Origin: Flavobacteriales bacterium
Lineage (GTDB): Bacteria; Bacteroidota; Bacteroidia; Flavobacteriales_E; Vicingaceae
Assembly: GCA_029262875.1 (NCBI GenBank)
Contig: JAJCYO010000149.1
Location: forward strand, 1 to 64,000
DNA length: 64,000 nucleotides
Reading direction: 5' to 3'
Shown here: positions 1-64,000 of the stretch, piece by piece
Layout of the letters: every line of letters starts with the position of its first letter
How positions within the stretch are numbered: position 1 is the first letter of the stretch
The notes under the pieces: generated by a model
What the model was told of the DNA's origin: nothing
Seen by the model: the letters and a program-made list of their open reading frames with translations, nothing else
Databases searched by the model: none
Program-made: the position numbers and the translations under genes

Positions 1-1
1 G

Positions 2-187
2 GCTATTATTTTATTTAATATGCTCATAAAAAAAACCTCCACCTTGTTTGCTACAAGTGTTACCTATTTAATCCCAATAGTAGCGATATCTTGGGGGTTC
101 ATGGATGGAGAAAAAATTAACATAATTCAATTAATTAGTGTAATTATAACGTTAATAGGCATTTATTTTATTAGTAAACATAGGTAA
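2..187 (+). CDS. EamA/DMT-family transporter, C-terminal fragment
   Basis: The reading frame is open from the window edge and ends at TAA 185-187, giving the last 61 residues of a protein whose beginning lies outside the window. It shows two hydrophobic segments around the pattern TYLIPIVAISWG, then a short charged turn (MDGEKI), then a last helix ending in ISKHR. This is the usual end of the second EamA repeat in drug/metabolite transporters (T-x-x-x-P helix, Gly-Glu turn, final helix). The family exports small metabolites across the inner membrane, but the substrate cannot be told from this piece. The family call is fairly sure; a transporter of another small multi-helix family is the alternative. 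Confidence 0.7.
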   Translation, partial: AIILFNMLIKKTSTLFATSVTYLIPIVAISWGFMDGEKINIIQLISVIITLIGIYFISKHR

Positions 188-210
188 TGCAACCTTTTAT
201 TATATTTTTA

Positions 211-250
211 CATCTTGTAATAAAATTTAAACCATTAAAATTATAAGATG
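211..250 (+). promoter_or_regulatory. Leader hairpin enclosing the start codon of the T9SS type B gene
   Basis: Bases 211-221 (CATCTTGTAAT) pair with 240-250 (ATTATAAGATG) over 11 positions, with a single G-U wobble and an 18-base loop. The ATG at 248-250 lies inside the stem. This is seen directly; a role in lowering or switching translation is inference, because the region is AT-rich and no start-site mapping exists here. Confidence 0.4.
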
Positions 251-2248
251 AAAAAAATTCTATTTATACTCATTGCTATCTTTTCGATGACTCCGTTTTC
301 ATATGCTTCGCATATTGTTGGTGGTGAAATAACCGTGAAATGGGTAGGCCCAACCCAAAATGATTTCCAAGTTCAAGTAAGAGTCTTTCGTTCTTGTCAA
401 AGTGGTTCAGCCGGTATGCCTACAAGCGTTAGTGTTGATTTACATGATTTAGTGACCTATAACACGGTAACAACATGGAATCTAACAAACCCAGTAATAA
501 ATGCAAACATACCTTTTTCTGATCCGTGTTTCCCAGTATTTGGAATATGTGTTGATGAAGGTCTCTTTACTCAAAATGTTACTATCCCTGATAATGTAGC
601 AGGAAATGGATATTTCTTAGAATATCAAATATGCTGTAGAAATAATGGTGTTACTAACTTGGCTAATCCAAGTAGTGATGGAATGACTTTTTATTGTGAA
701 ATACCTGATCCTGCCAATACGAATACATTAAACAACTCTACTCCTGATATGGGCTCTTATCCTTTGAGTGCTTTTTTCTGTGTAAATAGTACAAAAACAT
801 TTCAGTTTAATGTAACTGATGCTGACAATGATTCATTGGTTTATTCTTTAGTTACTCCTTTGGATGATGGAGCAATGAATGCTGCTCCTACATTCCCATA
901 TAATGATGTTCTATGGAATGTTGGTGGTGGTTATAGTTTAGCAAATATCCTGAATGGAACTCCTGCAATGACAATTGATCAATCTACTGGCGTAATGACT
1001 GCTAACCCATCATTGGCAGGTCAATATGTGTTTGGAGTATTGGTTGAAGAATATAGAAATGGTGTAAAAATTGGGGAAGTTCGTAGAGATGCTCAATTTC
1101 AAGCTATACCTGGCTGTCAATCTGGAAACCCTTTATTTAATGCAGATAATAATCTTACCGATGGGATGACAATACCAATCCCATACAATAAATTATTTTG
1201 TAAAGATTTAGTCTATCAAGATCCAAATGGAGATACGCTGTATATGGAAATGACTTCTACAATGTTTGATTCTGGTGCTTATGTACCAACAATGGTTCCT
1301 GACATAAATGGCGACTTAACTTACTTTTATAATTGGAATGGTACATCATTTGGTGATAGTGTTACCATTCCTCCCAATACTTTTGATCCAGCAGTAGGTG
1401 CAGATTTAAATGTAGGATCTATCGGTCTTCGTTTTTGCTATACCCCACCTTGCTCACAAATTGGTGAAATATACCCTTTTCAGCTTTCGGCAAAATCATT
1501 AGGTTGTGATGGTGAGTCTGGTGATACATTAAATTTCTTTATTGAAGTTGTCCCCCCTGTTTATGATTTCAAAAACCCAGGGAACAAGCCAATTGCTTTC
1601 GGTGTTGAACATTGCACTAATGTCGTTTTCCACGATACAAGTTTAGTTGATTTATTAAATATTGAAATCACTTCAGATATATTTGATTTAGGAGCCGAGA
1701 TCCCTGATTTATCGAGCTCTTACATCTATGATAATGATGTGTATTCTACTGGTTATCCATTCAGCAGTTTTTCCACCGGTGTTGCTAATGGTGCACAAAG
1801 TCAAAGCATTTTAGCTACACGAGTATGTTGGACTCCTGATTGTGAACACATTGGGAATACTTATTCTTTGAAAGCGGTACTTTCTTCTGTCGATTGCCCT
1901 ACAGGTATACAGGACACAATTGATTTTGAGTATACCGTAACTCCACCTTTTGATAGCTTAGGTATAATTCCGGATGTAATTACACCCAATGGAGATGGAT
2001 TTAATGATGTTTATAAAATTTCAGGTGTATCTAATCCTTGTCATGATAATGTTAAAGTTCAAATCTATAGTAGATGGGGAATTTTGATATTCGAAAACGA
2101 AGAATACCCTGAATTTGAATGGGATGGGACAAACAAAAATGGAACTAAAGTTCCAGCGGGCACTTATTTTGTATTAATAAGTGGTGTTTTTGGCAATGAA
2201 ATAATCACCTTAGATCAGAGGTCAGTTACCGTTATGGATCCCCAATAA
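248..2248 (+). CDS. T9SS type B sorting-domain surface protein
   Basis: A 666-residue exported protein. Residues 1-20 are a signal peptide ending near SYA-SHIVGG; mature proteins starting with SHIVGGEIT are common among flavobacterial surface proteins. The middle is made of beta-rich, Cys-containing segments (several CC/CxxP pairs, repeated VFGVLVEEY-like strands) resembling immunoglobulin-like modules. The last ~90 residues hold the CHU_C/gliding-motility-type sorting domain, recognisable by VITPNGDGFNDVYKI, YSRWGILIFE, WDGTNKNG and VPAGTYFVLI. That domain directs export through the type IX secretion system to the cell surface or medium. The gene stands alone: it is preceded by the end of a transporter gene and followed by a terminator. 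Ligand or enzymatic activity is not evident; adhesion is the usual guess. Confidence 0.85.
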   Translation: MKKILFILIAIFSMTPFSYASHIVGGEITVKWVGPTQNDFQVQVRVFRSCQSGSAGMPTSVSVDLHDLVTYNTVTTWNLTNPVINANIPFSDPCFPVFGICVDEGLFTQNVTIPDNVAGNGYFLEYQICCRNNGVTNLANPSSDGMTFYCEIPDPANTNTLNNSTPDMGSYPLSAFFCVNSTKTFQFNVTDADNDSLVYSLVTPLDDGAMNAAPTFPYNDVLWNVGGGYSLANILNGTPAMTIDQSTGVMTANPSLAGQYVFGVLVEEYRNGVKIGEVRRDAQFQAIPGCQSGNPLFNADNNLTDGMTIPIPYNKLFCKDLVYQDPNGDTLYMEMTSTMFDSGAYVPTMVPDINGDLTYFYNWNGTSFGDSVTIPPNTFDPAVGADLNVGSIGLRFCYTPPCSQIGEIYPFQLSAKSLGCDGESGDTLNFFIEVVPPVYDFKNPGNKPIAFGVEHCTNVVFHDTSLVDLLNIEITSDIFDLGAEIPDLSSSYIYDNDVYSTGYPFSSFSTGVANGAQSQSILATRVCWTPDCEHIGNTYSLKAVLSSVDCPTGIQDTIDFEYTVTPPFDSLGIIPDVITPNGDGFNDVYKISGVSNPCHDNVKVQIYSRWGILIFENEEYPEFEWDGTNKNGTKVPAGTYFVLISGVFGNEIITLDQRSVTVMDPQ

Positions 2249-2271
2249 AAAAATACTTATAATTTATACAT

Positions 2272-2302
2272 AAAAAGCAGTCCAACTGGGCTGCTTTTTT
2301 TT
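2272..2302 (+). terminator. Intrinsic terminator after the type B surface protein
   Basis: AAAAGCAGTCC and GGGCTGCTTTT form a GC-containing stem with one G-U wobble and an AACT loop, followed by a run of eight T. It lies 24 bases after the stop codon and closes transcription ahead of pyrG. Confidence 0.85.
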
Positions 2303-2360
2303 ATATCTTTTATTTGTAAAATATTATCTGATTAATCATTTTTTAAACTAGGAATATTTA

Positions 2361-2368
2361 TACCTTTG
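2361..2368 (+). promoter_or_regulatory. Promoter -7 box for pyrG
   Basis: TACCTTTG matches the Bacteroidota -7 consensus TAnnTTTG and lies 24 bases before the pyrG ATG, just after a terminator, which is where a promoter is expected. The -33 position holds only a run of T and no clear TTTG. Confidence 0.5.
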
Positions 2369-2392
2369 CTCGGTATTTTGAAAACGAGTTAA

Positions 2393-4030
<1,638 letters not shown>

Positions 4031-4051
4031 AAATATAGCTAAAAGTAAAAG

Positions 4052-6013
4052 ATGAGCGCAAAAGGATTTGATAAAAACTCTATAATTGGTTTAGTCTTAA
4101 TTGGGGCTATATTACTTGTATCATATGTGTTGACAAGCCCATCTGAAGAAGAAATTAAAGCACAACAGGAAAAAGAAAAGCTTGCAAAAGCGAAGCTCGA
4201 ACAAGTAGAAAAAGAAAAGAAAACTACTCCTAACGATTCAACAATTGTTGATAGTTCAATGGCTGTTATTCCTGGTGTAGCTGACAGTGCGGTTGCACTT
4301 GACATGGATTCTATTAAAAATATAGAAGCCTTGGTTAAATATGGAGGCTTTGCCAATTTAGCAACTGGCGAAAAAGAAGCATATGTCATTGAAAATGAAA
4401 AAATAAAAGTTACACTATCGAATAAAGGTGGAAGAGTTGCTACTGTAGAATTAAAAGAATTTCACACTTATGATTCACTTCCCTTACACCTATTCCATGA
4501 AGATTCATCACGTTTTAACATAGAGCTTACAACCAATGACGGCTTAGGCGGAACAAAAGTAATTAGTACTGAAAATTTGTTCTTCGACACAGATGATCAA
4601 TCTTTTAAAGTTGAAGGAGAAAACTCCAAAAGCTTTTCAATGAAATTATACCATGGTTCTAAAGACAAGTATTTAGAATATAAATACACACTTTCAGGGA
4701 ACTCATACACTGTTGATCTTGAGGTTAATTCTGTTGGATTTAATGATGTTATTTCTCAAGGATTTCCGTACTATCTGAACTGGAATATGTTTACGCCCAA
4801 TCAAGAAAAAACAATTGTTAATCAAAAAAACATCAGTACTATCTATTATCAGTATACCACTAATGAAGAGTGGGATTATATTAGTCCGGCATCTTATGAA
4901 AAAGAAAACATGGACGATGATGTAGACTGGGTGTTGTTTAAACAACAGTATTTCAGTTCTGCATTAATTGCTACAGAAAAACCTTTTGGTTCTGATTCTG
5001 ATATAGAAACTATAGATATTCCAGAAGGTCAATCGGCTGATTATGTCCAAGGTATGACGGCTAACATTGCTATTCCGTTCGAAGGAGGAAACAATGAGTC
5101 TTTTGCCATGCAATATTATTTTGGGCCTAACAAATTCGAAGTACTTAAAGATGTAGGGGTTGGAATAGAAAATTCAATCGATTTTGGATGGCCTGTTATC
5201 AAACAAGTCAATAAATATGTTATTCGAAATGTCTTCACATTCCTTAATAATACGGGAATGAATATTGGACTAACCATCATCTTGTTAACGTTTATCATTA
5301 AAATGATCCTCTTCCCTATTACATGGAAAACTTATGTAAGTAGTGCAAAAATGAGAGTGCTAAAGCCAGAAATTGCTGAGTTAACAGAGAAATATGGTAA
5401 TGATAAAATGAAAAAGCAACAAGCGACCATGGCTTTATACAGGCAAACTGGAGTGAACCCTCTTGCTGGCTGTATTCCGATGCTAATACAAATGCCTATA
5501 CTGTTTGCATTATTCCGATTTTTTCCAGCCACTTTTGATTTACGTCAAAAGAGCTTTTTATGGGCAGAAGATTTGTCTACTTACGATTCCATTTATGATT
5601 TAGGGTTTAACATCCCAATGTATGGTGACCATATTAGTTTATTCACACTAATGATGGCGGTTTCTATGATTTTTTACACTAAGGTTAACAGTCAAATGAC
5701 CGCTGGAATGGGAGGTGATGCAGGTGGAGCGATGGCAAGTCAGATGAAAATAATGACTTACTTAATGCCAATTATGATGCTGTTCTTTTTTAACAGTTAT
5801 GCAGCAGGATTAAGTTTCTATTATTTAATTGCTAACGTTATTACTATCTTCCAGCAGTTCGCCATTAGAAAATGGATTGTAGATGAAGATAAACTTCGTG
5901 CAAAAATCCAAGCAAATAAAACGAAAAAGAAAAAGAAATCAGGATTTGCATCCAAGCTTGAAAAACGAATGAAAGACGCACAAGCGATGCAACAGCAACG
6001 TAAAAAAAGATAA
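4052..6013 (+). CDS. yidC: Membrane protein insertase YidC
   Basis: A 653-residue inner-membrane insertase that folds and inserts membrane proteins alone or with SecYEG. Residues ~9-28 form the first membrane helix, followed by a charged Lys/Glu-rich stretch and a large periplasmic beta domain (~100-370). The conserved insertase core runs from GMNIGLTIILLTFIIK (~400) through MRVLKPEI, NPLAGCIPMLIQMPILFALF, and two further hydrophobic segments, ending in a strongly basic tail (KTKKKKK...QQQRKKR) of the kind that contacts ribosomes. The helix position that carries the groove arginine in E. coli YidC appears to be Lys here (TFIIKMILFP), an assignment made by eye. It sits 21 bases after pyrG and nine bases before a small gene, consistent with one operon. 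Confidence 0.97.
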   Translation: MSAKGFDKNSIIGLVLIGAILLVSYVLTSPSEEEIKAQQEKEKLAKAKLEQVEKEKKTTPNDSTIVDSSMAVIPGVADSAVALDMDSIKNIEALVKYGGFANLATGEKEAYVIENEKIKVTLSNKGGRVATVELKEFHTYDSLPLHLFHEDSSRFNIELTTNDGLGGTKVISTENLFFDTDDQSFKVEGENSKSFSMKLYHGSKDKYLEYKYTLSGNSYTVDLEVNSVGFNDVISQGFPYYLNWNMFTPNQEKTIVNQKNISTIYYQYTTNEEWDYISPASYEKENMDDDVDWVLFKQQYFSSALIATEKPFGSDSDIETIDIPEGQSADYVQGMTANIAIPFEGGNNESFAMQYYFGPNKFEVLKDVGVGIENSIDFGWPVIKQVNKYVIRNVFTFLNNTGMNIGLTIILLTFIIKMILFPITWKTYVSSAKMRVLKPEIAELTEKYGNDKMKKQQATMALYRQTGVNPLAGCIPMLIQMPILFALFRFFPATFDLRQKSFLWAEDLSTYDSIYDLGFNIPMYGDHISLFTLMMAVSMIFYTKVNSQMTAGMGGDAGGAMASQMKIMTYLMPIMMLFFFNSYAAGLSFYYLIANVITIFQQFAIRKWIVDEDKLRAKIQANKTKKKKKSGFASKLEKRMKDAQAMQQQRKKR

Positions 6014-6021
6014 TTTCAACG

Positions 6022-6483
6022 ATGAAAGCAATCATTTCATTTTTACTACTCACCTCTTTAACCACTAACGAACCGGCTGTTCAAGACTATCCAATTCCTG
6101 TTAAAGAAACTATTTTCTTAACAATGGAAAGGACTCCGTGCTTTGGTAAATGTCCAAGTTATAAAATAACCATTTTTAATACTGGAAATGTGGCTTACGA
6201 AGGATTTACTTTTGCTGAAAAAGAAGGTAAACACACCAAAAAACTAACTCAAAAACAATTGTTGGAAATTCAAAATCAAATAGATGCTATCCATTTATTT
6301 GAGTTAAAAGACAAATACGATTCAAAAATAACTGATATCCCTTCTACCTACCTATATGTAGTGCACAAAGGTAAAAAGAAAAAAATATTAGATAGAGTTG
6401 GTGGCCCAGACGAATTAAAAAAGTTTGAAAAACTAATTGACTTTTTAGTGATTGATAATCACCTCAAAAAGGTAAAAGAATAA
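6022..6483 (+). CDS. DUF6438-like small exported protein
   Basis: A 153-residue protein with a short hydrophobic N-terminus (residues 3-14) that may act as a signal peptide. The core contains the pattern ERTPCFGKCPSYKITIFNTGNVAYEG, split here around Cys-x3-Cys, which is the hallmark of the DUF6438 family: two nearby cysteines followed by a beta-hairpin with a Gly turn. The later part (TYLYVVHKGKKKKILDRVGG) continues the same small beta fold. Function of the family is unknown. It starts nine bases after yidC and ends ten bases before the next gene, so it is probably the third gene of the pyrG-yidC transcript. The family call is from memory of the motif. Confidence 0.7.
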   Translation: MKAIISFLLLTSLTTNEPAVQDYPIPVKETIFLTMERTPCFGKCPSYKITIFNTGNVAYEGFTFAEKEGKHTKKLTQKQLLEIQNQIDAIHLFELKDKYDSKITDIPSTYLYVVHKGKKKKILDRVGGPDELKKFEKLIDFLVIDNHLKKVKE

Positions 6484-6492
6484 TTTCTAAAA

Positions 6493-7611
6493 ATGGCTAT
6501 TGAAATTAAAGAAGTAAAAGATTCAAAAGGGTTCAAAGACTTTGTAAACGTTCAGTTTGATATTTACAAAGGAAACGATTACTGGGTTCCTTCTATCAAA
6601 AAAGATGAAGCAAAAGCACTACAGGCTGAGTTTAATCCCGCTTTTAGATTTTGTAACGCTAAGTTTTGGGTAGCTTATAAAGATGGAGAATGCGTAGGAA
6701 GAATTGGCGGAATCATTAATGAAATGTACAATGAAAAAACCAATACTAAAGTAGGCCGTTTTAGTAGGAGTGAATTTATTGACGATAGTGAAGTTTCTGA
6801 AGCCTTATTTGCCACGGCAGAAAACTGGCTGAAAGAGCAAGGTATGAATGAGGTTCAGGGTCCTCTTGGATTTACCAACTTAGACCATCAAGGAATGCTG
6901 GTTGAAGGATTTGATCATTTGCCATCAGCCGCTTCTGAATATCACCATGCCTACTACAAAGACCATTTGGTTAAATTAGGTTATGAAAAAGAAATTGATT
7001 GGGTAGAGTTCCGTTTGTTTTTAGAAGGAATGCCAGAAAAGGCAAAAAGGGGTGCTGAGATAGTGAAGAAAAGAAGTGGTTTAACAGTTAAAAGCTTTAC
7101 TAAAACATCAGAATTACAAGCTTATGCTGTTCAATTATTCGAAATTTTAAATGAATCATTCAAAGACCTATTCAGTGTTGTTCATTTAGATGAAGAAATG
7201 ATTCGTTATTACATCAAACGATATTTATTATTATTAAATCCAGAGTTTGTCAAACTTGTATTCGATTCAGAAGATAAATTAATTGCCTTTATTGTGGGCT
7301 TACCTTCTCTTTCTAAAGGATTACAAAAAGCAAAAGGTAGTTTATTTCCTTTCGGATGGTATCACATTAATAAAGCATTAAAACACCCTAAGGTTATTGA
7401 CCTCATGTTGACTGGTATATTACCAAAGTACCAAGCTAAAGGAGTAACCGCGGTGCTGTTTTATGAGTTACACGAGGTGATGGAAAAATATGGTGTAACT
7501 GAAATGGAAACCACAGGGATTTTTGAAACCAATCAAAAAGTTATTCAAAACTGGAAAAACTACGAAAACATTCAGCACAAGAGAAAAAGATGCTGGAAAA
7601 AAGCTTTGTAA
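6493..7611 (+). CDS. GNAT-like acyltransferase superfamily protein
   Basis: A 372-residue cytosolic protein. The N-terminal half (KDFVNVQFDIYKGNDYWVP, then FWVAYKDGECVGRIGGIIN, ending around NEVQGPLGFTNLDHQGMLVEGF) has the order of strands and the central V-G-R-I/G pattern of a GNAT fold. The second half repeats a related arrangement, including LIAFIVGLPSLSKGL and a final HEVMEKYGVTEMETTGIFETNQKV segment typical of acetyl-CoA-binding GNAT C-termini. Proteins of this size and pattern are widespread in Bacteroidota and are annotated only as N-acetyltransferase-like. Substrate is unknown. It follows the DUF6438 gene by ten bases and is followed after one base by a small acidic gene, so all may share a transcript. 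Confidence 0.7.
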   Translation: MAIEIKEVKDSKGFKDFVNVQFDIYKGNDYWVPSIKKDEAKALQAEFNPAFRFCNAKFWVAYKDGECVGRIGGIINEMYNEKTNTKVGRFSRSEFIDDSEVSEALFATAENWLKEQGMNEVQGPLGFTNLDHQGMLVEGFDHLPSAASEYHHAYYKDHLVKLGYEKEIDWVEFRLFLEGMPEKAKRGAEIVKKRSGLTVKSFTKTSELQAYAVQLFEILNESFKDLFSVVHLDEEMIRYYIKRYLLLLNPEFVKLVFDSEDKLIAFIVGLPSLSKGLQKAKGSLFPFGWYHINKALKHPKVIDLMLTGILPKYQAKGVTAVLFYELHEVMEKYGVTEMETTGIFETNQKVIQNWKNYENIQHKRKRCWKKAL

Positions 7612-7612
7612 C

Positions 7613-8092
7613 ATGAACGTTAACCTATCAGATATAAAAATTGGTAAAGGGTTGGGAGACATCCAATTTGGATGCACCAAAGAGAAATTAAAATACCTAA
7701 TCGGAGCACCTGAAGAAATTGATTCTTACAATGCTTCTGGGGAGGAAGATGGTTATTTAACGGAATCATGGCATTATGATGAGTATGAGTTTTCGGTGTC
7801 TTTTGATGAGGAAGATAATTGGAAGCTAACAACCATTTCAATTAGCTCTCCCGAAGCTAAGTTTAATGGGAATCAACTCATTGGCAAAGGGATTGACGAA
7901 GTGCTTGAGGCGTTAAAAGATGAAGATTTTGGTGAGAATGAATTGGATGATTTATCGGATGATAACATTGATCAAAAGCTTATCAGCTTTATAGCTGCAA
8001 GCCTTAACTTATGGTTTGAAGATGGTGCACTTTCTGAAATTCAGTGGGGAGTATTATGGAGTGATGAAGATACTCCACGTTGGCCAGAATAA
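7613..8092 (+). CDS. Small acidic conserved hypothetical protein
   Basis: A 159-residue acidic soluble protein starting MNVNLSDIKIGKGLGDIQFG. The ATG at 7613 was chosen because an upstream in-frame ATG (7523) lies entirely inside the GNAT-like gene and would add a basic, non-conserved extension, whereas 7613 sits one base after that gene's stop. The IxIGKGLGDIQFGCTKEKLKYLIGAP portion resembles small immunity-type or SMI1-like single-domain proteins, in which a short glycine turn is followed by an amphipathic helix, and the sequence repeats the idea later (LIGKGIDEVLEAL). I do not recognise a family and no function is claimed. No signal peptide and no membrane segment are present. It is the last gene before a 147-base intergenic gap. 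Confidence 0.6.
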   Translation: MNVNLSDIKIGKGLGDIQFGCTKEKLKYLIGAPEEIDSYNASGEEDGYLTESWHYDEYEFSVSFDEEDNWKLTTISISSPEAKFNGNQLIGKGIDEVLEALKDEDFGENELDDLSDDNIDQKLISFIAASLNLWFEDGALSEIQWGVLWSDEDTPRWPE

Positions 8093-8135
8093 ATAAAGTT
8101 CACCTCCATTAAACCTTTTCAGATTTACTAAGTCC

Positions 8136-8154
8136 AATGGTTTTAAAAACCATT
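8136..8154. repeat. 19-bp palindrome upstream of the GLPGLI genes
   Basis: AATGGTTTT and AAAACCATT are exact reverse complements separated by one A. The site lies 44 bases after one gene and 86 bases before the next. It could be an operator or a weak hairpin terminator; no T run follows it. Confidence 0.5.
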
Positions 8155-8239
8155 TATCATGACATCTATCCTCTTATGTAAAAGAGTAAACAATTGAATA
8201 ATAACACATTAACTTTAACACTTAATAAAAGTTTATACT

Positions 8240-8989
8240 ATGAAATATTTTTTATCCCTTCTAATCGTAACTGTATCTCTTACTGGAATCCAGGCACAAA
8301 ATACTTCTGGAAAAATAATTTATACAGAAGTAATTAATACGAAGCCAGACATGAAACAGGCTGAAGAGCAAGGATGGGCGCAATGGGCAGATATGGTTCC
8401 GGAATCAATGACCTTTAAAAAGCAACTTGTTTTTAACGAAAAATCATCCATGTATGTCAACATTAAAATTGAAGAAGATGATACAGAGAAGAACATGATG
8501 AAAAGGATGATGAGAAGGTATTCAAATGCTAATAATCAAACCTATATCAATGCCGATTCTAATATTTTTGTAGAACAGCAAGATTTTATGGGGAAAACCT
8601 TTTTAATTAAGGGAAAACCTGATTCTATCACATGGAAAATTGCAGGTGACATGAAAATTATTATGAGCTACCCATGCCTAAAAGCTACTTATGAAGATTC
8701 TACCGAAACATTAGAAGCATGGTTTACGACCGAAATCCCAATTGCAGTTGGTCCAGAAAAATACGGACAACTACCAGGTATAATATTGGAATTAACCTCT
8801 AAAAAAAATAAAAAAACGTTAACAGCCACGAGTATTGAGTTTAAGAAAATTGACTCTTCAGAATTATCAGAGCCTAAAGAAGGTAAGGTTGTAACTAGAG
8901 AACAATATAAAAAGATTGTGAAGAAAAAAATGGAAGAAATGAGAAAGAATGGAGCCTGGGGTGGCCACGGAGGAGGAAGAAGGCATTAG
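8240..8989 (+). CDS. GLPGLI family exported protein (first copy)
   Basis: A 249-residue protein with a signal peptide (residues 1-19, ending GIQAQ). The family signature, which gives the name, appears as PEKYGQLPGIILEL near residue 175-188, preceded by the usual EAWFTTEIPIAVGP. Other shared parts are VEQQDFMGKTFLIKG and YPCLKATYEDS. The C-terminus is Lys/Met-rich and ends in a Gly/His tail (GGHGGGRRH). GLPGLI proteins occur only in Bacteroidota, are exported and have no established function; they often sit beside an outer-membrane barrel protein with a carboxypeptidase-like plug domain, as here. The next gene is a paralogue of this one with matching signature blocks, so the pair arose by duplication. 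Confidence 0.85.
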   Translation: MKYFLSLLIVTVSLTGIQAQNTSGKIIYTEVINTKPDMKQAEEQGWAQWADMVPESMTFKKQLVFNEKSSMYVNIKIEEDDTEKNMMKRMMRRYSNANNQTYINADSNIFVEQQDFMGKTFLIKGKPDSITWKIAGDMKIIMSYPCLKATYEDSTETLEAWFTTEIPIAVGPEKYGQLPGIILELTSKKNKKTLTATSIEFKKIDSSELSEPKEGKVVTREQYKKIVKKKMEEMRKNGAWGGHGGGRRH

Positions 8990-9058
8990 TCTAAAAACTT
9001 TAACTTTTCCTTAACTTTTTTTATGAATTCCATAACAAACTTAAGGTTCCAAACCAAT

Positions 9059-9066
9059 TAGATTTG
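9059..9066 (+). promoter_or_regulatory. Possible promoter -7 box for the second GLPGLI gene
   Basis: TAGATTTG is an exact TAnnTTTG match 40 bases ahead of the ATG at 9107, inside a 117-base gap. No clear -33 TTG is visible at the right distance, so this is tentative. If real, the second GLPGLI and the barrel gene can be expressed without the first copy. Confidence 0.35.
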
Positions 9067-9106
9067 TATTGAAAAATTTAATTCAGTATAAATCAAAAAG
9101 AAAAAA

Positions 9107-9865
9107 ATGAAAACAATAATCACTTTATTTATCATTTCAATAGCATTGGTTGGTGTATCACAAAATACATCAGGGGTAATTACTTATGAGGAAACTATTA
9201 ATTTCCAAATCGACATGGAAAAACTTGAAGAGCAAGGCATGGCTGAGTTTGTTGGTATGATGCCTACATCAACCTCAAGTAAAAAACAATTGTATTTCAC
9301 CAAAGCATCTACCTTATATTTAAACCTAAAAAAAGATAAGAAAGATGATCATTCTGAAGAAGGTGGGATGGTCGTTATGTTCTCTAATCCTGACAATAAA
9401 ACATACATCGACAATAAAACGAACAAAGTTATTGAGCAGCAAGATTTTATGGGTAAAATGTTCTTGATAGATGATACCTTGGAAACACTCAAATGGAAAA
9501 TTACAGGAGAAACAAAAGTTGTTATGAACTACCCTTGTATAAAAGCTACCATGGGTGATTCATTAGAAATGGTTGAGGCTTGGTTTACCACCGAAATACC
9601 TATTTCTATTGGCCCTGAAAAATTTGGGCAATTGCCAGGTGTAATATTAGAGTTAACATCAAAGAAGACCAGACAAACTATAAAGGCCATAGATTTTAAA
9701 TTTAGGGAAGTAACTACTGAAGAGATGCAAAAACCTACTGATGGAAAGAATGTTACTAAGAAAAAGTACGATGAAATTGTAGAAAGTAAAATGAAAGAAA
9801 TGAACAAGGAGTATGGGAATAAATCAGGAGATGGATCAGGGAACGTAATAATGATAACAAGGTAA
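9107..9865 (+). CDS. GLPGLI family exported protein (second copy)
   Basis: A 252-residue paralogue of the preceding gene. It has a signal peptide (residues ~1-18, ending GVSQ), the blocks QNTSGVITYEETIN, VIEQQDFMGKMFLIDD, NYPCIKATMGDS, EAWFTTEIPISIGPEKFGQLPGVILEL and a charged C-terminus ending GNVIMITR. The central metal-poor, Lys/Glu-rich insert differs from that of the first copy (it lacks the basic MMKRMMRR run). The barrel gene begins six bases after its stop, so these two are almost certainly co-transcribed and probably work together in the outer membrane or periplasm. The biochemical role is unknown. Confidence 0.85.
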   Translation: MKTIITLFIISIALVGVSQNTSGVITYEETINFQIDMEKLEEQGMAEFVGMMPTSTSSKKQLYFTKASTLYLNLKKDKKDDHSEEGGMVVMFSNPDNKTYIDNKTNKVIEQQDFMGKMFLIDDTLETLKWKITGETKVVMNYPCIKATMGDSLEMVEAWFTTEIPISIGPEKFGQLPGVILELTSKKTRQTIKAIDFKFREVTTEEMQKPTDGKNVTKKKYDEIVESKMKEMNKEYGNKSGDGSGNVIMITR

Positions 9866-9871
9866 TAACAT

Positions 9872-12691
9872 ATGAATTTACGCTTAAATAAAACCTCAAA
9901 AACATTAGCGTTATTAGTCTTTTGTGCATGCACAATTTCTAGTATGGCTCAAAACATTAATGTTTCAGGGAAAGTTGCTGATAAAAAATCGGGAGAAACA
10001 ATGCCAGGTTCAACGGTAATGCTGTTGAATCCAACTGATTCTTCTTTTTATAAATTTAGCAGTACAAATGCTGAAGGTAAATTCGCTATTAAAGGAGCCA
10101 AAGCTGGAAAATACATCCTACAAATATCTTTTATTGGTTATGAAAGTTACTACAAAGACATTTCTTTATCCAGTGACAACAAGAATGTTGACTTAGGAAG
10201 CTTAAATCTAAAAACAAAACAAGCCCTACTTCAAACTGTTGAAGTTGTAGAAGAAATAGTTCCTGTAGTTATTAATGGTGATACAGTTGAGTTTAATGCT
10301 GCAGCTTTCAAAACCCAACCAGAAGATAATGTAGCTGAGTTACTAAAGAAACTTCCTGGGGTTGAAGTTGAGAGTGATGGAACTGTTAAGGCCCAAGGAG
10401 AAGAAGTTCAGAAAGTATTAATAGATGGAAAAGAGTTTTTTGGTGATGACACCAAAACCGCAACTGAGAACTTACCAGCTGATATGGTAAAGAATGTTCA
10501 AGTTTATGATGATTTTTCTGATGCCTCGAAAATGTCTGGAATTGATGATGGGGATCGAACTAAAACGATTAACCTGAAAATTAAGAAAGACCGTAAAAAA
10601 GGGGTATTTGGGAACATAACTGCTGGTGGCGGAGTTACTGCAAAAGGAACGGGTGATTTTAATGATGAAAATGGCATGTTTAATAATAAACTAAACATTA
10701 ATAAATTTAAGGATGACATGCAGCTATCTGTTTTAGGGATGCACAACAATACCAATGAGCAAGGGTTTTCATACAAAGACTACATCAATTTTGCTGGTGG
10801 AGGATCCAATGCCTTTAGTGGTGGTGGTCGAAGCGGATCATCAATCCCGATGAATAACAACCCTAATGATGGTTTTACCACTACTACCGCAGGTGGTATT
10901 AATTGGAATAAAGATATTAATCGTAAAATTAATTTCTCCAGCAGTTATTTTTACAATGAGATGAATAAAAAAGTTTTCAGAGAAGCTGACAGACAATACA
11001 TTACAGATTCAACTGACTTTAACTCCCTTGAACAGGATAATGAAAATCAATTTACTAGAACGCATAGTATAAGACTTAAATACAAGCATGAAATTGACAC
11101 CACTCAGGATTTAAAAGTTAATGTAAACATGAGTTATAGTGAAGGAAACGTTTGGTCAAATACTTCTAGTCGAAGTGATGATGTTGATGGAAACTTTTTA
11201 AACTCAAGTAGTAACAGTAACCAATCTACTGGAGATAATGTTAGTGGTGATGGTAACCTGACTTATGGTAAACGTTTTCAGAAAAAAGGAAGGTCTTTAG
11301 TTGCGAATGTATCTTTTGGAACGTCTGACAATGAAAAAAGATATTTTGTTGAATCGCAAAACAATTTTTCCAATGGCTTTGGAGGAATCCTTTCCTCTAC
11401 CATTAAACAAACCCAAGATGAAAACAATTCACAAATAAATTATTCTGGGAAAGCCAGTTATACTGAACCTTTAGGGGGAAGAAAGTACTTAGAACTTAGT
11501 TATCAAAGAAGTAATTATAATAATGAGTATGTTAAAGATTATTTTGATATTCCTGCTCCTAATACTGAAGTATTTAACAATAATCTTAGTCAAGCTTTTA
11601 ACAACAACTTTGTTTATGATAACTATAAACTAAATACAAAATTCAACACAGATAAATCTAAATTAACAATAGGTGCTGCGGCACAACGATCTGCATTGGA
11701 CGGAGAAATTCTAAGCAGTAACTTTGATACCACGAGAGTTAATTGGAATTTTTTACCACGATTAAAATGGAATTACAGCTTTACCAAATCCACTCGATTA
11801 AATTTTAACTATACTACAAATGTTCAAGAACCGTCATTAGATCAATTGCAACCAACAATTGACAACAGTAATCCTTTGAACATATACCAAGGTAATCCTA
11901 ACCTATCCTCGGAGTACAGACACAATGCAAGATTGAGGTTGATGTCTTTTAACCGCTTTTCATTCGTAAACATATTTGCTATGTTAAATGCTACTTACAC
12001 TAAAAATAAGATTACCAACTCACAAACCATTGACAGTAGGTTTATACAAACTACTACTCCATTAAATGTTGACGATGATTACATGTTAACCGGTTACCTT
12101 TATTTTGGTTCACCTTTTAGACCATTAAACATTAAAGTAAATATTGGAGGAAATTCGACTTATACGAGGAGCATATTGTTTGTAAATACAGATGCCAACG
12201 ATGTAGATCGATTTATTAATGGAGTTGACTTTAGTATTGAAAATAGAGGAAAAGATGTTGTTGATATAAAAGTTGGAACAAGGATTAATCACAGTACTAC
12301 GACCTACTCTATCAGTAGTAGTTTAGATCAAAAATACCTTACCAATAGTTATTATGCTACCTTGTTTGTGGATTTTCTAAAAACATGGACATTCAGTACA
12401 AATATTGAATATACCCAGTATTCAGGAGATCAATTCACCGACAATCCTAACATTCCAATATGGAGAGCTCACCTTTCTAAACGATTCTTAAAAGGAAAAA
12501 GTGGGTTGTTAAAACTTTCTGTTTACGATATTTTCAATCAAAATGTTGGAATTAATAGAACAAGTCAGCTCAACTACATTGAAGACGAAAGGATTACTAC
12601 ACTAAGTAGGTATGTAATGCTTAGCTTCACCTATAAAGTAAGGCGTTTTGGTGGGAAAAAGAAAAAAACGAAAGAAAAGGAACCTAGTTAA
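9872..12691 (+). CDS. Outer-membrane beta-barrel protein with carboxypeptidase-like and plug domains
   Basis: A 939-residue TonB-receptor-like protein. Residues 1-27 are a signal peptide ending SSMAQN. Residues ~30-120 form a CarboxypepD_reg-like beta sandwich (VSGKVADKKSGETMPGSTVML ... AKAGKYILQISFIGYE). A plug-like segment follows (KTQPEDNVAELLKKLPGVEVE ... VQKVLIDGKEFFGDD). From ~270 to the end are alternating amphipathic strands of an outer-membrane barrel, with the TonB-receptor-type final strand (YVMLSFTYKVRRFGGKK) but a short basic tail. This matches the outer membrane beta-barrel family (OMP_b-brl_3) often encoded with GLPGLI proteins. Transport of an unknown ligand is inferred. Its 3' end overlaps the convergent sugar transferase gene by eight bases. 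Confidence 0.87.
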   Translation: MNLRLNKTSKTLALLVFCACTISSMAQNINVSGKVADKKSGETMPGSTVMLLNPTDSSFYKFSSTNAEGKFAIKGAKAGKYILQISFIGYESYYKDISLSSDNKNVDLGSLNLKTKQALLQTVEVVEEIVPVVINGDTVEFNAAAFKTQPEDNVAELLKKLPGVEVESDGTVKAQGEEVQKVLIDGKEFFGDDTKTATENLPADMVKNVQVYDDFSDASKMSGIDDGDRTKTINLKIKKDRKKGVFGNITAGGGVTAKGTGDFNDENGMFNNKLNINKFKDDMQLSVLGMHNNTNEQGFSYKDYINFAGGGSNAFSGGGRSGSSIPMNNNPNDGFTTTTAGGINWNKDINRKINFSSSYFYNEMNKKVFREADRQYITDSTDFNSLEQDNENQFTRTHSIRLKYKHEIDTTQDLKVNVNMSYSEGNVWSNTSSRSDDVDGNFLNSSSNSNQSTGDNVSGDGNLTYGKRFQKKGRSLVANVSFGTSDNEKRYFVESQNNFSNGFGGILSSTIKQTQDENNSQINYSGKASYTEPLGGRKYLELSYQRSNYNNEYVKDYFDIPAPNTEVFNNNLSQAFNNNFVYDNYKLNTKFNTDKSKLTIGAAAQRSALDGEILSSNFDTTRVNWNFLPRLKWNYSFTKSTRLNFNYTTNVQEPSLDQLQPTIDNSNPLNIYQGNPNLSSEYRHNARLRLMSFNRFSFVNIFAMLNATYTKNKITNSQTIDSRFIQTTTPLNVDDDYMLTGYLYFGSPFRPLNIKVNIGGNSTYTRSILFVNTDANDVDRFINGVDFSIENRGKDVVDIKVGTRINHSTTTYSISSSLDQKYLTNSYYATLFVDFLKTWTFSTNIEYTQYSGDQFTDNPNIPIWRAHLSKRFLKGKSGLLKLSVYDIFNQNVGINRTSQLNYIEDERITTLSRYVMLSFTYKVRRFGGKKKKTKEKEPS

Positions 12692-13274
12692 TTATTTTTG
12701 AAAACGTTTTAAAAATAATAGAAAGATCCGTTCCTATCCCTATCTTTTTAATGTACTTTTTATTCAGTTCAATTTTAGCAGGAAGCACTTCTTTTATATA
12801 AGTCTCTTCTGGGTTCTTAGACTTTGCCAACAATTCGTTTTCATTAAAGTATTCTAATGATGCATAATCCGTTATTCCAGGTTTAACATTTAATATTTCT
12901 TGTTGATCTTCAGTATATAAATCAACGTACTTCCTTACTTCTGGCCTCGGGCCAACAAAACTCATTGTTCCAAAAAAAACATTAAACAACTGAGGTAGTT
13001 CGTCAATTTTATACTTACGCAATGTATATCCAATCTTGGTAATTCGAGCATCTTTGTTTCCAACTGTTAGTAATCCTTTCTTGTCAGAATCTGTTTTCAT
13101 TGTTCTGAACTTAAATAAATTAAAATCAGCCCCTCTTCTTCCTACTCTACTCTGAACGTAAAAAACACCTCCCCTCGAGTCTAATATTATAAGCAACGAA
13201 ATAATTAAAAAAAATGGTAGGAGAATGGTAATTCCAAGAAAGGACAATATGATATCGAATAATCTTTTAACCAT
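12684..13274 (-). CDS. Sugar transferase, PglC/WbaP-type phosphoglycosyl transferase
   Basis: A 196-residue monotopic enzyme of the small (PglC-like) class. It transfers a phospho-sugar from a UDP-sugar to undecaprenyl phosphate, starting a surface glycan. The N-terminal re-entrant hydrophobic helix (residues ~4-30) is followed by the conserved blocks VGRRGADFNLFKFRTM, YTLRKYKIDELPQLFNV with the Asp-Glu pair used in catalysis, MSFVGPRPE and KPGITDYASLEY. All expected motifs are present and the length fits. It overlaps the upstream DegT aminotransferase by eight bases, so the two form a two-gene operon; together they suggest an amino-sugar is made and loaded onto the lipid carrier. No other glycan genes are near. 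Confidence 0.93.
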   Translation of the reverse strand: MVKRLFDIILSFLGITILLPFFLIISLLIILDSRGGVFYVQSRVGRRGADFNLFKFRTMKTDSDKKGLLTVGNKDARITKIGYTLRKYKIDELPQLFNVFFGTMSFVGPRPEVRKYVDLYTEDQQEILNVKPGITDYASLEYFNENELLAKSKNPEETYIKEVLPAKIELNKKYIKKIGIGTDLSIIFKTFSKIIN

Positions 13275-14481
13275 TTAACACTTTCTGTACCGCGTTAACA
13301 ACTGCATCAATGACGGTTTTTACATTTTCGTCAGACAAGTCATAATAAACTGGCAAACTAATTTCTCTTGAATAATTATCATATGCCATTGGAAAGTCCA
13401 CAATATCATAACCTAATCCTTTATAAAAAGTTAAAAGTGGTAATGGCTGAAAATGCACATTGACGGAAACCTCTGATTCAAAAATATGCTGAATGATTTG
13501 ATCTCTTTGTGCTTCAGTAATGTCTTTTACCCTTAAAGGGTAAAGATGATATGAAGTTCTTTTAGTTCCGGTATCATATTCAGGAAGCTGCGCCCAATCA
13601 TGTAATGAGAATGATGCCGTATACGCATCAAAAATTTCCTTTCTGCGAACTAAGGTCTCACCATCATAGTGTTTAAGTTCAACCAATCCCATACTTGCTT
13701 GGATGTCTGTCATATTAGCCTTATACCCTGCTTCAATCACATCATACCTCCATGCACCAACTTTGGTTTTTGCTAAGGCATCTTTATTTTGTCCGTGTAA
13801 CGTTTTTGTACATAAATAATTGTAAATGGCTTCGTTATCAAATGGTTCCGGTAAATTCAATGCTACTGCCCCACCCTCTGATGTGGTAAGGTTTTTAACG
13901 GCATGGAATGAGAACACAGAAACATCTGTTAAGTTACCCGTTTTTTTTCCATCGTATTCTGCTCCTAAAGAATGAGCCGCATCTGACAAAACCAAGATTC
14001 TACCTAACTTTTGTTGATTCTCATTATTTGGATTAAACAATTGTATTACTTCCGGTGAGCTTACTAATTTATTTATACCGTTATAGTCGCATGGAAAGCC
14101 TGCAAAATCAACAGGCATAATTACTTTTGTTTTTTCCGTAATGGCTCCCTTTATCTTTTCCAAAGAAATGTTAAAATCATCTCCCACATCCACCAACACC
14201 GGTTTTGCCCCACAATGAACCACTACGTTTGCCGAAGCACAATAGGTATAAACAGGAACAATAACTTCGTCTCCCTCCTTAACTCCATACCACCTTAACA
14301 TTATTTCTAATCCAGCTGTTGCTGAGTTTAAACATAAGGTATTCTTGTTTCCGCAAAACCGAGTTATTTCCTTTTCAAATTGTTTTGTTTTTGGTCCAGT
14401 AGTAATCCATCCAGATTTAAGTGTATCAATTACTTCTTCAATTAGCTCATCATATATTTTGGGAGGTGAAAATGGTATCAT
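13267..14481 (-). CDS. DegT/DnrJ/EryC1/StrS-family sugar aminotransferase
   Basis: A 404-residue PLP enzyme that transaminates a keto-sugar nucleotide. Visible family features are SGWITTGPKTKQFEKEI, NSATAGLEIML, VPVYTYCASANVV, the AAHSLGAEYDGKKTG block and the PLP-binding lysine in FSFHAVKNLTTSEGGAV (Lys near residue 195). Length is normal. The ATG at 14481 opens directly into the conserved start (MIPFSPP). The stop overlaps the start of the sugar transferase gene by eight bases, which points to translational coupling. The substrate is likely a UDP-4-keto-hexose, by analogy with bacillosamine- or legionaminate-type pathways, but the dehydratase that would supply it is not in the window. Confidence 0.93.
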   Translation of the reverse strand: MIPFSPPKIYDELIEEVIDTLKSGWITTGPKTKQFEKEITRFCGNKNTLCLNSATAGLEIMLRWYGVKEGDEVIVPVYTYCASANVVVHCGAKPVLVDVGDDFNISLEKIKGAITEKTKVIMPVDFAGFPCDYNGINKLVSSPEVIQLFNPNNENQQKLGRILVLSDAAHSLGAEYDGKKTGNLTDVSVFSFHAVKNLTTSEGGAVALNLPEPFDNEAIYNYLCTKTLHGQNKDALAKTKVGAWRYDVIEAGYKANMTDIQASMGLVELKHYDGETLVRRKEIFDAYTASFSLHDWAQLPEYDTGTKRTSYHLYPLRVKDITEAQRDQIIQHIFESEVSVNVHFQPLPLLTFYKGLGYDIVDFPMAYDNYSREISLPVYYDLSDENVKTVIDAVVNAVQKVLNG

Positions 14482-14872
14482 AATAACATGTAATTCTAAA
14501 GTAAAAGTAAAATTTTAAATGGTGTAAATGGCTTAATCATCATTTTTTTATGGTGTCGTAATCCGACAATCTAATCATCACTATTTAGACGAGACTTGGA
14601 AAGCTAATTTCATGAATTTATAACATATTTTGCGATAAATGTTATAAATTTTTCTTTGATAATTTTAAATATTAAAATATATGTTACAAATTAAAAATGA
14701 AAAAAACTTTAATCGAATTATAATCACTATTCATCGACATTTTAAGTGCTTCTAACTAATTTAATAATTTATTGTAACCTGATAAAAAAATAACGCTATA
14801 TTGGATTCCCAAAAGCAACCTTGTACGTAAAAGTTACGTCTTAGGTTAAGTGTAAACACTTAAACAAAAAAC
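14482..14872. other. 391-bp intergenic region between divergent genes
   Basis: Very AT-rich stretch between the DegT gene (minus) and a small exported protein (plus). Apart from the promoter-like box and two inverted repeats near its right end, it holds a short near-repeat (TAATCATCAT at 14534-14543 and TAATCATCAC at 14572-14581). No open frame of convincing length or coding bias and no RNA gene was seen. Confidence 0.5.
14797..14863 (+). promoter_or_regulatory. Promoter-like box and two leader inverted repeats
   Basis: TATATTGG (14797-14804) matches TAnnTTTG at seven of eight positions; a TTG lies 22 bases upstream (14772-14774). Downstream are two perfect inverted repeats: ACGTAA-AAG-TTACGT (14825-14839) and TTAAGTGT-AA-ACACTTAA (14846-14863). 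The second ends nine bases before the ATG at 14873. They may be operator sites or leader structures; that role is inference. Confidence 0.4.
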
Positions 14873-15217
14873 ATGAGATTTATTATTTTATTCACAATTG
14901 TCCTTTTTAGCTTAACAGGATTTTCTCAAGAAGAATCAATACAAACAATTTTCAAGAAAGCGGCTCCAAAAGAAACCGTTAAAATAATAATGGATGTTAG
15001 TGATTATGATGCTAACACCATTGTTCGATTCAAAGAAAAATTATCAACTCTTAAAAGTAAGATTGAAATCGTTCATTATGATGACATCTCATCTCTTTTT
15101 ACCATTGTATATAATAATAATATGACCCTAAGAGATTTTACAGGTGTTTTTGATGAATACAAAATATCATACTTAGTAAAAGACCCAGTGGTTAAATCTA
15201 ATAACCCAACATATTAA
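14873..15217 (+). CDS. Small exported protein of unknown function
   Basis: A 114-residue protein with a clear signal peptide (MRFIILFTIVLFSLTGFS, cleavage before QEES). The mature part is about 95 residues and shows alternating beta and helical pattern (VKIIMDVSDYDANTIVRFKEKL, then EIVHYDDISSLFTIVYN, then VFDEYKISYLVKDP), reminiscent of the small ferredoxin-like folds seen in heavy-metal-associated-like domains, but without a CxxC motif. I recognise no family. The large T9SS type A gene begins 45 bases downstream in the same direction, so both may be expressed together from the box at 14797. The ATG is preceded by a tight palindrome. Confidence 0.65.
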   Translation: MRFIILFTIVLFSLTGFSQEESIQTIFKKAAPKETVKIIMDVSDYDANTIVRFKEKLSTLKSKIEIVHYDDISSLFTIVYNNNMTLRDFTGVFDEYKISYLVKDPVVKSNNPTY

Positions 15218-15262
15218 ATATTAACAAGAATAATCGAGAAACCGATTTAAAACAATTTGACA

Positions 15263-18049
15263 ATGAAAAATATTTATAAATTATTAATTTTTTCTTTTTC
15301 CCTATTAATTGCACAGAGCGCATTTTCAATGGGTTCGCCATTGATGGGAGGTGGATCATGGAATGCTTGTGGACCAGATAATTTTTATGACTCTGGTGAT
15401 ATTGGAGGAGACTACAGCAATAGTGAAAGCTTTACAGAAACCTATTGTTCTGATGCAGGGGATTGTATCCAATTTGTTTTTAGTGCCTTTAACACAGAGT
15501 CTTGTTGTGATGATTTAACTATATATGACGGACCAAACACTGGGTCACCATTAATAGGAACTTACGCAGGTACAGCTTTACCAAATGGAGGAACCATATC
15601 CTCTACTTCAGGTTGTTTAACTTTTGTATGGTCATCGGATGGATCAGTCGTTAGGCCCGGATGGGAAGCTGCATTTTCATGTGTACCATGCCCAGTACCT
15701 ACTTGTAGCGATGGAATACAAAACCAAGGTGAAACTGGTATTGATTGTGGCGGGCCTTGTCCTGCTTGTGGATTAAACCATAACATAGGAACTGGAAGTT
15801 GGAATACCTGTACTGGCAGTTTATTTGATACTGGTGGTTCAGGTGGTAGTTATGGTAATAGTGAATTAATTACTGAAACTTATTGTTCTGATGCTGGAGA
15901 TTGTATTTCTATCAATTTTAGCAGTTTTGCTACTGAATCTTGTTGTGATGATTTAACCATTTATGATGGCCCTAATACTGGCTCACCATTAATTGGTGTT
16001 TATGCAGGCTCTACAAGTCCTGGAACGGTGACTTCTACTTCCGGTTGTTTAACTTTTGTTTGGGATTCTGATGGATCAGTTACAGCTGCTGGATGGCAAG
16101 CCGCCATTTCTTGTGTTGCCTGTCCAGCTCCTACTTGTAGTGATGGAATTCAAAATCAAGGTGAAACTGGTATTGATTGTGGCGGACCTTGTCCTGCTTG
16201 TGGATTGAATCACAATACTGGAACTGGAAACTGGAACACTTGTACTGGTAGTTTATTTGATTCAGGTGGACCAGGTAGTGATTATAGTAATAGCGAATTA
16301 ATTACCGAGACTTACTGTTCTGATGCCGGGGATTGCATATCCTTTAACTTTAGCAGTTTTGCTACAGAGTCTTGTTGTGATGATTTAACCATATATGATG
16401 GACCTAATACAAGTTCGCCATTAATAGGAGTTTATGCTGGATCTACGAACCCAGGAACAGTAAATTCTAGTTCAGGTTGTTTGACTTTTGTTTGGGATTC
16501 TGATGGTTCTGTTACGGGAGCTGGTTGGCAAGCAGCTGCTTCTTGTTCGCCATGTCCTACCTGTACAGATGGAATATTGAATGGTCAAGAAATTGGAATA
16601 GATTGTGGTGGACCAACATGTCCAGCTTGCCCTTGTGCTTCACTACCTATCTTCAACGATGAAGCTTGTTGTGCAACACCTTTAACTGTAAATGCTGATT
16701 TATTGTGTGGATCTACCACGGCTGGTACTGTAGCCAATGCTACCCCTTCATTTAATGGAAACACATGTTTTGGAACAGATGATGATGATGTATGGTTTTC
16801 TTTTGTTGCTACACAAACAAATCATGAAATAGATCTTTTAAATGTTGCTGGTTCTGTAACCGACATGTACCACGCAGTGTATGGAGGAACCTGTAGTGCG
16901 ACTGGAGTTGCTTTAGTATGTAGTGACGCTAACAGTAGTACTGTTACTGGTCTAACGGTTGGTAACACCTATTTCATTAGAGTTTATACCTATACGGCTA
17001 CTGGTGGTCAGAATTCTACTTTCGATGTGTGTGTCGGAACACCACCGCCAAATGGACCGTGTGGTAACCCGGCTAATAATGACTATTGCTCAGATCCAGC
17101 AATTCTAACCCAAGGTGGTGGCGGATGGTCGAGTTCAACAACTCCTCTCTTTTCTGCGGATACTCCAGCCAACTCAGGCACATTGTTTTGTGGCTCAGTC
17201 GAAAATAATTCATGGTACCAATTTACCGCCTTGTCCTCAACAGAAATATTTAATTTTTCTAGTGTTACAAATTGTGTTAGCGGTATTCAGGCAGAGGTTT
17301 ATGATGTTACAACAGATGCTAATGGATGTTGTACAAATTTCACTTCAATGTCTAATTGTTGGAACCCTGCAACAGCGACCTCAGGTACAGTAACGGCAAC
17401 TGGCTTGACCATTGGAAACACTTACATATTAATGGTAGATGGTTTTGGTGGAGATAATTGTGATTTCACAGTAAGTGGATGGGAAGCGTCTGGTATACTC
17501 CCTGTAACACTTATTAGGTTTGAAGGTTACAATTACAGCAGCAGTAATAAATTAGTTTGGGCTACTCAATCCGAAATTAATAACGATTATTTCATTGTTC
17601 AAAAATCTTCTAACGCTAAAAGCTTTACTGATGCCGGTATCGTAGATGGAAATGGAAATTCAACCAATGTAAACGAATATGATTTTATTGATGATACTCC
17701 TTTTGCTGAAGTAACTTATTACCGATTAAAGCAAATTGACTTTGATGGACAATATGATTATTCAGGTATAATTGCCGTTGAAACAGAGAGAGATGTAGAT
17801 GTGACCATCTACCCTAACCCATCAAAAGATAACTTGTTTTTTGATTTGAGTGAAAGTAGAGACGCCTCTTATACTGTTATTTACACCAATGTGATAGGAA
17901 GTGTTATTAAAGAACAAATAAACATCTCTGAAGGAACGAATACTTACCAAGTAAGTGAGTTTATCAACCTTTCTTCTGGTATTTATTTCATTCAGATCTT
18001 AAACGAAAATGGTGAAGTAATTAAGCATCAGAAAATTGTTAAGGAATAA
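15263..18049 (+). CDS. T9SS type A surface protein with three CUB-like modules
   Basis: A 928-residue exported protein. The ATG at 15263 begins a signal peptide (to ~residue 22); an upstream TTG at 15257 adds only two residues and was rejected. Three CUB-like modules follow (~31-177, 178-321, 322-460), each with TETYCSDAGDC, ESCCDDLTIYDGPNT and SGCLTFVWDSDGS. Each is joined to a Cys-rich linker, CSDGIQNQGETGIDCGGPCPAC in the first two. Two bacterial PPC-like beta domains come next (VWFSFVATQTN, WYQFTALSSTE), then a LPVTLIRFEG segment. The type A sorting domain closes the protein (VTIYPNPSKDNLFFDL ... SGIYFIQILNENG ... HQKIVKE). It is exported by the T9SS and anchored or released at the surface; binding to glycans or particles is a reasonable guess. 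Confidence 0.88.
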   Translation: MKNIYKLLIFSFSLLIAQSAFSMGSPLMGGGSWNACGPDNFYDSGDIGGDYSNSESFTETYCSDAGDCIQFVFSAFNTESCCDDLTIYDGPNTGSPLIGTYAGTALPNGGTISSTSGCLTFVWSSDGSVVRPGWEAAFSCVPCPVPTCSDGIQNQGETGIDCGGPCPACGLNHNIGTGSWNTCTGSLFDTGGSGGSYGNSELITETYCSDAGDCISINFSSFATESCCDDLTIYDGPNTGSPLIGVYAGSTSPGTVTSTSGCLTFVWDSDGSVTAAGWQAAISCVACPAPTCSDGIQNQGETGIDCGGPCPACGLNHNTGTGNWNTCTGSLFDSGGPGSDYSNSELITETYCSDAGDCISFNFSSFATESCCDDLTIYDGPNTSSPLIGVYAGSTNPGTVNSSSGCLTFVWDSDGSVTGAGWQAAASCSPCPTCTDGILNGQEIGIDCGGPTCPACPCASLPIFNDEACCATPLTVNADLLCGSTTAGTVANATPSFNGNTCFGTDDDDVWFSFVATQTNHEIDLLNVAGSVTDMYHAVYGGTCSATGVALVCSDANSSTVTGLTVGNTYFIRVYTYTATGGQNSTFDVCVGTPPPNGPCGNPANNDYCSDPAILTQGGGGWSSSTTPLFSADTPANSGTLFCGSVENNSWYQFTALSSTEIFNFSSVTNCVSGIQAEVYDVTTDANGCCTNFTSMSNCWNPATATSGTVTATGLTIGNTYILMVDGFGGDNCDFTVSGWEASGILPVTLIRFEGYNYSSSNKLVWATQSEINNDYFIVQKSSNAKSFTDAGIVDGNGNSTNVNEYDFIDDTPFAEVTYYRLKQIDFDGQYDYSGIIAVETERDVDVTIYPNPSKDNLFFDLSESRDASYTVIYTNVIGSVIKEQINISEGTNTYQVSEFINLSSGIYFIQILNENGEVIKHQKIVKE

Positions 18050-18051
18050 CT

Positions 18052-18189
18052 ATGAAAAGAGTGATAACCGTTTTCTATTCAAGCATGTATAGATCTAATG
18101 AAGACATGACGATAACTGAGAAGTTAATTATCTCCATTATCACCATTTCTATACTGATTATGGTTCCTGTTATCTTCTTTCTAAAATAG
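18052..18189 (+). CDS. 45-residue single-span membrane protein
   Basis: A short frame with ATG two bases after the preceding stop. It encodes a basic N-terminus (MKRVITVFYSSMYRS), a short polar stretch (NEDMTITEK) and one hydrophobic helix (LIISIITISILIMVPVIFF) before a C-terminal LK. Its tight position behind the T9SS gene and before a strong terminator supports translation. Function unknown; chance ORF remains possible, but a clean 19-residue hydrophobic helix argues against it. Confidence 0.55.
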   Translation: MKRVITVFYSSMYRSNEDMTITEKLIISIITISILIMVPVIFFLK

Positions 18190-18207
18190 AATAAGAATTA
18201 TATAAAT

Positions 18208-18239
18208 AAAAAGAGCGTTCTATATAGAACGCTCTTTTT
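18208..18239. terminator. Strong bidirectional terminator
   Basis: A perfect 13-bp stem (AAAAAGAGCGTTC / GAACGCTCTTTTT) around TATATA. Each strand ends in a T run, so it can stop both the rightward T9SS/small-protein transcript and the leftward gene starting at 18470. Confidence 0.93.
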
Positions 18240-18287
18240 ATTTGTAGGCTAATCTAATTTGCCCAATAGAATTCATAAGTCCTTCCT

Positions 18288-18470
18288 CTAATGAGAAGAT
18301 TCTCCCTTGTTAAACATTAGTATCGCTACAATAGCTCCTACGATTACTACAGCCATTGTTAAAGCTTGTACTAATTGTGTTTCTACAGTAAAGTTTAAGA
18401 ATGCAAATTGAAATGGAACAAATATTAGAAATGTGATAATTGCTAATGCTATTATTTTATTTTTATTCAT
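18288..18470 (-). CDS. 60-residue two-span membrane protein
   Basis: MNKNKIIALAIITFLIFVPFQFAFLN is a first hydrophobic helix, followed by NFTVETQLVQ and a second helix (ALTMAVVIVGAIVAILMF), ending NKGESSH. It resembles small conserved membrane proteins of Bacteroidota with no assigned function. It is bounded by a bidirectional terminator on the left and the hppD terminator on the right, so it is probably an independent transcript. The ATG is the only plausible start. Confidence 0.65.
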   Translation of the reverse strand: MNKNKIIALAIITFLIFVPFQFAFLNFTVETQLVQALTMAVVIVGAIVAILMFNKGESSH

Positions 18471-18501
18471 AATTTAAATTTTGATGCCATAAAGATATAA
18501 A

Positions 18502-18528
18502 AAAATCGGAGCTACTTGCTCCGATTTT
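18502..18528 (-). terminator. Intrinsic terminator of hppD
   Basis: AAAATCGGAGC and GCTCCGATTTT form a perfect 11-bp stem with loop TACTT. Read leftward it follows hppD by eight bases and ends in a T run. Confidence 0.9.
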
Positions 18529-18535
18529 ATTTTTA

Positions 18536-19693
18536 TTATAAAGTACCTCTCTTTTCCTGTTCTCTTTCTATAGACTCAAATAGTGCTTTAAAGTTTCCAG
18601 CTCCAAAACCCCTCGCTCCCATTCTCTGAATTATTTCAAAAAACAATGTAGGTCTGTCCTCTACTGGTTTGGTAAAAATCTGTAAGAGATAACCCTCTTC
18701 ATCTGCATCAATCATAATCCCCAGTCCTTTTAAGGTTTCAATGTCTTCTCTCAATTCATGGCTATGCTCTTCTAACCTTCCTGGAACAGCTTTGTAATAC
18801 TCATCTGGTGGGGTACTTAAAAACTCTACACCTCTTGATCGTAACTTAGCAACAGTATCAATAATGTCGTTCGTTGCTACTGCAATGTGCTGTACCCCAG
18901 AACCTTCATAAAAATCTAAGTATTCTTCTATTTGTGATTTTTTTGCTGCCTTGGCTGGTTCATTAATAGGGAACTTAATTCTTCCATTTCCATTACTCAT
19001 TACTTTACTCATTAAAGCAGAGTATTCTGTATGGATTTGTTTATCATCAAAAGACAAGAAATTTTCAAACCCCATAACATCTTCATACCATTTTACCCAA
19101 ACATCCATTTCTCCCCAGCCAACATTACCAACCATATGGTCAATAAATTTCAACCCACATGGTTCAGGGTTGTAATCAGAATTCCATTCAACAAATCCTG
19201 GCAAAAATTGTCCTTTGTAGTTTTTACGTTCTACAAACATATGGATCGTTTCTCCATAAGTATGGATTCCAGCCCTCACAACTTCTCCTGTCTCATCCGT
19301 TTCTACTGTAGGCTCCATATATGATTTTGCACCTCTTGATGTTGTTTCTTCCCAAGCTTTTTTAGCATCTTCTACCCATAAGGCAATTACCTTTACCCCA
19401 TCTCCATGCTTAACAATATGATCATTTATTTCTGATTTAGAACTCAAGGGTGTAGTCAAAACCAATTTGATTTTATCTTGTTTTATCACATATGATACTG
19501 TATCAGTACTTCCTGTTTCTAAACCTCTATATGCATAAGACTGGAAACCAAATGCTGTTTTATAAAAGTGGGCTGCCTGTTTTGCATTTCCCACATAAAA
19601 TTCAACATAATCTGTTCCTAACAATGGTAAAAAATCCTGTGCTCCTTCAAATATTTTTTCTAATCCGTATTCTACGTTTTTTATATCGCTCAT
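18536..19693 (-). CDS. hppD: 4-hydroxyphenylpyruvate dioxygenase
   Basis: A 385-residue cytosolic non-heme iron enzyme. It turns 4-hydroxyphenylpyruvate, the transamination product of tyrosine, into homogentisate with loss of CO2. The two-domain vicinal-oxygen-chelate fold is clear: N-terminal DYVEFYVGNAKQAAHFYKTAFGF and C-terminal LKFIDHMVGNV. The iron ligands are His186, His269 (GVQHIAVATND) and Glu353 (LFFEIIQRMG); the tail RGFGAGNFKALFESIEREQ is the gating helix. The ATG at 19693 is preferred to an in-frame TTG ten codons earlier, which overlaps the hmgA stop. It begins 17 bases after hmgA, so the two consecutive tyrosine-degradation enzymes are in one operon. Confidence 0.97.
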   Translation of the reverse strand: MSDIKNVEYGLEKIFEGAQDFLPLLGTDYVEFYVGNAKQAAHFYKTAFGFQSYAYRGLETGSTDTVSYVIKQDKIKLVLTTPLSSKSEINDHIVKHGDGVKVIALWVEDAKKAWEETTSRGAKSYMEPTVETDETGEVVRAGIHTYGETIHMFVERKNYKGQFLPGFVEWNSDYNPEPCGLKFIDHMVGNVGWGEMDVWVKWYEDVMGFENFLSFDDKQIHTEYSALMSKVMSNGNGRIKFPINEPAKAAKKSQIEEYLDFYEGSGVQHIAVATNDIIDTVAKLRSRGVEFLSTPPDEYYKAVPGRLEEHSHELREDIETLKGLGIMIDADEEGYLLQIFTKPVEDRPTLFFEIIQRMGARGFGAGNFKALFESIEREQEKRGTL

Positions 19694-19710
19694 TTTTTCT
19701 TTTTTTAAAA

Positions 19711-20868
19711 TTAATCTAACCAAGATTGGAAATAATCATCATCTTGAATTTTAACAGCTTCTTCTGTTACCATCAATGGTTTAAATGTATCCACCATTAC
19801 TGCTAACTCTTCTGTTTCTTTTTGTCCAATACTACGTTCCATTGCACCTGGGTGCGGTCCATGAGGAATTCCTGCAGGATGTAGCGTAATTTGCCCTCTC
19901 TCAATGTTATTTCTACTCATAAAATCTCCATCAACATAATATAACACTTCATCAGAATCTATGTTACTATGATTATAAGGAGCTGGAATAGCATCTGGGT
20001 GATAATCATATAACCTTGGAACAAAAGAACATATCACAAATCCAGCGGCCTCAAACGTTTGATGAATCGGAGGTGGTAAATGTACTCTTCCAGTTATAGG
20101 CTCAAAATCATGAATAGAGAACTTATAAGGAAAGTTATATCCATCCCAACCTACAACGCTAAAAGGGTGACAAGCATAGATGTACTCGTGTATCATGTCT
20201 TCCTTTTTTACCTTTATGGTAAAATCTCCTTTATCAGCATATGTTTCTAATTCTGTTGGAGGATGAATATCTCTTTCACAAAAAGGAGAATGCTCTAAAT
20301 GTTGTCCAAACCAATTCCTATAACCTTTAGGCGTATATATTGGGCTTTTAGATTCTACTATGAACAATCTGTTATTTTCTGTATTAAATTCAATTTGATA
20401 GATCATCCCTCTTGGAATTACCAAGTAATCCCCATATTCAAATTCAATGTTCCCTAAATGTGTTCTTAGTTTTCCAGAACCTTCGTGAATGAATATCACT
20501 TCGTCAGAATCTGTGTTCTTATAAAAGTATTCTGTTAACGATTTTTTTGGACTAGCTAAAACGATGTAACAGTCAGCATTAAACAAAACTGTTTTTCTGC
20601 TTTCTAAGAAATCATCTATTGCTGGCACAGAAAATCCTTGTAAAGAAATAGATTTCATGTTCTTTTCTACGGCTACTTTAGGAGCTACAGGGTATGATTT
20701 AACAACTTCTTTAACTTGTGTTGGTCTGTTGGTATGATACATCAAAGATGACATTCCATCAAACCCTACCGTACCAAATAATTCTTCGTAATAAAAATCT
20801 CCTTCTGGGCTTTTAAATACGGTGTGTCTTTTTTCAGGAATATTTCCTAATTTATGATATCGTGGCAT
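19711..20868 (-). CDS. hmgA: Homogentisate 1,2-dioxygenase
   Basis: A 385-residue iron dioxygenase that opens the homogentisate ring to maleylacetoacetate, following HppD. The start MPRYHKLGNIPEKRHTVF and the cupin-like blocks (VIFIHEGSGKLRTHLG, YGDYLVIPRGMIYQIEF, HPFSVVGWDGYNFPYKFSIHDF) are typical. The C-terminal iron site lies in the region FVPRLYDYHPDAIPAPYNHSN ... SDEVLYYVDG and GITLHPAG-type GIPHGPHPG with the ligand His/Glu residues. It is shorter than the animal enzyme (~440) but fits the compact bacterial form. The downstream maleylacetoacetate isomerase and fumarylacetoacetase genes are not in the window. The 185-base gap upstream holds several inverted repeats. Confidence 0.95.
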   Translation of the reverse strand: MPRYHKLGNIPEKRHTVFKSPEGDFYYEELFGTVGFDGMSSLMYHTNRPTQVKEVVKSYPVAPKVAVEKNMKSISLQGFSVPAIDDFLESRKTVLFNADCYIVLASPKKSLTEYFYKNTDSDEVIFIHEGSGKLRTHLGNIEFEYGDYLVIPRGMIYQIEFNTENNRLFIVESKSPIYTPKGYRNWFGQHLEHSPFCERDIHPPTELETYADKGDFTIKVKKEDMIHEYIYACHPFSVVGWDGYNFPYKFSIHDFEPITGRVHLPPPIHQTFEAAGFVICSFVPRLYDYHPDAIPAPYNHSNIDSDEVLYYVDGDFMSRNNIERGQITLHPAGIPHGPHPGAMERSIGQKETEELAVMVDTFKPLMVTEEAVKIQDDDYFQSWLD

Positions 20869-20926
20869 TTGTAATTATTTATTAATGAATAATGATTATT
20901 AATTTCAGTAATTACAAATAATCATT
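20866..20926 (-). promoter_or_regulatory. Overlapping inverted repeats in the hmgA leader
   Basis: Two perfect 10-bp complementary pairs share bases: 20868-20877 with 20909-20918 (this one reaches the A of the ATG), and 20891-20900 with 20917-20926. They overlap at 20917-20918, so in mRNA they would be alternative or pseudoknotted pairings. A translation-control role is inference; AT-rich composition raises the chance background. Confidence 0.4.
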
Positions 20927-20960
20927 CAGGATCTCTTTTGAGTTCTTTTTTAGTTCGAGT

Positions 20961-20998
20961 TTTATGATATAAAACATGTTTCTTTATCATATCGTAAA
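20961..20998. promoter_or_regulatory. Imperfect inverted repeat, possible operator for hmgA-hppD
   Basis: TTTATGATATAAAA on the left mirrors TTTACGATATGATA, the reverse complement of the right arm, at 11 of 14 positions. The core TATGATA/TATCATA is exact. The element lies about 90 bases upstream of the hmgA start, between it and queD, where a MarR- or Lrp-type regulator site would be expected. No regulator gene is nearby. Confidence 0.35.
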
Positions 20999-21053
20999 AA
21001 TACAAAATTGAAATCTGGTAAAAAAATGATACCAATCAGTTTCTTAGTAGAAG

Positions 21054-21494
21054 TTAATTGTCAGCTGCAAACCACTCTGCATATGAAGTCGGAGTCTCTC
21101 TCAACATTAAGCTATGCAATTGAATGTGTGAAGGAAGTTTTGATTTAATCAAATCTGCAAAATGAAATAACAGCAGCTCACAGGTTGGCTGAAATGGAAC
21201 GATTATTAATTTATTCATAAAATCAAATTGCGCCTTATCAACCTTCATTTTATCATTCAATACTAAAGAATGGTCATACTCGTCAACTATTAACTTCTTG
21301 ACAATATCTTTAATAATACCAAAATCAACTACCATTCCCTCATCAGAATCTGAAGTTCCTTCTTTTACATCTCCCTTAACGGTAACATCTAATTTGTAGG
21401 AATGTCCATGAATATTTTTACAAGGTCCATCATAACCTAATAAAGCATGCGCCATTTCAAATTGAAACTCTTTTGTAATTCTAATGATAGCCAT
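21054..21494 (-). CDS. queD: 6-carboxytetrahydropterin synthase / 6-pyruvoyl-tetrahydropterin synthase family
   Basis: A 146-residue T-fold enzyme. QueD turns dihydroneopterin triphosphate into 6-carboxytetrahydropterin for the queuosine and archaeosine pathway; the closely related PTPS makes 6-pyruvoyltetrahydropterin. Visible zinc ligands are His in FEMAHALLG and the two His of NIHGHSY; the preceding Cys (GPCKNIHGHSY) fits the catalytic C-x3-HGH. The VVDFGIIKDIV and EYDHSLVLND blocks and the final ETPTSYAEW stretch are all family features. Assignment to QueD rather than PTPS rests on the bacterial context. A TAATTTTG promoter box lies just upstream. Confidence 0.9.
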   Translation of the reverse strand: MAIIRITKEFQFEMAHALLGYDGPCKNIHGHSYKLDVTVKGDVKEGTSDSDEGMVVDFGIIKDIVKKLIVDEYDHSLVLNDKMKVDKAQFDFMNKLIIVPFQPTCELLLFHFADLIKSKLPSHIQLHSLMLRETPTSYAEWFAADN

Positions 21495-21511
21495 AATATT
21501 AATTTAAAACA

Positions 21512-21541
21512 CAAAATTAATAATTGTTGTTAGTTCTACAA
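21512..21541 (-). promoter_or_regulatory. Promoter for queD
   Basis: On the minus strand TTG (complement of 21539-21541) is followed after 19 bases by TAATTTTG (complement of 21512-21519), matching the Bacteroidota pattern. It lies 18 bases before the ATG and overlaps the 3' end of the preceding gene. Confidence 0.45.
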
Positions 21542-24500
21542 CCTACTCCCAATAACAATTACATCATCAATTTGTTCTAAATCTCCCATCCAGTCTATAA
21601 ATGAATCTGTTAGGATTTTATGTTGCTCTTCCATCGTATTAGCATTAATTGAAAGCAGCAATTGTTTAAATTGTTTGTAACGGAATTTTTTACCTTTCTC
21701 ACCACCAAACTGATCTGCATAACCGTCTGAAAATAAATAAACAGTATCTCCTTTATTTAGCTTAAAAGAATGTTTAGAAAACTCATTGGTTCCTTCCGAA
21801 TAACTTCCTATTGGGAATCTGTTCGCCTTAACTTCAAAAAGCATTAATCCATTTTCATCTGTCATATTTGGCTCTACTTCATCTCCTTCAATTACCTCTA
21901 ATTTTTTACTACTAATTACGTAAAGGGGATTGTAAGCTCCGGCATATTCCAATATTCCTGTCTTTTTATCAAATGTACAAAGTGATATATCCATACCATC
22001 TTTAATCGCATCCGAATCTACTTCTTGACGTAAGGTATCTGACACCCCTTTGTTTAATTCGTTTAATATCTTATGAGGTTCTGTTGTACCATATTCTCCA
22101 ACAATTTTATCTAAAAGGTTATAACCAACTATACTCATGAACGCTCCAGGAACACCATGTCCAGTACAATCTACAGCAGCAAAGAGTGATTTATTATTCT
22201 TTTGCGCCAACCAATAAAAATCTCCAGAAACAATGTCTTTTGGATTGAATAGAATAAACGTTTGAGATAATTGATTGGTAAACATCTCATCAGTTGGAAG
22301 AATCGCATCTTGTATTCTTTTTGCATAAGTAATACTATCAATAATATCTTTATTCTTACGTTCTAATTCCTTACTCTGCTGAACAACTTCCTCTGTTCGC
22401 TCTTCCACTTTTTCTTCTAATATTGCTTTTTCTTTTAATAAATTTCTCTCTCGTACTTTAATAAACCCAATGATTATAACTATTAATAAAATGGCACATA
22501 ATATCAGAAACCAAGGTCTTTGCCATAAGGGTGGAATAATTTCAAAACTATAAGTAACGGGTACTTTATTCCATATACCATTATTATTACTCGCTATTAC
22601 CTTAAAGGTATATTTTCCAGGAGGTAAGGGAGAATAAGTAATAAACGTTTGTTTTGTAGCAGGTCTCCAATCTTCTTCCAATCCTTCAAGCATTACCTTA
22701 TAGTAAACCTCATCCGGGTTGGTAAGGCAAATACTTGAATAATTAAATACTATGGACTTTTCTTTATAACCTAACTCAAGGTTATTTATCATAGCTCTAT
22801 CTTCAAGGTTAACACTTAAATTAGAAATTTGAGTAAGTGGTTCAAGTGTATTCACCGTTTCCTCTTTAATGTTAAGCTTTACAACTCCTTTAATCGTTCC
22901 AAACCACAGGTTTCCATCCTCATCTTTATAGGTAGCATTATGTTTTGACTCTATTCCAACATATCCCATTTTTTCGGAAAATGAATAAAACTCATCTTCT
23001 TTAACATCATATTTATTTAGTCCTTTATTCGTCCCAATCCATAAATTTCCATTATCATCAACGTTTAGCAGTGAGATATAATCCGATAACAACCCATTTC
23101 CAACGGTATATTCTTGTATGATTTTTTTACCATCAAATATTAAAACTCCTTTACCTTCAGTACCAATCCATAGGTTTCCTTTTTTATCTTCAATTATTGA
23201 TGTTGGTGTGATTTTACGCTTTAAATCAACCTTCGTAATTGTAGCACCATCTATTTTTGTGATTCCTTTACCTCTTGCGCCAACCCAAACTACATTTTTA
23301 GAATCTGAAAAAATAGTCGAAATTTCATTTCCTCCTAAACCATTTGATTGTGTTAGTCGAGCTACTTTTTGATTGTCTATTTCAAAGTAAACCAGTCCAT
23401 CTGTGGTTCCAACCCATAAGTTATTCGATTGATCCACCTCTAATGCCTTAATTATAAGTTGGTTCATATATGAGTTAATCATATAACTCATTTCAAACCT
23501 ATCTGCATTAGTGTTATACTTCATCACACCTCCTCCTTGCGTTCCTATCCAGATTCCATTATTATTATCTTCCTTAATGAAGTGAACTTCGTGGTATGGC
23601 AATCCTTTATCTTCTGAGTATGTTTTAACCAGCTTCGTATCTTTAAAAACAGAGATTCCCTCATTTGTTCCAAACCAATCTTGTCCTTTATTGTCTTTCA
23701 GTATGGATAAAACTTGTTCATTTACCAATCCATTTTGAACACCGTAAGAAATGAATTGATTTCCTTTATAAACGAGTAAGCCTGTCTCTTTCGTTCCAAA
23801 TAAGACATTCCCTTCTCTATCCTCCTTAATAAACCGAATATGATTGTCTTTAAGGCCTTTTTCTTTATTGATGGTTAATAAACCACTCTTATTTATTTTA
23901 CTAACCCCTCCTCCCCAGGTTCCTATCCATATATTACCTTTAGAATCTTCGCCTATGGCACTTACCCAATTTGAGGCTATTCCATCCAAGACATCGTATA
24001 TTTTTAACTCTCCTGATTCTTTTTTGTAATGGTATAGTCCTCCATTATAAGACCCAAACCATTGATCTTCATTTGCAGACTCAAACATACAGGTGATTTG
24101 GAAATATGCTGGCATATTATTTACCTTATAAAAGGCAAATGAATTTTTCTGGTAGTTATAGTTTTTAACACCTACATCAGTCACAAAATATATATTCCCA
24201 TTTTTAATTTTCGTGACCTGAAATACTACATCACTCAACCCTTCCTGTCCCTTATACTGATCAAAACTAATCGAATCTTTAGCCGGGGTATAAGGGTTGG
24301 TAATTTTTATAACTCCTTCTCCAAAAGAACTCACCCACAGATTTCCCTCATCGTCTGAGGCAAAAGAAGTAATATCCGCACTCATGCTAAAGAGCATTTC
24401 AATTTTCCCATTACGCATTCTAGAAATCCCTCCATCAACATGCCCTAACCATATTACTCCAACTGTATCTATATATATGGCTTTTACAGCTCCATCAGCC

Positions 24501-24748
24501 AACCCATCTTCTGTTGTGTAATTAATTATTTGGTTTCCATCAAAACTAGAAAGTCCGCTTGCGGTTCCTAACCATACAAAACCTTTTTCATCCTGATCTA
24601 TTGAATAAACACTTGATTGTGCGAGTCCTTCTTTTACACTGTAATTGTCAAAATGATACGTTTGAGCGTAAGTGCTCGCAATAAAAGCTAAAAAAATAAC
24701 CGACAAGATAAGTCCCTTGCCGGCTAAGTAAATTTTATTACAATTCAT
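21536..24748 (-). CDS. Two-component-type propeller receptor with SpoIIE (PP2C) phosphatase output
   Basis: A 1070-residue single-span signalling protein. Residues 1-28 are a signal peptide (ending ASTYAQ). Residues ~30-660 hold about a dozen repeats of the propeller motif (GNLWIGT...GV, NNGIWIGTQGGGV), as in hybrid two-component sensors. A Y_Y_Y domain follows (YKVMLEGLEEDWRPA ... LPPGKYTFKVIASN), then one membrane helix (WFLILCAILLIVIIIGFI) and a coiled coil (~790-840). The C-terminal ~230 residues are a SpoIIE phosphatase: SGDFYWLAQ, AAVDCTGHGVPGAFMS, GMDISLCTFD and LFSDGYADQFGG supply the metal-binding Asp residues. It probably dephosphorylates a Ser/Thr protein when an extracellular ligand binds. 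It starts six bases after the caspase gene. Confidence 0.92.
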   Translation of the reverse strand: MNCNKIYLAGKGLILSVIFLAFIASTYAQTYHFDNYSVKEGLAQSSVYSIDQDEKGFVWLGTASGLSSFDGNQIINYTTEDGLADGAVKAIYIDTVGVIWLGHVDGGISRMRNGKIEMLFSMSADITSFASDDEGNLWVSSFGEGVIKITNPYTPAKDSISFDQYKGQEGLSDVVFQVTKIKNGNIYFVTDVGVKNYNYQKNSFAFYKVNNMPAYFQITCMFESANEDQWFGSYNGGLYHYKKESGELKIYDVLDGIASNWVSAIGEDSKGNIWIGTWGGGVSKINKSGLLTINKEKGLKDNHIRFIKEDREGNVLFGTKETGLLVYKGNQFISYGVQNGLVNEQVLSILKDNKGQDWFGTNEGISVFKDTKLVKTYSEDKGLPYHEVHFIKEDNNNGIWIGTQGGGVMKYNTNADRFEMSYMINSYMNQLIIKALEVDQSNNLWVGTTDGLVYFEIDNQKVARLTQSNGLGGNEISTIFSDSKNVVWVGARGKGITKIDGATITKVDLKRKITPTSIIEDKKGNLWIGTEGKGVLIFDGKKIIQEYTVGNGLLSDYISLLNVDDNGNLWIGTNKGLNKYDVKEDEFYSFSEKMGYVGIESKHNATYKDEDGNLWFGTIKGVVKLNIKEETVNTLEPLTQISNLSVNLEDRAMINNLELGYKEKSIVFNYSSICLTNPDEVYYKVMLEGLEEDWRPATKQTFITYSPLPPGKYTFKVIASNNNGIWNKVPVTYSFEIIPPLWQRPWFLILCAILLIVIIIGFIKVRERNLLKEKAILEEKVEERTEEVVQQSKELERKNKDIIDSITYAKRIQDAILPTDEMFTNQLSQTFILFNPKDIVSGDFYWLAQKNNKSLFAAVDCTGHGVPGAFMSIVGYNLLDKIVGEYGTTEPHKILNELNKGVSDTLRQEVDSDAIKDGMDISLCTFDKKTGILEYAGAYNPLYVISSKKLEVIEGDEVEPNMTDENGLMLFEVKANRFPIGSYSEGTNEFSKHSFKLNKGDTVYLFSDGYADQFGGEKGKKFRYKQFKQLLLSINANTMEEQHKILTDSFIDWMGDLEQIDDVIVIGSRL

Positions 24749-24754
24749 ATTTTA

Positions 24755-27094
24755 TTATTTCTTGATAAAGAAAAAGGTCCCATTTTCATCTTCTAAACCA
24801 GCAATTTTTCCAAACTTAGGTTTTTGTTTTGTCCCACCTTTACTCACAGCAGTTTTTACTTTTCCAACTACAGTTTCTATCGGTATACAAGAATTTGGAT
24901 TACTATTTAAAGTAGCTGCAAATGTCTTTGTGAACTGAGAATTATCCGAAGCCAATTCATATCCAGCAGAAGAAAAAACCTGTGAAGATTTAAATTTAGT
25001 CGCTTGCCAATCATTACAGCTTCTATCCTTAGGAGTAGAACGCATTGCTTGATAGAATGATGGTCCAGACTCGCAAGCATCTGTTACCACCAATGTGTGC
25101 GTAATTATTTTTGAATACGACTGCATCCCTGCTTTTAAATTATTAATGTTAAAATAAGAAAACTCATCATCTCTTTTTGCGTCAGTCGGTATCCAATATC
25201 CTGATTCATTAATAAACTTACCATGACCAGCATACCACACCAATAGAGAATTTACCCGATTACTTTTAACTAAATCTCTTAACTCAATAGAGAAAAAACG
25301 TTCCAATTGAGATTTAGTCATGTTCTTTTTGTGCACGATATTATGAATCTTGTATTTTGCAAAAGCAGATTTCATCATCGTAACATCTTTTGTTGGTCCA
25401 TCTAAACTTGCAAACGATTTATATTTTGCATTTTCTATAAATATCACCCATGTCTTACCCATAGGGTTATCAGCCAATAATGCAATGTTCTCTCTGTTAA
25501 TCGTGTACTTCTTTGCTACTTTATTTCCATACTTATCTACAGCTGTAATAGTGAAATCATTTTTATTCATAATGTTAATGGTTGCAGAAAATTTTGGATT
25601 CTTTTCATCCAGTACAAAACTGGCTGTTGCACCTTCTATATGAATACTCTTAATTAAACTTTCATCATTCATATTTCCCTCTACGTATAATGTTGGGTCA
25701 TCGGTATCTAAATAAACCGTTCCATCATCAGAAGCATAAGGAGCTAATAATTTAACAATAGGGGCATTAACTTCTGTTTCCAAAATCTTAAAAGCCCATG
25801 TTTCTGAATTTTGATAAATATCAAAAACTGTTATGCTCAACTCCTTTATTTCTTTAATGTTTAACTCCAACTCAAAAGTAGGGTTAAGCGTATCCTTGCT
25901 AAAGCTTGCGTCTTTTCCGTTTATTTTAATAAATCCGATATGACTTTGATCTTTAATTCTACCCTTAACAGTATATAGTAAAGAACCCTTTGGTACAGCA
26001 ACTACACCTTCCTCTGGCGAAATAGGATCTATCATAACAATTTCAGGATTATTACTTTCTTTATTTAGTTCATAAAGCCTCTTTTTAGCTTCATCATAAA
26101 GTTTAATTGCTCTACCATCGTATGGAGACAACTTTCTTAATGACTCATAATCTTTGATGGCCGATTTATAATCAGACATTGCTTCATAAGATTTTGCTCT
26201 TTGGTAATAGACAAAGTAATCATCACTTTTAATCGATATTATTTTCGTGAAATCTGCAATAGCATTTTGGTTCTGACCTAACTCTTGATACATCTGCCCC
26301 CTCATTAAGTAGTATGTAGTTTCTTCTGGCTGGTAAGAAATTATTTTTGAAATAGCATCAACAGCCTTCTGGGGGTTACGGTTTGCCATATGAATATCCG
26401 CTCTCACTATTAGTGCATGAACGTTTTCCGGATCTATCTCTAAAGATTTATCAGAAGCTTCTAATGCCTTAGCAAAATCATTCAATTTCATATTAGAATA
26501 AGCCATTCCAATATGTGCTTCTATCATCTTAGGGCTATAGAATTTAGCTCTACTAAAACTGTATGCTGCTTCTTTAAAGTGCATTAAACTATCTTGGGCA
26601 ACACCTAAATCATAATATGTTTTTCCTGTTTTACTTTTAGTAACTGCAAGTTCGGCTGTTTCAACCGCAGCTGTAAACTGTTTTATTGCAATATGAGCGT
26701 TTACTTTTGTTGAATAAGCTGATAATAATTTTTTGTTCCGACCCAATGCCACACCCAATGAGGCAATGGCGTCCTCGTATTTACCCAAATGGTAATATGC
26801 CCTTCCTAAATTATTATGATAATCCGCTACTTTTACTTTAATTCCAGTAGCCTTCTTAAAATCCAATACTGCTTTTTCATAATTACCATCTCCTTCATAT
26901 GACAAACCTCTATAATTCAAAGCTCTATCATGATCGCTTTTTAGCTCTATAACTTTAGTGAATTCTTCTACAGCCAATTTATATTCTTGGTTTTTATAAA
27001 AGGTTTCTCCTGATTTAAAATGTGTAAAATAAGATTGGGAAAATGCACTTACACTTAACAACAAAAAAATGGGTAATAACTGTATCTTTCTCAT
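24755..27094 (-). CDS. Exported TPR-repeat caspase-like (C14) protein
   Basis: A 779-residue protein. The ATG at 27094 was chosen because it starts a compact signal peptide (MRKIQLLPIFLLLSVSAFSQ); an ATG nine codons upstream would precede it with MKTLYKNYI. Residues ~20-330 are about nine TPR repeats. Residues ~350-540 hold two beta-sandwich modules (VKGRIKDQSHIGFIKING, VEGNMNDESLIKSIHIEG). A caspase-fold peptidase domain follows, with the catalytic pair His624 (WYAGHGKF) and Cys674 (TDACESGPS). Both residues are present, so it is probably an active cysteine peptidase. The SpoIIE receptor gene follows six bases downstream. The peptidase targets and the pathway are unknown. Confidence 0.85.
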   Translation of the reverse strand: MRKIQLLPIFLLLSVSAFSQSYFTHFKSGETFYKNQEYKLAVEEFTKVIELKSDHDRALNYRGLSYEGDGNYEKAVLDFKKATGIKVKVADYHNNLGRAYYHLGKYEDAIASLGVALGRNKKLLSAYSTKVNAHIAIKQFTAAVETAELAVTKSKTGKTYYDLGVAQDSLMHFKEAAYSFSRAKFYSPKMIEAHIGMAYSNMKLNDFAKALEASDKSLEIDPENVHALIVRADIHMANRNPQKAVDAISKIISYQPEETTYYLMRGQMYQELGQNQNAIADFTKIISIKSDDYFVYYQRAKSYEAMSDYKSAIKDYESLRKLSPYDGRAIKLYDEAKKRLYELNKESNNPEIVMIDPISPEEGVVAVPKGSLLYTVKGRIKDQSHIGFIKINGKDASFSKDTLNPTFELELNIKEIKELSITVFDIYQNSETWAFKILETEVNAPIVKLLAPYASDDGTVYLDTDDPTLYVEGNMNDESLIKSIHIEGATASFVLDEKNPKFSATINIMNKNDFTITAVDKYGNKVAKKYTINRENIALLADNPMGKTWVIFIENAKYKSFASLDGPTKDVTMMKSAFAKYKIHNIVHKKNMTKSQLERFFSIELRDLVKSNRVNSLLVWYAGHGKFINESGYWIPTDAKRDDEFSYFNINNLKAGMQSYSKIITHTLVVTDACESGPSFYQAMRSTPKDRSCNDWQATKFKSSQVFSSAGYELASDNSQFTKTFAATLNSNPNSCIPIETVVGKVKTAVSKGGTKQKPKFGKIAGLEDENGTFFFIKK

Positions 27095-27135
27095 AATATA
27101 ATTTTTGTATAAAGTCTTCATTATCAGTTAATCGT

Positions 27136-27143
27136 CAAAATTA
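27136..27143 (-). promoter_or_regulatory. Promoter -7 box for the caspase-SpoIIE operon
   Basis: TAATTTTG on the minus strand, 42 bases upstream of the ATG at 27094. No clear TTG is present at the usual -33 distance. Confidence 0.35.
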
Positions 27144-27269
27144 AGTATTATTTCGATGACTGTAGATTTTATATAGACAAAGTTGGGATTTATTTGAATT
27201 AAATACAATGACGATTCTCATTTTTTATCACCAATTTTATTAACTTCACATCCTTAAAAATTAAAGTTT

Positions 27270-27440
27270 GTGTTAAAGAAAGATAAAATAAAGCTCATTG
27301 TATTTGCCGTATTGGCTTCATTACTAATTATTTCATTGTTTATTGTTGGAAAAGACCATATCCTGATGAAATACATTAGCGGTTTTTGTTTAGTTGCATG
27401 GCTAAGTACAATGTTTATTTTGAATAAAAAATTTAAATAA
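27270..27440 (+). CDS. 56-residue two-span membrane protein
   Basis: A short frame starting with GTG (MLKKDKIK) and ending TAA one base before the ybaB ATG. Two hydrophobic stretches are visible: LIVFAVLASLLIISLFIVG and YISGFCLVAWLSTMFIL, with a basic tail NKKFK. An in-frame stop 15 bases upstream leaves no ATG alternative. Tight coupling to the next gene and a clear membrane topology support a real gene; function is unknown. Confidence 0.55.
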   Translation: MLKKDKIKLIVFAVLASLLIISLFIVGKDHILMKYISGFCLVAWLSTMFILNKKFK

Positions 27441-27441
27441 G

Positions 27442-27750
27442 ATGTTAGGAAATATGTTCAATAAGAAAATGATGGAAAAGATGCAGGGGCAGATGGAAGA
27501 AATCAAAGAAAAGCTGAATAATATTAGTGTAACTGGAGAAGCTGAAAATGGAAACATTAAAGTTATCGCAAATGGCAATCGGTTATTAAATAGCATCGAA
27601 ATTAATGACGATTTTTATGCAACCGCCAACAAAGAACAATTAACCGATTTAATCTTAACTGCAGCTAACAGAGCTTTAGAACAAGCTGAAAGAGTTGAGA
27701 AAAGCGAAATGAGTCATGCAGCCATGGGCATGCTTCCTGGGTTAGGATAA
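27442..27750 (+). CDS. YbaB/EbfC-family nucleoid-associated protein
   Basis: A 102-residue protein. The helix-strand pattern KKMMEKMQGQMEEIKEKLNNISVTGEAENGNIKVIANGNRLLNSIEI, then LTDLILTAANRALEQAERVEKSEM and a glycine-rich tail (MGMLPGLG), is that of the YbaB dimer, which binds DNA and may alter gene expression. It usually sits by dnaX and recR in other bacteria; neither is here. It starts one base after the small membrane protein and is followed after one base by a permease gene, indicating one transcript. Confidence 0.92.
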   Translation: MLGNMFNKKMMEKMQGQMEEIKEKLNNISVTGEAENGNIKVIANGNRLLNSIEINDDFYATANKEQLTDLILTAANRALEQAERVEKSEMSHAAMGMLPGLG

Positions 27751-27751
27751 A

Positions 27752-28528
27752 ATGGAATATTTTATCATAGGAGGCGTATCCCTTCTCACAGCTATCCTTA
27801 CATTCTTTTCAGGGTTTGGTGTTGGAACTATTCTAACTCCTGTGTTTGTCATATTTTTTCCGATAGAAATTGCAATCGCAATGACAGCCATAGTACATTT
27901 CCTTAACAACCTCTTTAAGTTTGGACTAACTTATAAAGAGATTAATAAATCTGTACTCATCCGGTTTGGATTACCAGCTATTCCATTTGCAATATTGGGA
28001 GCCTGGATATTGGTTTCATTGTCAAAAGACAATTTACTATTGGCCAGTTTTAATCTATTTGAAATGACATTTGAAATATACCTTATACAATTAATAGTAG
28101 GGTTATTAATGTTGTTTTTTGCTATCGCAGAACTCTACCCTTCCTTTAAAAAAGACACTATTAAGAAAAGTCATTTATTTATTGGAGGTATTATTAGTGG
28201 TTTTTTTGGAGGGTTAACTGGACACCAAGGGGCCTTAAGAACTATGTTTCTGATAAAAAGCGGGCTATCTAAAGATGCATTTATTGCGACAGGAATTGCC
28301 ATAGCTTGTTTTGTAGATGTAAGCCGATTGTCCATTTACTTTGGAAAAGTTCAGAACATAGATATTGAGGAGAACATAGGTATTATTTCGGTGGCAACTT
28401 TATGTGCTTTTGTAGGTGCTTATTTTGGTAAAATGTTATTAAAAAAAATAACCATCAATACTATTCAGTATATTGTTTCTCTATTAATCGGAATAATTTC
28501 GGTGTTGCTAATTTTTGGGATTATTTAA
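27752..28528 (+). CDS. Sulfite exporter TauE/SafE (TSUP) family permease
   Basis: A 258-residue membrane protein with about eight hydrophobic segments. The typical family starts are visible: LLTAILTFFSGFGVGTILTPVF near the N-terminus and IGGIISGFFGGLTGHQGALRT midway, the two Gly-rich half-repeats of the TSUP fold. The family moves small organic sulfur or carboxylate anions; the substrate is not known here. It begins one base after ybaB. Its 3' end overlaps the convergent acyltransferase gene by eight bases. Confidence 0.9.
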   Translation: MEYFIIGGVSLLTAILTFFSGFGVGTILTPVFVIFFPIEIAIAMTAIVHFLNNLFKFGLTYKEINKSVLIRFGLPAIPFAILGAWILVSLSKDNLLLASFNLFEMTFEIYLIQLIVGLLMLFFAIAELYPSFKKDTIKKSHLFIGGIISGFFGGLTGHQGALRTMFLIKSGLSKDAFIATGIAIACFVDVSRLSIYFGKVQNIDIEENIGIISVATLCAFVGAYFGKMLLKKITINTIQYIVSLLIGIISVLLIFGII

Positions 28529-29651
28529 CTCCTTCGGCATTTATAACTGGGTTAGCATACATCTGTAAAAAGGTATTTTCTGCTTGTTCGCCACCCTCAA
28601 TACCACTTAATTTACCACTCATGTAGTCTTGAAATTTCTCTTTACCATTTTCATCGTACTTCTCTGTATACTTAGTTGTTGAATGTAATAAATCATACGC
28701 CACGTAATTCGAATTCCAGAGATGATAATTTCTATAAATTTCTCTATCAATAACTCCAGCAACATTTTTTAATAATTCGTTCCTGTTTTTTATGTGGTTG
28801 AATTGCTTTATTTCTTCATTAATCGATTCCCCAAATTGGATGTGAATGTTCCCTTTATATCCTTTTATCCCCATAATCATATTCATTTCATCCTCTCCTT
28901 TCGCTTTCACATATTCTTCTCCGATAGACTTTTTGAGTAACTCTGGCACTTTAAGACCATCACATGGATCTAATTCATAAGCCAAACTGACTGGTGTAAT
29001 GTTTAGACCAATAAGATGATCTAATAAATTATCTTTAGCAGCCATTCCAAACATTTTTAACACCCCAGGGTTAGTTTTATCAAAACCATCCTTAGCTCTT
29101 CCTTCTCTTTGCGCTATCCAAATAGATTGTTTCTTTTCCTTTAACGTATAGTCAATGTAAGCTGATAAATTTTGAGAAGCGGGTAACATCTCTTGTTTAG
29201 GAATATTTCGTTTTACAATAAAACTCTTATTAATTCTCACAAGTTTCTTAATCCATGGCTCTGATAAAAGGTTACTTCCAATTGCTATTTCGCTGGTATT
29301 ATATTGTCTATCGTTTAAACAGTAGTTAATTAATGCCGAGTCTAAAACGATATCCCGATGATTTGATAACAGTAAATAAGATTCGTCCTTGTTTAACCTT
29401 AACACACCATCGTAACTAAAATTGTCAACAGAAACTTTGATAATTCTATCTATAAATTCGCAGACCATCTTACTTTGAAATTCTTGGATAGTAGAATAAG
29501 AAAGTAATAACTCTTTAATTTCAGCTATAGAAAGTTCTGGTAAATAGTAAGCTATAGTATCCATTAAAGGTTGAACTTCAAATAGCTCTTGAACTATTTT
29601 TTTATACTCATCGTCTTTATATGGTCTTATATCTTCGAAATTCAAACTCAT
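28521..29651 (-). CDS. Glycerophospholipid-type acyltransferase (PlsC/PlsB-like)
   Basis: A 376-residue protein without clear membrane spans. The ATG at 29651 was preferred to a TTG one codon upstream. The acyltransferase motif is SNHRDIVLDSALIN (the His-Arg-Asp form of block I), followed by the usual SFIVKRN of block II, QREGRAKDG (EGxR-like block III) and ITPVSLAYELDPCD (block IV). Bacteroidota have many of these HRD-variant enzymes annotated only as acyltransferases. It likely acylates a glycerol-phosphate or ornithine-type lipid; the substrate is unknown. It lies between convergent and divergent neighbours, so is probably a single-gene transcript. Confidence 0.85.
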   Translation of the reverse strand: MSLNFEDIRPYKDDEYKKIVQELFEVQPLMDTIAYYLPELSIAEIKELLLSYSTIQEFQSKMVCEFIDRIIKVSVDNFSYDGVLRLNKDESYLLLSNHRDIVLDSALINYCLNDRQYNTSEIAIGSNLLSEPWIKKLVRINKSFIVKRNIPKQEMLPASQNLSAYIDYTLKEKKQSIWIAQREGRAKDGFDKTNPGVLKMFGMAAKDNLLDHLIGLNITPVSLAYELDPCDGLKVPELLKKSIGEEYVKAKGEDEMNMIMGIKGYKGNIHIQFGESINEEIKQFNHIKNRNELLKNVAGVIDREIYRNYHLWNSNYVAYDLLHSTTKYTEKYDENGKEKFQDYMSGKLSGIEGGEQAENTFLQMYANPVINAEGVK

Positions 29652-29760
29652 CAATTTTTCTCAAAAATAGAAATTCCTAATTGATAACATAATTATTTAA
29701 TGACTTTAAGATGTGAAATAAATTTTATTCCTATTTTTAATCATTCCAAAACAAGATATT

Positions 29761-32700
29761 ATGCACTATTTCTCTAACTCAATCCTTAAAAAGGGAATTA
29801 CTCTAATTATTATTTTAACTGCATTTATAAGGTGCGGAAACGATCCTAATGAGATTATTGAAGTTAACCCTGCCTTTGGAGAATATATTTCTGCATTTAC
29901 TTCTGGCGTAATATCAAGTGAATCGACTATTCGTATTCGTTTAATGGATAACAGTATTCATTTTAACGATAATGATGAACCTATTGATGATGAACTTTTT
30001 GATTTCTCACCAAACATTGATGGAGACGCTTATTGGATAGATGAACGCACCATTGAATTCCACCCAAAAGAAAACATGCCTTCTGGTACTCCTTTTATAG
30101 GAGAGTTTGAATTGGAAAAACTAATGGACGGATTACCAAATGACTTAGAGGTTTTTAAATTTCAATTTCAAACTATACAACAAGCATTTTCAGTAGATAT
30201 AGGAACTTATAAAACATACGAAAAAACGAAACTAAAGCTCAACAAGTTACCAGGTACAATTATTACTTCCGATGTTATAAACAATGAAGACATTGAAAAA
30301 GTGCTTTCCGCCAATCAAGATGACAAGCAGCTTAAGATTACCTGGGAACACGAATCAGATAGAAAAACGCATCATTTTACCATTGAAAAGGTTGTAAGGA
30401 AAGAAACCGCAGAAGAAGTTATCGTAAACTGGAATGGTGATGTTATTGATATTGAAGATTCTGAAGGAGAAGAAGTGGTTGAAATACCATCATTGAGTGA
30501 CTTTAAGGTATTAAACATAGAGGTAGTTCAACAGCCTGAACAATATGTCCTTCTTGAATTTTCGGATCCTTTAAATGAAACTCAAAATCTTAGAGGTTTA
30601 ATTCGATTAAAAGGTAATAATTCTTTACGGTACATTATTGACAACAATCAAATACGAGTTTATCCACCTGTTCGTCAAACAGGTTCAAGGAAATTATACA
30701 TAGACGCAGGAATAAAAAACATCTTAAACTATAAGATGAAGGAAGGTTCTGAGATTGAAATCGTTTTTGAAGACATCAAGCCAGCTGTCCGATTAATTGG
30801 TAAAGGGGTTATTCTACCCAGTACTGATGGTTTAATTTTTCCATTCGAAGCAGTAAACCTTAAAGCTGTTAATGTACGTATCATTCAAATTTTTGAAAAC
30901 AACGTAGCGCAATTCTTGCAGGTAAATCAATTGGATGGCAATAGACAATTAAAAAGAGTTGGAAGGTTGGTTCATAAAGAAACAGTTCAGCTTAACTCTA
31001 AATCTCCAATCGATTTTGGCAAATGGAATACATTTTCATTGGACCTATCTAAATTCATTGCAACGGAACCAGGTGCTATTTACAAGATAGAATTGAGTTT
31101 TAAAAAATCGTTCTCGTTATATCCTTGTGAAGGGGATGATGCCAATGAGGCTGAAATGGAAACCATGGAAGACAATTGGGATGAAGATGATGAAGCGGAG
31201 CAGAGTAATTGGGATTATTATGATGACTATTATTATGATGATTACTACTACTATGATGATTATGGTTACAACTACCGAGATAGAGATGACCCATGTACTA
31301 AATCGTATTATGGGAAAAGAAGGACTGTTAGTAGAAATGTGTTGGCTTCTGATTTAGGAATCATTGCAAAAGCTGGAAACAGCAAGGAAATGCACTTTGC
31401 TGTAACTGACTTAAGAACTACAGCTCCACTTTCTGGGGTAACCATTGAAGTTTACAATTACCAGCAACAATTGTTAGGTACCATTCAAACTGATAATGAA
31501 GGGCTAGCTTCTCTAAACATGGAGAAAAAACCCTTCCTATTAATTGCAAAGAAAGGCCCGCAAAGAGGTTATTTAAGACTGGATGATGGTTCATCTTTAT
31601 CATTGAGTAAGTTTGATGTTCAAGGAGAGGTTGTTCAGAAAGGAATTAAAGGGTTTATTTATGGAGAAAGAGGTGTTTGGAGGCCTGGAGATTCTCTTTA
31701 TGTCATGTTTATTTTAGAGGATGAAGACAAGTTATTACCAAAAAACCATCCAGTGTCATTTGAACTGATTAATCCTCAAGGGCAGCTCGTGACCAAAATG
31801 GTAAAAACGACTGGTGTAAATGGTTTTTATAATTTTTCTACCAAAACGGAAGCCGATGCTCCTACTGGTAATTGGACTGCCAAGATTAAAGTTGGTGGCG
31901 CTACATTCCGAAAAAACATTAAGATTGAAACGATTAAACCAAATCGCTTAAAAATTAAGTTAGATTTTGGCGTTGATAAGCTAACCACTCTCAATAGTGA
32001 TATTTCGGGAGATTTAAATGTAAAATGGTTGCACGGTGCAAAAGCACGAAATTTAAAAGCGAACATTACCACTACCCTATTTCAATCTAAAACTACCTTT
32101 AAGAGGTACCCAGACTATGAATTTGATGACCCTGCAAGAAGGTTTGAATCTGAAGAAATAACAGTATTCGATAGAAAAATAGATAATGATGGAAATGCTT
32201 CGGTAAATGTTGACCTTAATGTTTCTGATGAAGCACCTGGAATGCTAAAAGCAAATTTTGTAGCCAGAGTATTTGAAGAAAGTGGTGATTTTAGTATTGA
32301 CCGATTCTCAATTCCCTACTCTCCATATGAATCTTATGTAGGGATTAAACTGCCTAAAGGGGACAAGGCAAGAGGAATGTTACTTACCGATACAGGACAA
32401 ACAGTACATGTAGTTACTGTTGACGAAAATGGCAAGCCAGTATCCAGAACAGGATTAGAAGTAGAAATATACAAAGTAGAATGGCGCTGGTGGTGGAGTT
32501 CAGGAGTTGATAATCTTGCCTCTTATGTAAGTAGTTCTTACCACAATCCAATTGTTAAGAAAACGGTAAACACAAAAAACGGTTCAGGTAAATTTACTTT
32601 TAGGGTTGATTATCCTGAATGGGGAAGGTATTTAGTGAGGGTTTACGATCCTGCCAGTGGTCATGCAACTGGTAAAACGGTTTATATGGACTGGCCAGGT

Positions 32701-35370
32701 TGGGCTGGTCGTGCACAGCGAGAAAACCCTGGCGGACAATCAATGCTTTCTTTTAGCTCAGATAAGAAAAAGTATGATGTTGGTGAAAGGGTTAAAGTAA
32801 ACTTTCCTTCATCTAAAGATGGAAGAGCTTTAGTGAGCATTGAATCTGGTTCTAAAGTAATTGATGCCTATTGGGTAGAAACCGAGGAAAAGGAAACCAA
32901 TTTTGATTTTAAAGTCACTGAAGAAATGACCCCTAATATTTATGTAAACATAACATTAGTTCAACCACATTTATATACAGCTAATGATTTGCCTATACGG
33001 CTTTATGGTGTTATTCCAATTCTGGTTGAAGATCCTAACACAAAGATTCAACCCGTATTAAACATGCCTAAAGTATTGGCCCCCGAGGAAGAGTTTACGC
33101 TTAATGTAAAAGAAAAAGAAGGCAAAGCGATGACGTATACCATTGCTATTGTTGACGAAGGCTTACTGGATTTAACTCGTTTTAAGACTCCAGACCCATG
33201 GAAAAGCTTTTATGCTCGAGAAGCATTAGGTGTTAAGACTTGGGACATGTATGATCATGTAATGGGAGCCTATGGCGGAAAAATTGCGCAACTGTTCTCT
33301 ATTGGTGGAGATGGTGAAAATGAAGGAGCAAAAGGAAACAAAGCAAATCGTTTTAAACCTATGGTTAAATTCATTGGTCCTTTTGAACTAGGTAGTGGAG
33401 ACAATAGATCTCATAAAATCCAAATGCCACGCTATGTTGGTTCTGTTCGAACAATGGTTATTGCTGGACAAGATGAAGCGTATGGATGGACTCATAAGAC
33501 TACTCCCGTGAGGAAACCGTTAATGGTATTAGCAACATTACCAAGGGTTGTTGGTCCTGGCGAATCAGTTAAACTTCCTGTAACGGTTTTTGCTATGGAA
33601 AAACATGTTAAGAATGTTTCTGTTGAAGTCAAAACCAATAAGTACTTCAAGGGAAGTGCTAAAAAGAACATTACCTTTAATGAAATTGGAGATCAAGTCG
33701 TCAACTTTGATTTAGAAGTTGCCAAGCGACTTGGTGTGGGTAAGGTTAAGGTTGTGGTAAGAAGTGGAAAAGAGAAAGCAGAATACGACATTGAAATTGA
33801 TGTTCGTAATCCTAATCCACCAGTTGTTGATTATTTTGATGCGGTTATTGAACCTGGTCAAAGTTGGAGTCAAGACTATACTCCTATTGGAATGTCCGGA
33901 ACCAATAAAGGAACACTTGAAATATCGAGCATCCCTCCTATTGATTTTGGAAGAAGATTAAAGTATTTAACTCAATATCCTCACGGTTGCGTAGAGCAAA
34001 CTACTTCTGGAGCATTTCCTCAATTGTTCTTAAGCAATGTAATGGAGGTTGATGCTAAAATGAAGTCTAAGATTAGTACAAATATAAAAGGTGCTATAAA
34101 ACGTTTAAAAACTTTCCAACAACCAAGTGGAGGATTAGGTTATTGGCCAAATGCCAATTCGGCTAATGATTGGGGAACGAGTTATGCTGGACACTTTATG
34201 CTTGAAGCAGAAAAGAAAGGCTACAAACTCCCGATTGGCTTTAAAGCGAATTGGATAAAGTACCAAAGAAAGACAGCTCGCAACTGGTCTCCTAAATCTA
34301 AAAACAATAAATACTACTATAAAAGCCAAGATTTAGTTCAAGCTTATAGACTTTATACATTGGCTTTAGCTAAAAAACCTCAATTAGGCGCCATGAATAG
34401 ACTAAGGGAGAAAGCAGGTATTTCCTCTCAGACTAAATGGAGATTAGCAGCAGCTTATGTTTTGGCTGGTCAACCAGAAGTCGCGAAAAAACTGGTTTAT
34501 AAACTAAGTAGTACTGTCAATAATTATTCTGAATTATCCTACAGTTATGGTTCTAGTGATAGAGACCGAGCTATGATATTAGAAACGATGAGCTTAATGA
34601 AACAACGTTCTAAAGCCATATCAATTATGAAAGAAGTTTCTGGTGCGTTAAGTAGTAGAAGATGGATGAGCACGCAGTCTACAGCCTATTGTTTAATAGC
34701 AATGTCCAAATTTGCAGGAGGAGACGGAACATCTAAGGAATTGAGTTTTAACTATAACACTGGTAAAGGAAGCGTGAAAGCCTCCACTCAAAAACCTGTT
34801 TCTCAAATTGATATGAAACTAAGAGGAAAAGCTGATGGAAAAGTTACCGTTAAGAATAACGGTAAAGGAATTATCTATGCAAGGGTAACGCTCGAAGGAA
34901 TTCCTGAAACTGGTGATCAATCTTCAGCTTCTAACAATTTAAAAATGAATATTCGTTATCTGAATATGAAAGGAACCGAAATTGACGTGACACAATTAGA
35001 TCAAGGAACAGACTTTATTGCTGAAATAAAAGTGACCAATCCAGGTGTTTTAGGGCATTACAAGGAAATGGCATTAACTCAAATATTTCCTTCTGGTTGG
35101 GAAATTCATAACTCCAGAATGGATGGTTTTACAAGTGTTCATTCTGCTGACATTCCTACCTATCAGAACATTAGAGATGATAGGGTTTACAGCTATTTTG
35201 ATTTGAGAAGAAGTAAAACCAAAACATTCCGTATCTTGCTCAACGCTGCATACTTAGGTAAATTTTATTTGCCAACTGTATCTTGTGAAGCCATGTATGA
35301 TAATAAAATTAATGCTCGAAAACCTGGTAAATGGGTAACAGTAGTTAAACCAGGAGAAGAAATACAATAA
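29761..35370 (+). CDS. Bacterial alpha-2-macroglobulin family protein
   Basis: A 1869-residue envelope protein of the protease-trap family. The N-terminus has a signal sequence and Cys25 (FIRC), which is not a canonical lipobox, so lipidation is uncertain. MG-type beta domains run through ~40-900 (GFIYGERGVWRPGDSLYVMF is the MG2-like start). The A2M core (TIAIVDEGLLDLTRFKTPDPW, then MPRYVGSVRTMVIAGQDEAYG) is followed by the thioester site: Cys1410 and Gln1413 in YPHGCVEQTTSG. The helical thioester domain and a final receptor-like beta domain follow. An insertion between Cys456 and Cys512 is extremely rich in Tyr and Asp. It would trap attacking proteases in the periplasm. A small lipoprotein gene follows after two bases; no penicillin-binding protein 1C gene is near. 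Confidence 0.93.
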   Translation: MHYFSNSILKKGITLIIILTAFIRCGNDPNEIIEVNPAFGEYISAFTSGVISSESTIRIRLMDNSIHFNDNDEPIDDELFDFSPNIDGDAYWIDERTIEFHPKENMPSGTPFIGEFELEKLMDGLPNDLEVFKFQFQTIQQAFSVDIGTYKTYEKTKLKLNKLPGTIITSDVINNEDIEKVLSANQDDKQLKITWEHESDRKTHHFTIEKVVRKETAEEVIVNWNGDVIDIEDSEGEEVVEIPSLSDFKVLNIEVVQQPEQYVLLEFSDPLNETQNLRGLIRLKGNNSLRYIIDNNQIRVYPPVRQTGSRKLYIDAGIKNILNYKMKEGSEIEIVFEDIKPAVRLIGKGVILPSTDGLIFPFEAVNLKAVNVRIIQIFENNVAQFLQVNQLDGNRQLKRVGRLVHKETVQLNSKSPIDFGKWNTFSLDLSKFIATEPGAIYKIELSFKKSFSLYPCEGDDANEAEMETMEDNWDEDDEAEQSNWDYYDDYYYDDYYYYDDYGYNYRDRDDPCTKSYYGKRRTVSRNVLASDLGIIAKAGNSKEMHFAVTDLRTTAPLSGVTIEVYNYQQQLLGTIQTDNEGLASLNMEKKPFLLIAKKGPQRGYLRLDDGSSLSLSKFDVQGEVVQKGIKGFIYGERGVWRPGDSLYVMFILEDEDKLLPKNHPVSFELINPQGQLVTKMVKTTGVNGFYNFSTKTEADAPTGNWTAKIKVGGATFRKNIKIETIKPNRLKIKLDFGVDKLTTLNSDISGDLNVKWLHGAKARNLKANITTTLFQSKTTFKRYPDYEFDDPARRFESEEITVFDRKIDNDGNASVNVDLNVSDEAPGMLKANFVARVFEESGDFSIDRFSIPYSPYESYVGIKLPKGDKARGMLLTDTGQTVHVVTVDENGKPVSRTGLEVEIYKVEWRWWWSSGVDNLASYVSSSYHNPIVKKTVNTKNGSGKFTFRVDYPEWGRYLVRVYDPASGHATGKTVYMDWPGWAGRAQRENPGGQSMLSFSSDKKKYDVGERVKVNFPSSKDGRALVSIESGSKVIDAYWVETEEKETNFDFKVTEEMTPNIYVNITLVQPHLYTANDLPIRLYGVIPILVEDPNTKIQPVLNMPKVLAPEEEFTLNVKEKEGKAMTYTIAIVDEGLLDLTRFKTPDPWKSFYAREALGVKTWDMYDHVMGAYGGKIAQLFSIGGDGENEGAKGNKANRFKPMVKFIGPFELGSGDNRSHKIQMPRYVGSVRTMVIAGQDEAYGWTHKTTPVRKPLMVLATLPRVVGPGESVKLPVTVFAMEKHVKNVSVEVKTNKYFKGSAKKNITFNEIGDQVVNFDLEVAKRLGVGKVKVVVRSGKEKAEYDIEIDVRNPNPPVVDYFDAVIEPGQSWSQDYTPIGMSGTNKGTLEISSIPPIDFGRRLKYLTQYPHGCVEQTTSGAFPQLFLSNVMEVDAKMKSKISTNIKGAIKRLKTFQQPSGGLGYWPNANSANDWGTSYAGHFMLEAEKKGYKLPIGFKANWIKYQRKTARNWSPKSKNNKYYYKSQDLVQAYRLYTLALAKKPQLGAMNRLREKAGISSQTKWRLAAAYVLAGQPEVAKKLVYKLSSTVNNYSELSYSYGSSDRDRAMILETMSLMKQRSKAISIMKEVSGALSSRRWMSTQSTAYCLIAMSKFAGGDGTSKELSFNYNTGKGSVKASTQKPVSQIDMKLRGKADGKVTVKNNGKGIIYARVTLEGIPETGDQSSASNNLKMNIRYLNMKGTEIDVTQLDQGTDFIAEIKVTNPGVLGHYKEMALTQIFPSGWEIHNSRMDGFTSVHSADIPTYQNIRDDRVYSYFDLRRSKTKTFRILLNAAYLGKFYLPTVSCEAMYDNKINARKPGKWVTVVKPGEEIQ

Positions 35371-35372
35371 CG

Positions 35373-35930
35373 ATGAAGAAATTACTATACATAACTTTAA
35401 GCCTTATTGGATTAATATTGATGGCCTGTCCTTATGAAGGAGAGGTTGAATTGAATACTTATGAAGAGTCTGTAAAAGTAGATAAGAAATTGATAGATGA
35501 TTGGGTTTCATTCAATGAAGAAGGAGGAAGAGAAGAATTATCAATCACTAAATTGGCTAAGTCCGTTTTTCAGGTTTATCATAAGCAATTCGGGAAAGGG
35601 AACAAATTAGAATCGAGAGAAAGTTATAGGGCTTACGCTACTGAAATAGATGGATACGACATCTTCAATATAGAAAGTAAAGACGAGGGAAAATACCTAT
35701 TTTCTAAATATGGTTGGACAGGTAAAAATGAATTTTATGTTCAGTTTATTGATTCGGAATACATGGCGGCCAATTATAAAGCTGATTCTGTTACAACAGA
35801 AAATCTAAGAGCTTTTATCACTGAAAATGTAAATAAAGAAGAGATGTACAGTGAGAAAATTGAGTTTTATAGAAAACATTCTCCTGAATATGAGAAAGTG
35901 AGAATGTTTATGAGAAAATCAGGATTTTAG
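35373..35930 (+). CDS. Small lipoprotein downstream of the macroglobulin
   Basis: A 185-residue protein with a lipoprotein signal (MKKLLYITLSLIGLILMAC; Cys19). The mature part has no family I recognise; it is acidic, with the patterns VKVDKKLIDDWVSFNEEGGREELSI and YRAYATEIDGYDIFNI, which suggest a lipocalin-like or small beta-sandwich fold, and an alpha-helical tail (RAFITENVNKEEMYSEKIEFY). It begins two bases after the macroglobulin stop, so it is certainly co-transcribed and probably works with it. The last four bases overlap the convergent gene. Confidence 0.75.
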   Translation: MKKLLYITLSLIGLILMACPYEGEVELNTYEESVKVDKKLIDDWVSFNEEGGREELSITKLAKSVFQVYHKQFGKGNKLESRESYRAYATEIDGYDIFNIESKDEGKYLFSKYGWTGKNEFYVQFIDSEYMAANYKADSVTTENLRAFITENVNKEEMYSEKIEFYRKHSPEYEKVRMFMRKSGF

Positions 35931-36400
35931 TTTCCTCCTTCCTTTTTCTTTTTAGCGGCTTCTTTTTCCTCTTTCTTTAGATTTTTGGCATACTTTGCAT
36001 CAAAATCAAAAGAACCTTCGTTCTTTTTGTATTTGATCAATGCAGAAGGATAATCCTCGTCCATCCCTTCTACCCCATCTTCTTTGGCAATAAGCTCCAT
36101 AACAAACATAAAAGGTTCTGCTCCCTTATCTCCTTCAAAAGTAGAAATAGCAATTCTCTTAGGTATAAAACCTACTTTAACTAACTCCAAGGTATAATAG
36201 GTTTCCAACTCTAAGTTATAGTCGAACTTTTTAGACCATTTTTTTGTGGAAAGCTTTTCATTTCCTTTAAAGAGGTTCACTTCAACATCTTTTAATTTTT
36301 TATCGTCAGCATCCACCAAATAGCCTGTAAAAGTAACTTGTGAAAGCATAGTGGTGCTAAACAATAATAGGGTAATCGGTAATATCAACAACTTTTTCAT
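35927..36400 (-). CDS. Small exported CarboxypepD_reg-like protein
   Basis: A 157-residue protein. A signal peptide (MKKLLILPITLLLFSTTMLSQ) is followed by a single beta-sandwich module, TFTGYLVDADDKKLKDVEVNLF ... YYTLELVKVGFIPKRIAIST, typical of the carboxypeptidase regulatory-like or transthyretin-like fold. The tail is very Lys/Glu-rich (NLKKEEKEAAKKKKEGGN), possibly flexible. Function unknown. AGGAG near the ATG is an unusual Shine-Dalgarno-like match for this group. A hairpin lies 10 bases upstream. Confidence 0.7.
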   Translation of the reverse strand: MKKLLILPITLLLFSTTMLSQVTFTGYLVDADDKKLKDVEVNLFKGNEKLSTKKWSKKFDYNLELETYYTLELVKVGFIPKRIAISTFEGDKGAEPFMFVMELIAKEDGVEGMDEDYPSALIKYKKNEGSFDFDAKYAKNLKKEEKEAAKKKKEGGN

Positions 36401-36410
36401 AGCTCCTAAT

Positions 36411-36433
36411 TTTAAGAGTTCAATACTCTTAAA
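36411..36433 (-). promoter_or_regulatory. Leader hairpin ahead of the CarboxypepD_reg-like gene
   Basis: TTTAAGAGT and ACTCTTAAA form a perfect 9-bp stem with a five-base loop, ending 10 bases before the ATG. Its arms closely resemble those of the palindrome at 14846-14863. Whether it is an operator or an RNA structure is not known. Confidence 0.4.
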
Positions 36434-36646
36434 CGAAAAAAAACGAAGAAGGTTACAATATTCATATTAAAGCACGAACAAATACTTGATTTAAGTTCTT
36501 TTAGGGACTATAAATCCATTTTCCATGTTGATTTTAGGGGCACTACTCTCTGAATTCCTTAGTTACATTGCAGTTGAGTTTTTTTGATTTTAAACTATAA
36601 TTTGTAGAGTAGAATGATTTTAGAAATAGAGTTGATCTTTGAACTA

Positions 36647-37585
36647 TTAAAAATAAAATCCAAAGGTCACGTCTGCAAGTGCATTTTTTTTCAATTTTGA
36701 ACTATTAGACTCAACTCCTTGATAATTTCTGACTAATTTTTCAGGTGTTAAATTATCACCCACTGAAAGTCTAAGAAATATACTTTTTCCTTCCTTAATA
36801 GTAGGTATTATTCTCACCCCAATACGTACAGAGTAATGGTAAAAATACCCACCTTCCCCATTAAATATATATCCACCTTGTTGTTCCGTTGCTTTTGACC
36901 TATAATGCTGCACATAACCAATACCAGCATCGAGTCTAAATATTCCATACCCAACAATTCCAATAATTTCAACAGGTACTCCATAAAGATGACTATTATA
37001 ATTTTTAAAGTATGAGTAGCCAAAACCTGTTCTTAATGCTAACTCTGCCATGTTATTCCTTGTTGACAACAATGCTCTTTCATAATTTAAGGAAAAAAAT
37101 GTGTTTGTAACTCCAAATATTTCGACAAAAGCTCTATCTCGTGAATAGTCAACAACTTCTTTTTCTAAATTATTACGAGATTGTTCTAAACTAATAAGCT
37201 CCTTCCACATTATAATGTCATTAAACTTTTTCTCTTTTCTCCAGTTAAGTAAATCGATATTAAATAAATTCAATTTTGACTTGTCCTGCTTAAAGTAAGC
37301 TGACAATATTAAATGTGCAGCCCAATCCTTATTCTCATCACTTTCAAGAACACTTAACAATTTATTTAAATTATTGATACTATTACTCTTGGAAAGAATA
37401 ACAGCGTCAATTGGCTCAATAATATAAATTGTAGGAGCAGCATTTTGTTTTCCTTTTTTTATATCAAATTTGATATTTGAATTATTAAAATCAAATCCAT
37501 TATTAGATTTAGTATTTATTATATCTTCCTGAGATTGAACAGAAAAGTAACTCAATATGATTATAAAAAGATATACATACCTCAT
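36647..37585 (-). CDS. Exported protein with a likely outer-membrane barrel C-terminus
   Basis: A 312-residue protein. Residues 1-18 are a signal peptide (VYLFIIILSYFSVQSQ). Residues 20-130 are mixed helix and charged (ending YSRDRAFVEIFGV). The rest shows alternating strands ending in aromatic residues (FFSLNYERALLS, ALRTGFGYSY, FRLDAGIGYVQHY, SVRIGVRI, FLRLSVGDNL) and a final LADVTFGFYF with a C-terminal Phe, as in small outer-membrane barrels. No family name can be given. The 3' side is followed by an unexplained 246-base gap. Confidence 0.65.
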   Translation of the reverse strand: MRYVYLFIIILSYFSVQSQEDIINTKSNNGFDFNNSNIKFDIKKGKQNAAPTIYIIEPIDAVILSKSNSINNLNKLLSVLESDENKDWAAHLILSAYFKQDKSKLNLFNIDLLNWRKEKKFNDIIMWKELISLEQSRNNLEKEVVDYSRDRAFVEIFGVTNTFFSLNYERALLSTRNNMAELALRTGFGYSYFKNYNSHLYGVPVEIIGIVGYGIFRLDAGIGYVQHYRSKATEQQGGYIFNGEGGYFYHYSVRIGVRIIPTIKEGKSIFLRLSVGDNLTPEKLVRNYQGVESNSSKLKKNALADVTFGFYF

Positions 37586-37625
37586 CCTCTAAAAGTACTC
37601 AAAATATTAAAAGTTGAGCGCTAAA

Positions 37626-37652
37626 AAAAGCCCCAACTGAGTTGAGGCTTTT
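37626..37652 (-). terminator. Intrinsic terminator of the nqr operon
   Basis: AAAAGCCCCAAC and GTTGAGGCTTTT pair with one mismatch around a TGA loop; on the minus strand a T run follows (complement of A 37623-37629). It is 19 bases after the nqrF stop. Confidence 0.85.
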
Positions 37653-37671
37653 CAATTCTATTCAGTTTTGG

Positions 37672-38976
37672 TTATCCACCAAAATCATCAAATCTTATGT
37701 TCTCGTCTGGCATACCAAAATCTTCTCCCATTTTCTGAACAGCAACGTTCATCATAGGTGGTCCACAGAAATACAGCTCTATGTCTTCTGGTGCTTCATG
37801 TTTGTTTAGGTACTCATCTATAACCACTTGGTGTACAAAACCTGTAAAACCATCTCCTTCTGGATCATTAGTATCCTTTTTGTTCACCCAGTTATCTGAT
37901 TCTAATGCATCCGATAATACCATGTAGAATTTAAAATTTGGAAATTCTTTCTCTAAATCTCTAAAGTAATGGATGTAAAACAATTCTGCTCTTGAACGAC
38001 CTCCATACCAATACGTTACTGTCCTACCTGTTTTAATGGTCTTAAATAACTCATACAAATGAGAACGCATAGGTGCCATTCCTGCTCCACCTCCAACATA
38101 TAACATCTCTGCCTCCGAGTGATTGATGAAGAATTCTCCGTAAGGTCCAGAAATAGTAACCTCATCTCCTTCTTTTTGATTAAATATATAAGAGGATACC
38201 ACTCCAGGGTTCACATCCATCCATGTATTTTTATCTCTATCCCATGGTGGCGCAGCAACCCTAACATTCAACATAATTTTTCTTCCTTCTGCTGGATAAG
38301 AAGCCATAGAATACGCTCTAATTACTTCTTCATCATTCTTCATTACTAAGTTCCTAATCGCATAATCTCCCTCTGCCCAATCTTTCTCAAACTTATCTGG
38401 TTCTCCCGGATGATCTTGAGGATGTGCTTTAATATCCATATCTGAAAACTTAATGGTACAAGCAGGAACATTAATTTGAATGTAACCTCCTGCTTTATAA
38501 TTCATGTCCTCTGGAACCTCAACAATAAATTCTTTAATGTAAGTAGCAACATTGTAATTGGATACGACTTTAGCCTTAAATTCTTTAATCCCTAAAATTT
38601 CTTCTTCAACTTCAACTTCCATGTCTTCCTTCACTTTCACTTGACATCCTAACCGATGGTTAGAAGCAATCTCTTTTCTCGAAAAAGAAGGTACTTCAGT
38701 TGGCAATATTGATCCACCTCCACTATGTACCTGGCATATGCACTGAGCGCAAGTACCACCTCCACCACAGGCAGAAGGAAGAAAAATACCTTGACTACTT
38801 AACGTATTCAATAAAGTATCTCCACCATTAACCTCTAACTCTTTTTCTCCGTTGATCGTAATCTTTATTTTACCAGAAGGCATCAATTTCGCTTTGGCAA
38901 ATAATAACACACTCGTTAGCACTATTACTACAACAAAGAATACGACAATTGTTATTATTATTACGCTATAATCCAT
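37672..38976 (-). CDS. nqrF: Na+-translocating NADH:quinone reductase subunit F
   Basis: A 434-residue electron-input subunit. One N-terminal helix (residues ~4-27) anchors it. The 2Fe-2S ferredoxin domain has Cys70, Cys76, Cys79 (ACGGGGTCAQC) and Cys111. The FAD and NADH domains contain RAYSMASYP (FAD) and the NADH-binding GGAGMAPMRSHLYEL plus the final DEN-x-RFDDFGG. It takes electrons from NADH and passes them to the membrane subunits that pump Na+. It is the last gene of the operon, 23 bases after nqrE, and is followed by a terminator. Confidence 0.97.
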   Translation of the reverse strand: MDYSVIIITIVVFFVVVIVLTSVLLFAKAKLMPSGKIKITINGEKELEVNGGDTLLNTLSSQGIFLPSACGGGGTCAQCICQVHSGGGSILPTEVPSFSRKEIASNHRLGCQVKVKEDMEVEVEEEILGIKEFKAKVVSNYNVATYIKEFIVEVPEDMNYKAGGYIQINVPACTIKFSDMDIKAHPQDHPGEPDKFEKDWAEGDYAIRNLVMKNDEEVIRAYSMASYPAEGRKIMLNVRVAAPPWDRDKNTWMDVNPGVVSSYIFNQKEGDEVTISGPYGEFFINHSEAEMLYVGGGAGMAPMRSHLYELFKTIKTGRTVTYWYGGRSRAELFYIHYFRDLEKEFPNFKFYMVLSDALESDNWVNKKDTNDPEGDGFTGFVHQVVIDEYLNKHEAPEDIELYFCGPPMMNVAVQKMGEDFGMPDENIRFDDFGG

Positions 38977-38999
38977 AATCTCTAAATCTTAATAATTTA

Positions 39000-39626
39000 T
39001 TAAAGTTCAAATCCTAAGAAGCCTAAGAAAGCTAATCCCATTAGACCTGTAAGAATAAACGCCATACCCACTCCTTTCAAAGGACCAGGAATATGTGAGT
39101 ATTTAATTTTTTCCCTAATGGCTGCAATTAACACGATGGCTAAAAACCAACCAAATCCAGAACCTAATCCATAAACGGTAGCTTCTCCTATATTCGCAAA
39201 TTGCTTTTGTTGCATAAACAAAGAAGCTCCAAGTATTGCACAGTTCACAGCAATTAGGGGTAAGAATATCCCTAAAGCTCCATATAATGCTGGAGAAAAC
39301 TTTTCTACTAACATCTCAACCAATTGTACAATTGATGCAATCACTGCAATAAACATGATAAAACTTAAAAAGCTAAGATCTTGTTTTGCAAAATAGGTCT
39401 CCCCTTCTCCATCTAACCACCACAGTGCACCTTCTTTAAGTACATATGTTTCTAATAAATAGTTAACTGGAACTGTAATCAATAGTACAAAAATTACTGC
39501 TGCCCCTAATCCTGTTGCAGTTTTCACCGTTTTTGATACTGCTAAATATGAACACATTCCAAAAAAGAAAGTGAAAACCATATTGTCAATAAAAGCACTT
39601 TTTATAAATATGTTAATGTATTCCAT
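39000..39626 (-). CDS. nqrE: Na+-translocating NADH:quinone reductase subunit E
   Basis: A 208-residue membrane subunit with six helices; it begins MEYINIFIKSAFIDNMVFTFFFGMCSYLAVSK, where the Cys in the first half helps coordinate the intramembrane iron centre shared with NqrD. The LGIFLPLIAVNCAILGASLF segment is the matching Cys-containing half-repeat. Spacing of 24 bases from nqrD and 23 from nqrF confirms one operon. No irregularities. Confidence 0.96.
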   Translation of the reverse strand: MEYINIFIKSAFIDNMVFTFFFGMCSYLAVSKTVKTATGLGAAVIFVLLITVPVNYLLETYVLKEGALWWLDGEGETYFAKQDLSFLSFIMFIAVIASIVQLVEMLVEKFSPALYGALGIFLPLIAVNCAILGASLFMQQKQFANIGEATVYGLGSGFGWFLAIVLIAAIREKIKYSHIPGPLKGVGMAFILTGLMGLAFLGFLGFEL

Positions 39627-39650
39627 TGTTATTCTTTTACGTTAATTCTT

Positions 39651-40316
39651 TTATTCTCCTATTAGTTCTGGATTTCTTGCTTTTTGTACCCAAATGTAAA
39701 TTCCAACTATAAATAATGATGATGGTGGCAATAACATTAATCCGTTATCCATGTAATCCATTGCATAAAAAGATTCTGGTACAATTGTTAATTTACCAAG
39801 ACCAGGAATAGTTAATGTTCCTGAACCAAATACTTCTTTAAAGAAAGCAACGACTACCAGTACTAACCCATATCCAAATCCATTTCCTACGCCATCTAAA
39901 ATAGATGCCCAAGGTTTATTTCCTAAAGCGAAGGCCTCTAATCTTCCCATAATAATACAGTTTGTAATAATTAGGCCTACAAATACAGAAAGAGACTTTG
40001 ATACATCATATACATAGGCTTTCAATATTTGATCGACACAAATCACCAAAAAAGCAACAATTACCAATTGTACAATAATTCTAATACGACCAGGAATAAT
40101 GTTACGCATTAATGAAACCAGTACATTTCCTATTACCAATACTGCCATTACTGCGATTGACATCACAATGGCATTATCCATCTGCACTGTTACCGCTAAA
40201 GCAGAACAAATACCTAATACCTGTATTGTTACAGGATTAATTGTATTAAGCGGGTTCTTAATTAATGCCATATTCTTTTTAGAGAATAATGGTGCTGATT
40301 TTTTTTCTTCGCTCAT
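39651..40316 (-). CDS. nqrD: Na+-translocating NADH:quinone reductase subunit D
   Basis: A 221-residue membrane subunit with about six helices. The two related halves each carry a Cys in a Gly/Ala-rich helix (VQVLGICSALAVT and LIITNCIIMGRLEAFA), which bind iron together with NqrE. The N-terminus is cytosolic and basic (SEEKKSAPLFSKKN). Gene spacing is 19 bases to nqrC. Confidence 0.96.
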   Translation of the reverse strand: MSEEKKSAPLFSKKNMALIKNPLNTINPVTIQVLGICSALAVTVQMDNAIVMSIAVMAVLVIGNVLVSLMRNIIPGRIRIIVQLVIVAFLVICVDQILKAYVYDVSKSLSVFVGLIITNCIIMGRLEAFALGNKPWASILDGVGNGFGYGLVLVVVAFFKEVFGSGTLTIPGLGKLTIVPESFYAMDYMDNGLMLLPPSSLFIVGIYIWVQKARNPELIGE

Positions 40317-40335
40317 AGCTTTATCTTAAAATATC

Positions 40336-41157
40336 TTATTTTTTAAACTCAGAGTTTGCTTTAAAGAAGTTATAATACACTTCCATGCTTCTACTTAACA
40401 TCTCATCAACACCAACTCCAGTAAAAGTAGCTCCACTTATTCCATCAACCTGATGATTATTTAAATCCTTACCTGGTTTTAAAACTCCTATTGGTGAATA
40501 GGATCCATTTTCTTCAATTGTTTTTCCTATAAATTGATCCTGAAACCAATCCTCATTAATCTTAGAACCTAATCCTGCTGTTTCTTGTTTATGGTCGAAC
40601 ACTGATCCATTAATCGTTATAATATCCGATTTCACAGCAACATAACCCCATATATCATCCCATAGTCCTTTACCACTTGCAGAAAGAACATAATACGTTT
40701 GTCCACCATCCTCACATACAAAGATTGGAAAATGTATATCCGCTGATTTGGACAATGCATCCTTAATTGCAGCATCATCACCCTTATTCTTACTCATTAT
40801 AGGCTTAACATATCTTGAGTATTCTTTTCTCAAATCAATGTTAAACGCATCTAACTTATCCAATGGATCTATTGCATCTTCAACAGATTTATCGCTTAAG
40901 ATTTCTCCGTTATAGTTAATGGTTATTCTCCTCTTTACAAAATCATTAAATTTTGCTCCTGCCTCTTCTCTTGTTACACCATCTGTTGCTTCAATACCAA
41001 TTGATTGAAGTATGTTTTGCATCTTTTCGTTTTTAACGTTTGCTTGTTGCAGTGGTTTCAAACTCATTGAAATGAATGCTAATATTCCTCCAACTACTAT
41101 TACCATAACAGTAGCAAAAACAATTGTATATACGTTACTATCTCTATTAATAGCCAT
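40336..41157 (-). CDS. nqrC: Na+-translocating NADH:quinone reductase subunit C
   Basis: A 273-residue subunit with one N-terminal membrane helix and a periplasmic FMN domain. FMN is covalently bound through phosphoester to Thr246 in the motif HQVDGISGATFTGVG, which ApbE recognises; ApbE is not in the window. It passes electrons from NqrD/E to NqrB. It ends two bases short of overlapping nqrB, and nqrD follows after 19 bases. Confidence 0.96.
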   Translation of the reverse strand: MAINRDSNVYTIVFATVMVIVVGGILAFISMSLKPLQQANVKNEKMQNILQSIGIEATDGVTREEAGAKFNDFVKRRITINYNGEILSDKSVEDAIDPLDKLDAFNIDLRKEYSRYVKPIMSKNKGDDAAIKDALSKSADIHFPIFVCEDGGQTYYVLSASGKGLWDDIWGYVAVKSDIITINGSVFDHKQETAGLGSKINEDWFQDQFIGKTIEENGSYSPIGVLKPGKDLNNHQVDGISGATFTGVGVDEMLSRSMEVYYNFFKANSEFKK

Positions 41158-41159
41158 AA

Positions 41160-42338
41160 TTATGCTGTTTTAACTCGTTTTAATCTTTTCTTAATGTTTG
41201 AATTGATAACTACGTGATCAATTAATGGTGCGCACACGTTACCTATTAAAATAGCTAACATCATTCCTTCAGGATACGCTGGATTAGCAACTCTTATCAG
41301 TATTGCTAAAAATCCAATTACAAAACCATATACCCATTTACCAGAATTTGTTTGTGTTCCAGTTACCGGATCGGTAGCCATAAATACTAAACCAAATGCA
41401 AACCCACCTAATGCTAATTGATGTAGTGCTGGAACTGCCATAAATAAGTTCTCTCCAGCAACAGCATTAAATATCAGACACATTACATACCCTCCTACAA
41501 ATGTTGAAAGCATAATTCTCCAACTTGCTATACCTGTAAACAGTAATAATAAAGCTCCTATTCCAATGGCAATAACAGAAGTCTCTCCAATTGAACCAGG
41601 AACGAATCCTATTACCGACTCCATAATAGAAGGAATTGCCTCAACACCACCTTCTACTGCATTTCCTAATGGAGTTGCTCCTGAATAACCATCAACCAAC
41701 GACTGTCCTTCTTCTAAGCTTGTATTGGTCCAAACTTTATCTCCAGACATTTTTGTTGGATAAGCAAAGAATAAGAACGCTCTAGTTACTAAAGCAACAT
41801 TCAATACGTTCATTCCAGTTCCACCAAAAATTTCCTTTCCAATAATTACAGCAAAAACAACTGCTACAGCCAACATAGCCCATGGGATATCAACTGGTAC
41901 AATTAATGGAATTAGCATCCCTGAAACCAGAAATCCTTCTTGAATTGGGTGTTTATTAATGGCAGCAAAGATAAACTCTACTCCTAACCCAACACCGTAA
42001 GAAATTACAACTAATGGTAATACTTTGATTGCTCCAAATAAAAATTTATCCCAAAACAGGTTGCAGACATTATCTCCAGCTAAGCATTCTCCAATAGCCA
42101 AGAAATGTTGATGCCCTACATTGTACATTCCAAATAATAATGCCGGTATTAACGCCATTACTACTATTATCATGGTTCTTTTTAAATCCACACTATCTCT
42201 AATGTGTACACCATTTTTGTTCGTATGCCCAGGAACAAATAAGAAGGTATAGGTTCCATCCCATATAGCATGAGCTATAGGAAATTTCCCATCACTCTTG
42301 GGCTTTACTTTTTGCATGAATTTTTCTAATGCTTTCAT
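41160..42338 (-). CDS. nqrB: Na+-translocating NADH:quinone reductase subunit B
   Basis: A 392-residue membrane subunit with about ten helices, containing the second covalent FMN site (VDGYSGATPLGNAVE, Thr of SGAT) and riboflavin. It forms the sodium channel and the quinone site together with NqrA. N-terminal cytosolic segment KFMQKVKPKSDGKFPIAH and the CAPLIDHVVINSNIKKRLKR end are typical. nqrC starts two bases downstream. Confidence 0.97.
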   Translation of the reverse strand: MKALEKFMQKVKPKSDGKFPIAHAIWDGTYTFLFVPGHTNKNGVHIRDSVDLKRTMIIVVMALIPALLFGMYNVGHQHFLAIGECLAGDNVCNLFWDKFLFGAIKVLPLVVISYGVGLGVEFIFAAINKHPIQEGFLVSGMLIPLIVPVDIPWAMLAVAVVFAVIIGKEIFGGTGMNVLNVALVTRAFLFFAYPTKMSGDKVWTNTSLEEGQSLVDGYSGATPLGNAVEGGVEAIPSIMESVIGFVPGSIGETSVIAIGIGALLLLFTGIASWRIMLSTFVGGYVMCLIFNAVAGENLFMAVPALHQLALGGFAFGLVFMATDPVTGTQTNSGKWVYGFVIGFLAILIRVANPAYPEGMMLAILIGNVCAPLIDHVVINSNIKKRLKRVKTA

Positions 42339-42360
42339 CTATTTTGATCTATTTAGAGAT

Positions 42361-43713
42361 TTAGGTCGTTTCTTTCCTTACTAAATCCAAAGCTTCTCTT
42401 ACAATTTTTTGTGTTTCTATTTTTGAAGTACATCCGTACTCGCATAATGCAAAATCCTCTGGCGCTACTTCGTAAACACCTAAGCTTTCCATTAAGTCTA
42501 TATCTTGTGTAATCATTGATTTTACTAAGTGGACCGGATAAATATTCATAGGAAAAACTTTCTCATACTCCCCAGCCATTACAAATGCTCTTTCTTCTCC
42601 ATTCATATTCGCATCCAAATCACGTTCTTTATTTGGAGCTAAAAATGAGAATGAAGTTCTGGATAGACTAAACCCATTAAAACCTAAGAATGGTAACCAT
42701 CCCATAAATCTATTTTCACCACCCGCTGGAATTACCGTTAACTGGTAATTATAAAAACCAAGATGTCCATCTTCTTTAATTTGAGTTCCTGTTAAAGGAT
42801 TTCCACTAATGTACCTTCCGCCTTCTTCTGTCTTTCCTTTTAAAATATCTGAAACATTAGCTCCTAATACAGTTTTAACATACTTAGGTGCAGTTACTTT
42901 AGATCCGGCAACAACAACAGCTCTGGAAGCATCAAACTTTCCTTCTTTAAATAATTTACCTATTGTTAATACATCCAATGCATTTAACACCCATACCACT
43001 TCACCCTTATTAATTGGCTCAATATGGTGCATTTGTATACCAACATTTCCTGCTGGATGCGGTCCTGAAATTTTATTGATCTGAACATTTTTGGCTGCAG
43101 TAAATGCTGCATCAGCATTTGCATTACCTGTAATGTTTAAATGAACTTTTCCTGATGTCAATTTTGCTAAAGCATCTAATCCAGCCTGTAATATTTCTCC
43201 TTGTCCGTGAGCAACAAATCCATAATCAGGAGCTAAAGGAGCCGAATCAAAAGCAGTTACATGAATTGCTTTGGGAGCATCCATAGGATTAGCGACAATG
43301 TCAAATGGTCGTTGACGAATAAAAGGCCAAACACCACTTTTCAACATATTATCTAAGACTTCCTCTCGAGACATACTGCTCGGATCTCCTTGTTTGAACG
43401 TCTCGTAAGCGATGTCTCCATCAGCTTTCACTTTTACTTCTAAAATCTTTCTTTTTTCTCCTCTATTTATTTCTGTTACTTCACCACTAATTGGAGAAGT
43501 GAACAAGACCTTATCATTTTCCTTGTTATAAAAAATTGGAGATCCAGCCTTAACTTTATCACCAATCTTAACAGATAACTTAGGTATTAATCCAGGAAAA
43601 TCAGTTGGTTTTAAAACAATATCAGAAGTAGAAACCGGGTTATCATAAAGTTTTTCGGCCACGCCTTTTAACTTAATGTTTACGCCTTTTCGAATTCTTA
43701 CGTCTTTTGACAT
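42361..43713 (-). CDS. nqrA: Na+-translocating NADH:quinone reductase subunit A
   Basis: A 450-residue peripheral subunit, first gene of the operon. It binds ubiquinone or menaquinone in other bacteria; UbiE/MenG in this window suggests menaquinone here. Visible blocks: IRKGVNIKLKGVAEKLYDNP, KPTDFPGLIPKLSVKIGDKVKAGSPIF, and a Cys-containing end (FALCEYGCTSKIETQKIVREALD). The start ATG lies about 20 bases from the predicted transcription start at the 43740 promoter. Confidence 0.96.
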   Translation of the reverse strand: MSKDVRIRKGVNIKLKGVAEKLYDNPVSTSDIVLKPTDFPGLIPKLSVKIGDKVKAGSPIFYNKENDKVLFTSPISGEVTEINRGEKRKILEVKVKADGDIAYETFKQGDPSSMSREEVLDNMLKSGVWPFIRQRPFDIVANPMDAPKAIHVTAFDSAPLAPDYGFVAHGQGEILQAGLDALAKLTSGKVHLNITGNANADAAFTAAKNVQINKISGPHPAGNVGIQMHHIEPINKGEVVWVLNALDVLTIGKLFKEGKFDASRAVVVAGSKVTAPKYVKTVLGANVSDILKGKTEEGGRYISGNPLTGTQIKEDGHLGFYNYQLTVIPAGGENRFMGWLPFLGFNGFSLSRTSFSFLAPNKERDLDANMNGEERAFVMAGEYEKVFPMNIYPVHLVKSMITQDIDLMESLGVYEVAPEDFALCEYGCTSKIETQKIVREALDLVRKETT

Positions 43714-43739
43714 ATATCTATGTTTGTGGAATAAGAGAA

Positions 43740-43769
43740 CAAAATTAGAAAATAGTATGATGTTTCAAA
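43740..43769 (-). promoter_or_regulatory. Promoter of the nqrABCDEF operon
   Basis: On the minus strand TTTG (complement of 43766-43769) is followed after 18 bases by TAATTTTG (complement of 43740-43747), matching the Bacteroidota -33/-7 pattern. It lies 27 bases before the nqrA ATG. This is the best promoter in the window. Confidence 0.7.
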
Positions 43770-43856
43770 GCAAATTAATAAGAATTTGTAATAATTTAGA
43801 TTGGTTCCAAAATTGCTTGGTTCAATATCGTAATTTTACCAACAAATTTAATTTTA

Positions 43857-45188
43857 ATGAGTAATCGTTTCGCGCAATTTACAACTATTTCTACCGTCTT
43901 ATTAGGGCTCATATTTGTGATATGTAGTTCCAATCAGATTATTGACGATGATGATGATTACATCATAGAAAATTACATTAGATATGATGACCATATATAC
44001 GATGACAGCATAAAAACGGTACTGCTTTTTAACACCAGAAATGAAATGAGTTACCCTATCATTAGTCTAAATGGAGGGGAGACTATTAAACTTAGTTTTG
44101 ATGACCTAAGAAGAGAGAATAGTGTTTACAATTACACTATAATTCACTGTGATGCTAACTGGGAAGTTTCAGCGTTAGATCAGAACGAATACATTGACGG
44201 TTTTTATGAAGATGAAATCTTTGATTTTAAATATTCTAATAATACGGATCTATACTATACACACTACAACATGAGTTTTCCTAATGAAAATATGAAGCTC
44301 ACAAAATCTGGAAATTATGTCATTATGGTGTATAAGGTGAACGAAAAAGAAAACCCTATACTTACTAAACGTTTCATGGTTTTTGAAAGCAACGTTGGCA
44401 TCACCATGAATATTAAAAGGGCTACTGATGTAAATGAAAGTTATTTTAGACAAGAGATTGACTTTAAAATTAACCATGACGGTTACGACATTAAAGATCC
44501 TTTTGGAAGATTAAATGTTGTATTGATGCAAAACTACCGATGGGATAATGCCATTACAGGTCTAAAACCTAAGTTTATTAATGATACTGAGCTGAACTAT
44601 GATTACAACAACAGCGAGAATGTGTTTGATGCCAACAACGAGTTTAGAGAGTTTGACATTAAGAGTATCAGGTACAATACCATAAGGGTTAAAAAAATAA
44701 AATTTGAAGCACATGACAAACTAAACCATGTTTATCTTTTACCTGATGAAAGGCGCTCGTTTAAACAATATTATTCTCAAGCTGATATAAATGGAAATTT
44801 CTTAATTAAACGTAATGAAGGGACAGACAGTGAATCTGAAGCGGACTATGTTAAGGTTCATTTTACTTTACCCTATACTCCACCTTTAAATGATGGTAAC
44901 CTCTATTTATTTGGGAAATTCTGCGATTGGAAATTTAAAGAAGAATTGAAGTTAGATTATGATACCCTTAATTTACGCTACCACAAAGAAATATTGGTAA
45001 AACAAGGTTATTACAATTACCTCTATTGTTTTGTAAAAGATGGATCCAAAAATACTGGAGACATTTCTGTAGTTGAGGGTTCACACTACGAGACCAAAAA
45101 CGAATACTCCATTTTAGTTTACCATCGAGAACTAAACGATAATTTCGATAAGCTGGTTGGCTATGCCACTGTTGCTGATGAGAATTAA
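43857..45188 (+). CDS. T9SS plug protein (DUF5103)
   Basis: A 443-residue exported protein of the family whose members occlude the SprA translocon of the type IX secretion system. After a short hydrophobic N-terminus (residues ~9-25) comes the family pattern: DDSIKTVLLFNTRNEMSYPIISL, then IKLSFDDL, YTIIHCDANWEVSALDQNEYIDGF, and the later EIDFKINHDGYDIKDPFG and VLMQNYRWDNAI blocks. Residues ~330-440 form a second beta domain with YTPPLNDGNLYLFGKFCDW. Length is normal. The gene stands alone, divergent from nqrA and convergent with a lipoprotein gene. The N-terminal DDDDD run after the signal is an oddity. Confidence 0.85.
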   Translation: MSNRFAQFTTISTVLLGLIFVICSSNQIIDDDDDYIIENYIRYDDHIYDDSIKTVLLFNTRNEMSYPIISLNGGETIKLSFDDLRRENSVYNYTIIHCDANWEVSALDQNEYIDGFYEDEIFDFKYSNNTDLYYTHYNMSFPNENMKLTKSGNYVIMVYKVNEKENPILTKRFMVFESNVGITMNIKRATDVNESYFRQEIDFKINHDGYDIKDPFGRLNVVLMQNYRWDNAITGLKPKFINDTELNYDYNNSENVFDANNEFREFDIKSIRYNTIRVKKIKFEAHDKLNHVYLLPDERRSFKQYYSQADINGNFLIKRNEGTDSESEADYVKVHFTLPYTPPLNDGNLYLFGKFCDWKFKEELKLDYDTLNLRYHKEILVKQGYYNYLYCFVKDGSKNTGDISVVEGSHYETKNEYSILVYHRELNDNFDKLVGYATVADEN

Positions 45189-45198
45189 ATACAGAGTC

Positions 45199-45615
45199 CT
45201 AATTAATATAAGCTGACTCAGGAACTGATTTTAAAGTTTCAAAACTATCGTCAGTATATCTCAAAGATATAGTATAAGTGTAAGTCTGTGAACAAGTAAC
45301 AGGATCGTTAATATAGTCATTACCACTTGATAGCGTATTTACAAAATTTCCATCCCTATAAATGACAAAGACATAAGGTCTGTTATTCATAAAACTAACA
45401 TATTCAGGTACTATCTCAAAGCTTACCACTGCTCTACAATTACCAGGAGTGGGTATAAATGTTCCTATACCAGTGATACGCACTGGAACCATCATAGAGA
45501 ATTCTTCATGTGGGTTAGTAGTCAGCACTACACTTTCTAATTTATTTTTAGTACACGAGCTTAATCCATATGAAATCAGTGCTACTAATACAAACCTAAG
45601 ACATAGTCTCCTCAT
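45199..45615 (-). CDS. Small lipoprotein of unknown function
   Basis: A 138-residue protein with a lipoprotein signal ending GLSSCTKN (Cys21). The mature part is beta-rich, about 115 residues, with VPVRITGIGTFIPTPGNCRAVVSFEIVPEY and TYTYTISLRYTDDSF, likely an Ig-like fold; the two later Cys may form a disulphide. No family recognised. The PEGA-like gene lies five bases upstream, so the two form a small operon that converges with the T9SS plug gene. Confidence 0.65.
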   Translation of the reverse strand: MRRLCLRFVLVALISYGLSSCTKNKLESVVLTTNPHEEFSMMVPVRITGIGTFIPTPGNCRAVVSFEIVPEYVSFMNNRPYVFVIYRDGNFVNTLSSGNDYINDPVTCSQTYTYTISLRYTDDSFETLKSVPESAYIN

Positions 45616-45620
45616 AAGAT

Positions 45621-46340
45621 TTAAAAATTATACGTTAAAACAAAAGTATTAACGCCATTATTTTCTTGATAGTTAAAATTAAAATGAGACAACAGAGTTT
45701 TATCTTCATAATTAGGCTTTTCTAACCTTTTTGCATACCGAAGAAAATACCAACTCACAATTGCACCAACAGCAACCGTTCCATAAGCAATTACCTTTGC
45801 CTGATTCAAACTACTTAACTCTTTATTATAAGCCTCTTTTGCGTGATTAAAAGTATTTCTATTACTTTCAATATCATCTAAATAAACCGACTCATTGAAA
45901 ACCGTTTCAGCTTCAACTGCTCTATTGTACTGTATATCTACTTCTTCACTAACACTGCTCATTCGTTTAAAATTAAAGACACTTAAACCAACAAAGACTG
46001 GTATAGGGAGGAACCGTGAAGTAAAGCGTTTAAATTTGTACTTTTTAAGTTGTTTTTGATAGCTTAGATAATCATCTTGAAAAGTGAGTGTTTTTAGTAT
46101 CATTATATTGCTGTCTGGAACAACCGTTATTTCTTGTTCTTGAAGTTTCTTATTTGGAGCCCATACCTTTAACATATACTTTCCAGACTGTATCTGAATT
46201 GGAGTATTACTTTTAAGTAGAATAGTATCCAATCTTATGATGGCTGTACGGGGATTGGTAATAACCTTTAAAGTTCCTTTCTTTTGGCTATAACCTGCTG
46301 TTATTAATATGAAAAATACAATTGTAATTGTTAATCTCAT
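45621..46340 (-). CDS. Exported PEGA-like protein with a membrane helix
   Basis: A 239-residue protein. A signal peptide (residues 1-18) is followed by a PEGA-like beta module (GTLKVITNPRTAIIRLDTILL ... PIQIQSGKYMLKVWAPNKKL), where a repeated-unit carbohydrate-binding fold is usual. Then come a basic segment (YQKQLKKYKFKRFTSRF), a hydrophobic stretch (LPIPVFVGLSVFNF), a helical coil and a second hydrophobic helix (VIAYGTVAVGAIVSWYFL). The C-terminus is strand-like. Function unknown; a PEGA domain suggests binding of envelope glycans. It precedes the lipoprotein gene by five bases. Confidence 0.65.
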   Translation of the reverse strand: MRLTITIVFFILITAGYSQKKGTLKVITNPRTAIIRLDTILLKSNTPIQIQSGKYMLKVWAPNKKLQEQEITVVPDSNIMILKTLTFQDDYLSYQKQLKKYKFKRFTSRFLPIPVFVGLSVFNFKRMSSVSEEVDIQYNRAVEAETVFNESVYLDDIESNRNTFNHAKEAYNKELSSLNQAKVIAYGTVAVGAIVSWYFLRYAKRLEKPNYEDKTLLSHFNFNYQENNGVNTFVLTYNF

Positions 46341-46450
46341 CGTATAAATGTAGCAATTATAGCTGACTTTATTAAAATAATGTCATATATTTTTAACAGT
46401 TTTGTTTTAGCCTATCAACAGTCTCTTTTATTTATTAATGTTGTGTTCTA

Positions 46451-47782
46451 TTACTCTGCTATAAAGGGAACTCCAAAGTAAAACTCTAATACTTTAAGTT
46501 TAAACATAAAATCATACTTACTCTGTATCAGCTGTGATTGTGCGTTTACCAAGTTGTTTTTTGTTTGATTAAAATCAAAAGAATTGATTGCTCCAACGGA
46601 GAAACGTTCCTGTGCATAATCAAATGCCTTAGTTTGTGCTTCTACAGAGGTAGTAGCAGCATCATACGATTTAGATGATGCCTGGGCATCCGTATAAGCC
46701 GTCTGAATCGTTTCTCTTAAACGCAAGCGCTCACTTTCTAAGGTATACTGTATTTTTTGATAATTCACTTTAGACTTGTTTACGTTGCTCCTAAACTGAT
46801 AACGATTAAAGATTGGAATGTTTAATGACACTATAATTGACTGCCCCATGTTGTCATCTATTTGATCACTAAACAAAAAGGGAGCAATATCCGTAGAACC
46901 TTGTCTGTGTTGATAAGCCGTATTTACACCAAAACTCATGGTTAGGGATGGATAATAGTTTCCTTGGGCTATTTTAATACTTTTTTCAGCACTCATAATA
47001 TTCAACTCCGCCAATTTAATTTCTGGGAAAGTAGCATTGGCTTTATCATAAATGGCCGTTACACTGTTTCCTAATATTTTCTGATCCTGTATGTCTACAG
47101 CAACTTCTTCTACCTCTATACTCATCACATCTAATTGTAGCATCTGAGCCAATTGTAGTTGAGTAATCGTTAAAGTATTTTGTGCTACAATTAAGCTTTG
47201 GTTGTCAGCCGCCATAGTAGACTTAATGTTTAACAAGTCACCTTGAGGTAAAACACCAGCTTGTACCAACTCTTCTACACGTTTAACCTCATTCTCACTT
47301 ATTGCCAATTGAGATTCAGCCACTTTTAGCTGTTCTTTTGCAAATAAAATTTGTAAATAGGCATTCACTACATTCAATGAAATATCATTTCTCATTTTCA
47401 TGATAGCAGCATCTTGTGCCTCTACTCCTATTTTAGCTTGTTTTAGCGTGTGAATGTTAGCAAAACCATCGAACAAATTGATAGACGAGTTAATGCCAAA
47501 ATTATTAGATCTAAAATCTGCTGGAATTCTTGCTCCAGAAACCCCAATGGAAGAACCAAAATTATAACTGTGCGAAGCACTCGCATTTAAATTTGGCGCA
47601 AAATTCCACTTCGCAGCCTTTACATCTTCAATGGAAATGTTCTTATCCAATTCAGATTGCTTGACAGAAATATTATTTTCTAACGCGTAATCAACGCATT
47701 CTTTTAAAGTCCACACTTTGTTTTCTTGCGCATTTACAACACTCAAAAAACCTATGGCTACTATCGATAATACAATTCTCAT
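46451..47782 (-). CDS. TolC-family outer-membrane efflux protein
   Basis: A 443-residue exported protein, signal peptide to residue ~18 (ending VVNAQ). The long helical hairpins and two-fold repeat of TolC are visible: VWTLKECVDYALENNISVKQSELDKN near the start, then coiled helices (AKEQLKVAESQLAISENEVKRVEELVQAGV and a second copy with YDAATTSVEAQTKAFDYAQERFSVGAINSFDF). It provides the outer-membrane channel of the export system encoded upstream. It starts four bases after the adaptor gene. Confidence 0.95.
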   Translation of the reverse strand: MRIVLSIVAIGFLSVVNAQENKVWTLKECVDYALENNISVKQSELDKNISIEDVKAAKWNFAPNLNASASHSYNFGSSIGVSGARIPADFRSNNFGINSSINLFDGFANIHTLKQAKIGVEAQDAAIMKMRNDISLNVVNAYLQILFAKEQLKVAESQLAISENEVKRVEELVQAGVLPQGDLLNIKSTMAADNQSLIVAQNTLTITQLQLAQMLQLDVMSIEVEEVAVDIQDQKILGNSVTAIYDKANATFPEIKLAELNIMSAEKSIKIAQGNYYPSLTMSFGVNTAYQHRQGSTDIAPFLFSDQIDDNMGQSIIVSLNIPIFNRYQFRSNVNKSKVNYQKIQYTLESERLRLRETIQTAYTDAQASSKSYDAATTSVEAQTKAFDYAQERFSVGAINSFDFNQTKNNLVNAQSQLIQSKYDFMFKLKVLEFYFGVPFIAE

Positions 47783-47786
47783 ATTT

Positions 47787-48920
47787 TTAATCTTTCTTTT
47801 TCTTGTCTTCTTCTTCGCCTTTTTTCTTAAGAGGCTCAGTAATGTTCCAAACCTTTACTTTATCTTTCTCTGTTAACCCGTCTAATATTTCAACCATTAT
47901 TCCGTCTGAGATTCCTAATTCAACATCTCTTCTTTCAAAGTCTTGGTCCCCCAATTCTAACTCAACAAATGGCTCTTCTGTTTCTTCATCAAATTGAACC
48001 AATGCTTCTTTAATTGCTAAGATGTTTTTCTTCTTACCAATAACGATGGTTGCATTAGCACTGTATCCAGCTCTAACAAAAAAGTTAGTATCTAAAGCAA
48101 CATTCGCTTCTATTTTAAATTGAACTGCTCCTTGTTCTTCCATTCCTTGTGGAGCAACGAATCGAAGTTTGGCATCAAATGTTTTGTCATTAATCGCTCC
48201 CAAACTGATTAATAAATTCATTCCCATTTTTAACTTACCTACTTCTGCTTCATCAACTTGTCCTTCAAAGATCATGTCTGTTAAATCAGCGATTGTTGCT
48301 ACTGTAGTACCCGGATTAAAGTTATTGCTCTCTATTACTTGGTCTCCTTTTTTAACAGGTATGGTTAATACGGTTCCAGAAACCGTTGCTCTAATGTTAG
48401 TATTGGTAGATCCTCTTCCTGCTGTTCCTAACTGAATAATTTTTAAATCATTTTCAGCATTCACCAGCTCTTGCTTTGCTTGATTAAACCTTAATTCAAT
48501 GGCAATAAAGTCTTGATTAGAAATGATTCCTTTATCATATAGTTTCTTGTTTCTTTTAAAATCTATATCACTATTTTCTAATACAATTTTAGCGTTATCA
48601 ACACGTCCTATTGCACTGTTTAAAGCTTGCTCATTTGGAACTACTTTAATTTTAGCAATTAAGTCACCCGTTTGCACGATATCTCCCTCTTTAACAAAGA
48701 CTTCCTGTATAATTCCAGAAATTTGAGGTTTAATTTCTACCTGATCTTCAGGAACCACTTTTCCTGTTGCGACCGTTTTTTTCTCAATAGCTGTTCTTAT
48801 AGGGTTTTCTGATTCATATTGAATTGGATCTTGATTGTTTGTAGACACAAAGAAAACTCCTGCGTAAACAACCCCTATTATTAATCCTATGATGAGGATG
48901 TATTTAAATACTTTTTTCAT
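47787..48920 (-). CDS. MacA-like periplasmic adaptor protein
   Basis: A 377-residue membrane-fusion protein with one N-terminal helix (residues 5-26). It has the lipoyl half-motifs (KPQISGIIQEVFVKEGDIVQTGDLIAKI and IRATVSGTVLTIPVKKGDQVIE), between them a helical hairpin, then a beta barrel. The basic, Lys/Glu-rich tail (KKKGEEEDKKKKD) is peculiar. It bridges the ABC transporter and the TolC protein. The order of genes (ATPase, two permeases, adaptor, TolC) and close spacing show a single operon. Confidence 0.95.
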   Translation of the reverse strand: MKKVFKYILIIGLIIGVVYAGVFFVSTNNQDPIQYESENPIRTAIEKKTVATGKVVPEDQVEIKPQISGIIQEVFVKEGDIVQTGDLIAKIKVVPNEQALNSAIGRVDNAKIVLENSDIDFKRNKKLYDKGIISNQDFIAIELRFNQAKQELVNAENDLKIIQLGTAGRGSTNTNIRATVSGTVLTIPVKKGDQVIESNNFNPGTTVATIADLTDMIFEGQVDEAEVGKLKMGMNLLISLGAINDKTFDAKLRFVAPQGMEEQGAVQFKIEANVALDTNFFVRAGYSANATIVIGKKKNILAIKEALVQFDEETEEPFVELELGDQDFERRDVELGISDGIMVEILDGLTEKDKVKVWNITEPLKKKGEEEDKKKKD

Positions 48921-48956
48921 TCGTTTATTGTTTTTGTTTTATTTCTAAGTTTTATA

Positions 48957-50219
48957 TTATTCTTCTCTTAATGCATCAATGGGTTTTATGCTTACTGCCC
49001 GTTGTGCTGGTATTAACCCTATTAATGTTCCAAGTACCACCATTATAAATAGCGCTCCTACTACATATGGAATCGGTACTGTCGGATTCGTATAAGGAAT
49101 ATCCGTGTCTTGGGTTGCCGCATCGATTCCTCTCAGTACAAATGAGCCTAAAACGATTCCAAATATTCCTGCAACCATCGTTAAAAAAACTGATTCTAAA
49201 ATAATTTGTCCTCTCACTTCGCTTGGAGTAGCTCCTAAGGCTCTTCTCACTCCCAATTCTTTAGTCCGTTCTTTTACAGAGATCAATAGTATGTTTCCAA
49301 TTCCAATCACCCCTGCTATAATGGTGGCAATACCAACCACTAACGACAAAAATGTTAACCCTTTAGCAAAGCCATTTATTTTATTAAAAATCTCTCCTAA
49401 ATTAAATGAACCTATCGCTCGATCATCTTCTGGAGAAATCTGATGAATTTTCTTTAAAATATTTTTAACATCTACTTCAACCTGCATTACATCTGCATCA
49501 TCATAGGCAGCTATAGCCAACCATCCAACATTATCCCCAGTATTGTATAATTTTTTAAACGTAGTAAATGGAATATTTATATCTCCATCATCTCCAAAAC
49601 CACCGCCTTCTTCATACTTTTTAACTCCAATTACTCTAAAAAACACGTTATCTATTCGGATATACTTTCCTACAGGTTCTTCATCTTTAGCGAACAATTC
49701 TTTTTTTGTTCTTTCACCTATTACGCATACTTTTCTGTCTTCCTCTGTATCTCCTTCATTAATAAAACGGCCTCCTATGTATATTTTTTGAGTAGCAATT
49801 TTTGACAAAACAGGATAATCTCCATAGACATTATATGTTCCTGTACGCTGTCCCCGAACAACACTTCCCGGACCGTCTCCAAAAACGCCCTTAACAATTC
49901 TAGGCGCAATGTATTGAATTTCAGGTACTCTCGTATTTAAAACCTGAACATCACCTAATTTCAATTGTATTGGTCTTCCTGTTTTAAATCCAGCATAAGG
50001 AACACTTGTTTGTTGTGCCCAGGCAAACATACTGTTCATTGCAACATCCTCAAATCGTTCTTCAAAACCATTGTCTAATCCCTTTGCTGCGCCCGATAAA
50101 ACGATATAGATAAAGATGCCCCACAATACACCAATCACAGTAATAATTGTTCTGGCTTTATTCTTTTTAATAGAGCCAAATATTTCTTGCCAAGTATCGC
50201 GGTTAAACATTAACATCAT
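48957..50219 (-). CDS. MacB/FtsX-type ABC permease (second)
   Basis: A 420-residue permease with four predicted helices. Helix 1 is ARTIITVIGVLWGIFIYIVLSG, followed by the large periplasmic MacB_PCD domain and the FtsX domain near the end (IATIIAGVIGIGNILLISVKERTKELGVRRALGATPSEV). The ATG at 50219 overlaps the preceding stop as ATGA, which favours it; MFNRD at 50210 would also fit the paralogue's start. It carries no ATPase domain, unlike E. coli MacB. It likely pairs with the next-upstream permease as a heterodimer. Confidence 0.93.
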   Translation of the reverse strand: MMLMFNRDTWQEIFGSIKKNKARTIITVIGVLWGIFIYIVLSGAAKGLDNGFEERFEDVAMNSMFAWAQQTSVPYAGFKTGRPIQLKLGDVQVLNTRVPEIQYIAPRIVKGVFGDGPGSVVRGQRTGTYNVYGDYPVLSKIATQKIYIGGRFINEGDTEEDRKVCVIGERTKKELFAKDEEPVGKYIRIDNVFFRVIGVKKYEEGGGFGDDGDINIPFTTFKKLYNTGDNVGWLAIAAYDDADVMQVEVDVKNILKKIHQISPEDDRAIGSFNLGEIFNKINGFAKGLTFLSLVVGIATIIAGVIGIGNILLISVKERTKELGVRRALGATPSEVRGQIILESVFLTMVAGIFGIVLGSFVLRGIDAATQDTDIPYTNPTVPIPYVVGALFIMVVLGTLIGLIPAQRAVSIKPIDALREE

Positions 50220-51445
50220 TCGTCCCTTAAAGCTACAATTGGTTTAATTCTGGCAGCTCTTCTTGCTGGCACGTAACCTGCAATAGCTCCAAAAATGACT
50301 AATAAAATAGTTGCAAAAACTGCTGTCCCCATATTAATGTATGGGTTTTTAATAAAATAATCATCTAAAGAATTTCCTAAAGAGGACAATAAAAAGATGC
50401 CTCCAAACAATCCAATGTAACCGGCTGCAGTAGTAATAAAAATTGACTCCTGAAGTATCATAGCAATTACAGATCGTGGAGTCGCTCCTATTGCTTTTCT
50501 AACCCCCAGTTCTTTGGTACGCTCTTTTACAACATACACCATAATGTTGCTTATACCAATAATACCAGCAATTAACGTTCCTATTCCAACAAAAGTGACT
50601 ACCATTTGCAACATGCTACCAAATTGTTGATTCTGCTCTAAATCGTCAGCAACGTTTCTCAAGAAAATTCCACTTTCATCAGAAGGACTGATGTCATGCC
50701 TTTTTTTCATGAAAGCCATCAATTCTTCCTCAAATTGCATCGCTCCATCATATCCAATCATTGGCTTAAATGCAACAATAATTTGACCTACTTTATCCGT
50801 GTTTTTTTCAATTAACTGGTTAGTAGTGTATGGTGTGTATACATATCGTTCTTCATTATCTCCTCCGTCATCTTGAAAAACACCCACTACTTTAAAGGAT
50901 CTTTTACCGATGTTGATGTATTTTCCCAAAGCATCTTCTCCTTCGAATAAGTCATTCTCTACTAATCTCCCAATTACAGCATACTTTGTTTTATTTATTA
51001 CATCCTGATGATTAATAAACCTACCTTTCATTAAAATGGTTTTTTCTGCATATTGATGCCCAGGAGCAACTGCACGCAATCCATAGTTGTTCGACTTATT
51101 TTTGAATTTTACAGTAGAATTTCTTTCTATTCGAGGCGTCATGTATTGCAATTGAAAAGCAAAATTCTTCTTAATCGCAGCTAAGTCTGCATTATCAAAT
51201 TCGATAACTCTACCCGATTTAAAGCCGTTATAAGGCTTATTGGTTCTTCCCGGAAATAGCCTCATTATATTGGTGGCATCGTCTACAAAAAATTCTTGAA
51301 ACGAATTTTTCAATCCATTACCAAATCCAAACAGAATAACAAAGATGAAAATCCCTAATGCAACTGTAAACCCAGAAAGGAAAGTTCTCAGTTTGTTTTT
51401 TGAAATGGTTTCAAATATTTCCTGCCAGCTATCTCTATTAAACAT
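50216..51445 (-). CDS. MacB/FtsX-type ABC permease (first)
   Basis: A 409-residue paralogue of the next permease, starting MFNRDSWQEIFETISKNKLRTFLSG. It has the same plan: N-terminal helix (FTVALGIFIFVILFGFGNGL), periplasmic MacB_PCD domain and FtsX domain with VVYVKERTKELGVRKAIGATPRSV-like text (VYVVKERTKELGVRKAIGATP). It overlaps the ATPase gene by eight bases and the second permease by four. The pair probably exports lipoproteins, antibiotics or peptides; the substrate is unknown. Confidence 0.93.
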   Translation of the reverse strand: MFNRDSWQEIFETISKNKLRTFLSGFTVALGIFIFVILFGFGNGLKNSFQEFFVDDATNIMRLFPGRTNKPYNGFKSGRVIEFDNADLAAIKKNFAFQLQYMTPRIERNSTVKFKNKSNNYGLRAVAPGHQYAEKTILMKGRFINHQDVINKTKYAVIGRLVENDLFEGEDALGKYINIGKRSFKVVGVFQDDGGDNEERYVYTPYTTNQLIEKNTDKVGQIIVAFKPMIGYDGAMQFEEELMAFMKKRHDISPSDESGIFLRNVADDLEQNQQFGSMLQMVVTFVGIGTLIAGIIGISNIMVYVVKERTKELGVRKAIGATPRSVIAMILQESIFITTAAGYIGLFGGIFLLSSLGNSLDDYFIKNPYINMGTAVFATILLVIFGAIAGYVPARRAARIKPIVALRDE

Positions 51446-52139
51446 GTTCTGAAGCCCTTACCTGAGTTACTTTTTTATCTTCTATAATTACCCCATCCTT
51501 TAACAGCACTATCCTTTTACACATGTTGGCAATGTCTGTTTCATGTGTCACCACTAAAATGGTTTTCCCTTCATCATTAATTTCTTGTATTAATTGCATT
51601 ACTTCATATGAAGTGGTAGAGTCTAATGCTCCTGTTGGTTCATCTGCTAACAAAACCTTAGGCTGAGCCGCTAAAGCTCTGGCTATTGCTATACGTTGTT
51701 TTTGTCCACCAGAAAGCTCACTCGGTAAATGAACTGCCCATTCTGCAAGACCAACCTTTTCAAGGTATTCCATAGCCGTCTTTTGCCTTACTTTTCTCGA
51801 AATTCTTTGGTAATAAAGTGGAAGTGCTACATTCTCCAATGCAGTTTTATAATTAATTAAGTTAAACGATTGAAAAACAAAACCTAAAAACTTATTTCTA
51901 TATTTTGCTGCTTTGGTTTCATCTAAATCTTTTATAGGGACACCATCTAATGTATACGAACCTTTATCCGCAACATCTAACATTCCTAAAATATTAAGTA
52001 AAGTGGACTTTCCAGAACCAGAAGAGCCCATAATAGCAACCAATTCACCCCCTTCAATATTGATGTTAATCCCCTTTAATACATGCAGCGAACTTTTGCC
52101 TACTTTGTAAGATTTGTGTAAATCTTTTATCTCAATCAT
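51438..52139 (-). CDS. MacB/LolD-type ABC transporter ATP-binding protein
   Basis: A 233-residue ATPase. The ATG at 52139 was chosen over a TTG ten codons upstream, because it opens into MIEIKDLHKSYKVGKSSLHVLKGI. Walker A is GSSGSGKST, the signature motif is LSGGQKQRIAIARAL, and Walker B is VLLADEPTGALDS with the D-loop. It is the first gene of the export operon. The TACTTTTG box just upstream probably drives the operon. Confidence 0.96.
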   Translation of the reverse strand: MIEIKDLHKSYKVGKSSLHVLKGININIEGGELVAIMGSSGSGKSTLLNILGMLDVADKGSYTLDGVPIKDLDETKAAKYRNKFLGFVFQSFNLINYKTALENVALPLYYQRISRKVRQKTAMEYLEKVGLAEWAVHLPSELSGGQKQRIAIARALAAQPKVLLADEPTGALDSTTSYEVMQLIQEINDEGKTILVVTHETDIANMCKRIVLLKDGVIIEDKKVTQVRASEHV

Positions 52140-52166
52140 TCTTCTGTAGATAAGTAATTTCTTTAG

Positions 52167-52174
52167 CAAAAGTA
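52167..52174 (-). promoter_or_regulatory. Promoter -7 box for the ABC export operon
   Basis: TACTTTTG on the minus strand, 27 bases upstream of the ATG. No -33 TTG at the expected distance. Confidence 0.4.
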
Positions 52175-52245
52175 TACTACTTAACTATTTGCGTAATCCT
52201 AAATTACACAAGAGGAAGATTAAAATGATAAATGGTATTTATCTA

Positions 52246-52359
52246 CTAGCTAATCCTTTTTTTTTTGGTCTTGTGCTTTCTACTGCTAATGAAAACAAAA
52301 ACAACAACTGCCAATAAAACGCCTGCGGTGACAATTCCGGTGATAATTCCTTCGTCCAT
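52246..52359 (-). CDS. 37-residue single-span membrane protein
   Basis: A short frame in an otherwise empty 374-base gap: MDEGIITGIVTAGVLLAVVVFVFISS followed by a strongly basic tail (RKHKTKKKRIS). One hydrophobic helix with an acidic outer and basic inner end is a convincing membrane topology. A run of ten A inside the codons for the basic tail is liable to frameshifts. The gene is on the same strand as the export operon but 106 bases upstream of it. Function unknown. Confidence 0.5.
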   Translation of the reverse strand: MDEGIITGIVTAGVLLAVVVFVFISSRKHKTKKKRIS

Positions 52360-52484
52360 AATTTAAGTATATTAGGTTAAGCGATAGGTAAATTTGTGCC
52401 TTCAAATTACAAACAATAGATAAATCTAATCATTTTATCGACTAAAACCTATTTACTGTCTATTAATATATAACGTTGTGATGT

Positions 52485-52492
52485 TAATTTTG
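52485..52492 (+). promoter_or_regulatory. Promoter -7 box for meaB
   Basis: TAATTTTG lies 21 bases before the ATG at 52514, in a 154-base gap. No clear -33 element. Confidence 0.4.
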
Positions 52493-52513
52493 TTACTTTT
52501 ATTCTAATAAATT

Positions 52514-53533
52514 ATGACAAAACATATTAACAAAATAAAGATTAGCTCCAAAAACGCTTTAACAGCAACGGAATACTTAAATGGAATAAAAAGTGGAAAT
52601 AGGGCAATTTTAAGTAAAGCCATCACTTTAATAGAAAGTTCTACTCCTCAGCATCAAAAAATTGCTGAAGAATTAATCGAAATTTGTCTTCCTTTTTCTG
52701 GTAATTCTGTTCGAATTGGTATTACTGGAGTTCCAGGTGTAGGAAAAAGTACATTTATCGAAGCATTAGGCTCTTATTTAATTGAAAAAAAGGATAAAAA
52801 AGTAGCTGTTTTAGCAATTGATCCAAGCAGCAAAAAAAGTGGAGGGAGTATTTTAGGTGATAAAACCAGAATGAACAACTTATCGGTTAATGATAGTGCA
52901 TTTATTCGCCCTTCTCCATCTTCAGGTACTTTAGGTGGAGTTGCAAAAGCTACCAGAGAAAGTATAATTTTATGCGAAGCGGCTGGTTTTGATACGATAT
53001 TAATTGAAACTGTTGGTGTTGGTCAATCAGAAATAGAGGTAAAATCTATGGTTGATTTCTTTTTATTGCTGATGTTGGCTGGTGCAGGAGATGAATTGCA
53101 AGGAATTAAAAGAGGTATCATGGAAATAGCTGATGGTATTTTCATTAATAAAGCCGATGGAGAAAATATTGATAAAGCAAAACTCGCTATTCAAGAATAT
53201 AAAAATGCCATACACCTATTTCCTCCTAACAGTAACGGTTGGACACCTAAAGTTTTATCATGCTCTGCCATCGAAAACAAAGGAATTACAGCTATTTGGG
53301 AAGTTATCGAAAGCTTTATTCATCTTACGACATCAAATGGTTCATTCTCTAACACGAGAAAGCTGCAATCCAAATTTTGGTTAGAGCACACTATAGATTC
53401 TTCTATTAAAGCGCTTTTTTACGCTAACGAAGAGGTTAATAGTAAAATAAAAGAGCTTGAAAATCAAGTTACCGAAGGAGTAATTAGCCCGTTTAAAGCA
53501 GCAAGAGAATTAATAACAATATTTAAAAGCTGA
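52514..53533 (+). CDS. meaB: Methylmalonyl-CoA mutase-associated GTPase MeaB
   Basis: A 339-residue P-loop GTPase (ArgK family) that protects and reloads the B12 cofactor of methylmalonyl-CoA mutase. The P-loop is residues 72-80 (GVPGVGKST); the following VLAIDPSSKKSGGSILGDKTRM is the switch region, IETVGVGQSEIEV holds the Walker B-like Glu, and NKADGEN is the guanine-recognition NKxD. Length normal. The mutase genes are not in this window, so its partner must lie elsewhere. Confidence 0.95.
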   Translation: MTKHINKIKISSKNALTATEYLNGIKSGNRAILSKAITLIESSTPQHQKIAEELIEICLPFSGNSVRIGITGVPGVGKSTFIEALGSYLIEKKDKKVAVLAIDPSSKKSGGSILGDKTRMNNLSVNDSAFIRPSPSSGTLGGVAKATRESIILCEAAGFDTILIETVGVGQSEIEVKSMVDFFLLLMLAGAGDELQGIKRGIMEIADGIFINKADGENIDKAKLAIQEYKNAIHLFPPNSNGWTPKVLSCSAIENKGITAIWEVIESFIHLTTSNGSFSNTRKLQSKFWLEHTIDSSIKALFYANEEVNSKIKELENQVTEGVISPFKAARELITIFKS

Positions 53534-53586
53534 TTAAAAACATGTTCTATAATGGATATTAAACTTATTCTTGCAAAAAAATCTAA

Positions 53587-54438
53587 ATGAAAAAACAACA
53601 TTATTTCATATTCATTCTTTTGGGGTTGATGGCATTCCCATCTTTTTCACAAGAAAGCGCCATGTATTCTGAGCCAAAAACAAACAAAGGAAGGATATAT
53701 GTTTTTTGGGGATGGAACAGAGGTTACTACACTAACTCTGACATTCATTTTACTGGAAACAATTATGATTTTAAGTTAAATGACGTAAAAGCGAGGGATC
53801 GACAATCTAAATTTGGATTAGATCCTCATTTTAATCCAAATAGAATTACGATTCCTCAGACCAATTTTCGCTTAGGGGTTTTTATTAATAATAACATCGA
53901 TATCTCTATTGGTGTTGATCATATGAAGTACATCATGCCTAATGATCAAATTGTTGATATTGATGGGACTATTAATGATAATAGTAATTACGATGGCACT
54001 TACAATAGCGATGAAATTAAATTGGAAAAAGACTTTCTATTCTTTGAACATAGTGATGGTTTGAACTATTTAAATGTAGAAATTACTCGGAATGATGATG
54101 TATTAAAACTTTTAAAGGTTAAGATGAATCCTGATAGGCTTCAACTAAATGCTTTAGTCGGTTTTGGATTAGGGCCTTTAATGCCTAAGTCTAATGTTAC
54201 TTTATGGAACAATGAAAGAAACGATGCTTTCCATTTCGCAGGTTATGGTTTTGCTGCTAAAGTTGGGTTAAACATTACTTTCTTTAAGTACTTCTTTATA
54301 AGAGGTGAATTAAAAGAAGGCTTCATAGATATGCCAGACATTAGGACATCTCCTGACCCATCTGATACCGCTGAGCAACATTTTTTCTTTACACAAATGG
54401 ATTTAGTGTTTGGAATAACGATTAATCCGTTCAATTAA
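53587..54438 (+). CDS. Exported outer-membrane beta-barrel-like protein
   Basis: A 283-residue protein with a signal peptide (residues 1-22, ending PSFSQ). Alternating strands end in aromatic residues (GRIYVFWGWNRGYYTNSDIHF, NFRLGVFINNNIDISIGVDH, LNALVGFGLGPLMP, FAAKVGLNITFFKYFFIRGEL) and the chain closes with LVFGITINPFN. It looks like a small outer-membrane barrel found across Flavobacteriia. Function unknown. It overlaps the convergent neighbour by four bases. Confidence 0.7.
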   Translation: MKKQHYFIFILLGLMAFPSFSQESAMYSEPKTNKGRIYVFWGWNRGYYTNSDIHFTGNNYDFKLNDVKARDRQSKFGLDPHFNPNRITIPQTNFRLGVFINNNIDISIGVDHMKYIMPNDQIVDIDGTINDNSNYDGTYNSDEIKLEKDFLFFEHSDGLNYLNVEITRNDDVLKLLKVKMNPDRLQLNALVGFGLGPLMPKSNVTLWNNERNDAFHFAGYGFAAKVGLNITFFKYFFIRGELKEGFIDMPDIRTSPDPSDTAEQHFFFTQMDLVFGITINPFN

Positions 54439-54956
54439 AACAACTGCCTGATTTCTTTCTTAAGAATCAAAATTGTTATTTGAGAAGGAGATTTATCCAG
54501 TTTCATCATAATCTCAAAAATTTTTTGACCTAATTCAGCTCCATTTGCATCAGGTTTCATTTGAGCTCCAGCTAAATTAATAATCTTCAACGATTCATCT
54601 TTAGCTTTTTTTACCGTGTCCCATGCAGTATTAGACGTATACAATTGCTGGGTTAAATTATGATCGAACTCTTGTTGTATTGTCCTAAGCAATTCTGTTT
54701 TTAGCAATTTAGCACTCATTCCAGGTTTATTAACCCTAAGCACCAATTTATCCATAGCAATCCTTTCTAAGAATAAAACCAAACGCTCATAAGCTTGCAG
54801 TCTAAGCGGTGTTGTTACTTTCTGGTTTTCTTGTCTTAGTGCCAATAACTGCTTCCTATGCTCTGTATCTAAAAATTTATTCATTACAAAATAAACACCT
54901 CCAAACATAATAAGTGAAGGCAAAATGTATTTTAATAATTCTAAAAATGTTTCCAT
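54435..54956 (-). CDS. Conserved membrane-anchored helical protein
   Basis: A 173-residue protein with one N-terminal membrane helix (YILPSLIMFGGVYFVMNKF) and a long cytosolic helical part, with the recognisable conserved block TPLRLQAYERLVLFLERI and NKPGMSAKLLKTELLRTIQQEFDHNLTQQLY. I recall this as a conserved Bacteroidota family of unknown function. The gene is divergent from an aminotransferase and convergent with the barrel gene. Confidence 0.7.
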   Translation of the reverse strand: METFLELLKYILPSLIMFGGVYFVMNKFLDTEHRKQLLALRQENQKVTTPLRLQAYERLVLFLERIAMDKLVLRVNKPGMSAKLLKTELLRTIQQEFDHNLTQQLYTSNTAWDTVKKAKDESLKIINLAGAQMKPDANGAELGQKIFEIMMKLDKSPSQITILILKKEIRQLF

Positions 54957-55046
54957 TGACTTTATCTATAAACAAGGCGTAAAATTATAAAAAAACAAAT
55001 AACTTTCGCGTTTCATTATTTAGAACGTAAATAACTACATTTTTAT

Positions 55047-55054
55047 TAGCTTTG
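55047..55054 (+). promoter_or_regulatory. Promoter -7 box for the aminotransferase
   Basis: TAGCTTTG, an exact TAnnTTTG match, ends 17 bases before the ATG at 55072 in the divergent gap. Confidence 0.5.
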
Positions 55055-55071
55055 CCACCTATATCATTACC

Positions 55072-56268
55072 ATGAATAATAAATTATCAAATACAATCAA
55101 CAACCTTAGCGAATCTCAAACATTGGCCATGACAAGGTTAAGTAGAGAGTTAATCGCTGAAGGTAAGGATGTAATTAGTTTAAGTATTGGGGAACCAGAT
55201 TTTGATACGCCTCAATTTATTAAAGATGCGGCTAAAAAAGCCATTGACGAAAACTATACTCATTATACTCCAGTTCCAGGATACCCTGAGCTAAGAGAAG
55301 CCATTTCAAAAAAATTTAAACGAGATAATAACTTAGATTATGCTCCTGAACAAATTGTTGTTTCAACAGGTGCGAAACATGCTTTGGCAAATATCTCTTT
55401 GAGTCTGCTAAATACTAATGATGAAGTTATACTCCCTGCTCCATATTGGGTAAGTTATCACGAAATAATAAAAATAGCTGGTGCTATTCCTGTAGGGTTA
55501 CCTACAACAATAGATCAAGATTTTAAAGTGAGTGTAGCACAAATTAAAGCCGCTATTACCGAAAAAACTCGAATGATATGGTTTAGCACTCCCTGTAATC
55601 CAAGTGGATCTGTTTACACTAAAGATGAACTCCACGACATTGCTCAATTGGTAAAGGAATACCCAAATATATTAGTCGTTTCTGACGAGATCTATGAACA
55701 CATTAGCTTTACTGGGAAACATGAAAGTATTGCTCAATTCGATTTCATAAAGGACCAAGTTATAACTGTTAATGGAGTTTCTAAAGGTTTTGCTATGACA
55801 GGATGGCGAATAGGATATATTGGGGCTCCAAAGTGGATTGCAGATGCTTGTGTAAAAATGCAAGGTCAATTTACATCAGGTACTTGTAGTATTGCACAGA
55901 AGGCGGCTCAAGCTGCTATGGAAGCTGATCCATCAGTTACTATAGAAATGTGTAATTCTTTTGAAAAAAGAAGAGAACTGGTGCTTACCTTAATGAATGA
56001 AATACCTGGATTAAAATTAAACAACCCTAAAGGAGCTTTTTACATTTTTCCTGATGTTACCAGTTATTTTGGAAAAACTGATGGAGAAACCACCATAAAC
56101 AACGCTACTGATTTAACCATGTATTTACTTAACACGGGATTAGTTGCTTTGGTTACAGGAGAGGCTTTCGGTGATCCAAATTGCATTAGACTTTCTTATG
56201 CTGCTTCTGATGAAGTATTGATTGAAGCCATTAAACGAATAAAAGAAACCTTAGCTTTATTGCATTAA
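55072..56268 (+). CDS. Class I PLP-dependent aminotransferase (aspartate-type)
   Basis: A 398-residue cytosolic enzyme of the aspartate aminotransferase family. PLP-linked Lys238 lies in VNGVSKGFAMTGWRIG; Asn176 (TPCNPSG), Asp205 and Tyr208 (VSDEIYEH) hold the cofactor; the substrate-carboxylate Arg near the end is in CIRLSYAASDE. ISLSIGEPDFDTP at the start fits the 1-gamma branch typical of bacteria. Its keto acid might be oxaloacetate or an aromatic keto acid that would feed HppD, but that is conjecture. The next gene starts immediately after its stop codon. Confidence 0.93.
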   Translation: MNNKLSNTINNLSESQTLAMTRLSRELIAEGKDVISLSIGEPDFDTPQFIKDAAKKAIDENYTHYTPVPGYPELREAISKKFKRDNNLDYAPEQIVVSTGAKHALANISLSLLNTNDEVILPAPYWVSYHEIIKIAGAIPVGLPTTIDQDFKVSVAQIKAAITEKTRMIWFSTPCNPSGSVYTKDELHDIAQLVKEYPNILVVSDEIYEHISFTGKHESIAQFDFIKDQVITVNGVSKGFAMTGWRIGYIGAPKWIADACVKMQGQFTSGTCSIAQKAAQAAMEADPSVTIEMCNSFEKRRELVLTLMNEIPGLKLNNPKGAFYIFPDVTSYFGKTDGETTINNATDLTMYLLNTGLVALVTGEAFGDPNCIRLSYAASDEVLIEAIKRIKETLALLH

Positions 56269-57267
56269 ATGATAAATAAAAACGAAATAGTTAACCTTTT
56301 TAAGAATTTCAATAAACTGAATGTCTTGATTATTGGGGATGTGATGATAGATTCATACTACTATGGAGATGTTAATCGTATTTCACCTGAAGCGCCTGTT
56401 CCTATTGTTTCTGTAAATAGAAAAGATAGTCGTTTGGGAGGTGCTGCGAACGTTGCATTAAATATAAAAGCCTTAGGAGCTACCCCTATTCTTTGTTCAG
56501 TAATAGGTAGTGATAGTGCCGCAGATAAATTTAATGCGCTTTTGAAAAGTGAAAAACTTAGCGCCAAAGGAATCGTTGAGAGCAAAGAACGAATTACAAC
56601 GGTTAAAACAAGGGTAATAGGAAATAAACATCAAGTCATAAGAGTTGATTCTGAAAATGACACCCCCCTATCTAAACAAGAAAATACAAAGTTAGTTAAG
56701 GCTATTACCTCCCTAATTAATACTGAAAAAATTGATGTTGTCATATTTCAAGATTACGATAAAGGTGTTATTACGAAAGGCTTGATTGAAGAAGTTGTAA
56801 CGCTATGTAATGGCAACAAAATACCAACTGCTATTGATCCCAAGAAAAGAAATTTTAACCATTATCAAAACGTTAGTTTATTTAAACCAAACCTTAAAGA
56901 ATTAAAAGAAGGTTTGAACATTGAAATTAACCCTTCTAAATCAAAAGAAGTTGAAACTGCGATCAATACATTAAACAGTACTCAGCACAACAAGATTAAC
57001 TTTATCACTCTTTCTGAACATGGAGTTTTCATTAAAGATGAAAATGGTAAAAAGCAAATCCCTGCACACATCAGAAGCATTGCCGATGTTTCTGGAGCAG
57101 GAGACACTGTAATTAGTGTTGCATCTCTTTGTTTAGCATTAAATCAACCAATAACAATGATTGCTGAAATAGCAAATCTTGCTGGCGGATTAGTTTGTGA
57201 AAGTGTTGGTGTTGTCCCGATAGATAAAGATCAACTATTATCAGAAGCAATAGCTAACCTAATCTAA
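56269..57267 (+). CDS. D-glycero-beta-D-manno-heptose-7-phosphate kinase (PfkB family)
   Basis: A 332-residue ribokinase-fold enzyme. It has [22 protein letters not shown], the RfaE N-domain signature, [15 protein letters not shown], and the catalytic GAGDT at 276-280 (base Asp279). The second cytidylyltransferase domain of the bifunctional HldE (~477 residues) is absent, so this is the stand-alone kinase form (HldA/RfaE1). It phosphorylates heptose-7-phosphate in lipopolysaccharide core synthesis; the adenylyltransferase partner is elsewhere. It directly abuts the aminotransferase and is five bases from ubiE. Confidence 0.9.
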
Positions 57268-57272
57268 TTCTA

Positions 57273-57995
57273 ATGGCTGTTATTCCTTACAAACAAGAAA
57301 CTGGAAGCAAAAAAGAACAAGTTGCTACTATGTTTAATAATATCTCCAAGAAGTATGATTTTTTAAATCATTTTTTATCTCTAGGAATAGATATTATTTG
57401 GAGAAAGAAAGCGATTCGTTTACTTAAAGAAACTCAGCCAAAACAAATTTTAGATATTGCAACAGGAACAGGTGATTTTGCCATAGCTGCTTTAAAGTTA
57501 AATCCAACAAAGGTTACTGGTGTAGATATTTCTGAAGGAATGTTAAACGTAGGTAGAGAAAAAATAAAGGATAAAGGACTACAAGATATTATTGAACTAA
57601 AGTTAGGGGATTCTGAAAATTTAGAATTTGATGATAACACGTTTGATGCTTACACCGTTGGCTGTGGTGTTCGGAATTTTGAAAACTTAGAAAAAGGATT
57701 AACCGAAATGTTACGCGTGTTAAGGCCGAGTGGAACCGCTATTATTTTAGAATTTTCTAAACCTAAAGCTTTTCCTATTAAACAGCTCTACAATTTCTAT
57801 TTTAATAAAATGCTTCCAGGTATTGGAAAATTGGTATCGAAAGATAATAGCGCCTATACTTATTTACCAGAATCAGTTGATGCTTTTCCTGATGGTGAAA
57901 ATTTTATGAAAATACTTACTAAAATTGGTTATAAAGACACACAATCTATCACATTGATGTTTGGAATAGCATCAATTTACAAAGCAAGCAAATAA
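57273..57995 (+). CDS. ubiE: Demethylmenaquinone methyltransferase (UbiE/MenG)
   Basis: A 240-residue SAM-dependent methyltransferase that carries out the last step of menaquinone synthesis. Blocks: [32 protein letters not shown], the SAM motif [27 protein letters not shown], and [16 protein letters not shown] with [18 protein letters not shown]. It is followed 37 bases later by porT, a well-known adjacency in Flavobacteriia. The quinone made may serve the Nqr pump of this window. Confidence 0.95.
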
Positions 57996-58032
57996 AACTA
58001 AACTTTAGTCGTTAATAGACTTGAAAAGGGTA

Positions 58033-58755
58033 ATGCATAAAAATAAAATAATCATATTAATTCTCTCTATTGTACTGTTTACAAATGTTTATGGACAAAG
58101 AGAGACGACCAAAAACTTACCCAAGTTTGATCATCGGTTTATGCATTTTGGATTCTTGTTAGGGTTAAATTCTGCTGATTTTGTTTTACAACGTTTTCCT
58201 CCTAGCTCTCCTGGCGCTGATAGTCTTTATGTATTAGAACCTAAAGCTGCCACAGGTTTTAACTTAGGAATTATTTCATCGATGCATTTTGGCAGTTATT
58301 TTAGTTTACGATTTACTCCAAACCTTGCATTTTCATCAAGAAGTTTATCCTACACGTTTGAAACTTTTGAAGGTCCAAAGCAATACACTAAAGACATTGA
58401 ATCTACACTCATTAATTTTCCATTAAATATAAAATATAAATCGGTAAGGCTCAATAATTTTAGTGCCTATATTATTGGTGGTGGAGCTTATAGTTTGGAT
58501 TTGGCCTCTGATGCTGGTCATGAAAACATTTCGACCAATCCAAATGACATTATTGTTGCTATTAAGCGTAATGATTTTATGGCTCAAATTGGTTTTGGAA
58601 CCGATTTCTACTTAGAATATTTTAAATTCGGAATCGAGTTAAAAATGTCTTATGGTTTAAAGGATTTATTGGATCATGACAATACTCCATTCACTACACC
58701 TATTGATAAGCTGAGCTCTAAAATGTTCCTTTTATCATTCACGTTTGAAGGGTAA
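58033..58755 (+). CDS. porT: PorT family T9SS protein
   Basis: A 240-residue exported outer-membrane beta-barrel. The ATG at 58033 starts the signal peptide (MHKNKIIILILSIVLFTNVYGQ); a TTG four codons earlier is less likely. Barrel strands include HFGFLLGLNSADFVL, GFNLGIISSMHFGSYFSLRFTPNLAFSS, INFPLNIKYKSVRLNNFSAYIIGGGAYSLD, QIGFGTDFYLEYFKFGIELKMSYGL and the final MFLLSFTFEG. PorT is needed for secretion through the T9SS. Position right after ubiE supports the identity. Confidence 0.9.
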   Translation: MHKNKIIILILSIVLFTNVYGQRETTKNLPKFDHRFMHFGFLLGLNSADFVLQRFPPSSPGADSLYVLEPKAATGFNLGIISSMHFGSYFSLRFTPNLAFSSRSLSYTFETFEGPKQYTKDIESTLINFPLNIKYKSVRLNNFSAYIIGGGAYSLDLASDAGHENISTNPNDIIVAIKRNDFMAQIGFGTDFYLEYFKFGIELKMSYGLKDLLDHDNTPFTTPIDKLSSKMFLLSFTFEG

Positions 58756-58785
58756 TCTTAACATGTTGAATTATAACTAATTTTA

Positions 58786-60342
58786 ATGCAGACCATTCAA
58801 CTTTCCGTTTTACCTGAAGAAGCAGTAAACAACAACTTTCTAAAGCAGGAAATAGCTCAAGAACTTAATTTCATTGATTTTGAATTTAAAATTTTAAAGC
58901 GTTCTATAGATGCTCGAAGAAAACCTTTTAAAATCAAACTAAAAATATAGGTCTATTCCGATGGCGAAACTCCTACTCCATCCTTCACCAAAAAGGTTTA
59001 TCAGAAAATAAGCTCTGGCAAACCAATTCTAATTATAGGCTTTGGTCCTGCAGGAATGTTCGCGGCACTGAGACTAATTGAACTGGGTTTTAAGCCAATT
59101 GTGTTAGAGAGAGGAAAAGATGTTAGAAGCAGGAGAAGAGATTTAGCTGCCATCAATAAAGATCACATTGTTAATCCTGAATCAAATTATTGTTTTGGTG
59201 AAGGTGGCGCTGGGACCTATTCAGATGGTAAGTTATACACCCGATCTAAGAAGCGAGGTGATGTTAATGACATCTTAGCAACATTGGTTCAACATGGTGC
59301 TCCTGAAGCTATTTTAGTTGATGCCCACCCACATATTGGAACAAATAAATTACCGAATGTGGTAACTGCTATTAGAGAAACCATATTAAACAGTGGTGGT
59401 GAAATCCATTTCAATACTAAACTTACTGATATCATTATCAATGATAATCAGGTGGAAGGTGTTATCACTCATACTGGAAAAGAAATTATGGCTAAGCACG
59501 TGATTTTAGCCACTGGACATTCTGCAAGAGATATTTATTATTTGTTAAACGACAAAGGTGTAGCAATTGAGTCTAAACCATTTGCATTGGGAGTAAGGGT
59601 TGAACACCCTCAACAACTAATTGATAGCATTCAATACCATTGTAATGAAAGGAGTGAGTTTCTCCCTCCTGCTTCTTATAAATTGGTTCAACAAGTAAAG
59701 CAGCGTGGCGTCTTTTCGTTTTGCATGTGTCCAGGAGGCATCATTGCTCCTTGTGCTACTGCTCCTGGAGAAATTGTCACCAATGGATGGTCGCCATCTA
59801 AACGAAACAACCCTTATGCTAATTCTGGAGTTGTTGTTACTGTTGAAGAGGAAGATTTAAAACCCTATGCTAAGTATGGAGCTTTGGCAGGATTAAAATT
59901 CCAAGCAGCGATTGAACAAGAGGCTTTTAAAGCTGCAGGTAATAATAGTGAGAAAGGACAACTTGCTCCTGCTCAACGGTTAGTTGATTTTATAAAAGAA
60001 AAAACATCTAACAATTTACCTGAATGTTCATATACTCCTGGAATTGTAAGTGTTCCTTTACACCAAGTTTTACCCCAAGCAATTGCAACTCGTTTGCAAG
60101 AAGGGTTTAAAAGTTTTGGAAATAAAATGAAAGGCTATTTAACCAATGAAGCTGTTATTGTAGCGGTCGAAAGTAGAACATCTTCTCCTGTTAAAATCCC
60201 TCGAAACAAGGAGACCTTCCAACATCCTGACATTAAAGGATTATATCCTTCTGGTGAGGGAGCTGGTTATGCTGGTGGAATAGTCTCTGCTGCCATTGAT
60301 GGTCAAAAATGCGCTGAAGCAATTGGACTATTGAAGTTATAA
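58786..60342 (+). pseudogene. FAD-dependent oxidoreductase interrupted by an in-frame TAG
   Basis: An ATG at 58786 opens a frame of 519 codons that is intact except for TAG at 58948-58950 (codon 55). Before it: MQTIQLSVLPEEAVNNNF ... RSIDARRKPFKIKLKI, the normal N-terminal domain of this family. After it the sequence continues as VYSDGETPTPSF and then the dinucleotide motif ILIIGFGPAG (codons ~80-90), YCFGEGGAGTYSDGKL, HVILATGHSARD, and the C-terminal GLYPSGEGAGYAGGIVSAAIDG. An ATG at 59056 opens a shorter 428-codon frame but cuts off the GxGxxG motif, so it cannot replace the full protein. The family is an uncharacterised FAD-binding dehydrogenase. Either a recent nonsense mutation, a sequencing error, or read-through. 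Confidence 0.8.
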
Positions 60343-60368
60343 ATAAAGTATTTACGGGTAATAAATTT

Positions 60369-61259
60369 CTAATTACTTTTAATCTGAATCAAGTAATAAT
60401 TATTCCTTTGTGCCTTAAATGGGGACAATAGCATGTAACCAGAAAATTGGGTGCCATCTTTCTTTTTAAATGACACTTCCGTTTCGTAGTGCCCAAATTG
60501 GCCTATTTGCTGCGTTATTTCATTTCTATTGGATGGTATAAAGTTTTCATCTAAAAATAATTCGTAATATTTTTTAGATATGATATCGTTGAGGTCTTCT
60601 AATCCAAAAAAATCTTTAGTTTTCTCATTAGCATCCTTTATCTCATTTGAAAAGTAATCAACTAAAAATATAGAATCGTTGGTGTTATTAACCAACGCTT
60701 TTAATATCTCTCCATTTTGGGTACTTTGTATCGTCAGCTTCTGCTTTTGTTGCGAAATAACATAGCTTAACAAGAACACGTAACCAAAAGATATCGTTAT
60801 TAATGATGTTAATCCAATAGATATATCGGAAAATAACATTGCAATTATTAATGGAATAAATATTAACCCAAAGTAGATGAGAATCTGTTTTGGTTTGGGT
60901 ATGGCAAATAATATGATATTGTATGCTGTAAGCATTAGGACAACAAATGCAACATCAAAACTAAGCTGATGGGCCATAAATAGTATGACGTACGAGGAGA
61001 AAATATAAATGCAGAATATCACATTATAAAGCGTTCTATTGGTCACATTTGTAAAGCTTAATATCATCGACCCCAGATAAACTACTGGCAATACACATGA
61101 AAGATTGCGAACAAATTCATTTGATTCAAAATAAAAAAATATAAATAGACAAAATACGATCGCTAAAGACCCTGCTCCTAAGGATACCATCCTTGCCATT
61201 TTTCTACTCCTTTTAGCAAAAGAGCCTTTACTTCCAGTTGTAAAAATGCTTGTTCCCAT
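60369..61259 (-). CDS. Membrane protein with C-terminal PAS domain (copy 2)
   Basis: A 296-residue protein; ATG at 61259 matches the sister's start (MGTSIFTTGSKGSFAKRSRKM), and an upstream TTG was rejected. About six hydrophobic helices occupy residues 25-170 (LGAGSLAIVFCLFIFFYF, VVYLGSMILSFT, VIFCIYIFSSYVILF and so on). The last ~110 residues form a PAS-like domain (ILKALVNNTNDSIFLVDYFSNEIKDANEKTKDFFG ... YYELFLDENFIP ... GHYETEVSFKKKDGTQFSGYMLLSPF). There is no kinase or other output domain. It probably senses a signal and acts through a partner. Confidence 0.8.
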   Translation of the reverse strand: MGTSIFTTGSKGSFAKRSRKMARMVSLGAGSLAIVFCLFIFFYFESNEFVRNLSCVLPVVYLGSMILSFTNVTNRTLYNVIFCIYIFSSYVILFMAHQLSFDVAFVVLMLTAYNIILFAIPKPKQILIYFGLIFIPLIIAMLFSDISIGLTSLITISFGYVFLLSYVISQQKQKLTIQSTQNGEILKALVNNTNDSIFLVDYFSNEIKDANEKTKDFFGLEDLNDIISKKYYELFLDENFIPSNRNEITQQIGQFGHYETEVSFKKKDGTQFSGYMLLSPFKAQRNNYYLIQIKSN

Positions 61260-61306
61260 TAATAGTAAATATACCAATAAGATTGGTTCTATAAATCATT
61301 CTCGCT

Positions 61307-62212
61307 TTAAAGCTTACGGACTGCGATATTTTTTATTTGAAGCAAGTAATATTTTTTATTTAAAGCTTCAAAAGGAGATAGATGCAACCGTCCTAAAAAA
61401 TTAGACCCATCTCTTCTTCTAAACATTGCATCGGTTTGGTAATAACCATCATCGTTAATTTTTTGAGTTATTTTATCCCTGCGAGAATCAATAAATCCTT
61501 GTTCTGTAAAAAGCTGGTAATAGCTTTTTGATAAAAACTCGTCAGTCTCATCTAATCCAAATATATCCTTTGTATTTTCATTAGCATCCTGTATTTCATT
61601 AGAAAAAAAGTCTACTAAAAACATGGAATCGTTGGTATTGTTTACCAACGTTTTTAAAATTTTTGCATTCTGGCTACTTCGGTAACTTAAACTGTTCTTA
61701 TTTCTTGACACGATATAACTCAGCGTAAATACAGCTCCAAATGATAACGAAATAAGTAATGTAAATCCAACAGCTGCTTCTGATAAAAACAAGGCTACTT
61801 CTAAAGGAATAAATATGAGCCCAAAATAAATTAACAATTGATTAGTCGTTGGCAATGCAACCAATATAACACTAAAAATGGCCAACATTAATATAATATA
61901 ATCACTCTCAAATGCTAACGAATAAGCACCATAAAGAATGATTAGAGAGGTAGCAATAAACACCCCAAATATTATATGATAAAGTTTTTTGTTTGTCATT
62001 TTGGAAAAGCTAAACAAAAAGGAAATAAAAAACAATATAGGTAACATCATTGATAATAAACGAACCAATGAATCTGCTTCAAAATAATAATGAATAAACA
62101 AGGTATAAACGATAGCTAAAGCACCTGCCCCTAATGATAGGAATTTCGACATCTTTCTGCTTGTTTTTGCAAAAGAACTTGTCTCTCCGGTTTTAAATAT
62201 ACTCGTTCTCAT
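61307..62212 (-). CDS. Membrane protein with C-terminal PAS domain (copy 1)
   Basis: A 301-residue sister of the next gene, aligned along its whole length (MRTSIFKTGETSSFAKTSRKM; helices at 25-170; PAS with VNNTNDSMFLVDFFSNEIQDANENTKDIFG). The differences cluster in the membrane part. A 47-base gap separates the two. No output domain. A TATATTTG box lies upstream (62243). Confidence 0.8.
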   Translation of the reverse strand: MRTSIFKTGETSSFAKTSRKMSKFLSLGAGALAIVYTLFIHYYFEADSLVRLLSMMLPILFFISFLFSFSKMTNKKLYHIIFGVFIATSLIILYGAYSLAFESDYIILMLAIFSVILVALPTTNQLLIYFGLIFIPLEVALFLSEAAVGFTLLISLSFGAVFTLSYIVSRNKNSLSYRSSQNAKILKTLVNNTNDSMFLVDFFSNEIQDANENTKDIFGLDETDEFLSKSYYQLFTEQGFIDSRRDKITQKINDDGYYQTDAMFRRRDGSNFLGRLHLSPFEALNKKYYLLQIKNIAVRKL

Positions 62213-62242
62213 TTATGGGGGCTTTGGCAACGTAGCTGTAAC

Positions 62243-62250
62243 CAAATATA
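62243..62250 (-). promoter_or_regulatory. Promoter -7 box for the PAS pair
   Basis: TATATTTG on the minus strand, 30 bases upstream of the ATG at 62212, in the gap after the M48 gene. Confidence 0.4.
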
Positions 62251-62288
62251 ACAAAAAGATTGGAGATTGTTAAATAATTTCAGGAAGT

Positions 62289-63092
62289 TTAATTTGCCTT
62301 CTCATAATAAGATTCTGCTGTAGGTAACCATTCTTGAATTCTCTTTATCCGTGTATCGTGACTTGGATGCGTACTCAAAAATTCTGGAACGGATGAACCT
62401 CCACCACCCTTCATTCTTTCCCAAAATGGTATTGCTTCTTTCGGTTCATATCCAGCCATAGACATAAATACCATCCCTAATTTATCCGCCTCACTTTCTT
62501 GATTTCTTCCAAAGGCTAACATTCCTACTCCTGCTCCAACTCCATATGCTCCTAAAAAGAGCAGCTGGGTTTCTTTCGGTTTATCTCGCATGTATACAGC
62601 AATAGCAACACCACCGGCTGCGGCAAGTATTCCTTGACTCATACGTTCATTTCCATGGCGTGCAATCGCGTGAGCAATTTCATGCCCCATCACAACTGCC
62701 AACCCTTCATCTGTCTTAGCTATAGGTAATAGTCCTTTATATACCACCACTTTACCACCAGGCATAGCCCATGCGTTTACGACATTCTGGTCTACCAAAT
62801 TAAATTCCCATTTATAACCCTTAATTCTTTTTGATTGTCCTTCCTGTTTTAGGTACTTTTCAACTGCATGTGCAATTCTATTCCCAACTCGTTTAACTTG
62901 TTTGGTCTGCTCAATCTGAGAAGCCATTGGAGGGTTTTCACTCAAAAAGCTCTTATATTGTGTTAAACTCATTTTCATTAATTCAACTTCAGGAACTAAT
63001 GTAACTTGCTTCCTTCCAGAAATTGGAACCGTAGCACAAGCCCAAACGACACTAATTAGTGTAATGTATAAGGTAATTTTTACGAATTTCAT
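62289..63092 (-). CDS. M48-family metallopeptidase lipoprotein
   Basis: A 267-residue lipoprotein (Cys19 in VVWACATV). Zinc site: HEIAH at 137-141 (VVMGHEIAHAIARHG) and the third ligand Glu201 in NQESEADKLG. Motif WAMPGGKVVVYKGLL is typical of the Oma1/YcaL-like periplasmic M48 group. It would remove misfolded or damaged envelope proteins. It starts three bases after clpS on the same strand. Confidence 0.92.
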   Translation of the reverse strand: MKFVKITLYITLISVVWACATVPISGRKQVTLVPEVELMKMSLTQYKSFLSENPPMASQIEQTKQVKRVGNRIAHAVEKYLKQEGQSKRIKGYKWEFNLVDQNVVNAWAMPGGKVVVYKGLLPIAKTDEGLAVVMGHEIAHAIARHGNERMSQGILAAAGGVAIAVYMRDKPKETQLLFLGAYGVGAGVGMLAFGRNQESEADKLGMVFMSMAGYEPKEAIPFWERMKGGGGSSVPEFLSTHPSHDTRIKRIQEWLPTAESYYEKAN

Positions 63093-63095
63093 TTA

Positions 63096-63368
63096 TTAAT
63101 TTATTTCTACAGTTAATCCACTATCGGCTAGTATCTCACCCATAATTGTTAGTTCTTTAAATGCTCCTTTTTTAATGGCGCATTTACCAGTGTAATGCAC
63201 CAATGTAGCACATTGTTCTGCCTGGATCGTATCATGATTACAAACTTTCACCAATAATTCTATCACATGGTCAAATGTATTCACATTATCATCGAACAAC
63301 ACCAATACATGTTCTTTAACCACCTGTTCTTTTAACTCTAATTCTTCGTTAGTTATTGTCTCCGTCAT
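63096..63368 (-). CDS. clpS: ATP-dependent Clp protease adaptor ClpS
   Basis: A 90-residue adaptor that gives N-end-rule substrates to ClpAP/ClpCP. The N-terminal segment is flexible (MTETITNEELELKEQVV); the core HVLVLFDDNVNTFDHVIELLVKVCNHDTIQAEQCATLVHYTGKCAIKKG carries the ND-x-x-T-F-D-x-V pattern of the substrate pocket. Clp ATPase genes are not in the window. One base from the SPOR gene. Confidence 0.9.
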   Translation of the reverse strand: MTETITNEELELKEQVVKEHVLVLFDDNVNTFDHVIELLVKVCNHDTIQAEQCATLVHYTGKCAIKKGAFKELTIMGEILADSGLTVEIN

Positions 63369-63369
63369 A

Positions 63370-64000
63370 TTATTGATTGCTTTTCATTAATTCTAATGCT
63401 TCTTCTAAATTCATTTCAACACCATCTCTAAATACTATTGTCTCAGGTTTTTTTACGCCCATTTCTTTCATCTCTATTTGTAAATCTAATGCAGATTCAT
63501 AATCTGGAAAAGAACCTATAGTATAAACTGTTTTATCTCCTTCTTCATAGTTCTTCACTCCTCTTCCTGTTAAACGTAAAAACAATCCAGCATCTTCTAC
63601 TGGAACATCTTCTTCATATTCTCCTAATTTAACCCTAAACTCTAAATTTAAATCTTCCTTAGGTTCATAACCTGGCTTTTCGTTTTTAAATGTATCTTCA
63701 ACAGGATTGTCTTCAACAGGATTGTCTTCAACAGGATTGTCTTCAACAGGATTGTCTTCAACAGGATTGTCTTCAACAAGATTATCTTCAACAGGATTGT
63801 CTTCAACAGGATTATCTTCAACAGGATTGTCTTCAACAGGATTATCTTCAACAGGATTGTCTTCAACAGGATTATTTGAACCACCTGAAGCCAATAAGTT
63901 TGTTGCCTCCGCAACTGTAATCTTAGTTCCTCCATTATAAGCCACTACAAATGCATCAGTAATGCCTGCCCCTCTAATCCTATCTTTCGCCACATTTGCC
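63370..64000 (-). CDS. SPOR-like domain protein with PVEDN repeat, N-terminus outside window
   Basis: The frame is open to the window edge. A GTG at 63993 could be read as a start, but the sequence before it (Ala-Asn) continues in frame, and the text NVAKDRIRGAGITDAFVVAYNGGTKITV is the end of a SPOR-type peptidoglycan-binding domain, so the protein continues upstream. Next come twelve PVED(N) units (one LVED), and then a second SPOR-like domain: LEFRVKLGEYEEDVPVEDAGLF, VYTIGSFPDYESALDLQIEMKEMG. The protein is probably exported and binds glycan strands. It is followed after one base by clpS. Confidence 0.7.
   Translation of the reverse strand, partial: ANVAKDRIRGAGITDAFVVAYNGGTKITVAEATNLLASGGSNNPVEDNPVEDNPVEDNPVEDNPVEDNPVEDNLVEDNPVEDNPVEDNPVEDNPVEDNPVEDTFKNEKPGYEPKEDLNLEFRVKLGEYEEDVPVEDAGLFLRLTGRGVKNYEEGDKTVYTIGSFPDYESALDLQIEMKEMGVKKPETIVFRDGVEMNLEEALELMKSNQ
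63694..63873. repeat. 15-bp minisatellite, 12 units
   Basis: ATTGTCTTCAACAGG-type units (minus strand CCTGTTGAAGACAAT) are tandem 12 times. Variants differ at one base (GTC/ATC) and one unit has AAG in place of AGG, giving LVED instead of PVED. The unit length is a multiple of three, so copy-number change keeps the reading frame. Confidence 0.97.

Follow-up and report, generated by a model that had tools for sequence, protein, structure and literature searches.

LuxP/LuxQ pairs a periplasmic accessory protein with a receptor, the exported partner being encoded beside the transmembrane one. The gene pair described here, whose products are putative partners, differs in that its exported partner has a caspase fold and is not a periplasmic binding protein. 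Each protein of the pair also has described relatives. Bacterial orthocaspases and pseudo-orthocaspases share with it the Peptidase_C14 p20 region, the His-Cys dyad, common TPRs and the existence of dead variants (PMC3501461, PMC6426788), which made up 10 of 1078 Bacteroidetes homologues in a 2019 survey (PMC6426788); the present proteins stand apart in being exported, in their TPR-Ig-caspase architecture and in their fixed place next to a single receptor family. On the receptor side, the Bacteroides Reg_prop hybrid two-component receptors (BT4663, BT3049) are alike in periplasmic fold and sequence (4a2m, 4a2l), but the receptor here has a phosphatase (or cyclase) output and no histidine kinase, receiver or AraC domain. 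Its phosphatase aligns end to end, including the preceding coiled coil, with the PP2C domain of SiaA (6k4e) from the SiaABCD system of Pseudomonas aeruginosa, although SiaA is a two-span HAMP sensor (PMC7647112), whereas the receptor here joins a double propeller and a Y_Y_Y domain to one span and has an exported caspase partner. Full-text literature searches found no paper describing a caspase-receptor pair, and the word SpoIIE is absent from a survey of prokaryotic caspase operons (PMC3501461); that the carriers are mostly MAGs may account for the lack of an earlier description.

The window, a stretch of 64,000 nucleotides from a Flavobacteriales bacterium (Vicingaceae), carries on its minus strand a TPR-Ig-caspase gene (24755..27094) followed by a propeller-Y_Y_Y-TM-SpoIIE receptor gene (21536..24748). 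The open reading frames end and start at 24755 and 24748, leaving the gap of 6 bp that an earlier note on this DNA had given. The longest form of the caspase frame is 24755-27121 (minus strand), with an alternative upstream ATG at 27121; the start at 27094 is likelier, because most close relatives (779-781 aa) start at the equivalent Met. It would open a predicted signal peptide, MRKIQLLPIFLLLSVSAFSQ (27035..27094, minus strand), recognized by reading the sequence, whose AQ-type cleavage site is kept in the consensus of relatives. Numbering residues from ATG 27121, a TPR superhelix follows (residues 33-353; 26063..27025, minus strand), identified by Pfam (nine or so repeats at about residues 35-340), AlphaFold and Foldseek; TPRs dominate the Foldseek match list, in which the TPR domain of OGT appears. 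Between the TPRs and the caspase domain stand two Ig-like beta domains that the earlier note had missed (residues 360-542; 25496..26044, minus strand), seen as AlphaFold strands with a pLDDT of about 80-91 and as a Glucodextran_B-like Pfam match slightly under the cut-off. The caspase domain (residues 555-788; 24758..25459, minus strand) is modeled by AlphaFold and matches Peptidase_C14 over residues 558-770 (E=6e-15, 56.0 bits against a curated 21.4), with no match among PDB sequences. The catalytic dyad proposed in the earlier note is present, as His633 in the motif WYAGHGK (25223..25225) and Cys683 in TDACESG (25073..25075), both on the minus strand and corresponding to His624 and Cys674 when counted from ATG 27094.

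The receptor consists, in order, of a predicted signal peptide, a periplasmic double beta-propeller, a Y_Y_Y domain, one membrane span, a coiled coil and a SpoIIE phosphatase; the propeller, Y_Y_Y domain, span and phosphatase had been assigned from the letters and are borne out by Pfam and AlphaFold. The propeller (residues 30-660; 22769..24661, minus strand) matches Reg_prop (E=6e-46) and, among known structures, BT4663 (4a2m, E=8e-49, by fold) and 4a2l (E=1.5e-57). After the Y_Y_Y domain (residues 676-737; 22538..22723, minus strand; Pfam), the span at about residues 745-768 (22445..22516, minus strand), WFLILCAILLIVIIIGFIKVRER, is a helix in the model and leads into the coiled coil. The phosphatase occupies about residues 830-1069 (21542..22261, minus strand), with a SpoIIE match over residues 854-1067 (E=2e-17); of the proteins of known structure, SiaA is its closest relative (6k4e, E=3e-38, TM 0.90), a kinship that the earlier note had not noticed. 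Four metal-binding Asp residues (D843, D860, D1008 and D1061) are invariant in an alignment of 56 receptors, and this, with the homology to SiaA-PP2C, places the domain in the SiaA type. The SiaA equivalog model NF038263 scores 203.7 bits, below its whole-protein cut-off of 700, and covers the C-terminal part of the receptor only; with a SpoIIE output in place of a histidine kinase and AraC output, the protein is not a hybrid two-component system.

To establish how widely the two genes travel together, the earlier note had set an adjacency count beforehand, and by that measure the pair is conserved well past its close relatives. Scanning GTDB species genomes gave 247 caspase relatives, and among the best 80 of the 247, a selection that favors close ones, comes entirely from MAGs at its named loci (80/80) and gives counts that are not phylogenetically independent, the receptor gene lies directly downstream of the caspase gene in 56 of 58 readable, nonduplicate loci. 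The intergenic gap has a median of 12 bp and is ≤70 bp in 89 of 97 cases, and direct succession is seen in nine or more groups of Bacteroidia at family level (f1, f5, f6, f9, f20, f27, f29, f39 and f42). Across 41 loci with <60% caspase identity, homology between locus pairs is 46% for the gene following the caspase gene, 8% for the gene upstream of it and 4% for the gene after the receptor. The caspase protein is encoded in 24 of the 46 genomes of the family group, and the receptor adjoins it in almost all of them; in the class sample, the caspase occurs in at least 47 of 396 genomes from many families, a lower bound because five more f9 genomes later proved to be carriers. In the reverse search of that sample, 45 genomes have the receptor and 43 of these the caspase as well (5.9 expected, uncorrected for phylogeny), and five of the 43 carry the two genes at unlinked loci. 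The distribution is patchy, since at a threshold of 1e-80 a phylum-wide sample of 392 genomes yielded a caspase match in the window genome only. On plasmids, no record covers 80% of the caspase protein, and the matches listed are at the level of TPRs. Mirror-tree correlations of caspase and receptor are inflated by shared ancestry and are not taken as proof, and the receptors that are split in L114/L232, L211 and L225 were excluded from the evidence as probable frameshifts of the assembly.

Caspases without a linked receptor are found in f3, in f60 and as second copies in f27, and in a few Vicingaceae the receptor is separated or lost (L039, L043), so the caspase can apparently act in some way alone; unlinked copies occasionally lack the dyad (f3, f27). 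The second TPR-caspase copies of f27 in L132, L135 and L136 have Thr for Cys (DATETG) and no receptor. Upstream of the TPR-caspase gene, four loci (L210, L212, L218 and L233) carry a further, short gene for a caspase domain (258-270 aa). At six others (L167, L173, L174, L175, L176 and L178), related propeller-SpoIIE receptors are preceded by genes for different exported proteins, with CarboxypepD_reg or no Pfam match; from gene order, these loci look as if every receptor had its own periplasmic partner.

One lineage retains the pair after losing the protease. In the 16 genomes of f9, Ala or Ser stands in place of the catalytic Cys, and some ten residues further on the protein stops ([LM]TR, then stop codon), an ending straight after the lost Cys that sets it apart from known pseudo-orthocaspases. 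The caspase remnant is nevertheless the most conserved segment of the protein (distance 0.28 versus 0.41 for the TPRs and 0.45 for the Ig region), and the gene still adjoins that of an orthologous propeller-Y_Y_Y receptor, whose C terminus is a class III cyclase (Guanylate_cyc). The K/D base-selecting residues in the cyclase motif suggest an adenylate cyclase, with cAMP as product. In a quick tree, a single long branch within the paired clade holds the f9 caspases. A receptor orthologue with a cyclase output also occurs once in f60, where it stands apart from an intact caspase. A 1866-aa frame in G371 had raised the suspicion of a caspase-receptor fusion, which was rejected, as the f9 locus has two separate genes. 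Since the f9 pair outlives both the loss of the Cys and the swap of the output, the link between sensor and caspase is, as judged from gene content, the constant, and the predicted protease activity and the output type vary. With the pair kept around a dead caspase, proteolysis cannot be the whole role of the protein; as the pair has survived both this loss and the change to a cyclase, the caspase probably partners the outer part of the receptor and is more than a protease.

The output of the phosphatase, reported in the earlier note as missing nearby, is indeed absent from the window locus, which has no siaB or siaC, but is probably a SiaB/SiaC switch encoded elsewhere in the genome. We propose this because the phosphatase is of the SiaA type, because siaB and siaC immediately follow the caspase-receptor pair in one relative (L241), and because the window genome has its own operon (G000:C63:3-4066; L260) in which a paralogous propeller-Y_Y_Y-SpoIIE receptor, without a caspase, is followed by siaB (kinase) and siaC (phosphoprotein). 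The NTSS region around the P. aeruginosa SiaC phosphosite, T68 (PMC7647112), is kept in SiaC here. The link from SpoIIE to SiaB/SiaC is one of association; this 3.9-Mb genome (G000) has 37 SpoIIE phosphatases and six SiaC proteins, so more than one SiaC is a candidate partner of the receptor. No GGDEF protein (SiaD) is encoded in the genome, which separates it from SiaABCD. The findings also suggest large-scale use of SiaB/SiaC switches by Bacteroidota that lack GGDEF cyclases. In L039, SiaB/SiaC genes lie some 5 kb from the caspase, but the window genome has the same cluster at another place (L262), and their nearness is more likely a chance product of rearrangement.

We favor, at a probability of roughly 60%, the reading that the two genes form one signaling unit in which the caspase protein is a periplasmic co-receptor or regulator of the receptor and the output runs through a SiaA-type phosphatase and SiaC. 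The exported TPR-Ig-caspase would contact the double propeller from the periplasm and act upstream of the receptor, its state being set by a putative ligand held by the TPRs, by caspase proteolysis or by both. The signal would then pass from the propeller through the Y_Y_Y domain and the one membrane span to the cytoplasmic phosphatase, which would dephosphorylate a SiaC-type protein that a SiaB-type kinase phosphorylates. The end target would not be c-di-GMP made by a GGDEF enzyme, because the genome has none.

The main rival to this co-receptor model is a strict proteolytic switch, in which the active caspase cuts the periplasmic part of the receptor, or itself, upon a stress signal, cleavage is the signal, and f9 is a derived exception that arrived with its new output. 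Both dyad residues are kept in every SpoIIE-paired relative with a readable caspase domain, the domain is the best conserved segment of active copies (mean distance 0.27), and the Asp preceding the Cys (DAC), in orthocaspases part of an acidic pocket for basic P1 residues (PMC6426788), is nearly invariant. Such a switch explains the conserved active dyads but not the dead lineage, which keeps its pair under strong constraint although both the Cys and the C-terminal end of the domain are gone, and no cleavage site was identified; we regard the switch as unlikely. The suggestion in the earlier note that the protease might set off the receptor or be under its control is supported only in part, given the dead caspase of the f9 pair.

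The opposite direction, with the receptor regulating the caspase or its expression and the caspase as a downstream effector in, for example, envelope remodeling or cell death, is improbable: the phosphatase is a cytoplasmic enzyme and the caspase an exported protein, f9 retains a dead caspase, and no defense family matched, against which stand the ties of prokaryotic caspases to both signaling and death (PMC3501461) and the apparent cotranscription across the 6-bp gap. A role in regulated cell death, raised in the earlier note, or in defense was dropped, PADLOC giving no match and nothing found pointing there. About as improbable is cotranscription without functional contact, one operon of inherited gene order; in its favor, conservation among Bacteroidales loci extends to a RibD-like gene upstream, but the flanks vary while the pair persists, the presence of caspase and receptor correlates even at unlinked loci, and the output was swapped with the sensor pairing retained.

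Beyond the single locus, the co-receptor reading extends tentatively to a class of caspase-gated transmembrane receptors, in which a propeller receptor might have an exported caspase or pseudocaspase as its subunit in the periplasm, acting by proteolysis in most lineages and by binding alone in one, and interchangeable outputs in the cytoplasm, either an adenylate cyclase or a SiaA-type phosphatase. If so, bacterial caspases, whose roles are mostly unknown, would gain a concrete non-death job as receptor partners, and the dead-caspase cyclase lineage would be a natural control separating binding from proteolysis.

Promoter and terminator scans were at or below chance. At position 21541, between the receptor and a PTPS gene, lies a sequence resembling a Bacteroidota-type promoter (TTG...TAATTTTG); the window has five such matches in all. 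A protein of 930 aa that appears to be exported is encoded at 15257-18049 of the window; it has three CUB-like repeats, similar to one another and rich in cysteine, and its C-terminal tail is of the sorting type.
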